This document shows, piece by piece, positions 1-64,000 of a stretch of DNA of 64,000 nucleotides. Source of the stretch: Gigantopelta aegis (lineage: Eukaryota > Mollusca > Gastropoda > Neomphalida > Peltospiridae); contig NC_054701.1 in the NCBI RefSeq assembly GCF_016097555.1, forward strand, positions 29,833,658 through 29,897,657, written 5' to 3'. Within the stretch, counting starts at the first letter, position 1, and each line of letters begins with the position of its first letter. The translations under genes were made by a program, and so were the position numbers. The notes beneath the pieces are model-generated. The model saw only the letters and a program-made list of their open reading frames with translations. It did no database searches and was not told the DNA's origin.

Positions 1-74
1 AACTGAAAGTTATCTCCAACATATGCTGGAGACTATATTTATCTACAGTAAGTCATCTCTTACCAACCCTACAG

Positions 75-147
75 GTCCCCGTAGCGCAGTGGATAGCGCG
101 CTGGACTTCTAATCCAGAGGTCGCGGGTTCGAATCCCGCCGGGGATT
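75..147 (+). tRNA. tRNA-Arg (anticodon TCT), intact
   Basis: A full cloverleaf can be folded. The acceptor stem pairs GTCCCCG (75-81) with CGGGGAT (140-146). The anticodon stem CTGGA/TCCAG encloses loop CTTCTAA with anticodon TCT at 108-110. The T arm has the B box GGTTCGAATCC, and the A box TAGCGCAGTGG is present. A run of seven T at 158-164 is a plausible RNA polymerase III terminator. It would decode AGA. Two decayed relatives lie at 8419 and 10002, so this locus belongs to a family that has spread locally. Confidence 0.93.
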
Positions 148-157
148 TATGATATAC

Positions 158-164
158 TTTTTTT
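158..164 (+). terminator. Pol III oligo-T terminator of tRNA-Arg
   Basis: Seven consecutive T start 11 bases after the tRNA 3' end, the usual termination signal for RNA polymerase III. Confidence 0.7.
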
Positions 165-208
165 ACATTCATCTGAAAGTGCGATAACTCGTACTGGCGA
201 TTAGATTA

Positions 209-425
209 TGTGATGTCATGTCATAGGGTTTTACGTGCACATTCAGAGCAAGCTGTTGTAGCGCACGCCTGTCGTGGGCGCAAGAGCCGGCCTTGGCCGG
301 CTCTTCCGTCCATGACAGGAAAGGTGGGGGGAGGGACCGCCTGCACTGGCAGGTGCAAGGGAGCACCAGCAGCCCGATTGAATCGGTAGCAGGCGGGTGG
401 GGGTAGTGGTGGTGCTATGTAATTT
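209..425 (+). repeat. Dispersed repeat, TTTTACGTGCACATTCAGA family, copy 1
   Basis: The block starting GTCATAGGGTTTTACGTGCA and running through TGTTGTAGCGCACGCCTGTC recurs on the opposite strand at 42958-43190 and, partly, on the + strand at 62182-62290. It has no coding signal. The family is not named here; three copies in 64 kb show it is an interspersed repeat. Confidence 0.7.
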
Positions 426-429
426 GAAT

Positions 430-1650
430 GGAGCCGTTAATGCCAAAGAGAAAGTGGTGCGCAATTTTGTTGTGGAAATTTTGAACGGTCGGTCGAAAGG
501 TAAGTGGCCGAGCTAATATAGGTTTTGATATTAGTGAATCGAGAGTAGCTCGTTAATTTTAGACCTTTACGATGCTGTGGTGTCTCCCTAGGTTGCCCAT
601 CGGGCCCTTATAAAGGGCCTGACCGCTTCTGGTCGAGGCATCACCAAGTACCAAGTTATTACCAGCAGCAAGTATTGAGGGTTTGGGTGGGGGAGGCCGA
701 TATTCTTTTGTTCAGCTTCCCCCGGGTGCATTGCAATTGTGTACTCGGAACGGTATTCTTCTGTCCGGTTCCTTATTAGAGCACGTGCTGGGCCATTAAA
801 TGGGGGGCGGATGCATTGTTATCATTAGTCAGTGCATCCTGTGTACTGTTGCAGTGAGCGTGTAGTCTGTATGTAAATCCTAGTTTGGTGTTAAGGTTGT
901 ACTTATTGTCTTACGTCCCTACTCTAGTGAATTCAACGGTCATCATGACCACCCATCGCCCTCCGTCTTTGTATAGCATTGAACACAATGACGGAGGGGG
1001 AGTTAGACTAATCTGGCTATCTAATTTGAAGGGTGGAACCCTTATAGTGTAGGTATTGGTTTAAAAAGCCTAATGCTTGACATACTTAACTTTATTACCA
1101 ATCAATGAAAGAAAGAAAGAAAAAGAAAGAAAAATAGGGTTAAAGTATGTAGTAGCAGTTGTATAGTTGACAGCTAAGTAATTAAGAATTTTTTGATTCC
1201 CGCCCCCTGAATAATTATGTTATAAAGAAATGAAATGATTGAGGCGAAATGAACGGTATCTATATGTTGGTAACTGTTAGTAATGTAGAATAATTTTAGT
1301 AGGCTTACTTGGTTAGTCTTTTAAGTCAATCTTGTTTTTCCTGCTTGCTATTTCCTCAGTTGCCCTAGTTGACTTACCTTAGTCAATCATGGTTTCATGC
1401 ATCAGTAATAAAGACATGGTGCGAGTGCAAAACACAATTGTGCAGTTTATTTACATGTGAGGTTCTTTGTTCGCGATTGGCTGGATTGGACCATTGAGAA
1501 TGCTGCAAGAGAAAGTGGTAATTAGTGGTATCCTATCTTGTTTGTTTTAAGGGCCACAAAAACATTTGGGAGTGGTATACACCAATTGCAACACACGAGT
1601 TTCAGAACCTGAATAAATATTTACAGTAAGGTTAACAATGGTTATTAATT
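430..1650. other. Non-coding stretch with an inverted repeat, no gene seen
   Basis: No convincing reading frame. The clearest structure is a stem-loop at 959-998: CCCTCCGTCTTTGT pairs with ACAATGACGGAGGG around a 12-base loop. An A-rich GAAA run lies near 1107-1135. It may be the 3' flank or UTR of the reverse-strand LINE to the right, but that is only an inference from position. Confidence 0.4.
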
Positions 1651-2345
1651 ATTCGCTACCGTCCCGCCGTTGAACCCCGGGGTTGGAGTGCTTGTCGGTC
1701 GTGTGCTTAAGGTCGCTCTTCCCTCCCGGAGTTGTACAGGCGGGTGGTTTTGAATAATTGGTGATTAATAATTTTATTTTATGCCAGCTATCTAGTTTAA
1801 GTATATGCTTTTACTTGTGTCGTTTCACCGTTCTCCCCTCGGATTGGAATACATAGTCTGGCCGAGTGCGAAGGGTGGATGTTCCGCCAAGGGGTCACAG
1901 GTGTCACGATTTAAGTATTGTCATATCTAGTAGTTATTAATCACTCGCTACCGTCCCGCCGTTGATCTCTCTGGTTGGAGTGCTTGTTGGTCGAATGCTT
2001 AAGGTCGCTCTTCCATCCAAGAGATGTACAGGCGGGAGGTTTTGAGCAATTGTTAATTTATAGCTGCATTTATATCAGCTAACTAGTTTAGGCATATGGT
2101 TGTACTTTTGTCGTTTCACCGTTCTCTCCCCGGGTTGGAATACCTAGTCTGTTCGAGTGCGTAGGGTGGATGTTCCTTCCATGGAGTCACAGGTGTCACG
2201 AGTTAAGTAGTATACTAATTACTTATCTTAGTTATAGATCGCCACCTTCCATCCGTTGGTCTCCCAGATTGGAGTGCGTGTCGGTTGAGTGTAGAAGGTC
2301 GCTCTTCCCTCCAGGAGACGTACAGGCGGGTGGTTGCGATCTTTT
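1651..2345. repeat. Alternating hairpin modules A-B-A-B-A, period about 293 bp
   Basis: Module A (GCTACCGTCCCGCCGTTG ... GTACAGGCGGGTGGTT) starts near 1655, 1947 and 2241. Module B (TCGTTTCACCGTTCTC ... GGGTCACAGGTGTCACGA) lies near 1820 and 2110. Within A, the start and end are imperfect reverse complements (ACCGTCCCGCC / GGCGGGTGGT), so each module could fold as a stem of about 100 nt. The spacing from A to A is 292 then 294 bases. I do not recognise a named family. It lies on the 3' side of the reverse-strand LINE and could be its 3' UTR. Confidence 0.6.
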
Positions 2346-2389
2346 TCTAATTGTTTAGCTTTTGACTAAATGACTTGCTAGGAGCCCAG

Positions 2390-2465
2390 TGGGTCCGCTA
2401 CGGCTTCCCATCCTGCCTGCGATCGGTCGAGTTGGTGGTTCGCGCCGATCGAACGCTGGCACGGT
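2390..2465. repeat. Inverted repeat at the edge of the LINE relic
   Basis: The segment holds CGATCGGTCGAG and, about 20 bases later, CGCCGATCG, able to form a GC-rich hairpin. It immediately follows the stop of the reverse-strand LINE frame (2482). Confidence 0.4.
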
Positions 2466-2481
2466 GAGTGGCACGTGGCTT

Positions 2482-4433
2482 TTATAATTTTGGTTTGGTG
2501 GACAGGACGAATTGGTATACTGCTTTGAAGGTTTTGAGTTTGAGGAATTTATCAGGGTTAAGTAAAAAATTAGGAGTAATTGTTTTATTTTGGTTGGCTT
2601 CGGTTATTGATTCTATCATTAGTTTTCTCTGGCTGTTGTGTAGCGTGCAATCCAGGAGGTAGTGTTTCATATCCTCCCGGGTGCCACATTCGCAGTCAGG
2701 ATTTAGTTTGGTGAAAGAGCAGCTGTTGAGCTGTGAAGATTTACCTATGCGTAGTTTAGTGATTAGTTTATCCACATAAGTGTTTGGGTGTTTAGGTCGG
2801 ATAGAGTTGACCAGTGGCTTGATGTTATAGTGCCATGTATTGGTTGATAGGTCCCAGTTTGCCTGCCATTGATTAATGTAGTGTTTTCTTGCTTTTGATA
2901 TTAGTTCTGATATTCCTAAAGTTAGTGCTGTAATTGTACTAGTGATTGAAAGTGCAGTTTTGGCTCCATAGTCAGCTATTTCATTGCCAATTATACCTAC
3001 ATGGGATGGGACCCATTCGAATACTATTGTTAGATTAAGCTGGTTTATTTCTTGAAGTTTATTATGGATAGCTGCGAGGATATCTGGCCTGGTAGATTTA
3101 TTAGTTTGAAGTGATTGGATGGAGCTAAGACTATCTGAAAAGATAACGCTTTTAGGGTATTGTTTATTTTTAATCCAGTTTAGCGCTTCATAGATGGCTG
3201 TAAGTTCTGCTGTATAGACTGATAGATTATCTGACAGCCTGGCATATTTAACTAGTTTAGAGTGTTTGGATATTTTTTCTTAAACTATTGCGAAGCCAAC
3301 CCTACCGTTATCTGGATTTATTTAGCCATCCGTATAGATATGGATATGCTCAGGGTAGTTTTCATTAGCTGCGGCTTCAAACAGGACTTTCTTAAATGGT
3401 GGAAAGGGGGTTTGATCAGCAGCTTTTTTGATTAGGTATGGAGTGTGGCATTCAATTGGCTGGTTGAGTTGGTATAGAGCCACAGGTGTGTTATCAATTC
3501 CTACCTCTATTTCAAGTTTACTAGCCCTAGTGGCAAATGAATCATTAAGTTTTTTTATTAGTTTAAATTCTAGCCCTGGTTTTGCTATTATGGGGGTAAG
3601 TTCCTGAACTGGGTGATCTAATTTAAGCGAATGGATTTTAAGATGGTAGTTGAGATGTTGAAGATTACGGCGGTATTTAAGTGGCGTAATGTTAAATTCA
3701 ACTTCTAGGCTTTGGCCACTAGTATTAGCTGGAACTTTAGCTATTGTTCTAAGAGCTTGGTTTTGGATGATATCTAGTTTTTGCAGTAGCTTTGGGGGGG
3801 GGGGGGGGGGGGGGGGGGCGCAACTATAGGCTTGGGCTCCATAGTCTATCCTGGAGAGTATACATGCTTTGTAAACCATAAGCATTGCCTCTGTTTGCGC
3901 TCCCCAGCTGGTGCCTGAGATTGCTCTTAGTAAGTTTAGAGTATTTTTAGCTTGTCTGACGATATCATTAATATGATCACTAAAGGTTAGTTTTGAGTCG
4001 AAGGTGACTCCTAGGAATTTGAATTTGCTAACTCTTGGGATTGGCTTATTGTTTGAGGTTATTTGAAGGTTATCTGGCGAGTTGACTTTATTGAATAGCA
4101 TACAAACTGTTTTAGTTTCAGATAATTTAATGCCCTAGTCCAGGGCCCACTTATTTAATTTGTTCATAACGTCTTGCATTAAATTAAATAGATTCTTGGT
4201 TACTCTGCCTGTGCGCCAGATGGCGCAGTCATCGGCAAACAGTGCTGTCTTTAATGGACTGGTTGATTTAATTTTACATTTAGCATTAAGTGCTTTAGTT
4301 ATGTCATTAATAAATATGTTAAATAAGGTTGGTGATAGGACCGAGCCTTGTGGTATTCCGTTAATTATTTCTGTTTTATCTGAGTAGTGGCCGATTAGAT
4401 TACAATTTGTTTTCTTTATATACATCCAGGGGG
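2482..4433 (-). mobile_element. 5'-truncated non-LTR retrotransposon (LINE) relic: RT, RNase H, zinc knuckle
   Basis: Read on the minus strand. The reverse transcriptase part (4425-4135) shows GIPQGSVLSPTLFNIFINDI and the catalytic LFADDCAIW. Next (4101-3322) come the RT thumb-like segment FKFLGVTFDSKLTFSDHI and the start of RNase H, IHIYTDG. RNase H continues to about 2930 with its acidic residues in context: YTDG, YTAELTAIYEAL, FSDSLSSIQSL and GNEIADYGAK. A C-terminal CxC...H...C segment ends at 2482. The frame is broken: a stop replaces the residue after TDG, another follows GFAIV, and there is a stop near 4133. A 25-G run (3794-3818) reads as a proline run. The left 1.5 kb of a normal ORF2 (endonuclease) is missing. 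A SINE abuts the truncated end at 4429. RT followed by RNase H fits the I/Loa/R1/Jockey-like groups; I cannot place it more closely. Confidence 0.85.
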
Positions 4434-4598
4434 CGGGACGTAGTCCTGTAGTAAAGCGTTCATTTGATGTGCGGTGGGCTCATTGGGCTATTTCTCGTTC
4501 CAGCCAGTGCACCACGACTGGTATATCAAAGGCAGTGGTATGTGCTATCCTATCTGTGGGATTATGCATATAAAATATCCCTTGCTACTAATGGAAAA

Positions 4599-4774
4599 AT
4601 GTAGCAGGTTATTTTTCTAAGACTATATGTCAAAATTACCAAATGTAGCAGGTTTCCTTTCTAAGACTATATGTCAAAATTACCAAATGTAGCAGGCTTC
4701 CTTTCTAAGACTATATGTCAAAATTACCAAATGTAGCAGGTTTCCTTTCTAAGACTATATGTCAAAATTACCAA
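4599..4774 (+). repeat. 44-bp tandem repeat, 4 copies, inside a SINE body
   Basis: ATGTAGCAGG followed by TTTCCTTTCTAAGACTATAT recurs at exact 44-base steps. Other SINE copies in the window have this segment once, so it is a local expansion. Confidence 0.9.
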
Positions 4775-4796
4775 ATGTTTGACATCCAATAGCCGA

Positions 4797-5129
4797 GGGG
4801 CGGGACATAGCCCAGTAGTAAAGCACTCGCTCGATGCGTGGTCGGTCTGGGATCGATCCCCGTCGGTGGGCCCGTTGGCTATTTCTCGTTCCAGCCAGTG
4901 CACCACGACTGGTATATCAAAGGCCGTGGTATGTACTACCCTCTCTTATGTGGGATGGTGCATATAAAAGATCCCATGCTGCTAATCGAAAAAGAGTAGC
5001 CCATGAAGTGGCGACAGCGGGTTTTCTCTCTCAATATTTGTGTGGTCCTTAACCATATGTCTAACGCCATATAACCGTAAATAAAATGTGTTGAGTGCGT
5101 CGTTAAATAAAACATTTCTTTCTTTCTTT
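4797..5129 (+). mobile_element. SINE, head H1 tail T1, nested, with target-site duplication
   Basis: It starts GGGGCGGGACATAGCCCAGT and ends in a CTTT-rich tail after GTAAATAAAATGTGTTGAGT. It is flanked by CCAATAGCCGA at 4786-4796 and 5130-5140; that sequence is part of the outer SINE tail, so this is an insertion into an older SINE. Confidence 0.92.
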
Positions 5130-5386
5130 CCAATAGCCGATGCTTAATAAATCAATGTGCTCTAGTGGTGTTGTTAAACAAAACAAAGCATGTTCTTGTT
5201 TGTTCATGGCACGGGCGTTCGGGTCACACTGTGTGTTGTCGTATATATAGAGAATACTACATGAGTGGCGAAACGTTATTACGATATGTACTGATAAACG
5301 TTCACTTCGCCTATTTGTATCAAACTTCTACCCTTTCTTCCAGGAAGGGAGAAGTCACTTCTACTACTTTTTCAATTATATATATA

Positions 5387-6446
5387 TATCACGGGGATCC
5401 TATAATACCCGTAACTGAATGAAACACGATTGTCCAAATATCTCTCCTAACTGTATATCTATTAGATCTCTCTGTAACAGGCAGTTATACCCGCTGGCTT
5501 GTCTAGGTATGATCAGAGATAATATCTTATATAAAGTATATATTATTATAGCACGTTTAGTTCACTAGAAAACACAACAAAAACACAATACACTTTGGAA
5601 TCTGTATTAACCTACGCAGACCAATGTACTGCCGCAGTAGTTAATTAACAACAACAAATAATAACAACCCAGAACTGATCACTTAATTAGTTAATATCTA
5701 GGTGTCTAGTTTACACAGTATGCTAATCACTTCACCGTGACACAACACCCACACGTGTGATAATTGAGAAACGCTTCCAGGAGAACTTAATTAATAAAGG
5801 AATTACAACTCTATTCCTAACTGGTTAATTTTAATTAACCCTTAACTACTCATTCAGTAACCTTGTAACACAGAATTAATACTGGTACCTATCACAATAA
5901 AGACAATAACCTACAGTTTACCTAGTTCCTCTAGGATGACTGGCTAAGCCTTAATAATTATTTAGTACAGTGAGCCTACAGTATACTGCGTCAGATGACC
6001 GGCAGCACCGTCTAAATAATATTGGTATAATACAGTATTAAAATATTTAAAGTCACATCAATCACATCAAGGTTATACACAGAGCAGAAAATATATAATT
6101 ACCAAGTCCAAACGGACTAACGTTCCCCCTGGAGCCGTCCAATATGTTTCTGCCTCCTATCTCTAAAACCCTAGCTATTTATTATAAAACCCAAATATCG
6201 CCTGGGGTACATCGCGGCACCTCACGTATCATGTGAATTTTCCACAGCGACCACGCCGGCATATTTCTCTTAGATCGCCCAGACTGGCTGTCGCCATTCC
6301 GCGAGCAATCCCCAGGTCATAAACAGCACTACCGGAGTTATTACGTAACTACTGGCCACATGGGCTTAAGTGCATATTGGAACTGCACACGGCCCTCTAA
6401 AACAATATCGCCATAGGCGAAAACAAAATTAAGAGCATGTTCCGTC

Positions 6447-6449
<3 letters not shown>
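5387..6449 (-). mobile_element. Putative solo LTR in a TA microsatellite
   Basis: On the minus strand the block begins TGTGACGG and ends CCGTGATA, imperfect inverted ends of the TG...CA type usual for LTRs, with length about 1063 bp. It holds a TATA-like TTTATAATAAATAG (near 6173-6190) and is flanked by ATATA on both sides (5382-5386, 6450-6454). The flanks are microsatellite, so the duplication is not decisive. No gag or pol lies nearby. Alternative: unrelated AT-rich intergenic DNA. Confidence 0.5.
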
Positions 6450-6522
<73 letters not shown>

Positions 6523-6548
6523 GACAAATATATATATATATACAGGTT

Positions 6549-6606
<58 letters not shown>
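6450..6606. repeat. (TA)n microsatellite, interrupted
   Basis: Long TA runs at 6450-6514 and 6552-6604 separated by CACATATAGACAAA and CAGGTTCAAA. The short reading frame across it (repeating YI) is an artefact of the repeat. Confidence 0.95.
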
Positions 6607-6610
<4 letters not shown>

Positions 6611-6750
6611 ATGGAGCGATTACTTGACAAAAGTAATCGATTACGATTACTTTAGAATGTTACGATTACGTTTACAAGATAACTGAAAGTAATCCATTAC
6701 GATTGCGAATACATTGTCTATCAATCATGATTACAATCATGATTACATTT
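6605..6750 (+). mobile_element. Probable hAT-type transposon end, fragment
   Basis: The sequence CAGAGATGGAGCGATTACTT with many GATTAC/GTAATC motifs resembles the termini of hAT-group elements in invertebrates. I see no matching opposite end, so this is a fragment and a tentative call. Confidence 0.35.
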
Positions 6751-7684
6751 CCACAAATCTACACAAATAATGAAATGATGTTGCCACCATGAAGTTATGC
6801 ACTTTATTTTACAACCATACCGATTTCATTCATTGAAAGACATAATGGATAATTTTGGATTATTTATTAAATTATAATTATTGTATCAATACATAACATA
6901 TCTATTTTGTTATATTATTGAAATAAGCCATAATTAGTAATTGCAAACTGTCTGATCACTATTACTTGGGGGGTTTTTCATTGTTTGTAGAACGTATACC
7001 ATTTAATACCATCCATAAAAAAAATTTAAATCTATAAATGAAGAAATAAAAAACGAAAGAAAAGAACAAACAAGTAAATAAATAATTAAATTGATATCTG
7101 CATACATATACATGTGCACGAGTTGCTCATTGCATTTAATTGTTGTTATTCTAAAAATGACTATTATTAAAAAATCGATTTGCAGTCATGCTTGCTTTGT
7201 GCCATATTATAAGGATATAATTGTATTGGTGAAAATTACAAGTATCTTGGTCTGGGTGTGTTTATTTTGGTATCATTAGAAGCGCCGCGTTTCGTAGAAC
7301 ATCTATTAAAATCAGATTTCTGGAATTTTTATCAGACCTATTAATATTTTAAGCTATTTTAAAGAAAAATAAACCATATATATATATGTTGGTTTGGGCG
7401 GGGTTTTTTTGGTTTGTTTATCTTCGATCAATCAAAACACATCTTGACTTTGTAGCCTTATTGTAGCGTGTTTGAACTAATACTTAAAATGATATATTAG
7501 GTTTACTTACATTTTCGGACCCATGTATAAAATGGGGATGGGTCACACCCCAAAGTAGGGGAATTCAAGCAAATGTTTTGTTCATATATTTGATAGAACG
7601 AACAAAATTAATGTTTTGGGCTTCAGTTTGAGAAAACATGCCCCCGATTTCCTATTAGGCCTTTTTCTTGATAATATATTTTTG
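6750..7684. other. AT-rich intergenic DNA, no gene seen
   Basis: Short frames only, no repeats that I can match elsewhere in the window. Confidence 0.4.
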
Positions 7685-7992
7685 TTTTTGTTTAAGTATA
7701 CCACTAAAACACATTGATTTATTAATCATCGGCTATAAGATGTCAAAAATTAAACGTAATTTTGACATTAGTCTTAATTAGAGAAATCCGCTATATTTTT
7801 TCCATTAGTAGCAAGGGATATTTTATATGCATTATCACACAGACATGATAACACATATCACGGCGTTTGATATACCAGTCGTGGTGCACTGGCTGGAACG
7901 AGAAATAGCCCGCTGGGTACACCGACGGGGATTGATCTTGGACCGACTGCGAATCAAGCAAACGCTGTACCACTGCGTTACGTCCTGGGCCT
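7685..7992 (-). mobile_element. SINE, head H1 tail T2, reverse strand, diverged
   Basis: The reverse complement of the T2 tail (CACATTGATTTATTAATCAT) is followed by the body (ACCAGTCGTGGTGCACTGGC) and the head ending TTACGTCCTGGGCC. Confidence 0.85.
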
Positions 7993-8418
7993 CATTTTCA
8001 TTGCTTAAAATGTAGTATTATCCGTGTTTTGTGTTATTAATATAACATGATCTTACTGACCACACTGACACAAGGTCTCTGACAGTGAATCTAACCCGAA
8101 CCGCTAATGTCACCGCATGCCTATATGGCCTTTCATTCAGCCAATCAAAAACGTTGCTAAAATAACCATGTCCGGCTAGCCGATCAAGCTGTAACTTATT
8201 TAGATCAACTGTTCGCTGTGAAAGATCATCTAGACACGAAATGGCTTTATAAGATTATCTATACAGAGCCTACAAGCATGGTACAGATTAACCAACGCGG
8301 TTTTCAACATATCCTCAATTAAAAAATCCACTTTTTAAAAATTCTTTTTCAACTTTCAAATATAAAAAAAACCTGCAACCCTAATAATGAAACGCCACAG
8401 AAAACAGTTCATTCGCAG
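7993..8418. other. Intergenic DNA, no gene seen
   Basis: No convincing frame or repeat recognised between the SINE and the tRNA-like fragment. Confidence 0.4.
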
Positions 8419-8479
8419 GTCTCCGTAGCGCAGTGGACTTCTAATCCAGAGGTCGCGTGTTCGAATCCCGCCGGGGATG
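8419..8479 (+). pseudogene. tRNA-Arg (TCT) pseudogene lacking most of the D arm
   Basis: It aligns to the intact gene at 75-147. GTCTCCGTAGCGCAGTGGA joins straight to CTTCTAATCCAGAGG, so about 12 bases (rest of the D arm and the 5' anticodon stem) are deleted. The T arm also carries a change (GCGTGTTCGAATCCCGC). It cannot fold as a normal cloverleaf. Confidence 0.85.
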
Positions 8480-8891
8480 TATATTTTTATAATAAATGTG
8501 AAAGAAATAATAAGTATCCACAATATATACTAAAAGACAAAAGGTATTGTGACACACAAAAGACAAAGATAATTCATGATAAGTTTTTACTGCCGTGTAT
8601 GAAACATTATAATATGGAAAGAGAGATGTCTGAAGGTATGCTATTCTATTCTTTATTATCCAAAGCCATCCTGGCTATAGGCGCGACATAAACATCAATA
8701 TTATTATCATAGTAACAGTTGTGCATATATACATAGTGTGATATTTAACAATCAAAATTACATGAATAGAGTATATAAAATGTCAATAGGAGGGTAAACA
8801 TAATATATTAATTTTTAATGAACATTTCCCTTCTTAGAAAAGCCTTGTATAAATATTTTCCAAGATTGTTTAAAGTTTTTATATTTTCCGA

Positions 8892-9091
8892 NNNNNNNNN
8901 NNNNNNNNNNNNNNNNNNNNNNNNNNNNNNNNNNNNNNNNNNNNNNNNNNNNNNNNNNNNNNNNNNNNNNNNNNNNNNNNNNNNNNNNNNNNNNNNNNNN
9001 NNNNNNNNNNNNNNNNNNNNNNNNNNNNNNNNNNNNNNNNNNNNNNNNNNNNNNNNNNNNNNNNNNNNNNNNNNNNNNNNNNNNNNNNNNN
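8892..9091. other. Assembly gap of exactly 200 N
   Basis: A run of 200 N. A round number suggests a placeholder gap rather than a measured distance. Frames reading across it are meaningless. Confidence 0.98.
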
Positions 9092-9310
9092 TTTTGAAGA
9101 CAGAAAAGTTCCATGCTGATGTATTGATATTTGAATACGTAAGAAAAGTTTGACTTTTTTTTTAAAGACAACTGATTTAATTAGCATTTAACTGAGAACT
9201 ATTCTAGAATCAGCTAAGACTAAGTGAATTTAAAATACAGGCACAAAATTATAGCGAAGATGTTATATTAACATTGGGGGAGCACCTGAATTGTAATAGT
9301 CGGGGGGGGG

Positions 9311-9462
9311 GGGGATTTAGCTCAGTCGATTGAGCGCTAGTCCGAGGTCGTAGGATCGAACCACCTCGATGGATCCGTTCAACTTATTGGATTTTTATTC
9401 TTCCAACCAGTGCACCACATGTACAACTGGTCAAAGACCGTGGTATGTGCTATCCTGTCTAC
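9311..9462 (+). mobile_element. SINE, head H3, partial
   Basis: The tRNA-like head GGGATTTAGCTCAGTCGATT plus ATCGAACCACCTCGATGGAT and the body to CGTGGTATGTGCTATCCTGT. The tail is missing. Confidence 0.75.
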
Positions 9463-10001
9463 CCATCACAACGATCAACGCATGGACAGAACAGGTTGCA
9501 TGGTATTAGTACATGTTAACATTATCGGCAATAGGAATTGACTTGGACCGTTGGAACCATAACAGTGACTGTGAAAAGGCCATTGTTGTAGAAAGAAAAG
9601 TGTAATAGCGGAATCAAGGGGCGTAAATATTAATATTGTTAAGTTTTTTCAGCATTATTTACGTCAATACTGCATTTATTAATAAATATATAAAAAATAA
9701 TATTTTTCTTGATCTAAATAATGATGAATTGGTTTTCAAATACCCACTTGAAAACTGATTTTTAGATTTAGTATTTATTTTTAAAATTTAACATTATCTT
9801 ATTAGATCGATATCTCTCAAATTTTTTTAATGTTTGCGTGTGTTTGTGTGAATGTGTGTGTGCGTTTGTGGCAAATGCGTGAGTGGTTCTATGTGAGAGT
9901 ATGTGAGTGAATATGTGTGAATCTTTTTATAATTTTATTTGTATATTTTATGTATATATCAAATATTGAGTTTCACGAATAAAAAAGAAAAGAAAAAAAA
10001 A
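9463..10001. other. AT-rich intergenic DNA with TGTG tracts, no gene seen
   Basis: A degenerate GTGTGTGAATGTG tract (9832-9922) and AT-rich sequence; nothing else supported. Confidence 0.4.
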
Positions 10002-10053
10002 GCACGCTGGACTTCTAATCCAGAGGTCGCGGGTTCGAATCCCGCCGGGGATG
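10002..10053 (+). pseudogene. tRNA-Arg (TCT) 3' fragment after an A-rich tract
   Basis: GCACGCTGGACTTCTAATCC through the B box GGTTCGAATCC to CGGGGATG matches the 3' two thirds of the intact tRNA-Arg. The 5' part is replaced by AAAAAAGAAAAGAAAAAAAA. No acceptor stem can form. Confidence 0.8.
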
Positions 10054-10134
10054 ATAAAATTTTATTTTTAGCATCCATAAAAACAAAAATTATCCCCATT
10101 ATACTATAGGCCTATTGAGAAATAGTTAAGAACT

Positions 10135-10253
10135 GGGGCCGAATTCACAAAGGTCGCTTAGGCTCTGCTAGACAGCAACGCATCCTCTTTGTAAGTCTTT
10201 TAGCATTGCACTGTGAGATCGCAAAGTTGCGAGAGTTTAGTGAATTAGGCCCC
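10135..10253. mobile_element. Miniature inverted-repeat element, about 119 bp
   Basis: The left end GGGGCCGAATTCACAAA and the right end TTTAGTGAATTAGGCCCC are reverse complements apart from two or three bases. A related left end (GGGCCTAATTTACCAAACTC) occurs near 51918. Confidence 0.75.
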
Positions 10254-10590
10254 TGGTTTCTGTCATAAGATATCGGCTTTATCTTGCGAAGGCTAGAATA
10301 TCGAATGCCGCGAAGCTCTACCGATCAAGGTATTTTAAAAACTTTCCAATCGTTCTGACAATTTAACCTCTTTTGATTTGTACTGCCAACAGCCTTAAAC
10401 TTCTTAGTACTTACACGATGCCACATTTTGCAAGGATCTTTTTGCGCTTAGGTCCAGTCGACTACCGAACACACATCGAGCTAAATATTGCTTACAAAGA
10501 TTAATTCCATAAATACAACCATTATGGACGCCGCCATCTTTTTTACTGAACACAAACTACATACACGGCAGCCCCATATAAAGCCTCACT
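10254..10590. other. Intergenic DNA, no gene seen
   Basis: No convincing frame or repeat recognised. Confidence 0.35.
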
Positions 10591-10717
10591 GGCCTTAGTG
10601 GTGTAGTGATTAAACTATCGGACATAAAGCTGATAGGTACTGAGTTCACGCCCTGGTACCGGCTCCCACTCAGAGTACGTTTAATGACTCAATGAGGCCA
10701 CTACACCAACGTCTGTC
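10591..10717 (+). mobile_element. SINE head of a fourth type (H4), fragment
   Basis: GGCCTTAGTGGTGTAGTGAT, GATAGGTACTGAGTTCACGC and ATGAGGCCACTACACC resemble a tRNA-like head different from H1-H3. It is followed by a TG tract and a 17-19 G run (10740-10757). Confidence 0.55.
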
Positions 10718-10849
10718 GTAGTAACTACTGTGTGTGTGTGGGGGGGGGGGGGGGGGAGCTGGAATTTAGAGGAGGTGGGGTAAGTAATTATGTATATGTC
10801 AGTATAGGAATGATGAATAAAGTAACAGGCTCAATTTAGTACATACATT

Positions 10850-11788
10850 AAAATCCTCAATGGTTCTGCCAGTTTTATTATATGGATGCGAAATATGGGG
10901 ATATGAAAAAGTTGATATATTTAATTCTGTACAAATAAACTTTCTAAAACACATCATACCTGTTAAGAACACACCACCAATATTTATGGAGAGTTAGGGA
11001 GAACGCCTGTCGAGTTAACTATATATAGAAGAATGGTATGTCACTGGGTGCGACTGATATCAGGAAAACAATCAAAATTGTCTACTCTTTTATACAAAAT
11101 TATGTTAAATGACCACCTTACTAACGGAACTAACTATAACTGGATTAATACTATTAAAAACACACTGAATAACTTGGGAATGGGTGATATCTGGATAAGA
11201 CAATCTTTCATATCAGTAAATTGTCTCTTACAACAAATTAAACAAAGACAATGCGATCAGTATTTACAAACATGGAAAAATAACATATCACTGTCATCGA
11301 GAGGCAACACTTACCGATTATACAAAGAACAACTATTTTTCGAAAGCTATATCAATAAACTACCAGAAAAACTGTGGACAACAATCTTAAAATTTAGAAC
11401 GTCTAACCATTACCTACCCGTTGAAATTGGACGTTGGAATAACATACTCATAGAAGATAGAATTTGCACATTATGTAAGAGGTGTGCTTTGTTTTTCTAT
11501 GTATATCTTCTTCCTTTCTTGTACATCTTTTCTCTATATTATTGTAGATGGAATGTATATGAACATCACGAAACCTAACTTTGTGCTCCTGTGTTTGATC
11601 GTGTCAGTCATCATTATGATTCTTGTTGGGGTTAATGTGCACATGATACGCAGGTAATTAAAGCAATGCTGTAACAACAACACATACATACATGCATACA
11701 TACATACATACATACATACATACATACACACATACATACACGCATGTGTGTGTGTGTGTATAATTAATACACACACGCACACACACGC

Positions 11789-11843
<55 letters not shown>

Positions 11844-11850
11844 TGTGTTA

Positions 11851-11894
<44 letters not shown>

Positions 11895-12357
11895 GTGTGT
11901 TTTTATTTTCAGGCGACGAGTTCCATTATCTTTTTATTTGCCATTTTGTCCATAATTCAAGAGTCCAGTTGCTACACCCATATTATTATACGCGACCAAG
12001 TACTTATAAATTTAGAGAACTAATGGAGAATAAACGAATTAGTACCCTAAAGAAATTATCATATTTCATAAATATAATAACTAATGAATTCAAACGCCCT
12101 TGACTACAAACACCATCAAAATATATTTAACAAAATATTATCATTATCCACTGCATCATATACAAGTTTAACAAGCTATTCGTTTATAAGTACTTGGATA
12201 CCCGTGTTTGTATATGTGTTTGTGAATGTATTGTAATTAATGTATTTAATGTCAACCATCTTGTCACGTATATGTAACTAAATGTTTATGTATATATTCC
12301 TCCTATGCCGTTGTGTAACGGCCCGAGTGTAAATAAAGTCTTGTCTTGTCTTGTGTA
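10850..12357 (+). mobile_element. LINE ORF2 C-terminal fragment with 3' tail, split by a microsatellite-rich insertion
   Basis: From about 10860 the frame reads YGCEIWG and related residues typical of the region after the RT of L1/Tx1-like invertebrate LINEs; a stop lies near 10997. The frame 11033-11473 continues with WLINTIK-type helices, YRLYKEQLFFESYINKL and the cysteines CTLC. The matching HxxxC half, GDEFHYLFIC, appears only at 11912, followed by a stop at 12101. The 3' UTR ends with AATAAAGTCTTGTCTTGTCT, a tail typical of such LINEs. The middle (11475-11912) is an insertion with CATA, TG and CA repeats. The 5' part is missing (truncated insertion). Confidence 0.75.
11680..11890. repeat. 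Compound microsatellite (CATA)n (TG)n (CA)n
   Basis: CATA runs 11690-11745, TG runs near 11746-11758 and 11808-11847, CA runs 11770-11785 and 11853-11889. Long frames of CVCV or HTHT type here are repeat artefacts. Confidence 0.95.
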
Positions 12358-12618
12358 TTAAAGTGTTAAAAACAATATCGAATGTAACCGACAAACTTAC
12401 ACCGTACCTAAAGTTCATTTCGTGGTCGCTTTCATTTAAAAGATAAAAGAAAGACAAACCCAAATGGACGATTGCTTTTAACACACATTTCGGACAGGAA
12501 ATTAAATACAGTCGCATGCATTAAAACAGCTCATCCGTTTTACTGAACTTGTCAGTAGGAACCGGGGGGGGGGGGGGGGGGGGGGGGTGGGGGGGGGTAG
12601 TGCTGGAATATATAGTTC

Positions 12619-12664
12619 ATTAAAATAAACCTCAAACTGCGTTATGCCCGAGGTTTATTTTAAT
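12619..12664. repeat. Perfect 15-bp stem inverted repeat
   Basis: ATTAAAATAAACCTC (12619-12633) and GAGGTTTATTTTAAT (12650-12664) are exact reverse complements around a 16-base loop. It lies just after a G-rich homopolymer (12564-12598). Probably part of an unnamed repeat. Confidence 0.7.
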
Positions 12665-12702
12665 GGGATGGAACAGCGAAACTTGAGAACAAAAATGTAC
12701 GG

Positions 12703-12751
<49 letters not shown>
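12703..12751. repeat. (GT)n microsatellite
   Basis: Uninterrupted GT run of about 23 units. Confidence 0.95.
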
Positions 12752-12754
<3 letters not shown>

Positions 12755-12765
12755 TACCCTGGTCA

Positions 12766-13125
12766 CAGTGTTCTCGCTGGGTGAAAATTAAAGGAGGTTG
12801 CCCGCGCATCACCACACCCTTCAAAAAAAAAAAAATGGGGGGGGGGGGGGGAGGAGGGGGAGGTTGCTTTTTCGTACACAACGCGGCTTGTTTCCCTTTA
12901 ATGTCCAGTGGGCAGACTGACAGACTGATCGTTGTGGGGTTTTTTTATGTGTATAAAAAAGTGTGCATTTAGAAATAGCGGAGATAAGTGCTGGAAAATA
13001 TAGTAGGGTGTGGAAAATAAAGAGGGGTGCAGAAAAATAAAGGAGGGCGGAGAACGTGAAAGGAGGGCGGCAAAATACAATAGCAAGGCGGGCCGCCCCG
13101 CTTAAATGGAGCAGCGAGAACACCG
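12766..13125. mobile_element. Non-autonomous element with GTGTTCTCGCTG inverted ends
   Basis: GTGTTCTCGCTG at 12768-12779 and its reverse complement CAGCGAGAACAC at 13112-13123 bound a 360-bp block with AAATTAAAGGAGGTTGCCCG near the left end. A left-end relative (AGTGTTCTCGCTGTGTAGAA) occurs at 20099. It contains a poly-A/poly-G stretch (12823-12851) and no coding frame. Confidence 0.6.
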
Positions 13126-13148
13126 AGTGTAGGTTGTGTGTGAAGACA

Positions 13149-13531
13149 TTTGTTTTGTTTAACGACGCCACTAGAGCACACGGATTAATTAATCATCGGC
13201 TATTGGATGTCAAACATTTGGTAATTCTGGCTCGTAGTCAACAGAGGAAAGTGGCTACATTTTTTCTAACGTAGCAAGGGATCGTTTATATGCACTTTTC
13301 CAATCGAATTAAAATTAGCTCCACTGGTAGACCAGTAGCTGAGTAGAGCTAATTTTAATCAGATTGGCACTTTTTCATAGACAGGAAATCACATACCACG
13401 GCCTTTGATCAGTTGTGGTGCACTGGTTGGAATGAGAAAAAAACAATCAGTTGAATTGATCCACCCAGGTGGTTCGACCTGCGACGCAAGCACCTGAAGC
13501 GAACACTCCAACTGAGTTAAATCCCGCCCAG
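13149..13531 (-). mobile_element. SINE, head H3 tail T2, reverse strand, with a 68-bp palindrome inserted
   Basis: The T2 tail reverse complement starts TTTGTTTTGTTTAACGACGC, the body follows, and the H3 head ends ACTGAGTTAAATCCCGCC. At 13300-13367 a palindromic block interrupts the body between GATCGTTTATATGCACTTTT and CACTTTTTCATAGACAGG. Confidence 0.85.
13300..13367. mobile_element. 68-bp palindromic MITE inside a SINE
   Basis: The ends CCAATCGAATTAAAATTAGC and GCTAATTTTAATCAGATTGG are reverse complements with one offset base. The flanks repeat GCACTTTT (13292-13299 and 13367-13374), an apparent 7-8 bp target duplication of the kind hAT transposases make. Other SINE copies in the window lack this block. 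Confidence 0.75.
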
Positions 13532-13899
13532 GTTGTGTGTGCATTATACTATATATCAATTGAATATTAAAATGTGGCTTGTACCCCTCCAGGAGATCAT
13601 TTCAAATATCGTCCCTATGGGCCTGCTAAATATTTATCATTATGTAATTAAATAATATTCTACTTTCGTTTTGGTTCGCATTTTGATTCGAGTGCATACA
13701 TTTTCAATCTTCTTAATAAAAAGAGTTTACTTCCGCTTTCGAAAATGTTTTATGTTTTTGTCATTTTTTTTACGCAGATTTAAATTTTAGCATTTTACTT
13801 ATGTTATTGATTCGATCATGATGTTGCTCAAAGCTATCAGTAAATAATTCATTAAAATAAAAGTAATAAAAAGTAAAATAATTTTATACTCTCTGTGGT
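13532..13899. other. AT-rich DNA upstream of GCN1, no gene seen
   Basis: No convincing frame; AT-rich sequence up to the proximal promoter. Confidence 0.4.
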
Positions 13900-14033
13900 G
13901 ATTATGGCCCCTTATCCGATTGCACAACCAACAAAAATGGCGGATTGCATTAATGTGCGATCTCTTGACTGAACACGTGGCTTTCGAATATCACAGTTTT
14001 AGCGCCAATTGATGGTTTAACGCTTCAGTAAGA
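13900..14033 (+). promoter_or_regulatory. Putative GCN1 promoter and 5' UTR
   Basis: Immediately upstream of the GCN1 start codon. It contains AAAATGGCGG (13934-13943), a YY1-type motif common in TATA-less housekeeping promoters, and an E-box CACGTG (13974-13979). The base at -3 of the ATG is A (AAGAATGG context), favourable for initiation. The transcription start is not visible from sequence alone. Confidence 0.45.
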
Positions 14034-14154
14034 ATGGCAACAACATCCCCAAATACCGAAATCCTGAAAACATTTGCCCAGAAATTGACCACCCCAAGTA
14101 CCAAGGAAAGAATACGCATTTTACGTGACGTTAAAGATTGTGTTCAAACAAATG
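14034..14154 (+). CDS. GCN1: GCN1 exon 1
   Basis: Residues 1-40, starting [18 protein letters not shown]; donor gtatgc. The start is the first ATG, has a good context and aligns with the N-terminus of animal GCN1. Confidence 0.9.
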
Positions 14155-17100
14155 GTATGCAATATTGAATATATGATGTATGAAAAGAATATAATTAATA
14201 ATAATCAGGTAAATTACAAATGAATACTGTTTAATACCAAATACTTTCCAACAGTTGTATAAAATTACATAGTGTATTTGAGGTCGTCCTTCAAAAAATA
14301 AATTCATCGTCGACCTATCGAAAACCGTCCCATTAAAAAAAAGAAACCCATCAGAACCGGTTTAAAGATCTGCGGAGCGTGTAGTACAAACAACATCAGG
14401 GCTTCCTTCCAAGGATATATATTTTGCAATTCCTTTTAGTGGAGGGGGAAAATAAATGTACACTCACAACGGGGCCCGTAGCACGTGCTACTTGGGATAA
14501 ACTGGCTCTTGTGGTGTGGCCTCGTGTAGAGACCACAGTCACGCAACAAAATGTTGTGCATTACAAACGTGTGGAACTAAATGCAGATGATTTGTCCTCT
14601 GGACGTTTCGTCCACAGACGATTTGTCCACTATTAAACTTGAGATGATTCGTCCACAACCAAAAATTGTTCTTGGACAATTCGTCCACTATAATCTTTGT
14701 AGTTAAATTTAGAACTTCCTCCATGGGTGCAGTCTCTGTGTATTTCCCTGCACCTACCTGGCATCCTCGTCCTCTGCCGCAAATTAAGCTGGTCTGACCT
14801 ATGGCACTAACGACTGCCAGTAACTAGTCGGGGTGCATAGTTGGTGGTTACAATTAAGTGCCTCTTAACAATGCCAGAAGTAACTACTGAACACTCCCCG
14901 AAGTGGTCAGACTAAGCCCACAGCTAAAAGCTGACGGGGAATGGCAGGTGTGTGACACAGATAGCTACAAGACACAAGCACCTGTCACGGTTGGAGAGAC
15001 AAGGACTGGGATGTGGAGGTGGACAGTGAAAGAAGAGAAAAGAAAGAGGGCAGTGGGATAAAACAAAATATAATAAAATTTAAAACTTGGCTGGAAGTTA
15101 GTAGCGAAATGGAGATAATATCGTTGTTTATTGGTTGGTTACTTCAAATAACGTCACGTTATGGCATTTTTTACATAAATGACGAAAAATTTTTTTAGTT
15201 ACTAATACTAGCTTTGTTTTTTAAATAGTATGTCAGAATTATAGGTGTAACTGAAGAGCAATTTGAATAACTAGATAGATCTATCAATAAAGTTCTAGGC
15301 CTTAATGAACACAGACAGACAATAACAAGCTGATAGTGCCACTACAATTTAGTTCGTTTCATATACTATAGTAGTTTACCACAAAACAAAAATAACTGAC
15401 CATTTCAATAGCTAAGAAATATCATTGTAGATTTATTGGTCTAATAAATGTTGTAATCGAGTGGACGAATTGTCCGAGGTGGGTGGACGAATTGTATGTG
15501 GATGAATTGTACGGTGGACGAAACGTCCAGAGGACGAACTGTCTGGAAAGCCTATATTATGTTCAGAAGACAGTTTTTTGTCTTAGCAGGAAATGTTTCT
15601 CTTGGCCTGCTATTTAAAAAAAATAAAAACGCCATCATATGCTTTATATTTTGATCCCTTTGAAGTACAGTTTATAGTTTTAAATTTCTTTAATTTTAGT
15701 TTTACCAGATGCTGCCATTAAAGGGATATCAAAGTACCTTGTGTTGTCTCTTGGCCGTTACCGAGATGGACGCTCTCTGAAAGCTGTGTCAGATTTAGTC
15801 CAAACACTTGCAGAGAAATATCCAGATCTAACATTAAAGAGCATCCAGTCTTCCCTCAACAGCTTTGCTGAGGCGCAAAAGAAAATTGTTCTAGCATGGT
15901 AATTATGTATTAAAATTACACTAAATATTAGATACTTTAATTTTTATACATTTGCTCCATAGCAGGGATTTAAGGAGCTGGACAAAATCTACCCATACCA
16001 AAAATCACTCAACCAAAATGTACCCAATTTTGGGCAAAACATACCCTCTTTAAATATGTTAAAATTCATAAAAATTAGCTTACAAATCAGATGGACTGTA
16101 TAATTTGGTACCACATGTTTTTTGACACATTGGATTTCAGACCATATAACGGCACAGTGGCCACATAATCACCAACATGTACTGTTCAGTTGTCTAGCTA
16201 CACTATCTTACCATTATCTGTAACATACACATACACTTTTTTCTCTCTTTATTTGACAAACGGGGATGTCTCATCTCATTGTTACTCACTAGTTTGTTTG
16301 TCAGCAGATGTAAATACAGGCTCAAACTGAAATGACTGCAGTATATTGCCCAAAAAGAAGGTTTTTTCATACAAATTCACCACAATCGTTGCTCGAGAAA
16401 TCATTTTCAGAATCTATTTTGTTGTTTTGTTAGTGGCTTCGGTGTCGTGCTATGAATACTGCAGGTCAAGTAATGTATTCCCAACAGTCACATCACATCC
16501 ACTTATAAAGGAGTAAATTACTTTTTTAAAAATGGCCATCTCCATAAGTACAAGTAATTGAGTATTTTTTTTTCACTTTTTCTATAATTGAAATGCATAT
16601 ATATTGATATAGGAACTTTGGATAGACAACTTTCCAGTGAAGAATGCTTAATTTTCATAATAATACTCCTTTAATAAAAAATTTATTAACATGAGTTTGT
16701 ACTTTTTTTTTGGTAAGTACTGCAGAATGCCTGGGTAAATCCCTATAATAGTGAAATATTTTTAAAATATCACTACTATGGCTCTCAAATAAATAGTAAC
16801 TCATTGGGGTATGGGCGGGATGTAGCCCAGTGGTACAGCACTCGCTTTATGCACGGACAGTTTGGGATCGATCCCCGTCAGTGAGCCAATTGGGCCATTT
16901 CTCGCTCCAGCCAGTGCACCATGACTGCAGGGGACAATATTTCGAAATCTGAGGTAACCGGGAGTCGGTTCACGTGGTTTTTACCTAGATCCCCGTCAGT
17001 GAGCCAATTGGGCCATTTCTCGCTCCAGCCAGTGCACCATGACTGCAGGGGACAATATTTCGAAATCTGAGGTAACCGGGAGTCGGTTCACGTGGTTTTT

Positions 17101-17334
17101 ACCTAGGTAACCAATTGTTCTGTTACGTTAATTATATTTGCGTAAACCTGTGGATTACCTGCTCGGTTATCTCAAAGTTACGTTGAAATTATATTTTAAA
17201 TACATAATTTTTAGCTCAAACATTAAGTTAAAACAAAATACAAAAGAAAACGTTTTATAAAACAGTTTAATGCTTGCAAATCGAAAGAAGTGACTAGATG
17301 TTTCTTTTGTTTTCGTACGATCGTAGCGTTGTAA

Positions 17335-17372
<38 letters not shown>

Positions 17373-20300
17373 CTACTTGCCATCGGGATCGCAAAAAGTA
17401 ATCTTTAGTTGCCCGAATCTAAAAAACACTGTCCTCGGGCATCGGGCCACCGTATTCTAGAACCTCTGTGCAACTTGCTGAAGTTAACACTATTAGCTCA
17501 GTACTGAAATAAAATAGATACATTTGGAGGAAAAATGCCCATTCCCTGGATCCTCTGAAGAATAATGCAAAACGCTCAGTCACTCACTGGTGCATGATTA
17601 GACTAATAATTTGTTATATATAAATAACAAATAAAGGCCACCATTTGTCACTGATAGTATGTAAAATTTAGTATACAGCAGATTTAAAACCCCCACCAAA
17701 AACCCAAACAACAAATGTCCAGTTACTCTGACATATAAAACAGGCTACTCATTGGTGCATGATTAAATTAATAAAAATAAATCTTATAATAAAGACCACA
17801 ATTTGACACTGATATTTTGCGGTGGCTATGCTACTTTCATTTTATCGATGGTACTTCTATACTACAGTGACGTTCCAAATGTTTGTTATTTAAAGCTCAT
17901 TATGCGATGTTAGTATTTTTCAGCTTTTGTGACATTTTTGCATTTTTGTTTACATTAAAACCGTTTTCAACCTTTGTAAAATTATAGGCAATCCAATATT
18001 ATGTCTACATATGTTCCTTTAGATATAGAATAGCAGCAGATAATTTAGGCGCCTTAGCGGTCCGTGCACATTTCTTTAAAACGTTTGGCTGGTCTCTATT
18101 CTGAGCCTTCGTCGCAAGTCACAACCGTGGCAATATACCGTTGTCTACTAGTTTTTCGCACATCAAGTATCTAAAAATTGGTGTAAAACATTTGTCAGAA
18201 TACTAGTAGTATGTCTGCATGAATAAACCTGTAATCGTGAAGTCTGCAAGTTTTAATTTCACGACGTAACTGATTTGCGGTTCGCGTAAATTTAATTTTG
18301 CGTAACCGACACGCGAACAGAACGGCGGTTCGCGTGAAATATTGTGCCCTGTGATTGGTACATCAAAGGCCGAGGTATGTGATATCCTGTCTATGAAATT
18401 TGTACATATAAAAGATCCCTTGCTGCTAATCGAAAAGAGTAGCCCATGAAGTGGCGATAGCAGGTTTCCTCTCTCAATATCTGTGTCGTAAATTCCGACG
18501 CCATATAACCGTAAATAAAATGTGTTGAGTGCGTCATTAAATAAACCATTTCCTTCCTTCCTTCATTGGGGCATACCGGTCTCGGTGGCGTCGTGGTTAG
18601 GTCATCGGTCTACAGGCTGGTAGGTACTGGGTTTGGATCCCAGTCGAGGCATGGGATTTTTAATCCAGATACCGACTCCAAACCCTGAGTGAGTGCTCCG
18701 CAAGGCTCAATGGGTAGGTGTAAACCACTTGCATGGACCAGTGATCCATAACTGGTTCAACAAAGGCCATGGTTTGTTCTATCCTGCCTGTGGGAAGTGC
18801 AAATAAAAGATCCCTTGCTGCTAATTGGAAAGAGTAGCCCATGTAGTGGCGACAACAGGTTTCCTTTCAAAATCTGTGTGGTCCTTAACCATATGTCTGA
18901 CGCCATATAACCGTAAATAAAATGTGTTGAGTGCGTCGTTAAATAAAACATTTCTTTCTTTCTTTCATTGGGTCATATATCTGTAATTATGGAAAGTAAT
19001 TTTTAAAGTTATTGACAGAAATGAAGTAAATAAAATGTCATATTTTAAAATATAACTTTTTTTGGTGTCATTATAGATTAATGAATTTCCAGGTTACAAA
19101 ACAATAAATTGTTTATGCATATGAAAGTAGTTGAAATAATTTAATTATATTGAGTGCTATGACTTGTTTTCTTATCCAGGCATGTGAAGATAGCACTTTT
19201 TAGTATTTTATGCTGAAAAAAGAAGTTATTTTTATCGATCACTGGTAGTTAACACTATTCAGGGAGCATATTGTTCAGTATCGCATCGCTATTCACTGTG
19301 CATGTTTCAGAGATCGTTACACCATTTTAAAAAATTAAACAGTAATTGCTAATTAATTTTGAAGAAATATTGCTAATCAGGATTTAAAAAAAAAAATTCA
19401 GCTATACCTTCACTGGGTTTTTTCTAATATTTCACTAACTCAATAAATGTTTTATAATAAAGCAAATGTTTTCATGTTCACAGTCGAAGTTCATCTGGAG
19501 AAGCTTTGGTTGCTCTAACGTGGACATGCATCAGTCTAAAACAGGCGTTTGTTTGTTCAACAGTGTCTTCCAGCATGCTCAAACAGATGGTAAGACATCA
19601 TTTTGTAATTGTGTTATGTATGCATTTGTAAAGAATACAGTAGGTGTTTTTTAACAAGCTTTTGTTTGTTTAGCCGTGTCTTTCAGCTTGCTCAAAGATA
19701 TCATATTTTTGTTGAGTAACTATTCATAGACAGATGGGTGGGATCTAGTTACGTTGGTAGTGCACTTGCCTGAGGTGCTTTGGTCACAGGATCAAATCTC
19801 CTGAGTAGACTTATTCTCAGTGGGGTTTTTCTTGTACCATTCAGTACCCATTGACTTATATATCAAATGTACTGTCCTGTCTGGGTAAGTATATAAAAGA
19901 TTTGTTGTTATTAATAGAAAAATGTGCACGTTTTCTCTGAAGATTTATTAAATGTTTGTCATCCAATAGCCGATGATTACTTAAATCAATGTGCTCTAGT
20001 ATTGTCATTAAACAAAACATACTACAAAGCTTTTATAGACAGAAAGGTATGTAGTCTAAAACAAACATTTATAAATGGATACAATCTGGATTTTACAATC
20101 AGTGTTCTCGCTGTGTAGAAATTAGAGGAGGTTGGCTGTGCGGTACCACACCCTTAAAATAACCCCAAAAAATTAAAAGCAAAAAAAAAAGGAAAGCTTG
20201 GTTACCATATATTGTTGTGTGTTGGTCGACTTTGTGGAACGACATACTCCTTATTTTGCCTCTCGGTATTTGGTACAAAACGTTGATACGAAATACAAGC

Positions 20301-23300
20301 CTACTCATCTTTTATGCATCAAGAATAGGGCATGTTGGTAGGTAGAAAAGAAAACAAGCAATGTGTTCGTTAACTAATGTCACAGGATCAAACCACCTCG
20401 GTGGATCCATTGAACTGATTGGGGCTTTTTCTTGTTAGAACCAGTGCACAGCAACTGGTTAGAGGCTGTGGTATGTGCTTTCCTGTCTGTGGGAAAATGC
20501 ATATAAAAGATCCCTTGCTGCTAATGGAAAAATGTAACAGGTTTTCTGTGATGACTACATGTCAGAATGACCAAATGTTTGACATCTAATAGCCGATGAT
20601 TAATAAATCAATGTGCTTTAGTGGTGTTGTTAAACAAAACATACTAACTTTGAGCACTCATCTGATGTGCTGTTGGTCTAGGATCAATCCTCATCTGTGA
20701 ACTCACTGGTCTTATTTCTCATTCCAATGAATGCACCACGACTCATGTATTAAAGGCCGTAATATAATATCTGACATTTTCAGTGTAATCAAAGTATGTG
20801 ATATTTTTCAGATCACATAATTTAAGAATTTGATAACTTTGCAAATTAGATGTAAATTAGTTGAGGTCGAGGCACTAGGTTTATTGACATTTAAGCAAAC
20901 GTACTTAGGTGACACTCCACGATTGACGTATGCATTCATAGTCATCAAATAAAAACATTTTAATGGCAATTTGACACTGAAAGCTGTTCAGCATTCAGAA
21001 AACAAAAAACCTTAGGCATAACTTTATTTTGATATAAGGATATCCAAAATGACGTCATTCGAGTTTGACGTCATTTCCATTCAAAAATACACCGCACCAC
21101 ATATTCTTACGTCGTTTGAATATCTAGTAATGGCGGACTGGAATTAAAGTTGCGTGTACAGTTTACAAAAACACGTTGTATTAAGCTTGAGCTTATATGA
21201 TAAAAAGATTATTACCCTTGTGTATTTCGGTATCGTCAGTATCATATATTAGGAATAAAAATAATGTATTATGCTCACCAGAGGCTCACATGATACAATA
21301 TTTATTCCTAATATATGATATTGATGATACCGAAAAACACTCTGGTAATAACCTTCATTTATCCTCTCTGTGGGATGGTGAAAATAAAAGATCCCTTGCT
21401 ACTAATGGAAAAAATATAGCAGGTTTCATCTCAAAGACTATATTTCAAACTTCACAAATGTCTGACATTCAGTAGTCAATAATTAATAAATCAATGTCCT
21501 TGGTTAACCAAAACAAACTATTCTGTTAGGTGCATTGTGAATTTTAATTGTAATATATGAATGCCACAAGTTAGTGTCTAATTGTAGTGTTCCATTGATG
21601 TTGAAATTTATTTCATTGGTTTCTGTATTTCAGGTGGGTTTACAGACACTGTTGATCTATGGAGCTCTTGCTGCTGGAAATAGCGTAATTAACCAATCAA
21701 CATTCAGGAAGATGAAACACATCTGGTCTCATGTATGTGTTTTGTTTAGCACACATTTAATATTATATTTTAGATTTTTTGTACCAACACTATTTTATCT
21801 GCCCTGTCATTTGATTATGTTTTAACCAGTTTCTCATTCATCTTGGGAGAGATGTCCTTAACAACATATTATTTTTATTTTCTGAATAGTAATTGCTTAA
21901 TTGGATCATCTCATGGCTTTTGGTTTGCATGTAATGCAAAATGAGAGTTAATAGAATGATATTGTGTGACTGCTTTTATCATGTGGAAATTAAGATAGTT
22001 CAGGAAAATGAAATAAAATTCTAGAAAATTTCTTAATACACAATATGTTTCAATTCTGTATTTTTGGGCAATTCTTATCTGTATCAGTATGGATGTAAAC
22101 CTAATACATCTCTTTTTATTTTTTCTGTCAATTATGTTTTTTATTTTTAGTCTGCCGAGACGGTAAAAGATTACACTGCAGCACTGGTAGAGGTAGAGCC
22201 AGCTCTGTTTAACTTTTCCTGTATTGGTCTGGTCATGAAATATCTGTCCCTGGTGAAAGAAGCTGAGATAATAAACAAACACAAGGTGGGCAAAGAATCA
22301 CTGACATATGGGTATAGACGGGTTTATTGGCCAGTGACATCAAAATACTGTGGGGAGGGACATAGCCCAGTGGTAAAGCGTTCGTTTGATGTAAGGTCGG
22401 TCTAGGATCGATCCCCATCGGTGGACCCATTAGGCTATTTCTCGTTCCAGCCAGTGCTCCACAACTGGTGTAACAAAGGCTGTGGTATGTACTATCCTGT
22501 CTGTGGGATGGTTCATATAAAAGATCCCTTGCCGCTAATCGAAAAGAATAGCCAGTGAAGTGGCAACAGCAGCTTTCCTCTCAATACCTGTGTGGTCCTT
22601 AACCATAATATTATGTCTGACCATATAACCATAAATAAAATGTGTTCAGTGCGTCGTTAGATAAAACATTTCCTTCCTTCAAAGTACTGTGTGCTGCATT
22701 GTTTAGAATTACAATGACATGAAGGCATTTTCAATATTTATGGTAATTCAACCACAATTTGAAGATTGTAGATTCATATCAAAGTTGGTGGAAATGTGTT
22801 ACTGATTAAAAATCGGCAAGTACTTTCATCTCAATAGTGATAATTACCTAATTCTTATTTGTGCCTGAAGCTGGTACATAACATAAAGATAATTTTTTCA
22901 TAAATGGCTTTTTTCTCTTTTTTTTTTAGAGTATTTTATGTCAGTGAATAGCCATATCACTTAAATGAGTTTGTAGCCTTGATAAAGTCTCTTAAAATAG
23001 AGAAATTTGGGTGATAATATCACATTCTAATGCATGACTCCCGAGACATATTGAATTTTTATTTTTCTTTCTTTCACAGAATGCTTTCCTCGAGCAGTAT
23101 TTGAAGCAGGTTTTAGCTAGCAGAACCAAACCACCTGTTCACATTCTGGTAGGTGCTGTATACACTATGCAGACTTGATACTAATTTCACTTCTATTTTC
23201 ATGCATAATTATATTAAGTTAGGGTTTAAGCACAGTGTCTGGGGCATGCCACAACAGAGATTAGTGGTTAGTGATTAGCCTTTGTGAAAGATAATAATCT

Positions 23301-26300
23301 TATTCAACTTAACGTACTAGCACAATGCCATACGACCCTGAGTTATAACTCCACTGCAGAATTATCTCCCCTTGCCGGATGTATAACCTACACCCGCGCA
23401 TGGATAGACCGTATATCCTCGTTTTTGATTCTGCAGTCCTCCATTGCAGTCGTGTTTGAGTTCTGTAGTAAAAAAATTGTCAAATTGTTAAATTGTTTAT
23501 TAATTTGTAATTTTGTTTTACTCTGTCATACAAGGTCTTTTGGGTGATTTACACAGGGGGTTAATGTCTGACACGGCTTCCTTGGGCTCCAACCGGTTGG
23601 TTGTGTGTGCCGAGGGGGGTTGTCTTAAACGACTGCCCCAGTTTGATCAGCATTTGTTATGTTGTTCTTGTTGTTTTGAATGCCTGTGTCATATCTGTGT
23701 AAATTGGTCCCCCTCCACGTGGGGAAAGGCTAAGAAGCTGTCAAAAGATGCTGAGTGTAAGAGGATGATTAGACATGAATGGGACGGGCGGAGCACAGTG
23801 GCAACCTCCGGGGTCATGCTCCATACCGATTTGCCATCGGTCGGCAAGTCGGTGTCCAGTTCAAAGAGCTCGTGGACAAGTGGTAGGCGCAAGGGCGCCT
23901 CCTCGTCTGTTCGCCATCTTCATGGTGATACCAGTAAACCCGTAGCGCCGCTTGGCGCGGTGGGGGTGCTGTTGCTCCCTGCTTCGGCTGAAGCAGGGAA
24001 GGTTTCTTCCAGGTTGGGCTCCGTTCCACCTGGGGATTTGCTTTTGCCTTCATCGGTGGAGGCGGCGCCTGTTACAGTTGTAACGGGGGCATCAGTCGGA
24101 GGGAGTGCAGTCATGGCAGGAACGACTGTGTCTCTCAGTTCCGACTCCCATCTTGCTGATGGGGGCAGGGTTAGCGGTCCTTCTGTGGGGGCAGGGTTAT
24201 CGGTCCTTCTGTGCAGGGTTGGTCGGGTCGATTAGCTCTAGAATGAAGTCCGCTTCACGGTGCCATTTGTGCGACTCACCTTCTGTTGTTGGGGCGCCTG
24301 TGCATAAACTTTTAGGTCGCGTGGCTACGTCAATAATCCACCTGGTACGTTGGGTTGAGAATTGGTTAGGATTTTTTGGCGGCGTCACAGTCCCGTTGTC
24401 TGTTTCGGCAGGGATTAGGGAAACTGCAGCTTTCTTGGGTGCGCCTGTGTCTGGGCAATCCGGACCTGGCAGATCGGGTTAGAGGTTCTGTGATCGAACT
24501 TTCGTTCAGGGTCGATGGTTTCGGGTCGCCCTCAGGGGCGGACTCGGGGGGACTATGTTTCTCTTTTTGAGAACTTCATGGCCCAATTGCCTCACCAGTC
24601 TGGGGTTTAGTGCCAGTTTGCAGCACCGTTCTGTTTTGCCCACTTATCTCAGCGCATGGCGCGTCGTTTGGAAAATTTCTTCTTCGTAAGAGGATTTTCC
24701 CTCCGAATCAGTGTGTGGTTCGGGGGAAGGGTCGGCACCAGGTTCAGTGCTTGATGAACCAATTTTGTGGAGACAGCGATTATACCCGTTCTTGGTTTTT
24801 CCGACGGATGCAATTTCGCAACTTCTACAATTTCATGAAACGGCCTTTGGCGCACGAGGCACGTCTTCTTTGGTGGAGCATTTTGTGTGTTTCGGTGCGC
24901 ACGCTCACTACCATGCGACGGGTGTTGATAGGCCATCACGAATCGCTGGCGGCACTGAATTCGTCCCTGCTGCTGTGGCTTCAGACGGTTCAACCTGAGA
25001 AATCGACTTTACTTGACATTTATCAATGGCATTTGTCGCGAGTGTGAGGGCTTACGGATAGGTCCTCAGCTGGGATGGGTGATACCATTGGGGCCTTGTT
25101 TTTCCCCTTCTCCTCCCCCCGGTTACCTGCCAAGAGTCCGTCGAATAGTGGAGACAAGTGTCGAGTTTGTCCCAGGCCGTTCCTTCACACCCACTTTCTC
25201 GCCCAGAGTTGACCAATTCTAAACCTGAAGCCGCTGAATTCTTACGTTGTTATTCCATTTACCGATGCTGTTCCCTCATGGGGCGTTCGATTTGGTGCAT
25301 GTTCCACCTTTTGGATCAACAGATCTTTCAGGGGTCGGTGGACTCCTTCAGAGAGGAGTCGTCACATCAACCTGGGCGTGGAGTTCATCGACATGATTCT
25401 CCGATTGGGGTTTATTCCCAATTGGGAGATTGGAAGCAGTGCGTCGCGCTTGTCTTCCATTTCATGACTGTTACGTCTTCTGGTGGAGCATTGTCAAATT
25501 TTGTTGAGCCATCACGTCGCTGGCGGCACTGAATGTGTGGTTCACACCGCTTCAATGGCATTTGTCCCGAGTGTGGGATGGTTGCTGGGATTTGGTGATA
25601 CATTGGGGCCTCATTCTTCCGATCGGTGTCTAGGGAGACACCAAATCTCCTGTCCTGTTTTGATGCTTCCCTTGTTCGTGCTTTGGAGATTCTGGAATGG
25701 TTGATGGAAGCATTGCGTCGCGCTTGATTTCAGGACTGTTATTATTGTCAAATTTTGTTGCCAACACATCATGCGTCCTCAATCGTCACCAAACGTGCGG
25801 CTTGGATTCAGACGCTTGAGTCATCGTTCCCCGGTTCAGACGGAGTGGATGTTGCACCGGTCGGTGGCTTATCGAGTTCTTCAGTTGTGGGGGAGTCCTC
25901 AACTCGATATGTTTGCCACTCGGTTGCCAGAGTTTGTATCGCCGGTACCAGACCCACTGGCACTGGAGTACGATGCGTTGAGCATGGACTGGACGGGACT
26001 GGATTTTTACGCCTTTCCCCCTCCGGTTCTGCTTGGCACGCTCATAGCCCCGAGTTGGGCAGCTCAAGCCTGGTTTCCTCCTCTCCTGTCACTTTTAGTG
26101 CAGGAGCCGGTGCGGTTGCCGTTGATACCCGATCTGCTCAGTTAGAGACTGCATCGGACAGAGTGGCATCCGAAGCCGGAGGTTTTCCGACTTCATGCTT
26201 GGCGGTTGTCGGGGTTTGCCTTCGTATTAGTGAGATTCATGCTTTTTTGCATGGTTTGGTGGATTACAATACGGACGGGTCAGTTACGTTACGTACTGAT

Positions 26301-29300
26301 CCTGTTTTCGTGGCTAAGAACCAGGTGCCAGGGGAAGAGTTTCCTCCGGCCATCATTCAGTGTTTATCTTGTACGCTTTTTGCGGATAATTCTGATAGAC
26401 TTCTTTGTCCGGTGCGGGTTTTGAAATTCTATTTGGAGCGTACTAGAAATCTCCGGCAAAACACTAAGAGACTGTTTATCTCTTTCACATGCCAACCAGG
26501 AGACATTACGAAGAATGCTTTGTCGAGATGGATTGCTGCAACCATCAAACTAGCATATGAGAAGGCGGGTGATCATGTTCTGCGGAATTTCTCTGTTCGA
26601 CCTCATGAGATTCGGGCGATTTCTGCTTCCCTTAATTTCCATGATTCTTTGGACATTTTCAAGGTCATGAGTGGGGTTTTGGAAAGGTCGACACACGTTT
26701 GACCGGTTTTATTTCCGTGATATGGCTGTTGGTCTGGACGGAACTCGACGGATTCAATCAGTCATTGCAGGGCAGCAAGTCGTTTCGGTGCGCAGGGCCA
26801 CGAGTAGGGGGCGACCCTTATTTCGTTCGGTCGCTAGCGGCAGTCTTTCTGGGAGATAGTTCTCCACCTCCTGTTTGGAGAGTGGGAGGTGGATGGTTGA
26901 CTATCTGGGGCAGTCGAGTGTCTTTTACCATTACTTGGTGTGCGGGTTTCCTCACCTTGTTAACTTGGTTTACTTTTAATTGGGGTTGTAGTTCTTCAAT
27001 TTAAAAGTCACTTAGACATTTTATACCTCGTATGATGTGGGTTGCTTTTTCAATGTATTATTACTTGAGACGAACACTACTGGTTGAATGGGTAAGTCCT
27101 CCTTGTTTTCTTACCTCCTTCCTTTAATGTTAAGTTCTCGTGCTTTAACGGTGTTATATCACGTCTGTTATAGCATTGTTGTTGTGCTAGTACGGTAAGT
27201 TGAATAAGACTATTAGAAAATTTGTTTCTAATTTTCATTATTATTCATACTTACCTAGTACTAGCACAACAACCGTTACCTCCCACCCACCCCGAGGGAG
27301 GTCTTTTTTGATTCAGTCATTCCGGACTTTGAATCGATAACGAGGATATACGGTCTACCCATGCACGGGTGTAGGTTATACATCCGGCAAGGGGAGATAA
27401 TTCTGCAGTGGAGGTTATAACTCAGGGTCGTATAGCATTGCTGTTGTGCTAGTACTAGGTAAATATGAATAATAATGAAAATTAGAAGAAAAAAATTATA
27501 AGTTAGTGCAATGGCTTAACACCTTATTACAGAGTCACAAACTCTACTGTCCAGGTTGGAGACCTACTGGGATACGAATTCAGCTTCTACCAATTTTAAT
27601 GGCTTAATACTTTGCCAAAGAGGCTGGTGTAATATTGGGGTGAATATTAATTGTAATGCAATATAATAGTACCAGTAACCACTGACAAACGTATTAGCAG
27701 GGAACATTTTGTTTCTGAAATCATGATTAGTAATATTTTCAGTCAGTTGACATTGAAAATTTATTAGCAACTACTGTTTAATGTTTTAAAATTGTTCCCT
27801 GTTTAGGTTTTGAGACTAGTCCAGCAACACAAATATAATGACTACAAGTCTTAGTAGTTAGTGTATGGTCCATGATGTAGAATTGGAAGTTCAAAAATAA
27901 ATGGAAAGGGATAAAGTTGGAACTCGATATATGTAGTAACAAAATAAAAGGCTGATGTTCTCTTTGGTGATTGATTATAAATATAAATTTTGTTACCTTA
28001 TTATCTTTCATTTAAGTTGTAAATAATCTTGTTTTGCTGTACTCTCAATTGATGTTTGTGCAATGACTCATAAAGAAATCAGATGGCTTTAACAGCATGG
28101 ATAAATAAATGATTTAACTGCATTTACAAATTAACATAATATCTTCAAATCCTAAACTGTCCAAATTAGATGAATTTATAATTTTATCCAGTAACTTTTA
28201 TTAGTCACTGATCCTCAAATATACATGATTTCATGGCGATTTATCAATATTTGACAGAGTTATAGCCCTTGAATTTAGGAGATGTGAAAATTTTGTTTTC
28301 CATACCTTTTCTTGCAATGCCTGAAGATATTGAGATGAACTTTTGTATATAGCTTTATGTACTATTATAGATCATGTTTGACTTTTATGGCGATTTACCC
28401 ATTTTTCACAGAGTTATGGCCCTTAAATTTAGGAGATACAAAAATTTGTTGGTTCCGTTAGGGGACATGTATTGCTTTAGCAGTACTTTCAGAATGCTTG
28501 TTACATATTTATTTCTTTTAGTACAAATTGTGAATAAGCATTGTCCAACATGTATTAATGTAGAATGAACAAAAGATTACACTAATATATGTTTTAATAT
28601 TGACAGGAAAGTTGCTCACAATTGTTGAGGCAGTGCACCCATGATGATTTCCGAAATCTGATTCTACCAGCTGTCAAGAAATCTATGCTCAGAAGTCCAG
28701 AAATATGCCTGGAAAGTAAGTTGAAATATTTTCATTGTTTAACTGGGCATTACAAATATTAGCAGTTTATAGAGACTGTCTTGCTGAAATTTAATAACTC
28801 ATGTAAAAGAACCTTATTGTTTGAAGCACGTTTGAGGGAAAACATTGTTATTCAGTAATTATGTAATATGCTCTACTGGCTGGGAAGTTATTCAATTAAA
28901 TTACAAAATATTATAGGGAATAATGTGTCCTATCCACAAAGTACATAAGTGAATTGGTTTATATCTTTTCACTATCCGATCAAAAAATTTACCATTTAAC
29001 ATCAGAGCTTTGCTATTTCAATTATGCAATGTTTTACTTTTATGTAACTTATATTTTAAATTGTTTTTTCGAAAATATATTACGGGGCTATAACAATTTC
29101 AATATCAATATTATTTTCTAGTCATGAAATATTTTCAAAGAATACATGTACCTTCATTAAAACTGATATTAATGATAAGAAGAAAAGCAGTATTATAACG
29201 GTCAGCTTGTTTTTATTTTCAGCTGTGGGGTACTTGATCAAGGGTTTGAAGATAGATCTCAGTCAGTATACAGCAGACTTGATCAAGTTACTGGGAGGTG

Positions 29301-32300
29301 AGATCACTAGATTGTTTGTGTTGATTGTGTTGTGTTTGTCATATGTTGAACAAGTAATGTTAACTTAGCAGTGCTAGGATATCCAGGGCTAGCTCTGGGT
29401 GAGCAGAACAGTTCACCAAGTTATCTATTACAATTCAAAAATGGCAAAATCCCAGTTATTTTCCTATTAATAGTTTGTTAGAAAAATTACCTAAAATTAT
29501 TTTGACAAATTAAAATAAAATTCGCCATTTGTTTTTAAAATTAGTATTTGACAAATTTGATGAGTGCCGAAGCCAGCCCTGAAGTCTATGACAGAATTGT
29601 TTTTCGTCTTTTTAAAAATTATTTTATGTACATAGTAACTTGAGGAAATGTCAGTTTTATTTATTGGATTTTCAGTTTTTAATAGAAATATCCAACACTT
29701 TTTTCACACACAAACTATATTTTATACTGTGATGACCTAATTACTGGTTTAAATTAAAAAATAAATTAATATAATTTAAGTGTACAGAAATATGGGTATA
29801 ATTTTTAGTCATTTTGTGCTGTGGCATATTTTTTTTACTGTTATCTGAAATTTTTTATGTAACTACGGGTAACATGGGTGTTGTACTTCAGTTCAACTTT
29901 GCTCGAAAGACGAGACGACAAAGAAAGAGGCACTTCAGGCTGTGAAGAATCTGGCTAGTCAATGCAGTGATCCAGGCGCCATAGAACAGATGATTTCACA
30001 CGTGTTTGGAGTACTGGGCGGTGCGTAATATGATTTAGTGTTATTTATTTTAGTGGTGTTGTTGTAAAGAAGTGGTATACTATAGCTTTCATTTAAGAAA
30101 ATGTTAAAGACTTTTTTTTAGCTGTTGTTTGTCAGAAGCAAATTAAAACAAATTGGTAGTCCATAATCAAGGACAATAAATTGTATATTGCCATTTTAGC
30201 TAAGTACTAATTTTTTAAGTAAAAATGGCTACAACATTTAATATCGAGTTAAGAAAATGTTTTGTTTGAACTGAGAAACTTTTAACCGTTTTTAAGAAAA
30301 TATTTAAAAATTAGCTAAGATTAAATTCTTTCCAGTGTGAGCACTGAGTAATATATTGGTTTTCCCCAACACTGTGTTACTTAATTTCTTGTAACTTGTG
30401 TCTTTCAGGGTCTGAAGTGAAGCTGACGCTGACCGATCAGAAGGTTTGTGTCCTGCAGGCGATTGGTAACTTGTTCTACAACACCGTCAGTGGTACTACG
30501 TCACTACAGAATCTCAGCACTACAGTCACCGAGCTCTTCCTCCCAACTCTGCAGCAGGAAGGTATGTCGCTTCAGTCCTTTTAAAGAAAGAAAGAAAGAA
30601 ATGTTTTAACGACACATTCAACACATTTTATTTACAGTTATATGGCATCAGACATATGGTTACAGACCACATAGATATTGAGAGAGGAAACCTGCTTTCG
30701 CCACTTCATCGGCTACTCTTTTCGATTTGCAGCAAGGGATCTTTTATATGCATCATCTCACAGACAGGGTGGTACATAGGGAACGAGAAATACCCCAATG
30801 GGTCCTCTGACGGGGATCGATCCTAGACCGACTGGGTATCTAGCAAACGCTTTACCACTGGGCTACATATCGCCCCTCCTTTTAAAGAGACCCTACAATA
30901 AAGTCAGCAATGTGTCATTCATTGTATTATGTAGTGTTTCTGTTGGGTATAACAAAGTAAAACATTTTGAAGGCTATTCTTTAAATGTATTAATAATGTT
31001 AGTGGCTGGTGTTTCAATCCAGGGCCCCATCCATGACATTATTTATTTTCTAGACAATGAAAACGAAAAGTGTCTGAAGCATTTTAATTTCTAGAAACAA
31101 GTACAGATAGCTTGACACTAACCAAGCATTTTATGGACTAGTCGCTTTCATTTGTCATCTTTTATTGATAGAATTTGATTTTCATACAATTTTATCAAAA
31201 GATTTTCATTAATTTTTGTCATTGTTGTTATTTGAAAGCTATTACTTTTCATTGGAACAGCTGTACTAATCCTGCATTTAGTTTGACTGACAAAAACTGT
31301 ACATACATCACTGAGTTAATTGAAGTTGAATGTTTTATTTGCAACACATAACACAATTGTGGTGTGTGCATTGACCTTGCTCCTACTTTTTTTTCTTTCT
31401 TATTAGTCCCCTACCGGGCGAACCAGAGGGGACCATAGATTTTGTTTCCGTCCTTCTTCCTATCTGTTTGTCCATCTGTTCATCATATAGTTCACTGGAT
31501 TTGTTTTTTCGCAATCCCCAAGATATTGAGCTGAAATGTTCGGTACAGCCTCATCATATACACATAGAGATCGAATTTGAATTTCCTGGCAATTTACCAA
31601 TTTATGTTATGGCCCATTGAATTGGGGAGATACGAACATTTGTTAAGCCTGGTAAGGGACATGTATGACTTTAGCAGTACTTTCAAAATGCTTGTCTTGA
31701 GTTATGTGTGTTGTTATTTTCAGTACATGAGGGTACTCTGGTACACACACTGGCCATGCTGTCACTCTGGTGTACAAAGTTCTACACCCACGTTCCAGAG
31801 AAGCTGATCCAGTGGTTCAAGGTGAGTTTATCATGAAAAACAAATAATTTATGATTTGACATAAAGGCTTTTGCAAGTAGCATGCTCAGTGACTGAAGAG
31901 TTTCATACATGATTTTGACATGTGATTGTAGTATCTCTATGTATACTTTATTCATTTGGTTGGTACTGTTTTTCAGAAAGGAATATCTCTGAAAACTTCA
32001 ACATCTGCTGTGCGAAATGCATACATCCTTTGCATGAATGCATCATTTCATGGTATGTATTAGTCTTAAACATTTCGCTTCCTTTTTGTGGCTATTTATA
32101 TCATTTGTCTCTCTGTATTAAATGTAATCTTTTGTACACTTATGTTTATGACCTTTTTTTTATAATGAGATATTTACCATTTAAAATTTAAATTCTTTAT
32201 TTCATTTTTGATCAATACGGACTAGTTGCCCAGGGTGACTGATTTGTCTTGTTTTCTGTTTGTAGGTGATACTCTGCTCCAGGCTTCTGAAGTTCTGCCT

Positions 32301-35300
32301 ATCCTCATTCAGACAGTGGAGAAAGCCAGTAAACAACCGAGTCAGTCACAACTTGTTACCGAGGCCATCTCCGCAGCAAACATTCTAGTCAGACTCTCAT
32401 TGGTTGATATTGATACAGGTACACATTAAAATATTAGCAGAAGAGCAATCCATTACTGTTCTAATAAAAGTTCCAGATTTCAAATGAGGACAGCAGTTAC
32501 AGAAATCAACAATAAATTCCCTTTAAAGTGACTCTGTGCAAGGTGAGCATGAAAATAGTCAAACATTTCTGTTTTGGTTGAGTACATGACGAGCTTGAGT
32601 CACTGTGTTGCCTGTTATCGAGAGCCCTGTTATTAAAAACATAATATAGGTCATGAAAACCTTTACACTCGCTTTAATTCACCTACATAATTTATTAAAG
32701 TTTTGTTTAGATAGTTTGTCACAAACTATTAAGTCCTAAGGTTGATGACAGTCACTTATCACACCCTTGTTTTGGAAAAATAGAAATGTTTTTATTTAAA
32801 GACGCACTCAACACATTTTATTTACGGTTATATGGCGTCAGACATATGGTTAAGGACCACACAGATTTTGAGAGGAAACCCGCTGTCGCCACTGCATGGG
32901 CTACTCTTTCTGATTAGCAGCAAGGGATCTTTTATTTGCGTTTCCCGCAGGCAGCCTGTAGACCGATGGCATAACCACGACGTCACCAAGGCCGGTCCTT
33001 TGTTTTGGCTTCGTACACAATAAATAAAACATATCCAATGGTAATTTTGTGATTTGATATATTTGACAAAAGGTACTTTTTATTTCTTTCATGTTTTACA
33101 ACTTAAACATAATATTTTGTCCAGAATTATGAAAAATAAAAATATACCAATCTGTAAACAGCATTGTCTGCTTGTTATAGAATTTTGACAGGGGTCAAGT
33201 TTAGTAGACCAGTTTTTATTTTAATGTGGCAAACCATTGTAATTATACTTAATTTTGAATTTGAATGACATCAGTATTCCAATGACATCACTTTGCATAT
33301 CCTTACAATAACTATAAACTAAATACATGACGTTTCAGTTTTAAAAACACTAGCAAAATTGCTATTGAAATGTTTTTGTTTGAACATTACTAATGCACCT
33401 GAATGTGTTTGCAGAAAATCTTGTGATTAACAAATTGTACCTTTTACGAAATAGGATTTCAAGTGAAATTACATTAAGATATGTTATATTTATTGTGTAC
33501 GTAGCCAAAACAAGGTTGCGAAGCGTGACTGTCATCGACCTTAGGTTTATAATTGCACCTATGGATGTTCATTACAGTGTGTCGAAAAGGCTTGTAGTAG
33601 ATGAGCCATTTAATTCCATGGAATTCTGGTCTACAACTGATGTTACATATAGATTGTCTTATAATCAGTTATGTTTTTATGATGTATTTCAAAAATGAAG
33701 TTTTTTTGTTGTTGTTGTTTTTTTAGAATCAAAGCTTTCATCATTCTGGAGTACAGTGCTGGATGAAAAGAAACAGTTGCTGAACAACATGAAGTTTATG
33801 TCTCAGGCTTCTGATGAAAGTAAGTGTTTCTTCCTCTGAACATTTTTATTATTGCAATTAAAAACTTAGTTATATGTAAGTAGTTTCATAATTTTTTTTA
33901 GTTTGAATGGATTTTTTCCTAATTCAATACTTGAAAAACATCTGTTATTTTACTATGTTGAATTAATTTTTTCCACTGTCAGACATGAAAATCATCCATA
34001 TGTATCCACAATTCTGGATCTTAAAACTTCCTGAAAACTTATCTTATCATTGTAGTCTCACCTTGACAAAGCAAGAAGGTGAGATACAGATATTGCTTTT
34101 CTAATGGCGTCATCATCGGTGTTAAAATTTAACTTTAAAGTTTTGTATTTCGATTATCTTCTCACAAACTATAAGTCCCAGATCAATGAAACTTGGTTTA
34201 TAGTGGCACCTATGGATATTCATCACACTGATTCGGAAAGATTTATGGTTTGTGCGACATAATTCTAAAAGCTCCACAAGGCTCAAAGGGTAGGTGTAAA
34301 CCACTTGCACCGACCAGTGATCCATAACTGGTTCAACAAAGGCCATGGTTTGTGCTATCCTGCCTGTGGGAAGCACAAATAAAACATCCCCCTTGCTGCT
34401 AATCGGAAAGAGTAGCCCATGAAGTGGTGACAGCGGGTTTCCTCTCAAAATCTGTGTGGTCCTTAACCATATGTCTGACGCCATATAACCGTAAATAAAA
34501 TGTGTTGAGTGCATCATTAAATAAAACATTTCTTTCTTTCTTTATAATTCTAAAAGGAATCCCCTACATTTCGAGACCCTGCAAAGTTTTCAGAATTTAT
34601 TGTCCTTTATCAAGTTCTCTATATATCCTGATTTGTATTACAAAATATTCCAAATTTCATGACACTTGGTCATTAAAAAGAAGAGAGAGAGAAAGTAGTA
34701 TTTATATAATGACATCCCAGAACTTAGATATTCATTATCTACATATAAGAATGAATTGATAGCATACCTTGAAATATTTATAATTAAATTTTAATAAAAC
34801 TTTTATTTAAATTTTAGCTCTTCAAAACTTGGTGACTCTTTCTGAGCGACTTATTCTAGAGTTTCCCCAGTTGATGACAGAATCTGTATCGAGGTATAGT
34901 AAATTGTGTTTTCTTTGTTTTGGGAATGGGATGTTCCTCCATGGTAGAGCACTTGATTGAGGTGCCATATGTCGGTGGGTTTCTTCTCTCATTCTAGACC
35001 TAATTGCACAATTATTTAAAAAATTGTTTTGTTTGTTTTTTTTGTTTTTTTTTAATCCCGCTGCCCCCTTTTCTTTCTCTTCTTTGAATTCTATCTCACT
35101 TCTTCCCAATTTGGCAACTCCTATCTTTCAAATTCTTTTGCTATCCGTCTCCACATCCCAGTCCTTGTCTCTCTAACTGACAGGTGCTTGTCTCTTGTGG
35201 CTATTTGTGCCACATACCTGCCATTCCCCATGAGCTTTCATTTCAGCTGTGCGCTTAGTCTGACCACTTCAGGGAGTGTTCAGTAATTACTTCTTGCATT

Positions 35301-37147
35301 GTTAAGAGGCACTATACACCCCTACTACCAGCAGTTTTTAGTGCCGTGGCAGAGGACAAGAATGCAAGGTGGGTGCAGGGAAATACACAGAGACTGCACC
35401 CATGGAGTAAATTCACACAGGTAGGCGATGGTATGGACAGCTCAGAAGACAAGAATCGGAGGAAACTGACAGAAAGGGTTGAAACGGATTAAAATCATGG
35501 GAGAAATTGGAAAGTTTTTTATATTAAGATAATGAGAATAATAGGCAGAAGGTGATTGATGAGAAAGATGAATGAAAATTTGAGCCAGCTTTGACAGGAT
35601 TTGAACCACAATTATTAATGATGGATCCCTTGCAATTGTTGTTTAAACTGTATTAGAGTGTCATTAACAAAGATTCCTGTTCTCCTCTTTTCTATTCCCT
35701 GATAGTGGTTTAGGTTTTAATGAGATAACTGTTCATGTTTCTATGTTTTATTGCAGGCCTTACTACAAAATTCTGGTGTTTTGCCTGACAAGAAAATCGT
35801 GGGGTGTTCGAAAACACACTCGAAGCAGTATTAATCGTATTCTCAGCCTGCTGGGAGGAGCGACCATTTGTCTTTCACTTATTGAAGAATTCAAAACCAT
35901 CCTGCAGACACAGACAGTAAGAATGATGTTTTCAGCTTTTCTTTTATGACTTGCATAGTATCTGAATAACTGATTTCTTTCATAACTTTAATATAGTAGA
36001 TGAAACACTGTTTCAATGAGCATTTTGAAAATGGGATGAAATAATGAAAATCAATGCTTCTGATTAGCCCAGGGCCTGTGTCTAGACTCAGATCTCTAAT
36101 GAAGTCATAAACAAACAATTTGTATGTTGTTGCCATGGCATTAAAATTGTGTCTAGACTGTAGATGTTTTATAAGCACAGGGCCAGTCATTCTTGACTGT
36201 TTGGGGCAGGATGTAGTTCAGTGGTAAAGTGCTTGCTTGTTGCGCGGTCGGTCCACGATCAAGCCCTGTCATTGGGCCCGCTGAGCAATTTCTTGTTCCA
36301 TCCAGTGCACCACGACTGGTGTACCAAAGGCTGTGGTATGTTCTATCCTGTCTATGGGATGGTGCATATAAAAGATCCCTTGCTACTAAGGGAAAAATGT
36401 AGCAGGTTTCCTCTAAGACTATATGTCAGAATTACCAAATTTTTTGACATCCAATAGCTGATGATTAACAAATCAATGTGCTCTAGTGGTGTCATTAAGC
36501 AAAACAAACTTTCTTAACAGTTTAAAGCTTTAAATAGTCAGCTGTTTTGATGAGTGTTGTCTTGTCTTGACAAAGTTAATAGGTGAACTACAGATATTTA
36601 CTATTCTCACAATGATGGCATCAACTTTTGCATTTAGCTCTAACGTTAAGTCATAGTTGTTTAAAACTTAGTTTGTAGTTGCATCTGTGAATGATCATTC
36701 CAATTCTTGTTTAAAACAAAATTAAAATATATTAAATTTTAAATAAAGCAAATTTAATGTGTGTGGGGTTTTTTTAAGTGGGTTTTTTTATATTATTATT
36801 GTTATTTTTAACATGCATCGCAATAAACATGCAATTAGTAGCAACACTGAATTTTATTGTGAGACATTTAATTCCACTGCATTCTTGTCCATATGTTGTG
36901 ACACCCATTAGAAATGTCCTGGGGCTTTTTGCCTTTAATTGACAGATTAATAATATATAAACAAATTGTGAGGTAGATTAGAAATTAAATAAGATAGGAT
37001 TTCAAATCAAAATAAAGTGTATGAACTATTCTAAATGGTACATAATTACTAAAAAAAAATACTTGTAGTTGGAGCTTTAGAAATAAAGTAATGTAATCAT
37101 TCATCTGTATATTATATATATCTTTATGAATTATCTTCTTTTTTTTT

Positions 37148-37183
<36 letters not shown>

Positions 37184-38330
37184 CTTTTTAGCTTGCAGAT
37201 TTTGAAAGGAACAAGTCTGGTGATGACGATGTTAAAGAAAATGGCGTTTCACCGGACGTAGGAAGTGTGATCCAGCCACGTATTATTGCTGACGCTCTGT
37301 TGACGATTTGTGCTGTGGAGAAAGCTGATGTCAAAGATGCAGAATCTATTGCCATGGGAACTATTGAGATTGCACATCATCCCTATATTGGTAGGTTACA
37401 AGATACATCACTCATCTGCATTTTGTACTGTGAAAACATGGGTGGGGGAATGTTTGTTTAGAGGAATGGAACAGTCAGTAATTTACTTTGTATTTTACTA
37501 AATATTATTTTGTCTGCAGGTAAGAGTATTTCGCAATTTACAATGTACCTGAGTACTGTCTCAATTTTGTTTTTCGTTTTTTTGTTTTCAGTTTTTCTTT
37601 TTAAAGGATTTGTGAACAGACCACAAAACGTTGTCATTTTGTTCTGCATTGCCATACTATAAGTCTAAAAACAATTTTTTTTTTTTTTTAACTCTTAATT
37701 TAGTGTAAATAGCTTAAAACAACAAAATAATAAGGCAGTACCAAATCCTTCCCGACTTTTAATGAGCTGGTCTGTCACGTGGTCTGCTGACGTCAGAGAC
37801 GCTACTGCCAGCCAGAGGAAGTGAGAAGCCAGTTCGTACGCGTGTGCTAGTTTCACTTTAATTTCCGCGATTATTTCTGAATGGCAAAACGGTGGGAAGA
37901 AAACTTTTACCTGGACATACAGCCGTACCAGTTCGAGCCTTTGGCCCACGAACGAGCTGTTGAGAGCGAAGATGAAAGTGATAGCGAGCACGAAACCAAC
38001 GACGGTATGGAAAACCGTGTTGGAAACATAAACTGGTAGAAATTATTATTAAATTTTTTTTAATGACGTTCTTATTAACTACTTATTTCTACAAGGCCAT
38101 GTATGTCATGTATATTTTGTTGCAGTAAATTATCGTATTTCTATAAAAAAAAAGAAATGTACTGTTTTTCCACAATCTTGTAATGGGATGTCAGAAATTT
38201 TCGCTTAGAATGCATTTTGCGAAAATACAATGTATGGCGATATGTTTTACGGTACAGGATCGTGCTATTTGGACATGGGGATTTTATTTGTTTTATTTTA
38301 GGGGAGGGTTTTTAGCCAAAAAACAAGTAC

Positions 38331-38379
<49 letters not shown>

Positions 38380-41300
38380 ATACGTTTGCTGGTTGTAAAA
38401 CTATTTGGTGGAAGTCATTTGGCTAGGGCCTAATGAATGTTTTACCTCGGCATTGCGTCTTTTCTGAAAAGCGGACCTAGGGCGGCGAATCGGCATCTCT
38501 ACCGAATTTTCAACAAACTCCCTGTTGGTAAATATAGTCGGGACAGCAGTGCCTTTTAACGAGATTCTTGCATTGCTGTATTCCATCTTAGCCATTTCAA
38601 CCGGGTCCCGAGCGAAAGCATCCTTTTCGAAATGTGCCGAACACAACCGACTTGTACATTTTGGTGTCCATCCCTTCTCACCTCTCTGACACCGATGGAT
38701 CCAAATGTTCCTTCTAGAATCACCTTCTGGCGGAAACCTAAAAAAGCTGATTCCTGATCCCTTTTTTGATTGGTTTTGACATCCCCATGCCACACAATAA
38801 ACCATATTATAAAGGATAATTCCGTAATTTAACTCAGTGTTGTTCGAAGAAAGCACGCTTTTGTAATGGCAAACAATAGGCTACTGAATAGCGGTTCACG
38901 GTTGGACAGCGTCTCTGACGTCATCACGGAAATTGCCGATCTTTGCCGGTAAAATATGCATATTTCCCAACGATGTCAGAATTACGAATTGTACTGCTTT
39001 TAAGTAGTGAAATAATTTTTATATATTTTGTAAATTATTTTTTTAGTCATATTTGGCATCATATATTTACACAGTTACAATATTTAGACGCTGTTCACAA
39101 ATCCTTTAAAGTCGGTGGGCCCCTTGGGCTATTTCTCGTTCCAGCAAGTGCACCACGACTGGTATATCAAAGGCCATGGTATCTGATATCATTATCTGTG
39201 GGATGGTGCATACAAAAGATCCCTTGCTACTACTGGAAAATTGAACGGGTTTCCTCTCTAAGACTGTTTGTCCAAATTACCAAATGTTTGACATCCAGTT
39301 GCCGATGATTAATAAATCAGTGTGCTCTAGTGGTGTCATTAAACAAAACAAACTTCTTCTTCTTTTTAAATGATTTTTAAAATGATCACACAACATATAT
39401 TGCTAATCATGTGTTTTTCAGGTTTTGCCAACAACTCAGCTTGGATTGATATCTTGAGAAAGCTAAATCTGGATCCAGCAAATTTTGTTCGCTCCCACAC
39501 CAGTGCCTGTCTGAAACACATAAAAACTGGAGAAAAACTCACAGAGGTAAAGACACATCACTAACCCTGGATATCCAGAAGGTTGGGGAAATCTTCCTTT
39601 GACAGAATTTTCATCACAACAATTATGCTTATTTCGATCTATTAATATCTTGAACTTGTTGGTTCAGTTATTTCAACGTTAAGATATATAACCGAATTCA
39701 CCTTTGTTTGACACAAATTTTATTTTAATTTGATGAAATAATTTTAAGTAATAATTGATATTTTGATAGAAGTAACTGTGTTTCTGCAATTTTTGAAGGT
39801 TAATAGATATTTTGGCAAAATTTTCTCTGTTCAACCAGGTATGTAAAACTTAGCTTGACCTTAAAAAAAAAGAAAGAAAAAAGGCATTTTCCTCCTATGT
39901 TAGTAGAGATGAGCATTTTCCAGAACTTCAGATTTTCCATTGTTCATACAAAGTTTCTGAGTTTTCTGCTGTTATCCAAAAATATTCATATTATCCATAC
40001 AAAACTTCCGATATGGTTTCGGCTCATACTTTGCATACATTCTGAATGGGGGGTCGCCATTTCAGACCATTGTGCAACCCGAACCCTAGGACCAATTTTA
40101 GTTCTCCAACACCAATATTAAAATTTCTGTATTTTTTGTTTGTATCTCACTTTCATCTCTGTCTGTTAATACTGACCGGCCTCGGTGGCGTCGTGGTTGG
40201 GCCATCAGTCTACAGGCTGGTAGGTACTGGGTTCGGATACCAGTCGAACCATGGGATTTTTAATCCAGATACCGACTCCAAACCCTGAGTGAGTGCTCCG
40301 CAAGGCTCAATGGGGAGGTGTAAACCACTTGCACCGGCCAGTGATCCATAACTGGTTCAACAAAGGCCATGGTTTGTGCTATCCTGCCTGTGGGAAGCGC
40401 AAATGAAAGATCCATTGCTGCTAATCGGAAAGAGTAGCCCATGTAGTGGCGACAGCGGGTTTCCTCTCAAAATCTGTGTGGTCCTTAACCATATGTCTGA
40501 CGCCATATAACCATAAATAAAATGTATTGAGTGCATCGTTAAATAAAACATTTCTTTCTTGTTAATACTGAAACAGCCATATTTGAAAATACAATTATTA
40601 TGATTACTTTATACAATTATTATGATTACTTTATACAATTGTTATGATTACTTTATACAATTGTTATGATTACTTTATAAGCTCTTTGTCTACCTTGCAG
40701 ACTGTGTGTAACACTCTGGGCATGCTAGTTGTAGTGTCACCAGACGAGGTGCTCAAGTTGATCATGATTTACGTCAAATCTCTCCTGGACAAACCCGACT
40801 ACACCAACATCACTAAGGTAGACTTCGCCATCTTCTGCACTCCCGACGGAGAGCTCTATGACAAGTCAATCTTGGAAAGGTGAATATATATTTTTTTAGT
40901 TATAGTGTTTGGCTAATCACCAAGGTTATTTGAGCTAAAAGGGTATTCCCTTCTTTAAATAGATCTATTATGTTAATTTCTAGAATCATTTTTATGATAG
41001 ATCAGAATGGAAATAAATATATATATATATATATATTATTATATACTCGAACTTGAAAGGGACAACGATATAGTTAAGAGTTTCAGGGAGTTAGCCAGAG
41101 GTTCGCATGATAAAGTATTTATTCCTAATATATGATATTGATGATAATGATAAGCACTCTGGTAATAACCTCTATATATAATTAGTTTTTTCTATTCATA
41201 CATAACCTGACATCGCAACCTTTGAGCATTTTCCCGTTACAATAGACTGGTCTCAACAGCAAGTCATTAGCTAGAATCTTCATTTGTGTCCAGGGTATTC

Positions 41301-42367
41301 TATTTTAGTAATTAATAAATTTGTCTAATATTTTACAATATTGAATTGTGTTCTGGGATTTTCTTGTCAAGTACATACATCAACAAGTGCAAAACATTTG
41401 TTGCCAATAACTTAACCATTAAGATAAAACTCATTTCTTATCATTAATAGGTAAGACAAATGATTCTAAAACAAATTAATTTTCAGTGCAAAGAAATCGG
41501 AAACGCAAGACAAAAATGTGAGGCGAGAAAACAAGTTGTATTCCTATGCAGAGCAAATGGCTGAGGTTGAGCTGAGAAAGGTTTGTAACAAGTCTAGTTT
41601 CTTGTTTTCGGACTGTAGGTTTATGCATACACATGTACAGACATATACAGAAGGGATTGTAAATTTTAGCGCTCTTTGAAAATCGTTTTCTTTTTGTTCT
41701 CTTTGGTAACCTGCTATTTTTTCATGTGACTGCAGTTTTCGTGTTTTTGTTTATGTGCAATGGCATTTTTTTATCTGCACACATGCACTCACATACATGC
41801 ACCCACAATTTTGTGTATCTTTTACACATGTTGGAGAACACAAAGTTTGACAGTTCTTCATTTATTCAAACACCCAATAAAAGCCAATGTATTTTTTATG
41901 CTGGGGTGTCAATAAACATTCATTCAGTCTATCCAGACAGTGATAAAGTCTGAATGAGGGAGAAGGTTAGGGCCGATCATTTTGTTATATAATATCTTGT
42001 TTTCATATTTCGGCTTCAGGAAAAGAAGATGGGCAAGAAGGAAGACATGCCCAAGTTGACGAAGAAGCAGGAAGAACTTCTACAGGCTCAGAAAGAGAGA
42101 GAGGCTCAGACCAGGAACAGACTGCGAGGGGTATTACTCTATTTTATTATGCTATGGCATTTTACTATGGTGCAAAGGGTTGTGGGATCTAGCCTCATCA
42201 GTGGACTTGCAGGTTTTTTTCCCTGACCCAACCAGTAGTGTCATACAACTGATAAAGATTGTAAAATATGATGTCTTGCTTTTATAACGAGACTTTGTCC
42301 ATACACTTAACAATACTAGAGAGAGATTTCTCCCCAGAAATATAACAAATCTGAACTGTGCCTGACT

Positions 42368-42404
<37 letters not shown>

Positions 42405-45400
42405 GATTACATTCAGTATTTTCACATTTTTATGGTGTTTATATTTTTTAAATTATAAAACCAATTTCATTCGTTCAAGGCAGTATATTTGTTTATTAAC
42501 CATTTTGTTATAAATGTATTATTTTTCTGTATTCAGTTTGACAAGGAGATACAGTGTGCATGCAGTATTTTGTCAGTGGCCGTGAAAAGCAACCAGTACT
42601 CGAGTTGTTTCTACATGAGGGACATGTGCCGACTGCTGGTTCCCCTGTTACAATCTCCTCTAGCTGCACCTACAGTAGCCCCAGTGTTTGTTCAGCTCGG
42701 ACAGTCAGCTTTTGAAAACAAATATCTCGGTAACTTTGACTTCTTATTACCGGGTAATAGCTGATAATTAAACAATGTGCTGTTGTATTGTTATAGTAAC
42801 TGCAGTTTCCTTTAAAAGCTAAATACTTGTATTGTTGAAGGTTGTTTTTGTTGGAGGTGTTTTGGGCTGTTTTTCTGGCTTGCCACCAGTAAGATTTCTG
42901 GTAATTGATTGATTTATATAGTTTATTTTGACCTCATTTCACACCTCTCCTCTCCTCTCCCCCCCCCCCCCCCCCCCCCCCCCACCCCACCACCACCACC
43001 CCCACCTACCGACATTAGTCGGGCTGCTGGTGCTCCCAGTGCAGGTAGTCCCTCCTCTCTCTCTTCCTTTCCCCCTCCCCTCTCCCCCCCCCCCACCTTT
43101 CCTGTCATGACAGGCATGCGCTACAACAGCTTATTCTGAATGTGCACGTAAAACCCTATGACCTGACCTGACCTGACCTCATTTCACCCTCAAAGTATTT
43201 TTTATTTCTTCATATATTGACTTGTTTCTAACCTTAATGCCCACACCCTTATCTTGTGGTCTCTTAAGATAAATTATTGTGCAAATTATCCTGCTGTGAT
43301 TTTACTTTCAAATTATTTTAGTAATCCCATGAGTAAATAATTTGTTTTGCAGGTTTGATGGTGAGCAATGGCACTTTACGACTCATGCATCCTTTATGCG
43401 AGATCGACCCAGGGTGGACTCAAGAAAGCGAGGCAGTACAATCCTCACGTATTGTGGTCACGCTAGCTCAACAAACTGGTGTCAGTGACTGCCTGGAAAG
43501 TGGGGACTCTTCCAAAGACATGTCACTTTTACCTGGCTACACGTTTGCCTTTGTTTATTATTTAATACGGTGTGTGTTGTTGGATGGAGGTCAGACTGTG
43601 ATGGGAGATACCAAAATCTGTTCCCTGGCTCTGGAGCTAATTTCAAGTCATTCCAAGATGAGAAGTTGCCAAAACGATGATGGAGATGCTGTAGCAGCGG
43701 GAAGTGAGGTAAGTTGAATTTTGTTTTTTTTAACATTTAATAAGGCTGATTCTAGAATTGATTGCATGTGGAAGGGTTGGCAGTTTGGTTTTGTATGCCC
43801 ACACCATAATTTTTTGTATGAGTAGCTTATGTGATGACATTTGGTTTCCTTCTCTCTTTCTCAACCAAGTTCCCAAATTACCATTTGCCAGACATGGGCA
43901 CGTTTGTTTGGCAATTCTAGACACAGAATTCATTTCCACCTGGAGACAATTGGAGCAGAATCAAAGATGGTGAATCCAGTGCCATGTATAGGTAATTTAT
44001 GCAGTTCTTTGAAAACAACAGTGGAGATATTTTCATCAATCAAACATAGAGCTTCTGTTCTAATTTTGTTTGATTTGTGGAATTTTAAGGAGAGTTCTCA
44101 CTGAATGTTTACCACCCAATCAAGCACTTCCAAATATCCATAGTTAAGAATATGATGAGGTTCGGGAAAACAAATGTTCTTTTTCCCTTCCTGTTTTAAC
44201 TCATTAAGTTTTCATTGATTTTATTTATTTTTTATTAAACAATTTATGAAATAAAAACTTTGTTTTTCGTGTGGCTTGTTCAGAATTAAATACAACTGTT
44301 ACGGTAATTTCTTTTGACAGGAGGCTAGCTGCTTAAAAAAGTTGACCTACTGAAGTAGATTTTACTACTTTATAATCAATATGCATTTTGTTCCTTTCAC
44401 AGTATGACCCAGAGTTGTTGCCACGGAAGGAGTTGTTGAGTCTGATACTGAATGTTCTGAGCACCATGGCAGGTAAAATTCAGCAGATAGCAGTTGAGGC
44501 TATGTTAGCAGTGGCAGAGAGTGCAGATGGCAGTCCAGGAACAGGCAAGGTGTCAGAAGGGGAGATAATTGTTCTTCTGGAAGGTCTACAATCTCCCTGT
44601 TCGGTTGTTAGAGATGCATCATTACAGGTCGGTATGACTTTGTTTAGGACACAAAAGCTCAAAAAACTATTTTAAAAATTGGAACTGAATACAAATAATG
44701 AAACAGCAATAACAGGTGTCTGAAAAATAGTGGAATTACCATGTTGTTTGCACATATTGAATGATGTGTAACCCAATTTTTGTTAGCATTTTAAATTTAA
44801 GATAAATTTTATATGGTTATAACGGTTATGAAAAGAACATGGGTTACCTGATTTTGGGGGGGATGTGGTGTTTCAAATTTTTTTAATTCTCGGAGGCTAA
44901 TTAAACTATTTTTTTAAAGGCACAGACTCTAGTTCTCAAAGATATTTCCATTTTTATTTTGCATAAAATACATTTGAAACTACTAAAATACTTTGGGGCC
45001 TTCCATGATTTTCAAGATTTTAATGAGCGTACAAACTGTACGTGTGGGGGGGGGGGGGTGTTAAGGGGCCAGCTACACTTTCATTTGGGGATGTACACTT
45101 TTAGAGGGGGGGGGGGGAGGGAGTGGTCAAAAGTGTACGGTTTGTACGCTCGTGAAAATCTTCAAAATTATGGACAGCCCCTTAAGATGATCAGAAACAC
45201 ATTAGTTTTGCTGTAAATTAATAATTTAAGCAAGGTTTATGTTGATGTACCCAAGTTTTTAAAATTTTATTTGTAACCACCTGTTGCTCTACAAATCTTT
45301 TATAAGCTTGTAAAAGACATGTGTTAATTTATCAAATTTATCAAATTAAATATAGTTACAAAAACATTAAAGTTGGCAATAAAATATACCATAATTTTAA

Positions 45401-48400
45401 TTACAAATGTCTTAATCCCACAGCAAACATTATTGCAATGAATGTTCTTGATTTATTTATGTCACATACTATACATTCAGATGTTTGTTTTATTTAACTA
45501 TACATTCAGATGGTGTTACATTACTGGCTTGCATTATTATTTTTCTTACAGTGTTTACATGCACTGGTCAATGTTTTACCCGATGTGGACAGTAACTTTG
45601 AGCTTGGATTGAATATTGCTAGCCGAATCTGGATTGCATGCAATGATGAGGAAGAACACATCCAGAAGTTGGCAGAGTGGTATGTAACATTGAAAACTGT
45701 TTGTTTAGTGGCTTTGAACTTTGTTTCAGTTGATCTTTCAAATCCTATGGAAATTCTGTTTATACCTGTTGTCAGTTAATAAAATATTATTAACCAAATT
45801 CCCTCTGTGGGCCTTTGGCAAAATCATGGTCACCAAAATCTCAACCATATGTTCCTCACAAAATAATACTAAAACTTCTAAGGTCTAGACAACAACTATG
45901 TACTTTTTTTTTTCTCTCTCTTTTTTTTTAATACAGCCTACTTTTCACAGTCTGATTACTTGTTAAATAATTTAGACAGCATCCATTTAAAAAAAACAGT
46001 AGGATAGGTAAAAGGTTATTTTTCTCTACCATTGATTAACTAATCAATGATATAGTCACTGTTTAAGAATAATTTTTACAATACCTTTCAGTTCACTTTA
46101 CACTTTAGAGGTTACATTTCTGGTTCTTTTATGCTTTGAAATGTAGCATGTTTATTTCTAAGTGTCCGAGAAGAGTTGAACTTGGAAGAGCCACTTGATG
46201 ACTTACCGGCAGCGATTGTAGATGACATCATTCATGATGTGGAAGTTGTACGGAAAGCAGCATCAGAGACAATCTCCCAAGTGCTGGAAGTTCACAGTGA
46301 ATTTGTTCCAGTCATTCTTCAACAGTTGCTTGTGAAATACGACGAAAAGCTTTACGTTAGTACAGCCACTCATTTTATGTTATGAAATTGTATTAGAACA
46401 TATTTGTCTGGTGTGTCGAATGTGTCAGTGACAGTGAGGCTATTGCATTTCTTTTAATAATTCAAGCCAGGGCTTTGTTCATGTTTGAAATCTTACAGTT
46501 AATACAGGGCTTCTAGAATTTTCATAAAATCCACTAGCCATGGGATCAGTGATTTAAAAAATTTACTAGCAATGATTAAAAATTCACTAGCCCTACTTTA
46601 CTTAAAGTTAATACAATTTTACTAAATACTAGTAATAATCAAATATGTTACCTAAAGATGGAGATAGAGCTTAAAATGCTAACATTTGACCCAAAACATT
46701 CACTAGCCGTCGGGCATGGCAGTAGTAATTATTTACTAGCCCAACATTGAATATCACTAGCCATGGGAGTTGGGCTAACATAATCTAGAAGACCTGGTTA
46801 ATACAACTTGTCTCAAAAAGTCAATAAGGGTCCGTTTAGACTATATGTACTAGTCTAACTCCAACCAGTGCTCCACAGCTACTATATCAAAAGCTGTGAA
46901 ATTTGCTTTGGTGAAATTACAGATAAAAAAAACTTTTTGCTGACAGAAGTTTTGTTGTGGTAGGTTTCTCCACACACTCTAAAGCAGAAATGAAAAATCC
47001 ATACATGTCTGGATTTTTCCAGAAAGCCTAACTTATGCACTAGACAAAATCTGTTACTGTCCTTGTTCTTTGATGTTACTCTCGCATTTTCTAAACAATG
47101 CAAAATTTTCTGGATTTTTTTTGTTTTCCTAATGTTATTTTCATCACTGTTCTCAAGATCCAATCTGTCATTTAAACAATGTACTGAAGTGTGATTAACC
47201 TTTTTTATTTGCCCGTCTATGATGGGTCGTATTATGGTATGGCGTTGTTAGTCCTTCCATACGTTTGTCTGTTAACTTTTTCTTGTCCAAACCATATCTT
47301 GCATACAGATGCATACAGGACCATCAAACCTCAAATGTAGGAACAACTTGAGATGGTGGTGTGTCACATACTATTACTAGGTCACTGTGATCTACTTTTC
47401 ACGGTCTACTGCACATAACAGTAAATTCTTGTCTGGATCATATCTTGCATACAGATGCATACAGGACCATCAAACCTCAAATGTAGGAACAACTTGAGAT
47501 GGTGGTGTGTCACATACTATTACTAGGTCACTGTGATCTACTTTTCACGGTCTACTGCACATAACAGTAAATTCTTGTCTGGATCATATCTTGCTTACAG
47601 ATGCATACAGGACCATTAAACCTCACATGTACGAACAACTTGAGATGGTGGTGTGTAGCATACTATTACTAGGTTACTGTGACCTACTTTTGACGGTCTA
47701 CTGCACATAACAGTAAATCCGGATCATATCTTGCATACAGATGCATATAGGACCATCAAACCGTATATGTAGGAACAACTTGGGATGATGATGTATCATG
47801 TACAATTACTAGGTCACTGTGATACAAATAAATCAAATAATTTGTCTATATACAATACCTGTAACATATTAATTAATATCTATGGTTTTCCATCAAACTC
47901 CTGATAGGCGTATCATGTGCCTCACCGGTACTCTTGTTAAATCGAGGTTTTCCCCCACCTTTATCACTATGAAATAAAAAGGCCAGATATAGGTATTACT
48001 TCCCTTGCAGCATTGGCAGCAACAGTGTCATTGTTTTTTCACCAGTAATAAGATGAACATTTGTGGATGCATTTGTCATTGACATCATGTGGTAGGCGAA
48101 AACATTTAATTCTACAGCATTTTTGTCTATGAGTGGGCAGGATGTAGCCCAGTGGTAAAGCACTCGCTTGATGTGTGGTCGATCTAAGATTGATCCCCGT
48201 CGGCGGACCCATTGGGCTATTTCTCGTTCCAGCCAGTGCTCCACAACTGGTGTAACAAACGCCGTGGTATGTACTATCCTCTCTGTGGAATGGTGCATAT
48301 AAAAGATCCCTTGCTGCTAATCGAAAAACAGTAGCCCATGAAGTGGCGACAGTGGCTTTCCTCTTTCAATATCTGTGTGGTCCTTAACCATATGTCTGAT

Positions 48401-51400
48401 GCCATATAACCGTAAATAAAATGTGTTGAGTGCGTTGTTAAATAAAACATTTCCTTTCTTGTCTATGTTTTAGATGCCTCCACCGAAACTGGATCAGTTT
48501 GGACGTCTCATAGAAGAACAGCCACCGGACATGTGGAGTGCCAGATCAGGTATTGCACTGGCACTTGCAAAAATGGCGCCACTCGTTCCTGTGGATGAAA
48601 TATCCAAGCTGTTTGAATTCTATGTTCCCAGTGCTCTTGGAGATCGGTCTGTGGTCGTTCGCTCACAGATGAGAGATGCTGCCCTTGCAGTTATCAACGT
48701 ACATGGAAAGGTTAGAGAAAATGTCTGGATATTTGCATTTTAGAGATTTTAAAATTAAAATATAATGGTTGATGATGATCCATTGTAAGGCCTAAACCAC
48801 ATTGTTAACAACTACGATAATTTACTCTCCTACCTTTAATTACCATTAGATTTTCTCCATTTTCCACATTTTGTCAAGACATAAATTGTGAAAAACCCAT
48901 TACAATGACATGGTTTCTACATATTAGACTGAAACCATATCACCTATAGATATCGACTTCACTGAGATCGCCTAGCACAAAACACATGCAATTTTTCACT
49001 TTCTGCCATTTTTCTTTTTTATGGAATACTGTTCAATAGGGGTGGAAGCCTCTGAAGTATATATTGTAATTAATCCGACATCATGACAATTACGTATTAC
49101 CTTAGTGCATATCATGACGTTGTTAGATTACGTCATATCAATTCACCCTTCTTGAAGAGTTCCATAAAAATGCATATGGCATTCAGCAAAATATTGCGTT
49201 TGTTTTGTCCTAGGAGATATCAGCGAAGTCAATTTAGCCGACATGGTTATAATCTAGCATGTGGAATCTGATTCATTGTAATGTGTTTTTTTCACAATCT
49301 GTGTTTGGTAAAAAAGTGTGGGTACAATCTAATGGTAATTAATGGTTATAAGCATCGGACTAGAATTTATCCATAACAATTGTAAATTGTACTGTATTTG
49401 GTACTTAAAGAGTGCAGCTCTTAAAGGCATATTGTCACAGACCACTGACCTATTAAATGGCCTAACAAAGTATTACCTGAACAAAGATATATTTGATTTT
49501 TCCCTAAATGTACTTTATTTAAATATCTACGTAACCACCATACTTCACTTATTAATGATATTTTGTGAAAATAATTGAATTATGGCAATTAATTCAAAAA
49601 CTAAAATTGCCAAGAGATATTGACATGGATTTCACTCCATCATGGTTCAATTAAAGTGATGCGATAGATAGATTTGGTTTTCGAAAATTAATATAATTTT
49701 CATTTATAATCCATTTTTAGAGAAATAAGGTCCTTAAATCCGTGACAGTATGCCTTTAAAAACTGTCATGTTTATATCTATCAAAAAAAGAATACAAAGC
49801 CATTATTCACCTGATAAACAAGATTTTTGACCACTTGATTAATTCCTATAAATTATTACATTACTTCCATAGTATGCATTACCAAAAAACAAAAAGTTTA
49901 AAGATAATTTTCAGCATATAACTTGTTTTCATGGTTCTTACATTTTATTAATGTAAAGTCATTAATCAAGTACCAAAATGAAGTCAATGTATTTTATTTC
50001 AGGACAATGTGAACATCTTGCTGCCAGTGTTTGAGAACTTCCTGGCCAGTGCGCCGGATACCGCGCAGAACGACACAGTGCGACAGAGCATTATCATTCT
50101 GATGGGCACACTGGCCAAGCATCTGGACTCCGACAATCCTAAAGTGAAACCCATTTTAGCTCAGCTTATTAGTGCACTGTCCACTCCGTCACAAGAGGTG
50201 AGTCCATTAACTCATATCATCAGAAAGAAAAGTTTTATTTAACGACGCACTCAACACATTTTATTTACGGTTATATGGCGTCAGACATATGGTTAAGGAC
50301 CACACAAATTTTGAGAGGAAACCCGCTGTCGCCACTACATGGGCTACTCTTCCGATTAGCAGCAAGGGATTTTTATTTGTGCTTCCCACAGGCAGGATAG
50401 CACAAACCATGGCCTTTGTTGAACCAGTTATGGATCACTGTCGGTGCAAGTGGTTTACACCTACCCATTGAGCCTTGCAGAGCACTCACTCAGGGTTTGG
50501 AGTCGGTATCTGGATTAAAAATCCCATGCCTCGACTGGGATCCGAACACAGTACCTACCAGCCTGTAGACTGATGGCCTACCACGACGCCACCGAGGCCG
50601 GTTCATATCATCAGTGATATCATCTTAATGAATACAATATTTTTTAGTCAAAATGCAACTCTCAGTACAGGTTTTTTCTTGTTCCAACCAGTTCACTACA
50701 TCTGGTCAAAGGCCATTGTATGTGCTTTCCTGTGTGTGGAAAAATGCATATAAAAGATCCCTTGCTGCATTAGGTTTCCTCTGATGACTAAGTGTCAGAA
50801 TTACCAAATGTTTGACATTAAGTAGCCGATTAATGTGCTCTAGTGGTGTCATTAAACAAAACCAACTCTTTTTATTTTTAACTCTCAGTACAATTCAAGC
50901 ACATAGTATAGGATACTTTACAAATGTACAACAGATACTTGTTTGTCATTTAACAATATTATTAATACATTAATGTTCACAGATAGGGTTATCTCTCTGC
51001 AATGATTAGTCTGATTTAAGCTGTTCTGTTTATGGAAAAGATGTATATAAATATGCTTTTGATTTTTTATACTTATAGCTTATATATTATGGTTGTAGCA
51101 TATTTTACAGTTGCGATAATGTGATACAAAATGGGCCTGTACTTATAAAAGTTTAGAGACTAGATTCAAATCTCTAATGACATCATACACATGCAATTTG
51201 TATGGTGTTGCCATGACGTTAATGTCTCAGACTCTTATTTGAGTCTTGGGTCTAGACTCTTAAAAGTTTTATAAGCATGGGAACAGATGCTGATTAATAG
51301 GGGATAAAGTGTCTCTGAACAAATATTCCTTTCCTTTCACGAAAACCAATTTTATTTTGATTTCCACAGGTCCAGGAAGCTGTTGCGAACTGCTTACCCC

Positions 51401-54400
51401 CGCTGGTTCCTTCCATCAAGCAGGACGCCCCCGACCTGGTCCAGCGACTGCTGCACCTGCTGCTGGAGTCTGACAACTACGGAGAGAGGAAGGGAGCCGC
51501 GTACGGGCTGGCAGGACTCATCAAGGGCATGGGGCTGCTGGCCCTTAAACAGCAGAAGGTCATGGACATCCTCACGGTGGCCATTCAGGACAAGAAGAAC
51601 CCCAGGAAGAGAGAAGGTATGAAGAAGTTTTTTTTTTTTAAAGCGTGGTATGAATTTATGAAGCCTGTTTTTTTTTAAAAGCAGGTGTTTACCCATTGTA
51701 AATGTATGTAGTTACACCGGGTGTAAGTCATAAACAGGCTTTGTCAGTACGGCCCAATATGTTTTGAAAAATTTGTCAAAAAGAAAGTTATCAGTGTTGT
51801 GAAAAGCCATAAAAAGAGACATTTTACAAGTGAAAATAATAACCCTGGAAGCAGATATGCTATGGCCAGGTGTAATGGAATAATGGAAGACTAGTCGGAG
51901 AAAAAAAGGTAATCCTGGGCCTAATTTACCAAACTCTTGTGGCTTTGATGATGAGATGATGCCTAAGAAAGCCTAAGAGCATCAGGTTAGACATGATATA
52001 AAAAATAAAAATAATAAGTATTCAGAAAACCGCTGGAGAGAACATATGGTGTTAAAATTGAAATAGAAAAGATGTCAAGCTACATAGAAAACTCTTAAGT
52101 TTAGATGTTATAAAAAAAACTTAAAAGAGATAGGAAGTATGGAAACATTATTGAGAACTTGAAAACATAGAGTGTCTTCTTGGGTTTTTTGGTGTTTTTT
52201 TGTGTTTTTGTTGTTGTTGTTTTTTTAAACATGTGCATTGCCTAAAAACAAAGATATTTTATATTATATTAGACTATTAGATTGTTTAGCATTGCCTAAA
52301 AACAAAGATATTTTATATTATATTAGACTATTAGATTGTTTAGCATTGCCCAAAAACAAAGATATTTTATATTATATTAGACTATTAGATTGTTTGAGAG
52401 CAATTGTTATGTTGAAGAAAAAAAAATGGTTTTACCAATTGAAATTTCTGTTTGATTTGCAGGAGCGTTGTTTGCCTTCGAGATGCTGTGCAATATGTTA
52501 GGTCGTCTGTTTGAGCCGTACATCGTCAATATCATACAACACCTGCTGCTCTGTTTTGGTGATAACAGTCAATACGTCAGACACGTAAGTATCTTACTTG
52601 CAGGTAAACATAAACATGCTTACTAGAACAAATTTTGTTGAGCCAATTTTCAGAAATGTTGAGTATTTTCCTTGAAAATCATTAAATTGTGGTTAATTTG
52701 TGGAATATTGTATTAGCCAGTCCACATTTTGTAGCCATTTTGTGTAAAAAATTAGCAGTAAAGAATTTGGCAATGTACAGGGTAAGCCCTGACTTACTGT
52801 TCACTAGTATCAATTAATGTCCATTCTCATTGTCAAAGAATTTGAAGAAGGAGGGGTGCAGAATGTTTGTTATGTTCACAAGTCTTTTGCCCAAATACCT
52901 AAAAAAGGGGTGTATATTGTATCTATACATGGAGTAATGGAGGGTGAAAAAATTATTAGCATATGTCTAGCTCAATTTAAAATAAAATTAAATCACAAAT
53001 TACTGGCAGATATTCTTCTTTTTAAAACAAATGTTAAAAAATTTATGTTTCGTTTAAAACTTTTACTTGTACAAACAATAAGGGTTCGCTTGCTGTTCAT
53101 TATACCATGTAAAGATACATTTTATAAAAATATATTGAAAATTATGTTTCGTTTAAAACTTTTACTTGTACAAACAATAAGGGTTCCCTTGCTGTTCATT
53201 ATACCATGTAAAGATACATTTTATAAAAATATATTGAAAATTATGTTTCGTTTAAAACTTTTACTTGTACAAACAATAAGGGTTCGCTTGCTGTTCATTA
53301 TACCATGTAAAGATACATTTTATAAAAATATATTGAAAATAATGTTTCGTTTAAAACTTTTACTTGTACAAACAATAAGGGTTCGCTTGCTGTTCATTAT
53401 ACCATGTAAAGATACATTTTATAAAAATATATTGAAAATTGTGTTTCGTTTAAAACTTTTACTTGTACAAACAATAAGGGTTCGCTTGCTGTTCATTATA
53501 CCATGTAAAGATACATTTTATAAAAATATATTGAAAATTATGTTTCGTTTAAAACTTTTACTTGTACAAACAATAAGGGTTCCCTTGCTGTTCATTATAC
53601 CATGTAAAGATACATTTTATAAAAATATATTGAAAATTATGTTTCGTTTAAAACTTTTACTTGTACAAACAATAAGGGTTCGCTTGCTGTTCATTATACC
53701 ATGTAAAGATACATTTTATAAAAATATATTGAAAATAATGTTTCGTTTAAAACTTTTACTTGTACAAACAATAAGGGTTCGCTTGCTGTTCATTATACCA
53801 TGTAAAGATACATTTTATAAAAATATATTGAAAATAATGTTTCGTTTAAAACTTTTACTTGTACAAACAATAAGGGTTTCGCTTGCTGTTCATTATACCA
53901 TGTAAAGATACACTTTTACTTGTACAAACAATAAGGGTTTCGCTTGCTGTTCATTATACCATGTAAAGATACACTTTTACTTGTACAAACAATAAGGGTT
54001 TCGCTTGCTGTTCATTATACCATGTAAAGATACATTTTATAAAAATATATTGAAAATTATGTTTATTATCTTCCACTATTTTGTTTATTCTTTATTTCTC
54101 AAGCAATATGAAAGTGGTAATGTATTGGTAACTGAATAAATTAAATGTGTTGTTGCAGGCGGCTGATGACTGTGCCAAGTCGGTGATGCGTAACTTGAGT
54201 GCTCATGGTGTGAAGCTAGTACTGCCTGCTCTGTTACGCGGACTGGAAGAAGACTCTTGGAGGACTAAAACAGGTTTGGATTTGGTTTCATCCATGAATT
54301 ATTTAAGTGTTAGGACGATAAATACTCTGCAAGAACTGGGGCAGATTTTTAGACAATTCTATATTGGGTGATGAACAAACCTGAGTTTGCTGCCATTTTA

Positions 54401-57400
54401 AACTCATAAAAATCTTTTAAGAATTAAAATTACATACTAAATATAGTTTCTTGTTTAGAATATCAGAGTGTATATTCAATGTGTTTTTTGTCATTCTAAA
54501 GTTTTAAGTAGCCCAAACTGGATTTGGTCTCTCAATAATGTTGTATGTATGAACAAATATTATATAACAAAATAAAGTGAAGTTTGACCTAGTAATAACA
54601 TTAAGATGATCAGAATAACATTTAACCTACAGCCACAGTCATCATGATACTTTTTTTAATACTAGATTGAGACATTCAGATCAGTTCATTGTAAAGGAGA
54701 GGGGGCTGCACAAAGGTTGAGAGGTCAGGTCAAATGTTCATGAAAAAAAAGAATGTGCTTTTTTTCTTCTTTTTTTATATACAGTTTTGGATGTAATAAA
54801 TAATGAGCTGTACTATACATTTAACAATTACAGTTATACCAGTTAAATATATGTATTAATTACTTCAGGTTCTGTTGAGCTGCTGGGTGCCATGGCATTT
54901 TGTGCACCCAAACAGCTGTCTGCGTGTCTGCCCAGCATCGTGCCCAAGCTGACGGAAGTACTGACGGACTCCCACTCCAAGGTCCAGAAATCAGGGGCAC
55001 AGGCCTTGATGCAGATCGGATCGGTGATCAGGAATCCAGAGATTCAAGGTAAGTTATTAATGTTGATGCAGATCGGATCGGTGATCAGGAATCCAGAGAT
55101 TCAAGGTAAGTTATTAATGTTGATGCAGATCGAATCGGTGATCAGGAATCCAGAGATTCAAGGTAAGTTATTAATGTTGATGCAGATCGGATCGGTGATC
55201 AGGAATCCAGAGATTCAAGGTAAGTTATTAATCTTGTTGCTGCACATCGGATCGGTGATCAGGAATCCAGAGATTCAAGGTAAGTTATTAATCTTGTTGC
55301 TGCAGATCGGATCGGTGATCAGGAATCCAGAGATTCAAGGTAAGTTATTAATGTTGATGCAGATCGGATCGGTCATCAGGAATCCAGAGATTCAAGGTAA
55401 GTTATTAATGTTGTTGCAGATCGGATCGGTGATCAGGAATCCAGAGATTCAAGGTAAGTTATTAATGTTGTTGCAGATCGGATCGGTGATCAGGAATCCA
55501 GAGATTCAAGGTAAGTTATTAATGTTGTTGCAGATCGGATCGGTGATCAGGAATCCAGAGATTCAAGGTAAGTTATTAATGTTGTTGCAGATCGGATCGG
55601 TGATCAGGAATCCAGAGATTCAAGGTAAGTTATTAATGTTGTTGCAGATCGGATCGGTGATCAGGAATCCAGAGATTCAAGGTAAGTTATTAATGTTGAT
55701 GCAGATCGGATCGGTGATCAGGAATCCAGAGATTCAAGGTAAGTTATTAATGTTGTTGCAGATCGGATCGGTGATCAGGAATCCAGAGATTCAAGGTAAG
55801 TTATTAATGTTGTTGCAGATCGGATCGGTGATCAGGAATCCAGAGATTCAAGGTAAGTTATTAATGTTGTTGCAGATCGGATCGGTGATCAGGAATCCAG
55901 AGATTCAAGGTAAGTTATTAATGTTGTTGCAGATCGGATCGGTGATCAGGAATCCAGAGATTCAAGGTAAGTTATTAATGTTGATGCAGATCGGATCGGT
56001 GATCAGGAATCCAGAGATTCAAGGTAAGTTATTAATGTTGTTGCAGATCGGATCGGTGATCAGGAATCCAGAGATTCAAGGTAAGTTATTAATGTTGTTG
56101 CAGATCGGATCGGTGATCAGGAATCCAGAGATTCAAGGTAAGTTATTAATGTTGTTGCAGATCGGATCGGTGATCAGGAATCCAGAGATTCAAGGTAAGT
56201 TATTAATGTTGTTGCAGATCGGATCGGTGATCAGGAATCCAGAGATTCAAGGTAAGTTATTAATGTTGTTGCAGATCGGATCGGTGATCAGGAATCCAGA
56301 GATTCAAGGTAAGTTATTAATGTTGTTGCAGATCGGATCGGTGATCAGGAATCCAGAGATTCAAGGTAAGTTATTAATGTTGTTGCAGATCGGATCGGTG
56401 ATCAGGAATCCAGAGATTCAAGGTAAGTTATTAATGTTGTTGCAGATCGGATCGGTGATCAGGAATCCAGAGATTCAAGGTAAGTTATTAATGTTGTTGC
56501 AGATCGGATCGGTGATCAGGAATCCAGAGATTCAAGGTAAGTTATTAATGTTGATGCAGATCGGATCGGTGATCAGGAATCCAGAGATTCAAGGTAAGTT
56601 ATTAATGTTGTTGCAGATCGGATCGGTGATCAGGAATCCAGAGATTCAAGGTAAGTTATTAATGTTGTTGCAGATCGGATCGGTGATCAGGAATCCAGAG
56701 ATTCAAGGTAAGTTATTAATGTTGTTGCAGATCGGATCGGTGATCAGGAATCCAGAGATTCAAGGTAAGTTATTAATGTTGTTGCAGATCGGATCGGTGA
56801 TCAGGAATCCAGAGATTCAAGGTAAGTTATTAATGTTGTTGCAGATCGGATCGGTGATCAGGAATCCAGAGATTCAAGGTAAGTTATTAATGTTGTTGCA
56901 GATCGGATCGGTGATCAGGAATCCAGAGATTCAAGGTAAGTTATTAATGTTGTTGCAGATCGGATCGGTGATCAGGAATCCAGAGATTCAAGGTAAGTTA
57001 TTAATGTTGTTGCAGATCGGATCGGTGATCAGGAATCCAGAGATTCAAGGTAAGTTATTAATGTTGTTGCAGATCGGATCGGTGATCAGGAATCCAGAGA
57101 TTCAAGGTAAGTTATTAATCTTGTTGCAGATCGGATCGGTGATCAGGAATCCAGAGATTCAAGGTAAGTTATTAATCTTGTTGCAGATCGGATCGGTGAT
57201 CAGGAATCCAGAGATTCAAGGTAAGTTATTAATGTTGTTGCAGATCGGATCGGTGATCAGGAATCCAGAGATTCAAGGTAAGTTATTAATCTTGTTGCAG
57301 ATCGGATCGGTGATCAGGAATCCAGAGATTCAAGGTAAGTTATTAATGTTGTTGCAGATCGGATCGGTGATCAGGAATCCAGAGATTCAAGGTAAGTTAT

Positions 57401-60400
57401 TAATGTTGTTGCAGATCGGATCGGTGATCAGGAATCCAGAGATTCAAGGTAAGTTATTAATGTTGTTGCAGATCGGATCGGTGATCAGGAATCCAGAGAT
57501 TCAAGGTAAGTTATTAATGTTGTTGCAGATCGGATCGGTGATCAGGAATCCAGAGATTCAAGGTAAGTTATTAATGTTGTTGCAGATCGGATCGGTGATC
57601 AGGAATCCAGAGATTCAAGGTAAGTTATTAATGTTGTTGCAGATCGGATCGGTGATCAGGAATCCAGAGATTCAAGGTAAGTTATTAATGTTGTTGCAGA
57701 TCGGATCGGTGATCAGGAATCCAGAGATTCAAGGTAAGTTATTAATGTTGTTGCAGATCGGATCGGTGATCAGGAATCCAGAGATTCAAGGTAAGTTATT
57801 AATGTTGTTGCAGATCGGATCGGTGATCAGGAATCCAGAGATTCAAGGTAAGTTATTAATGTTGTTGCAGATCGGATCGGTGATCAGGAATCCAGAGATT
57901 CAAGGTAAGTTATTAATGTTGTTGCAGATCGGATCGGTGATCAGGAATCCAGAGATTCAAGGTAAGTTATTAATGTTGTTGCAGATCGGATCGGTGATCA
58001 GGAATCCAGAGATTCAAGGTAAGTTATTAATGTTGTTGCAGATCGGATCGGTGATCAGGAATCCAGAGATTCAAGGTAAGTTATTAATGTTGTTGCAGAT
58101 CGGATCGGTGATCAGGAATCCAGAGATTCAAGGTAAGTTATTAAGTTGTGCAGATCGGATCGGTGATCAGGAATCCAGAGATTCAAGGTAAGTTATTAAT
58201 GTTTGCAGATCGGATCGGTGATCAGGAATCCAGAGATTCAAGGTAAGTTATTAATGTTGTTGCAGATCGGATCGGTGATCAGGAATCCAGAGATTCAAGG
58301 TAAGTTATTAATGTTGTTGCAGATCGGATCGGTGATCAGGAATCCAGAGATTCAAGGTAAGTTATTAATGTTGTTGCAGATCGGATCGGTGATCAGGAAT
58401 CCAGAGATTCAAGGTAAGTTATTAATGTTGTTGCTGCTGCTGGGCTCACACTGGAACTCATTTTGGTTCAGCCAATTTTCAGAAATGTTGAGTATTGTTC
58501 TTGAAAAGCATTAACATGTGGTTAATTTGAGGAATATATTATCAGCCAAAGTTTAAATTTTGTATAAAAATTAGCATTTGGCTGATTTGGCAATGTACAT
58601 GGTGAGCCCTGCTTGCTGTTTGGCAATGTACAAGGTGAGCCCCGCTTGCTGTTTGGCAATGTACATGGTGAGCCCCGCTTGCTGTTTGGCAATGTACATG
58701 GTGAGCCCCGCTTGCTGTTTGGCAATGTACATGGTGAGCCCCGCTTGCTGTTTGGCAATGTAAATGGTGAGCCCCGCTTGCTGTTTGGCAATGTACATGG
58801 TGAGCCCCGCTTGCTGTTTGGCAATGTACATGGTGAGCCCCGCTTGCTGTTTGGCAATGTAAATGGTGAGCCCCGCTTGCTGTTTGGCAATGTACATGGT
58901 GAGCCCCGCTTGCTGTTTGGCAATGTACATGGTGAGCCCCGCTTGCTGTTTGGCAATGTAAATGGTGAGCCCCGCTTGCTGTTTGGCAATGTACATGGTG
59001 AGCCCCGCTTGCTGTTTGGCAATGTACATGGTGAGCCCCGCTTGCTGTTTGGCAATGTAAATGGTGAGCCCCGCTTGCTGTTTGGCAATGTACATGGTGA
59101 GCCCCGCTTGCTGTTTGGCAATGTACATGGTGAGCCCCGCTTGCTGTTTGGCAATGTAAATGGTGAGCCCCGCTTGCTGTTTGGCAATGTACATGGTGAG
59201 CCCCGCTTGCTGTTTGGCAATGTACATGGTGAGCCCCGCTTGCTGTTTGGCAATGTACAAGGTGAGCCCTGCTTGCTGTTTGTTTATGTAAATTGTTCTT
59301 TTCATACATTATCCTGACCTCTCACTTATTTGCATACCTTCCCTAAAATAATCCACTTGATAAGTTAAAGTTTTGTTTTGTTTAAAGACACCACTAGAGC
59401 ATTTATTAATCATAAAATCCTTTGCTGCATTAGGAACAAAGTTGCGGGTTACAACAAAAGGTTACACTCATTTTTGTTGAAAGATATTTATCTTGTTTTT
59501 CTGTTTTCAGCCATCGTTCCAGTCCTCATTGACGCCCTTCAGGAGCCTACCATGAAGACGACTACATGTCTCCAGACATTGCTAGCCACTAAGTTCGTTC
59601 ACTTCGTTGATGCCCCATCTCTTGCTCTCATCATGCCTGTGGTGGAACGTGCGTTCAAGGATCGCACAACAGATACTCGCAAGATGGCCGCTCAGATCAT
59701 GGGCAACATGTACTCACTCACTGACCAAAAGGTAAGCTGCTAATGTCTTGTAGAAATGTCCAGATAAATGTTTAATAACATACCAGCATGAAAAAGTGAT
59801 CATCTTTGCTGCCATTATGTGATGTTAATGACAGGGTTGTATGGCATTTGACCCAATAAATGGCCAAGCAGAGAATTGCTTGAAAATGTATACATTTATT
59901 AGTCCCCTACCGGTCCAATTGTAGGGACTATAGGTTTTATATCCGTCCGTCTGTCAGTCTTTCTGTCAGTCTGTTCATCTGTCCATCATTTAGTTTTCCA
60001 GACTTTGTTTTTAGCAATACCTTAAGATTTTAAGCTAAAATTTTATATATAGTTCAAGTTTGACTTTCATGCAGGTTTACTCGTTTTTATATGCCTGTCT
60101 ATGATGGGTTGTGCATCGTCTGTCCGTACGTTCGTCAGTTAACTTTTCTGGATCATATCTTGCATACAGATGCATACAGGACCATCAAACCTCACATGTA
60201 GGAACAACTTGGGATGGTGGTGTGTCACATACAATCAAATAATTTTTCTATATTCACATAATTAGAATTTAATCATACCCATAACATTTTCATTAATATC
60301 TATGGTTTCCATCAAACACCTGACGGGTGTATCATGTACTTCACCGGTACTCTTGTTGTCAGAGTTATGGCCCTTGAAATTTGTTGTCCCCAGTAGGTGA

Positions 60401-63400
60401 CATGTATTGGTTTAGCGGTACTCTCAGAAAAATACTTTATCCAACCAACTACATAGATTTTTTCTTTGCATTTGTTGTGAGAATATAAGTGAATTTTCAT
60501 GCTGTATTTCAGGACTTGTCTCCCTACTTGCCCTCTGTGATCCCTGGACTGAAGCAGTGTCTGCTGGACCCTGTGCCTGAAGTCCGCAGTGTGTCGGCAC
60601 GGGCGCTCGGTGCCATGGTGAAGGGGATGGGGGAGAGCAGCTTCGATGACCTGCTGCCCTGGCTCATGGATAAACTCGTCTCGGAAAGCAGCTCGGTCGA
60701 CAGATCAGGCGCAGCACAAGGTAGGTTTTAGTATTGCAGAAAAAGTTTGTTTTGTTTAACGACACCACTAGAGCACATTGATTTATTAATCATCAGCTAT
60801 TGGATGTCAAACATAGGTCATTTTTACACAGTCATAGAGATGAAACCTGCTACATTTTTCTAGTAGCAAGGGATCTTTTATATGCACCATCCCACAGACA
60901 GGATAGCACATACCATGGCCTTTGGTATACCAGTCATGGTGCACTGGCTGGAACGAGTAGTATTACAACAGAAAATAATGAAGAAGAAAAGGAATGTCTG
61001 TCACATGACTCCAATATGGTTTTCTTAATAAATAAAAAAAAGCAAAAAAAAGCAATGTTTTATTTGGTGTGGAGGGGCGGGACGTAGTCCAGTGGTAAAG
61101 CGCTCGCTTGATGTGCAGTCGGTTTCGGATCGATCCTCAGGCATCAGTGGGTCTCATTGGGCTATTTCTTGTTCCAGCCACTGTACCACGACTGGTATAT
61201 CAAAGCATGTGGTATGTGCCATCCTGTCTGTGGGATGGTGCATATAAATACTAATGGAAAAATGTGGCGGGTTTCCTTTGATGGCTACAAGTCATAATTA
61301 CCAAATGTTTGACATCAAATAGCCAATGATTAATTAATCAATGTGCTCTAGAGGTGTCGTTAAACAAAACAAACTTTCTTTCTTTCTATTTGGTGTAGGC
61401 TTTGATATGTCTGTATCAAGACCCCTGTATTTTTTTAATCAACATAACTATATTGGGAAAAAGAAAGGAATGGTATGTTTTGTTTGACAATATCCCAGGA
61501 GTTGTTAGGTGCCTAACAAATCATAATTATGACACATTTGTCTTGAAAATGAAAGAACGGATCTCGTTGCTGCAATAGTGGTTCATTTTCTAATTAGAAT
61601 TCTGAGCGCTTTTATATCATTATGTGCATTTGATGCTGAGAATGAATGTTTAACAACACCCTAGCACAAAAATACACATCGGCTATTGGGTGTCACAAAT
61701 GGTCATTTGATGCTGAGATGATTGATTCCTTTAAATGTAGTGTGACATCACAGCCATTGGTGAATTGTTGTATATTCACTTCTAGTCTGTATTTTGACTT
61801 TATTTTGTTCCAATTTTAATCACAGCCATTAGTGAATTTTTGTGTGTTCATTTCTAGACTACTGTATATTTTGACTTTATTTTTCTTTGTTCCAGTTTTT
61901 ATCACAGCCATTTAATGAATGTTTTGTGTGTGTGAACTTCTAGTCTATATTTTGTCTTCATGTACAGGCCTGAGTGAAGTGATAGGTGGTGTAGGGCTGG
62001 ACAAACTGAAGAAGGTCATGCCGGACATCATAGCCACCGCCGAGAAAGACGACCTCGCCCCACACGTACGCGACGGCTACGTCATGACCTATATCTACCT
62101 CCCCGCAACATTTGGAAAGGACTTCGGCATATTCGTTGGACCCATATTGCCATCCATTCTTAAGGTAAGTAAACTGTAACTGAGGTCAGGTCATAAGTTT
62201 TAACGTGCACATTCAGAATAATCTGCTGTAGCACACACCTTTCAGGGGCACAGGTGTCGACATTCGCCAATTCTACCATCCAGAACAGGAACCTGTAACT
62301 TTGAATCTTACCGTTTTGTAGTTAACCGTGTGGGGTTGGGACGTACCCTGGTAGTAAAGTGATCGCCGTATGCAAGTCAGTCTAGGATCGATTCTCGTTG
62401 GTGGGCCCATTGGGCTATTTCCCGTTCCAGCCAGTACACTATGACTGGATGCCCGAAACCATAGTGGTATAGGGGCATGTAAAAAAATACTATCTCTCTC
62501 TGTCACTATGACTGGTGTATCAAAGGCCATGGTATGTGCCATCCTGTGTGTGGGATGGTGCATATAAAAGATACCTTGCTACTAATGGAAAAATGTAGCA
62601 TGTTTCCTCTATTAAGACTATATGTCAAAATTAGCAAATGTTTTAGATCCAGTAGCTGATGATTAATAAATCAATGTGCTCTAGTGGTTTTGTTAAACAA
62701 AACAAACTTTAACTTTAACCATGTGGATTAAACTTGTATGTGTTTATTTTAGTTTTGGTAAATAAACATCATGGTGAACAACCAACTTTTACATGTATGT
62801 TGGGTTTTTTTAATGAAAACTAACTTCTCGTCCTATGCCCTTTCACTCTGCCACTGGTTTTAGTTTCTGTTGGTCCAACCGGAGGGGGCGATAGGTTTCA
62901 CTTGCATCCTTCTGTCCATTTGTCCCACATAGGTTTTCTCGGACATTTTTTTCCACAATGCCTCAAGTTATGCCTCAAGGTGAAATTTTGTATGTAATTT
63001 ATCAGGTACTGTTATAGATCACATTTGAATTTCATGGCGAGTTACTGTCTTTGAACTTAGGAGATATGAAAATTGGTTTTCCAGACTTATTTTTGCAATG
63101 CCTTAAGATATTGAGCTGAAATTTTGTATATAGCTTTATCATGTACTGTTACAGATCAAGTGTCACTTTAATAGCAGTTTACTAATATTTCATATCCCTT
63201 GCTGCTAATGAAAAAATATAGCAGGTTTCATCTGACTATGTCAGAATTATCGAATACTTGACATACAATAGCCAGTGATGATAAATCAGTGTGTTCTAAT
63301 GGTGTCGTTAAACAAAACAAACTTTATGTTTTTTAAAAGTATTACTCTCTACGTGTGATTGTTGTTTGTTTGTGTTCAGGCTCTGGCTGACGAGTCTGAG

Positions 63401-63569
63401 TACGTCCGAGACACAGCACTGCGTGCCGGACAGAGAATCATCAACCTGTACGCCGACACGGCGATAGAGCTGTTATTACCAGAGATAGAACGCGGCCTGT
63501 TTGACGACAACTGGAGGATCAGATACAGTTCTGTCCAGTTGCTAGGAGACCTGCTGTACAAAGTTTCAG
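14034..63569 (+). CDS. GCN1: GCN1, eIF2-alpha kinase GCN2 activator, 5' 36 exons (3' end beyond window)
   Basis: The spliced reading of 36 exons (5566 nt, about 1855 residues) follows animal GCN1 along its whole length, for example [55 protein letters not shown] and [12 protein letters not shown]. Human GCN1 is about 2670 residues, so roughly a third, including the RWD-binding region that contacts GCN2, lies to the right of the window. GCN1 is a cytosolic HEAT-repeat protein that binds stalled or collided ribosomes and helps GCN2 sense uncharged tRNA, leading to eIF2-alpha phosphorylation. The middle part resembles the HEAT region of elongation factor eEF3 (exons 28-36 here). Exons 20-21 encode a charged, probably coiled-coil linker. 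All junctions are GT-AG and phases close without indels, so the gene appears intact. Introns are inflated by mobile elements and tandem arrays. Exon coordinates are given individually. Confidence 0.95.
14155..14589. other. GCN1 intron 1, left part, no feature seen
   Basis: AT-rich intron sequence before the inverted-repeat element; nothing recognised. Confidence 0.4.
14590..15542. mobile_element. TIR element with multiple GTCCAC/GTGGAC subterminal repeats, intron 1
   Basis: The left arm holds GTCCTCTGGACGTTTCGTCC, then three further copies of a GATTCGTCCAC-like unit up to 14690. The right arm (15460-15542) holds the reverse complements in reverse order, ending GGACGAAACGTCCAGAGGAC. No transposase frame is seen; about 950 bp, non-autonomous. 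A different repeat (14718-15060) is nested inside. Confidence 0.75.
14718..15060 (+). repeat. Dispersed repeat, CCATGGGTGCAGTCTCTGTG family, copy 1
   Basis: CATGGGTGCAGTCTCTGTGT, GTAACTACTGAACACTCCCC and GACAAGGACTGGGATGTGGA all recur as reverse complements at 35040-35405. It lies inside the inverted-repeat element at 14590-15542. Confidence 0.8.
15700..15898 (+). CDS. GCN1: GCN1 exon 2
   Basis: Residues 41-107; contains [17 protein letters not shown]. Acceptor ttttag, donor gtaatt; the codon split at the donor (TG|T) closes correctly with exon 3. Confidence 0.92.
15963..16744. other. GCN1 intron 2, left part; possible weak TIR element
   Basis: CAGGGATTTA at 15963 and TAAATCCCT near 16736 are reverse complements, which could mark the ends of an old transposon, but the shared length is short and no other evidence supports it. 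Confidence 0.25.
16871..17106 (+). repeat. 118-bp tandem duplication across a SINE/transposon junction
   Basis: ATCCCCGTCAGTGAGCCAAT starts at 16871 and again at 16989. Each unit has the SINE middle plus the first 60 bases of the inserted transposon, so the duplication arose after the transposon entered the SINE. Confidence 0.93.
16928..18351. mobile_element. hAT-like non-autonomous DNA transposon inside a SINE
   Basis: The left end CAGGGGACAATATTTC and the right end GAAATATTGTGCCCTG are inverted repeats of 16 bp with one mismatch; CAGGG ends are typical of hAT elements. The flanking bases are TGACTG and TGATTG. No transposase frame is present. It includes an (ATT)n run at 17336-17371. Confidence 0.75.
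18575..18965 (+). mobile_element. SINE, head H2 tail T1, inserted at the same target as the preceding SINE
   Basis: Head H2 GGTCTCGGTGGCGTCGTGGT, body GATCCATAACTGGTTCAACA, tail T1 with CTTT repeats. Flanked by CATTGGGGCAT (18564-18574) and CATTGGGTCAT (18966-18976). Confidence 0.92.
18977..19483. other. GCN1 intron 2, right part, no feature seen
   Basis: AT-rich intron sequence leading to the exon 3 acceptor. Confidence 0.4.
19484..19589 (+). CDS. GCN1: GCN1 exon 3
   Basis: Residues 107-142 with the conserved ALVALTWTC. Acceptor cacag, donor gtaaga, ending on a codon boundary. Confidence 0.92.
19735..20021 (+). mobile_element. SINE, H3-like head, tail T2, diverged
   Basis: GTTGGTAGTGCACTTGCCTG and ACAGGATCAAATCTCCTGAG are head remnants; the tail has AATAGCCGATGATTACTTAA and AATGTGCTCTAGT. 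Confidence 0.75.
20098..20180 (+). repeat. Partial copy of the GTGTTCTCGCTG element
   Basis: CAGTGTTCTCGCTGTGTAGA and TTAGAGGAGGTTGGCTGTGC match the left end of the element at 12766. Confidence 0.6.
20385..20643 (+). mobile_element. SINE, head H3 (truncated), tail T2
   Basis: GGATCAAACCACCTCGGTGG, body to GATCCCTTGCTGCTAATGGA, tail AATAAATCAATGTGCTTTAG. Confidence 0.85.
20650..21515 (+). mobile_element. SINE, H1-type, split by a foldback element
   Basis: The first part (20650-20772) has TCTAGGATCAATCCTCATCT and ATGCACCACGACTCATGTAT; the second (21356-21515) has TCTGTGGGATGGTGAAAATA and a T2 tail. The middle 583 bases are foreign. Confidence 0.7.
20773..21355. mobile_element. Foldback element with a long palindromic end
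   Basis: About 55 bases near 21207-21265 (with TCAGTATCATATATTAGGAA) pair with 21297-21355 (with TTCCTAATATATGATATTGA). A single copy of the right arm recurs at 41105-41170. The left boundary is inferred from where the SINE sequence stops. Confidence 0.6.
21634..21732 (+). CDS. GCN1: GCN1 exon 4
   Basis: Residues 143-175 ([15 protein letters not shown] and following). Acceptor tttcag, donor gtatgt, both on codon boundaries. Confidence 0.92.
21733..22150. other. GCN1 intron 4, no feature seen
   Basis: AT-rich intron, no repeat matched elsewhere in the window. Confidence 0.4.
22151..22285 (+). CDS. GCN1: GCN1 exon 5
   Basis: Residues 176-220, with [15 protein letters not shown]. Acceptor ttttag, donor gtgggc. 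Confidence 0.92.
22353..22679 (+). mobile_element. SINE, head H1 tail T1, with 12-bp target duplication
   Basis: Head GGGAGGGACATAGCCCAGTG, tail T1 ending TTCCTTCC. Flanks CAAAATACTGTG (22341-22352) and CAAAGTACTGTG (22680-22691). Confidence 0.92.
22692..23079. other. GCN1 intron 5, right part, no feature seen
   Basis: AT-rich intron ending in a TTTCTTTC tract before the acceptor. Confidence 0.4.
23080..23148 (+). CDS. GCN1: GCN1 exon 6
   Basis: Residues 221-243 ([19 protein letters not shown] and following). Acceptor cacag, donor gtaggt. Confidence 0.92.
23564..24235 (+). CDS. DIRS element gag-like ORF
   Basis: It begins [14 protein letters not shown], followed by a cysteine-rich motif ([18 protein letters not shown]) like the zinc-finger region at the start of DIRS ORF1, then a serine-rich low-complexity part. 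It ends at a stop at 24233-24235; the homologous sequence probably continues in other frames to about 25050. In DIRS elements this protein is thought to package the RNA. Confidence 0.6.
   Translation: MSDTASLGSNRLVVCAEGGCLKRLPQFDQHLLCCSCCFECLCHICVNWSPSTWGKAKKLSKDAECKRMIRHEWDGRSTVATSGVMLHTDLPSVGKSVSSSKSSWTSGRRKGASSSVRHLHGDTSKPVAPLGAVGVLLLPASAEAGKVSSRLGSVPPGDLLLPSSVEAAPVTVVTGASVGGSAVMAGTTVSLSSDSHLADGGRVSGPSVGAGLSVLLCRVGRVD
24610..25047 (+). pseudogene. DIRS element ORF1 C-terminal / RT-side remnant
   Basis: The frame contains [20 protein letters not shown] and ends with QWHLSRV. A related stretch recurs downstream near 25500-25620 (CAATGGCATTTGTC and CATTGGGGCCT in both), pointing to an internal rearrangement. 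I cannot define an intact domain here. Confidence 0.45.
25238..26150 (+). pseudogene. DIRS element RT/RNase H remnants
   Basis: Short RT-like pieces include LGFIPNWE near 25410. From about 25771, another frame reads [32 protein letters not shown] and [14 protein letters not shown], the segment that follows RNase H in DIRS polyproteins. Catalytic RT motifs are not seen, so the RT core is deleted or decayed. Confidence 0.65.
26150..26760 (+). pseudogene. DIRS element tyrosine recombinase, frameshifted
   Basis: The catalytic signature residues are all present: Arg in [10 protein letters not shown] (about 26220), HxxR in RPHEIRAIS (about 26600), and the tyrosine in [10 protein letters not shown] (26710-26712). 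The last motif lies in another frame, so one frameshift falls near 26665, and an earlier one separates the RNase H segment. In DIRS elements this enzyme integrates a circular DNA copy without target duplication. Confidence 0.85.
27180..27275. repeat. Internal complementary region of the DIRS element
   Basis: The left half is the reverse complement of the left outer terminus; the right half is the reverse complement of the right outer terminus. In DIRS replication models this region templates circle formation. Confidence 0.85.
27491..28184. other. GCN1 intron 6 right of the DIRS element, no feature seen
   Basis: AT-rich; no frame or repeat recognised. Confidence 0.4.
28185..28510 (+). repeat. 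Dispersed repeat family A (GTTATGGCCCTTGAATTTAG), two partial copies in tandem
   Basis: GAGTTATAGCCCTTGAATTT at 28256 and GAGTTATGGCCCTTAAATTT at 28410 mark two partial units. The same family appears at 31405-31700, 59899-60440 and 62865-63195. Confidence 0.7.
28607..28715 (+). CDS. GCN1: GCN1 exon 7
   Basis: Residues 244-280 with [19 protein letters not shown]. Acceptor gacag, donor gtaagt. Confidence 0.93.
28716..29222. other. GCN1 intron 7, no feature seen
   Basis: AT-rich intron without recognised repeats. Confidence 0.4.
29223..29297 (+). CDS. GCN1: GCN1 exon 8
   Basis: Residues 280-305 with [14 protein letters not shown]. Acceptor ttcag, donor gtgaga. Confidence 0.92.
29298..29891. 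other. GCN1 intron 8, no feature firmly recognised
   Basis: AT-rich. A GGGCTAGCTCTGGGTGAGCA stretch near 29388 resembles the spacer-type repeats found elsewhere in molluscs, but no second copy in this window proves it. Confidence 0.35.
29892..30020 (+). CDS. GCN1: GCN1 exon 9
   Basis: Residues 305-348 with [14 protein letters not shown]. Acceptor ttcag, donor gtgcgt. Confidence 0.93.
30021..30408. other. GCN1 intron 9, no feature seen
   Basis: AT-rich intron. Confidence 0.4.
30409..30561 (+). CDS. GCN1: GCN1 exon 10
   Basis: Residues 348-399, with [11 protein letters not shown] near the end. Acceptor ttcag, donor gtatgt. A SINE begins 25 bases past the exon end. Confidence 0.93.
30587..30876 (-). 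mobile_element. SINE, head H1 tail T1, reverse strand, next to the exon 10 donor
   Basis: It starts with AAGAAAGAAAG (tail) and ends TACATATCGCCCC (head). The target duplication TCCTTTTAAAG is at 30576-30586 and 30877-30887. The duplicated target lies 15-25 bases inside intron 10. Confidence 0.92.
30888..31404. other. GCN1 intron 10, middle part, no feature seen
   Basis: AT-rich intron. Confidence 0.4.
31405..31700 (+). repeat. Dispersed repeat family A copy
   Basis: TAGTCCCCTACCGGGCGAAC, CCAAGATATTGAGCTGAAAT and GGGACATGTATGACTTTAGC match the copies at 59899 and 62865. It ends about 24 bases upstream of exon 11. Confidence 0.8.
31724..31821 (+). CDS. GCN1: GCN1 exon 11
   Basis: Residues 399-431 with [16 protein letters not shown]. 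Acceptor ttttcag, donor gtgagt. Confidence 0.93.
31977..32052 (+). CDS. GCN1: GCN1 exon 12
   Basis: Residues 432-457 with [17 protein letters not shown]. Acceptor tttcag, donor gtatgt. Confidence 0.93.
32266..32418 (+). CDS. GCN1: GCN1 exon 13
   Basis: Residues 457-508 with [20 protein letters not shown]. Acceptor tgtag, donor gtacac. Confidence 0.93.
32419..32765. other. GCN1 intron 13, left part, no feature seen
   Basis: AT-rich intron before a SINE. Confidence 0.35.
32776..32997 (-). mobile_element. SINE, head H2 tail T1, reverse strand, internally deleted
   Basis: T1 tail and body to TTTCCCGCAGGCAG, then directly the H2 head end CCTGTAGACCGATGGC ... GGCCGG; the middle of the H2 head is missing. 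Flanks CTTGTTTTGG and TTTGTTTTGG suggest a target duplication. Confidence 0.8.
33000..33726. other. GCN1 intron 13, right part, diverged repeat
   Basis: AT-rich. TATAATTGCACCTATGGATG near 33550 has relatives near 34200 and 36670, so part of it belongs to a dispersed family that I do not recognise. Confidence 0.4.
33727..33819 (+). CDS. GCN1: GCN1 exon 14
   Basis: Residues 508-539 with [15 protein letters not shown]. Acceptor ttttag, donor gtaagt. Confidence 0.93.
34060..34258 (+). repeat. Dispersed repeat fragment (CACCTATGGATATTCATCAC family)
   Basis: TCTCACCTTGACAAAGCAAG and TAGTGGCACCTATGGATATT resemble stretches at 33540-33600 and 36560-36700. No coding frame. Confidence 0.45.
34271..34543 (+). 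mobile_element. 5'-truncated SINE, head H2 tail T1, with 12-bp target duplication
   Basis: It starts inside the H2 head (GCTCCACAAGGCTCAAAGGG) and ends in the CTTT tail. ATAATTCTAAAA flanks it at 34259-34270 and 34544-34555, so the truncation happened at insertion. Confidence 0.92.
34818..34893 (+). CDS. GCN1: GCN1 exon 15
   Basis: Residues 539-564 with [16 protein letters not shown]. Acceptor ttttag, donor gtatag. Confidence 0.92.
35040..35405 (-). repeat. Dispersed repeat, CCATGGGTGCAGTCTCTGTG family, copy 2
   Basis: The reverse complement of the block at 14718-15060; shared landmarks are CACATCCCAGTCCTTGTCTC and AGAGACTGCACCCATGG. Confidence 0.8.
35757..35916 (+). CDS. GCN1: GCN1 exon 16
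   Basis: Residues 564-617 with [20 protein letters not shown]. Acceptor ttgcag, donor gtaaga. Confidence 0.94.
36068..36184. mobile_element. MITE-like block with GGGCCTGTG / CACAGGGCC ends
   Basis: The ends are short inverted repeats, and the internal ATCTCTAATGAAGTCATAAA and CAATTTGTATGTTGTTGCCA match the block at 51134-51284. Confidence 0.6.
36203..36514 (+). mobile_element. SINE, head H1 tail T2
   Basis: Head GGGGCAGGATGTAGTTCAGT, body TCCAGTGCACCACGACTGGT, tail AATCAATGTGCTCTAGTGGT. Confidence 0.88.
36515..37191. other. GCN1 intron 16, right part, ending in a very long T tract
   Basis: AT-rich. A T-rich tract (37137-37189, nearly all T with a few C) immediately precedes the AG of exon 17. 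Confidence 0.6.
37192..37390 (+). CDS. GCN1: GCN1 exon 17
   Basis: Residues 618-684, ending [10 protein letters not shown]. The acceptor follows a poly-T tract of about 50 bases; donor gtaggt. Confidence 0.93.
37881..38039 (+). CDS. Short ORF with P2RX7 C-terminal-domain-like N-terminus, probable first exon
   Basis: 52 residues: [20 protein letters not shown], then an acidic stretch. The PYQFEP motif is typical of the start of P2RX7-like cytosolic-domain proteins found in invertebrate repeats. A donor (gtatgg) lies after codon GAC near 38004, suggesting a first exon, but no second exon is seen. Confidence 0.45.
   Translation: MAKRWEENFYLDIQPYQFEPLAHERAVESEDESDSEHETNDGMENRVGNINW
38330..38374. 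repeat. (TA)n microsatellite
   Basis: Uninterrupted TA run in the middle of the convergent element. Confidence 0.9.
38401..38805 (-). CDS. THAP-domain protein fragment
   Basis: From M at 38805 (an upstream in-frame M lies at 38856) the frame reads [12 protein letters not shown] ... FFRFPPEG ... SRLCSAHF ... AVPTIF. That is the complete THAP zinc finger signature: C-x4-C, a later C-x2-H and the AVPTIF box, over about 85 residues. THAP domains bind DNA sequence-specifically and occur in P-element-type transposases and their domesticated relatives. The frame stops at 134 residues without a transposase domain. Choosing the inner M gives a start like other THAP proteins. Confidence 0.8.
   Translation of the reverse strand: MVYCVAWGCQNQSKKGSGISFFRFPPEGDSRRNIWIHRCQRGEKGWTPKCTSRLCSAHFEKDAFARDPVEMAKMEYSNARISLKGTAVPTIFTNREFVENSVEMPIRRPRSAFQKRRNAEVKHSLGPSQMTSTK
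39112..39366 (+). mobile_element. 5'-truncated SINE, tail T2
   Basis: Starts GTCGGTGGGCCCCTTGGGCT, ends AACAAACTTCTTCTTCTTTT. Confidence 0.82.
39422..39546 (+). CDS. GCN1: GCN1 exon 18
   Basis: Residues 684-725 with [19 protein letters not shown]. Acceptor ttcag, donor gtaaag. Confidence 0.93.
39547..40163. other. GCN1 intron 18, left part, no feature seen
   Basis: AT-rich intron without recognised repeats. Confidence 0.35.
40176..40559 (+). mobile_element. SINE, head H2 tail T1, full length, with 12-bp target duplication
   Basis: Head CCGGCCTCGGTGGCGTCGTG to tail TTAAATAAAACATTTCTTTC. TGTTAATACTGA flanks it at 40164-40175 and 40560-40571. Confidence 0.94.
40590..40678 (+). repeat. 22-bp tandem repeat, 4 copies, just before exon 19
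   Basis: The unit ACAATT(A/G)TTATGATTACTTTAT recurs four times and ends 22 bases before the exon 19 start. Confidence 0.9.
40701..40879 (+). CDS. GCN1: GCN1 exon 19
   Basis: Residues 726-785, with the hallmark [18 protein letters not shown]. Acceptor ttgcag, donor gtgaat. Confidence 0.95.
40880..41486. other. GCN1 intron 19, with a TA run and a foldback-element fragment
   Basis: TA run 41016-41037. TATTTATTCCTAATATATGA at 41117 matches the right arm of the foldback element at 21297. Confidence 0.55.
41487..41580 (+). CDS. GCN1: GCN1 exon 20
   Basis: Residues 785-816 with [20 protein letters not shown], the start of a charged linker. Acceptor ttttcag, donor gtttgt. Confidence 0.93.
41581..42019. 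other. GCN1 intron 20, no feature seen
   Basis: AT-rich intron. Confidence 0.35.
42020..42130 (+). CDS. GCN1: GCN1 exon 21
   Basis: Residues 817-853, lysine/glutamate-rich, with [18 protein letters not shown]; probable coiled coil. Acceptor ttcag, donor gtatta. Confidence 0.92.
42131..42536. other. GCN1 intron 21, TA run only
   Basis: A TA microsatellite at 42374-42401; otherwise nothing recognised. Confidence 0.5.
42537..42729 (+). CDS. GCN1: GCN1 exon 22
   Basis: Residues 854-918 with LLQSPLAAP, matching the human LKSPLAAP position. Acceptor ttcag, donor gtaact. Confidence 0.92.
42958..43190 (-). repeat. Dispersed repeat, TTTTACGTGCACATTCAGA family, copy 2
   Basis: The reverse complement of the block at 209-425, sharing GTGCACGTAAAACCCTATGA and TTTCCTGTCATGACAGG. 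It includes C-rich homopolymers at 42960-42982 and 43086-43094 and an ACCTG pentamer run. Confidence 0.75.
43353..43708 (+). CDS. GCN1: GCN1 exon 23
   Basis: Residues 918-1036, the longest exon here. [18 protein letters not shown] aligns to the human LVSHVTLRLLKPEC region. Acceptor ttgcag, donor gtaagt. Confidence 0.93.
43709..44402. other. GCN1 intron 23, no feature seen
   Basis: AT-rich intron without recognised repeats. Confidence 0.4.
44403..44627 (+). CDS. GCN1: GCN1 exon 24
   Basis: Residues 1037-1111 with [14 protein letters not shown] and [13 protein letters not shown]. Acceptor cacag, donor gtcggt. Confidence 0.94.
44628..44994. other. GCN1 intron 24, left part, no feature seen
   Basis: AT-rich intron. 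Confidence 0.35.
44995..45181. mobile_element. Foldback MITE, 187 bp, TIR about 48 bp
   Basis: The left GGGGCCTTCCATGATTTTCA ... AATGAGCGTACAAACTGTAC pairs with the right GTACGGTTTGTACGCTCGTG ... TTATGGACAGCCCC over about 48 bases. Poly-G runs near 45045-45057 and 45106-45117 lie inside. Confidence 0.85.
45182..45551. other. GCN1 intron 24, right part, short direct repeat
   Basis: CTATACATTCAGATG occurs at 45469 and 45499; otherwise nothing recognised. Confidence 0.4.
45552..45679 (+). CDS. GCN1: GCN1 exon 25
   Basis: Residues 1112-1154 with [20 protein letters not shown]. Acceptor acag, donor gtatgt. Confidence 0.93.
45680..46162. other. GCN1 intron 25, no feature seen
   Basis: AT-rich intron. 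Confidence 0.35.
46163..46355 (+). CDS. GCN1: GCN1 exon 26
   Basis: Residues 1154-1218 with [16 protein letters not shown] and ending KYDEKLY. The acceptor is ttctaag (AAG rather than the usual CAG/TAG); donor gttagt, a weaker site. Confidence 0.92.
46506..46796. mobile_element. MITE with CTTCTAGA inverted ends and 8-bp target duplication
   Basis: The left end AGGGCTTCTAGAATT and the right end AATCTAGAAGACCTG are imperfect inverted repeats. GTTAATAC flanks at 46498-46505 and 46797-46804. Internal CACTAGCC motifs occur on both sides. An 8-bp duplication fits a hAT-type element. Confidence 0.75.
46805..47209. other. GCN1 intron 26, possible degenerate SINE body
   Basis: CCAACCAGTGCTCCACAGCT and TATATCAAAAGCTGTGAAAT (46862-46900) resemble a decayed SINE body; the rest is unassigned. 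Confidence 0.4.
47210..47940 (+). repeat. Dispersed repeat family B with a 147-bp module in 4 tandem copies
   Basis: The start CCCGTCTATGATGGGT and end CTCACCGGTACTCTTGTT match the single-module copy at 60093-60355. The module CATATCTTGCATACAGATGC ... GGTCTACTGCACATAACAGT recurs at about 147-base steps (near 47290, 47437, 47584, 47727). Confidence 0.88.
48132..48458 (+). mobile_element. SINE, head H1 tail T1, ending 15 bases before exon 27
   Basis: Head GTGGGCAGGATGTAGCCCAG, tail GTTAAATAAAACATTTCC. TTGTCTATG flanks at 48123-48131 and 48459-48467. The right flank TTGTCTATGTTTTAG is the exon 27 acceptor, so the SINE tail now sits where the branch point and upstream pyrimidine tract should be. 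Confidence 0.94.
48474..48710 (+). CDS. GCN1: GCN1 exon 27
   Basis: Residues 1219-1297, starting [19 protein letters not shown] and with [13 protein letters not shown], equivalent to human RPPPVLDALGRVI. Acceptor gttttag, donor gttaga. Confidence 0.95.
48711..49420. other. GCN1 intron 27, left part, no feature seen
   Basis: AT-rich intron. Confidence 0.35.
49421..49759. mobile_element. MITE with AGGCATA(T/C)TGTCAC ends and TTAA target sites
   Basis: TTAAAGGCATATTGTCAC at 49421 and GTGACAGTATGCCTTTAA ending at 49759 are inverted repeats with one mismatch. TTAA at both edges suggests a piggyBac-like target. No coding frame. Confidence 0.85.
50003..50197 (+). CDS. GCN1: GCN1 exon 28
   Basis: Residues 1298-1362 with [19 protein letters not shown]. 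Acceptor ttcag, donor gtgagt; start of the eEF3-like HEAT part. Confidence 0.95.
50224..50602 (-). mobile_element. SINE, head H2 tail T1, reverse strand, 26 bases past the exon 28 donor
   Basis: T1 tail reverse complement TTTATTTAACGACGCACTCA to head CACCGAGGCCGG. TCATATCATCAG flanks at 50212-50223 and 50603-50614. Confidence 0.94.
50670..50879 (+). mobile_element. 5'-truncated SINE, H3 type, tail T2, with 13-bp target duplication
   Basis: Starts at GTTTTTTCTTGTTCCAACCA, ends AACCAACTCTTTTTATTTTT. AACTCTCAGTACA flanks at 50657-50669 and 50880-50892. Confidence 0.9.
51134..51284. mobile_element. MITE-like block, relative of 36068-36184
   Basis: GGGCCTGTACTTATAAAAGT and TTTTATAAGCATGGG are inverted ends; the interior shares CAATTTGTATGGTGTTGCCA with the other copy. 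Confidence 0.65.
51370..51616 (+). CDS. GCN1: GCN1 exon 29
   Basis: Residues 1363-1445 with [17 protein letters not shown]. Acceptor cacag, donor gtatga. GC-rich codon use relative to earlier exons. Confidence 0.95.
51617..52234. other. GCN1 intron 29, left part
   Basis: AT-rich; GGGCCTAATTTACCAAACTC at 51918 resembles the end of the MITE at 10135. Confidence 0.4.
52235..52396 (+). repeat. 54-bp tandem repeat, 3 copies, intron 29
   Basis: GCATTGCC(T/C)AAAAACAAAG followed by ATATTTTATATTATATTAGA starts at 52235, 52289 and 52343. The open frame across it is a by-product of the 54-base period. Confidence 0.95.
52463..52584 (+). CDS. GCN1: GCN1 exon 30
   Basis: Residues 1445-1485 with [20 protein letters not shown]. 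Acceptor ttgcag, donor gtaagt. Confidence 0.95.
52625..52810 (+). repeat. Spacer-type repeat before the 99-bp array, copy 1
   Basis: GCCAATTTTCAGAAATGTTG, TGTGGTTAATTTGTGGAATA and TTTGGCAATGTACAGGGTAA match 58480-58620, the sequence between the 57-bp and 33-bp arrays. Confidence 0.85.
53036..54061 (+). repeat. 99-bp tandem array, 9 full and about 3 short copies, intron 30
   Basis: The unit begins (A/G)TGTTTCGTTTAAAACTTTT and includes GGGTT(C)GCTTGCTGTTCATT; starts fall at 53045, 53144, 53243, 53342, 53441, 53540, 53639, 53738 and 53837. The last copies carry an extra T (GGGTTTCGC) and lack about 40 bases. The open frame of 33-residue repeats is a consequence of the period; I do not treat it as a gene. 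Confidence 0.95.
54159..54273 (+). CDS. GCN1: GCN1 exon 31
   Basis: Residues 1486-1524 with [20 protein letters not shown]. Acceptor ttgcag, donor gtttgg. Confidence 0.95.
54274..54868. other. GCN1 intron 31, no feature seen
   Basis: AT-rich intron. Confidence 0.4.
54869..55048 (+). CDS. GCN1: GCN1 exon 32 (first of 60 identical donors)
   Basis: Residues 1524-1584 with [20 protein letters not shown] and the conserved [12 protein letters not shown] at the end. Acceptor ttcag. The donor AAG|GTAAGT at 55048/55049 is the ancestral one by homology to animal GCN1, and joining it to exon 33 (G|CC) gives the conserved [15 protein letters not shown]. The same donor is repeated 59 more times downstream. 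Confidence 0.95.
55049..58413 (+). repeat. 57-bp tandem array duplicating the exon 32 splice donor 59 times
   Basis: Each unit is 23 bases of intron start (GTAAGTTATTAATGTTG then TTGCAG or ATGCAG) plus the last 34 bases of exon 32 (ATCGGATCGGTGATCAGGAA ... GATTCAAG). From the first GT (55049) to the last (58414) is 3365 bases: 55 units of 57, two of 60 (ending near 55258 and 55315) and two of 55 (donors at 58188 and 58243). Units are almost identical, differing mainly at A/T in NTGCAG and C/G in AAT(G/C)TTG. The frame stays open for 54 units as a 19-residue repeat ([19 protein letters not shown]) and is lost at the first 55-base unit. The sequence after the last donor (GTTGTTGCTGCTGCTGGG) is the presumed original intron. 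Confidence 0.97.
58455..58588 (+). repeat. Spacer-type repeat, copy 2
   Basis: GCCAATTTTCAGAAATGTTG and CATGTGGTTAATTTGAGGAA match the block at 52625-52810 and lead directly into the 33-bp array. Confidence 0.85.
58589..59283 (+). repeat. 33-bp tandem array, about 21 copies, with 99-bp higher-order period
   Basis: The unit is GGCAATGTACATGGTGAGCC plus CCGCTTGCTGTTT. A TAAATGG variant replaces TACATGG in every third unit (near 58760, 58859, 58958, 59057, 59156), giving a three-unit higher-order repeat. Most frames on both strands are open across it, which explains several long but meaningless frames. Confidence 0.95.
59370..59425 (-). mobile_element. SINE T2 tail fragment
   Basis: TTTTGTTTTGTTTAAAGACA and CCACTAGAGCATTTATTAAT are the reverse complement of a T2 tail; the body is absent. 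Confidence 0.6.
59511..59731 (+). CDS. GCN1: GCN1 exon 33
   Basis: Residues 1584-1657 with [20 protein letters not shown] and ending NMYSLTDQK. Acceptor ttttcag, donor gtaagc. It accepts phase 1, so any upstream donor at a multiple of 3 from 55049 would join in frame. Confidence 0.95.
59899..60440 (+). repeat. Dispersed repeat family A copy, split by family B
   Basis: The left part TAGTCCCCTACCGGTCCAAT runs to TTTACTCGTTTT near 60090; the right part resumes with GTCAGAGTTATGGCCCTTGA at 60358. The middle is a family B copy. Confidence 0.82.
60093..60357 (+). repeat. Dispersed repeat family B copy, single module, nested in family A
   Basis: It shares CATATCTTGCATACAGATGC, CATACAGGACCATCAAACCT and CACCGGTACTCTTGTT with 47210-47940 but has only one 147-type module. 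Confidence 0.85.
60513..60720 (+). CDS. GCN1: GCN1 exon 34
   Basis: Residues 1658-1727 with [20 protein letters not shown]. Acceptor ttcag, donor gtaggt. Confidence 0.95.
60748..60957 (-). mobile_element. SINE, tail T2, head truncated, reverse strand
   Basis: TTTGTTTTGTTTAACGACAC to GTGCACTGGCTGGAACGAG; it starts about 28 bases past the exon 34 donor. Confidence 0.85.
61071..61386 (+). mobile_element. SINE, head H1 tail T2, with 10-bp target duplication
   Basis: GGGGCGGGACGTAGTCCAGT to AACTTTCTTTCTTTC. TATTTGGTGT flanks at 61061-61070 and 61387-61396. Confidence 0.93.
61397..61967. other. GCN1 intron 34, right part; diverged duplication
   Basis: ATCACAGCCATTNGTGAATT-like stretches recur near 61748, 61822 and 61901, an old local duplication. 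A tail-like CACATCGGCTATTGGGTGTC lies at 61676. Confidence 0.5.
61968..62164 (+). CDS. GCN1: GCN1 exon 35
   Basis: Residues 1727-1792 with [20 protein letters not shown]. Acceptor tacag, donor gtaagt. Confidence 0.95.
62182..62290 (+). repeat. Dispersed repeat, TTTTAACGTGCACATTCAGA family, copy 3
   Basis: GAGGTCAGGTCATAAGTTTT and ACGTGCACATTCAGAATAAT align to the copies at 209 and 42958; the end is diverged. It begins about 18 bases past the exon 35 donor. Confidence 0.7.
62334..62714 (+). mobile_element. SINE, head H1 tail T2, with 12-bp target duplication and internal duplication
   Basis: TTAACCGTGTGG (62322-62333) and TTAACCATGTGG (62715-62726) flank it. CACTATGACTGG occurs twice (62447 and 62504) around a CTCTCT stretch, an internal duplication of the body. 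Confidence 0.9.
62865..63195 (+). repeat. Dispersed repeat family A copy, with internal repeat
   Basis: GCAATGCCTTAAGATATTGA, AGCTGAAATTTTGTATATAG and TAGGAGATATGAAAATTGGT match other family A copies. Confidence 0.75.
63196..63322 (+). mobile_element. SINE tail T2 fragment
   Basis: CCCTTGCTGCTAATGAAAAA through TGGTGTCGTTAAACAAAACA; no head. Confidence 0.8.
63380..63569 (+). CDS. GCN1: GCN1 exon 36 (last in window)
   Basis: Residues 1793-1856 with [12 protein letters not shown] and [14 protein letters not shown]. Acceptor ttcag, donor gtacag. Its last 22 bases and donor are duplicated 87 bases downstream. Confidence 0.95.
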
Positions 63570-63724
63570 GTACAGTATTTAACCTGTGGTAAAGCATTGA
63601 GGTCTTTGACCTTTTAGTTGTTCAGTCAAGCCTTGACCTGCTGTTCAAAGTTTCAGGTACAGTATTTAACTTGTGGTAAAACATGGACGGCTTTGACCTT
63701 TTAGTTGTTCTGTCAAGCCTGTGT
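63547..63724 (+). repeat. 87-bp tandem duplication spanning the exon 36 end and its donor
   Basis: GACCTGCTGTACAAAGTTTC plus AGGTACAGTATTTAAC (63547) recurs as GACCTGCTGTTCAAAGTTTC plus AGGTACAGTATTTAAC (63634). The GT donors are at 63570 and 63657, 87 bases apart. The second copy is diverged at several sites. A TAA lies between them in the exon frame. Confidence 0.93.
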
Positions 63725-63883
63725 TAAGCTATTTATATCCCATCCTCCACTAATAGATAGAGCTCCATTTCATGTGAATAGGTTAACACCACTCAAACTG
63801 TAGTCAGACCCAAGTCAGACCATCAAACGAACTTGTAGCATGGGATAATTGACAGCTTATCTGTCACATGTATTATAAAGCTG

Positions 63884-64000
63884 GGCAGGACGTAGCCCAG
63901 TGGCAAAACACTCACCTAAAATCTGGGATCAGTCAGCATCAGTGGATGCATTCGGCTATTTCTCGTTTCAGCCATTGCACCACATCTGCTATTTTAAAAG
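63884..64000 (+). mobile_element. SINE, head H1, cut by the window edge
   Basis: GGGCAGGACGTAGCCCAGTG and CGTTTCAGCCATTGCACCAC; continues beyond the window. Confidence 0.85.

Follow-up and report, generated by a model that had tools for sequence, protein, structure and literature searches.

The question raised by this locus is how the end of a GCN1 exon, together with its 5' splice site, came to be present sixty times ahead of one acceptor, and which of these donors the cell would choose. The window, that is the whole 64,000-nucleotide stretch of Gigantopelta aegis DNA that was analysed, lies on the 96.8-Mb contig C3 of a 1.149-Gb genome. Assignment of the host gene to GCN1 by the initial sequence-only reading was borne out by three comparisons: the joined translation of the modelled exons matches yeast GCN1 (7nrc_A) with an E of 7.1e-44 in a PDB search, contains the Pfam domains HEAT_EF3_N and HEAT_EF3_GNC1 and, among the 120 proteins listed of 3198, is closest by identity to GCN1 of the gastropod Haliotis asinina (88% over a 601-aa query region). 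The top PDB row was 8i9x_LR (E 8e-56), a 2898-residue chain with the depositor label Ribosomal protein L19. Within their own assembly, the GCN1 exons used as queries find a match at the window locus, one short partial copy on C3 and matches of 30-33% on C2045.

The gene model was guided by the human GCN1 sequence, several 5' exons falling outside it, and splice sites were scored using simple position weight matrices (PWM) built from general frequency tables. In this phase-consistent model, donor 55049 (exon end 55048) joins 59511 in phase. Using two anchor motifs, present together in 106 of the 120 listed proteins (the other 14 had no anchor in the pattern and were left uncounted), a spacing of 44 residues across the 55048/59511 junction with no insert was observed in all 106, and hence the expected GCN1 mRNA would use the first donor. 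Coordinates of the features are collected in Table 1.

Table 1. Features of the GCN1 locus in window coordinates; a slash marks the splice junction.
Feature	Position	Strand	Properties	Basis
GCN1 exon (exon 32 in the earlier numbering)	54869..55048	+	180 nt, ends CAAG	phase-consistent model, yeast GCN1 alignment
Native 5' splice site	55049..55054	+	AAG/GTAAGT, score 8.5, joint top in the GCN1 model with 62165	donor count, PWM
57-bp minisatellite	55006..58434	+	60.1 copies, 99% matches, exon end plus intron start	TRF, unit counts
59 extra donors	55106..58415	+	CAAG/GTAAGT; GT positions from 55106 (second donor) to 58414 (last donor)	unit counts
57 exact acceptor-like sites of the array	first exon bases 55072..58380	+	CAG/ATCGGATCGG, mostly TTGTTGCAG, PWM 1.5-5.2	PWM
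Two 55-bp units	58133..58242	+	reading frame broken	unit spacing, frame check
Stop-to-stop open frame	54847..58188	+	GCN1 frame; donors 1-55 in frame	ORF list, frame check
Second minisatellite	58581..59282	+	33 bp x 21.2, moderate donor-like ATG/GTGAGC per unit	TRF, PWM
Downstream GCN1 exon (exon 33 in the earlier numbering)	59511..59731	+	acceptor score 7.1	yeast GCN1 alignment, splice model

A minisatellite with a repeated exon-end donor at the end of this GCN1 exon is confirmed. Its sixty donors CAAG/GTAAGT (CAAGGTAAGT) are identical in sequence and present once per unit, with GT from 55049 to 58414, and follow each other at 57 bp in 55 of 59 intervals, at 60 bp in two and at 55 bp in two; TRF returned a single array. 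The earlier count of 59 extra copies of a 57-bp unit, each with AAG/GTAAGT, is thus upheld. The coordinates given there, 55015-58413, fall slightly short of the TRF limits, which take in the native donor itself. The 34 exon bases assigned to each unit need correction, as the exon portion amounts to 39 nt in the commonest unit (45 of 59) and to 43 nt in units with TTGATGCAG, 34 nt being the stretch 3' of CAG within the unit. On the plus strand, 60 of the 63 donor-like sites of the window that score at least 8 sit in this array. As for interpretation, sixty strong donors of identical sequence do face one strong acceptor, at 59511, but functional equivalence of these donors is not supported, and their distance to the 3' splice site of the exon differs. 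Nor is a lack of parallels supported, human ABCA7 and IFI6 having comparable minisatellites with donors.

That the array was created in sequencing or assembly, or that its real length is very different, is very improbable. The array is known from one assembly, but its units hold ordered variants instead of perfect copies, comparable long arrays occur elsewhere in the same assembly, and its location within a 96.8-Mb contig argues against a short-contig artefact.

The edges and junctions of the units point to the origin of the array. The exon flank at the left edge reads CCTTGATGCAG and the intron flank at the right edge TTGTTGCTGCTGC. Among the 59 unit junctions, 48 carry TTGTTGCAG (three with C replacing G just before), seven carry TTGATGCAG, two carry TTGTTGCTGCAG or its form with -CAC, and two are shortened. 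The variants TTGATGCAG, TTGTTGCAG and TTGTTGCTGCAG agree with the exon and the intron flank, as expected from exchange at different points of TTGWTGC, a microhomology at the unit ends that is present as TTGATGC in the exon and TTGTTGC in the intron. Several of these variants represent either a shift in exchange register or an indel within a TTG/CTG run, and their clustering at the junctions is not taken as a sign of selection. Within the units, the end of the exon runs directly into the start of the intron, which is the arrangement found in intron gain by tandem duplication. Slippage or unequal exchange, with the exonic TTGATGC and the intronic TTGTTGC as partners, would have duplicated a 57-bp piece spanning the exon-intron boundary (39-43 nt of exon end and 14-18 nt of intron start), and this seeding would have been followed by growth of the array and then by its homogenisation. 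We consider it likely that the array is such a donor-spanning minisatellite, arisen through one of these two processes at TTGWTGC, with the first or first few donors mostly used and near-neutral in its effect.

None of the sixty donors is mutated, and variants concentrate at unit junctions. Perfect conservation of the donor was considered as evidence in its own right and rejected: matches reach 99% overall, and about eight variant events leave a fair chance, estimated by hand and not by a computed test, that none falls in about 10 of 57 positions. Both observations would fit constraint as well and are to that extent a point against near-neutrality, but homogenisation accounts for them and few events are involved.

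Duplication across the boundary would have had a second consequence: 48 of 59 units carry the acceptor-like TTGTTGCAG, with 45 of 59 ending in TTATTAATGTTGTTGCAG ahead of the 34 exon bases. A score of -1.3 is obtained for the CAG that precedes 55015 in the exon itself. The 57 array sites, at 1.5-5.2, fall among the modelled GCN1 acceptors, which score from -2.0 to 7.5 and of which the one at 54159 likewise ends in TGTTGTTGCAG. The acceptor-like site may be a by-product, created when the intronic TTGTTG was set before the exonic CAG. Each unit contains a donor, a TTAAT branch-like site, an acceptor-like site and a 34-nt exon piece in that order, and most units are hence potential 34-nt micro-exons with a 23-nt spacer. 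Such a spacer is below the minimum size of animal introns; skipping one unit yields a spacer of 80 nt. The acceptor-like sites, the open frame through 55 donors, the second array, the frequency of arrays and the human counterparts in IFI6 and ABCA7 were absent from the sequence-only reading.

Intronic units with both acceptor and donor sequences could jointly serve as decoys or poison exons, recruiting U2AF and U1, delaying removal of this intron and lowering or tuning GCN1 levels via retention or stop-containing cassettes. Scores within the range of modelled GCN1 acceptors and the ending shared with 54159 are in line with this proposal, as is the computed outcome of inclusion: single cassettes, built by joining donor 1 to each of the 57 exact acceptors in turn and continuing from every later donor, bring a premature stop in 1656 of 1656 combinations. 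Furthermore, OGT is among several genes in which decoy exons have been described to promote retention of introns (PMC12017769). However, by general limits of size the 34-nt exons and 23-nt spacers are too small for pairing between neighbours, so that splicing would need to pass over units, the likely branch A (in TTAAT) lies only about 12 nt from the exon, and no acceptor-specific constraint is seen, one unit having CAC for CAG. Regulation of GCN1 by decoy exons is therefore unlikely.

The array also remains open in the GCN1 frame: 55 of the 60 donors preserve the downstream frame without a stop, and donors 56-60 lose it because of the two 55-bp units. Each unit gained by splicing from one of donors 2-55 would add 19-20 residues in frame, and if these donors were used at real rates, the gene would encode isoforms whose EF3-like HEAT region differs in its number of 19-residue units. 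Preservation of the frame by both 60-bp units fits such a splice-dialled protein length, but one stop-free unit of 57 bp, a multiple of three, opens the whole array, so that the retained frame is weak evidence for variable length and its openness alone does not argue for coding; as a sign of coding selection it was rejected, also in view of the break by the 55-bp units. A protein search with the 380-residue array translation gave no match at E 1e-3 among 7996 scored candidates, a weak test restricted to proteins of similar length and short words, and a single-sequence AlphaFold model of the exon with the first units was unusable (mean pLDDT 46.3). Three Pfam matches of the array translation, ATP-synt_C among them, were dismissed as repeat noise, no stretch passing alone in any of them. 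With the 106 anchored GCN1 proteins all free of an insert at this junction, variable length of the protein through donor choice has very little probability. Equally improbable is its extension, by which one allele would encode GCN1 with 0 to 54 extra helix-like units, internal cassettes would serve as an off switch and splice choice, perhaps changed by stress, would set the dose or reach of the protein.

Returning to a near-neutral minisatellite as the preferred explanation, definition of the exon from its 3' splice site at 54869 would favour the first donor, giving the 180-nt exon in most transcripts. Donors 2-3 might sometimes be used, the remaining donors would leave with the intron, and inclusion of an internal cassette would bring a stop and probably decay of the mRNA. 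By analogy with the human cases compared below, the first donor is expected to be dominant, with the next ones in some use and the rest removed. The array is probably tolerated and close to neutral, exerting at most a mild drag on splicing. Ranked by likelihood, neutrality with a slight cost comes first, followed by decoy or poison exons and then by in-frame length variation. Counted against the preferred explanation is that array donors score the same as the native one and, in the six sampled, are at least as unpaired, the predicted unpairedness being 0.56 for the first and 0.59-0.83 for the other five (0.09 to 0.85 across 24 modelled GCN1 donors). Local sequence thus does not explain why later donors should be ignored; position and exon definition would have to decide, which makes the locus a clean test case.

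A further point against this explanation is that the intron holds another array of donor-like units, a curious and unexplained coincidence. All 21 of its 33-bp units are donor-like, with a score of 5.1 for ATG/GTGAGC and of 7.1 for AAG/GTGAGC, found in the second and last copies. Of 131 donor-like sites scoring at least 4 on the plus strand of the window, 60 belong to the 57-bp array, 21 to the 33-bp array and 50 to neither; a check of seven further tandem regions in the window gave no such sites.

To place these arrays in the genome, 13 random 10-kb stretches (130 kb, C1-C3) were examined for arrays with a period of at least 10 and at least 2.5 copies. Twenty-four were found, six of them with at least 10 copies and one with about 84 copies of 42 bp, making long minisatellites a frequent element of this genome. 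Most units carried a strong donor (score at least 8) in 0 of the 24 and a moderate donor in one. Arrays with a strong donor throughout their units are hence uncommon, which is another point against the preferred explanation. Genome-wide, AGGTAAGT occurring three times at 28-58 bp spacing gave 922 + 679 = 1601 matches and the reversed control pattern 1619 + 1520 = 3139, showing no enrichment of the triple-donor motif; matches overlap within arrays, so these counts reflect units more than loci. Among the places listed for three occurrences of AGGTAAGT, which end on C2 at 15.9 Mb, reading by hand revealed at least seven arrays, and donor-bearing arrays thus occur at several places in the genome. 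At three other such loci (L031, L033 and L035), no exon boundary was callable using TRF and open reading frames. Given the density of minisatellites, some would be expected to fall on exon ends by chance.

The significance of the locus lies in the setting of one acceptor against 60 identical donors with nearly the same flanking sequence, in a conserved housekeeping gene, which amounts to a natural titration of the effect of 5' splice-site position. Experiments on such effects usually employ two or three engineered sites, and the GCN1 array provides a good natural test of how the cell chooses among identical splice sites. It further suggests how, once a boundary is duplicated, a cryptic CAG of the exon can become acceptor-like and dozens of exon-like units arise at once. 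Loci of this type can mislead gene prediction, here through an open frame of 3.3 kb with little likelihood of being an exon, as well as the mapping of short-read RNA.

Among the papers listed on gastropod minisatellites and on GCN1 in molluscs, none concerned this locus. A minisatellite in the human gene IFI6, or 6-16 (G1P3), was reportedly described by Turri in 1995. Its units are of about 12 bp in about 26 copies, as compared to 60 copies of 57 bp with an acceptor-like site in most units in GCN1. In both, repeat units offer several splice donors to one transcript, and in IFI6 two downstream units serve as donors (PMC4526556). A boundary-spanning duplication that copies splice signals is also known from intron gain, where a single duplication gave a new spliced intron (PMC4974935), whereas GCN1 has 59 extra copies with a 23-nt adjacent spacer. 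Similarly, the decoy exon of OGT resembles the GCN1 units in being intronic and exon-like with both splice sites, and in that inclusion would bring a stop; one such exon is described in OGT as against about 57 units here (PMC12017769).

The closest counterpart is the intron 18 VNTR of human ABCA7, which starts at the exon 18 donor and comprises about 12 to 427 units of 25 bp (PMC5954066). As in GCN1, the minisatellite includes the native donor and has donor sequences in its units, the first two bases of the ABCA7 minisatellite being the native exon donor. The 25-bp unit begins at the intron GT and does not keep the frame, whereas the 57-bp unit contains 39-43 nt of coding exon and does; the same exon-side context at every donor and the acceptor-like site also set the GCN1 array apart. 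Donor use was measured in RNA for ABCA7, while the GCN1 array is known here from DNA. Besides the canonical isoform, ABCA7 produces one that keeps a single unit, corresponding to the donor one unit downstream; this event is independent of VNTR size, and larger arrays show more skipping of exon 19 (PMC5954066). In ABCA7 and IFI6 alike, the native donor is used together with one or two downstream units (PMC5954066, PMC4526556), and the GCN1 array probably belongs to the kind of repeat known from these two human genes.

The 33-bp array shares its GCN1 intron with the 57-bp donor-spanning minisatellite, and its unit variants run in the order C, C, A through much of its length, thus forming a 99-bp higher-order unit. 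The core CTTGCTGTT is common to this array and to the 99-bp array, and the two arrays are possibly a single repeat family.

Features of the window and its contig (window coordinates unless stated)
Feature	Position	Remarks
33-bp x 21 tandem array	58581-59282	Donor-like GTGAGC in every unit
99-bp tandem array	53039-54064	GCN1 intron before that of the 33-bp array
Partial copy of the end of GCN1 exon 60513-60720 and its donor	L017 975-1083 (G000:C3, about 29583574)	L017, a stretch of the contig holding the window
Long ORFs	23504-26699	Inside a GCN1 intron
tRNA match, good	75-147	
tRNA matches, weaker	8419-8479, 10001-10045	

About 300 kb upstream of GCN1, the partial exon copy, which is 94.5% alike to the GCN1 exon end over 110 columns, is adjoined by a 35-bp tandem array. 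The same locus also has an 82% match to the intron after that exon, and it is this match that overlaps a dispersed repeat. Within the window, the long ORFs look retrotransposon-like, of the DIRS type; no Pfam match was obtained for either of the two ORFs searched. The two weaker tRNA matches are perhaps SINE-derived.

Elsewhere in the assembly, the GCN1 HEAT region was matched at 30-33%, with several stops, at C2045:11587-12484, on another contig; this sequence is a distant relative, perhaps from another organism. In the GCN1 protein search, the top bit score (1365) among the matches listed was that of Agrilus planipennis GCN1 at only 71% identity, and this record perhaps contains a duplicated segment.
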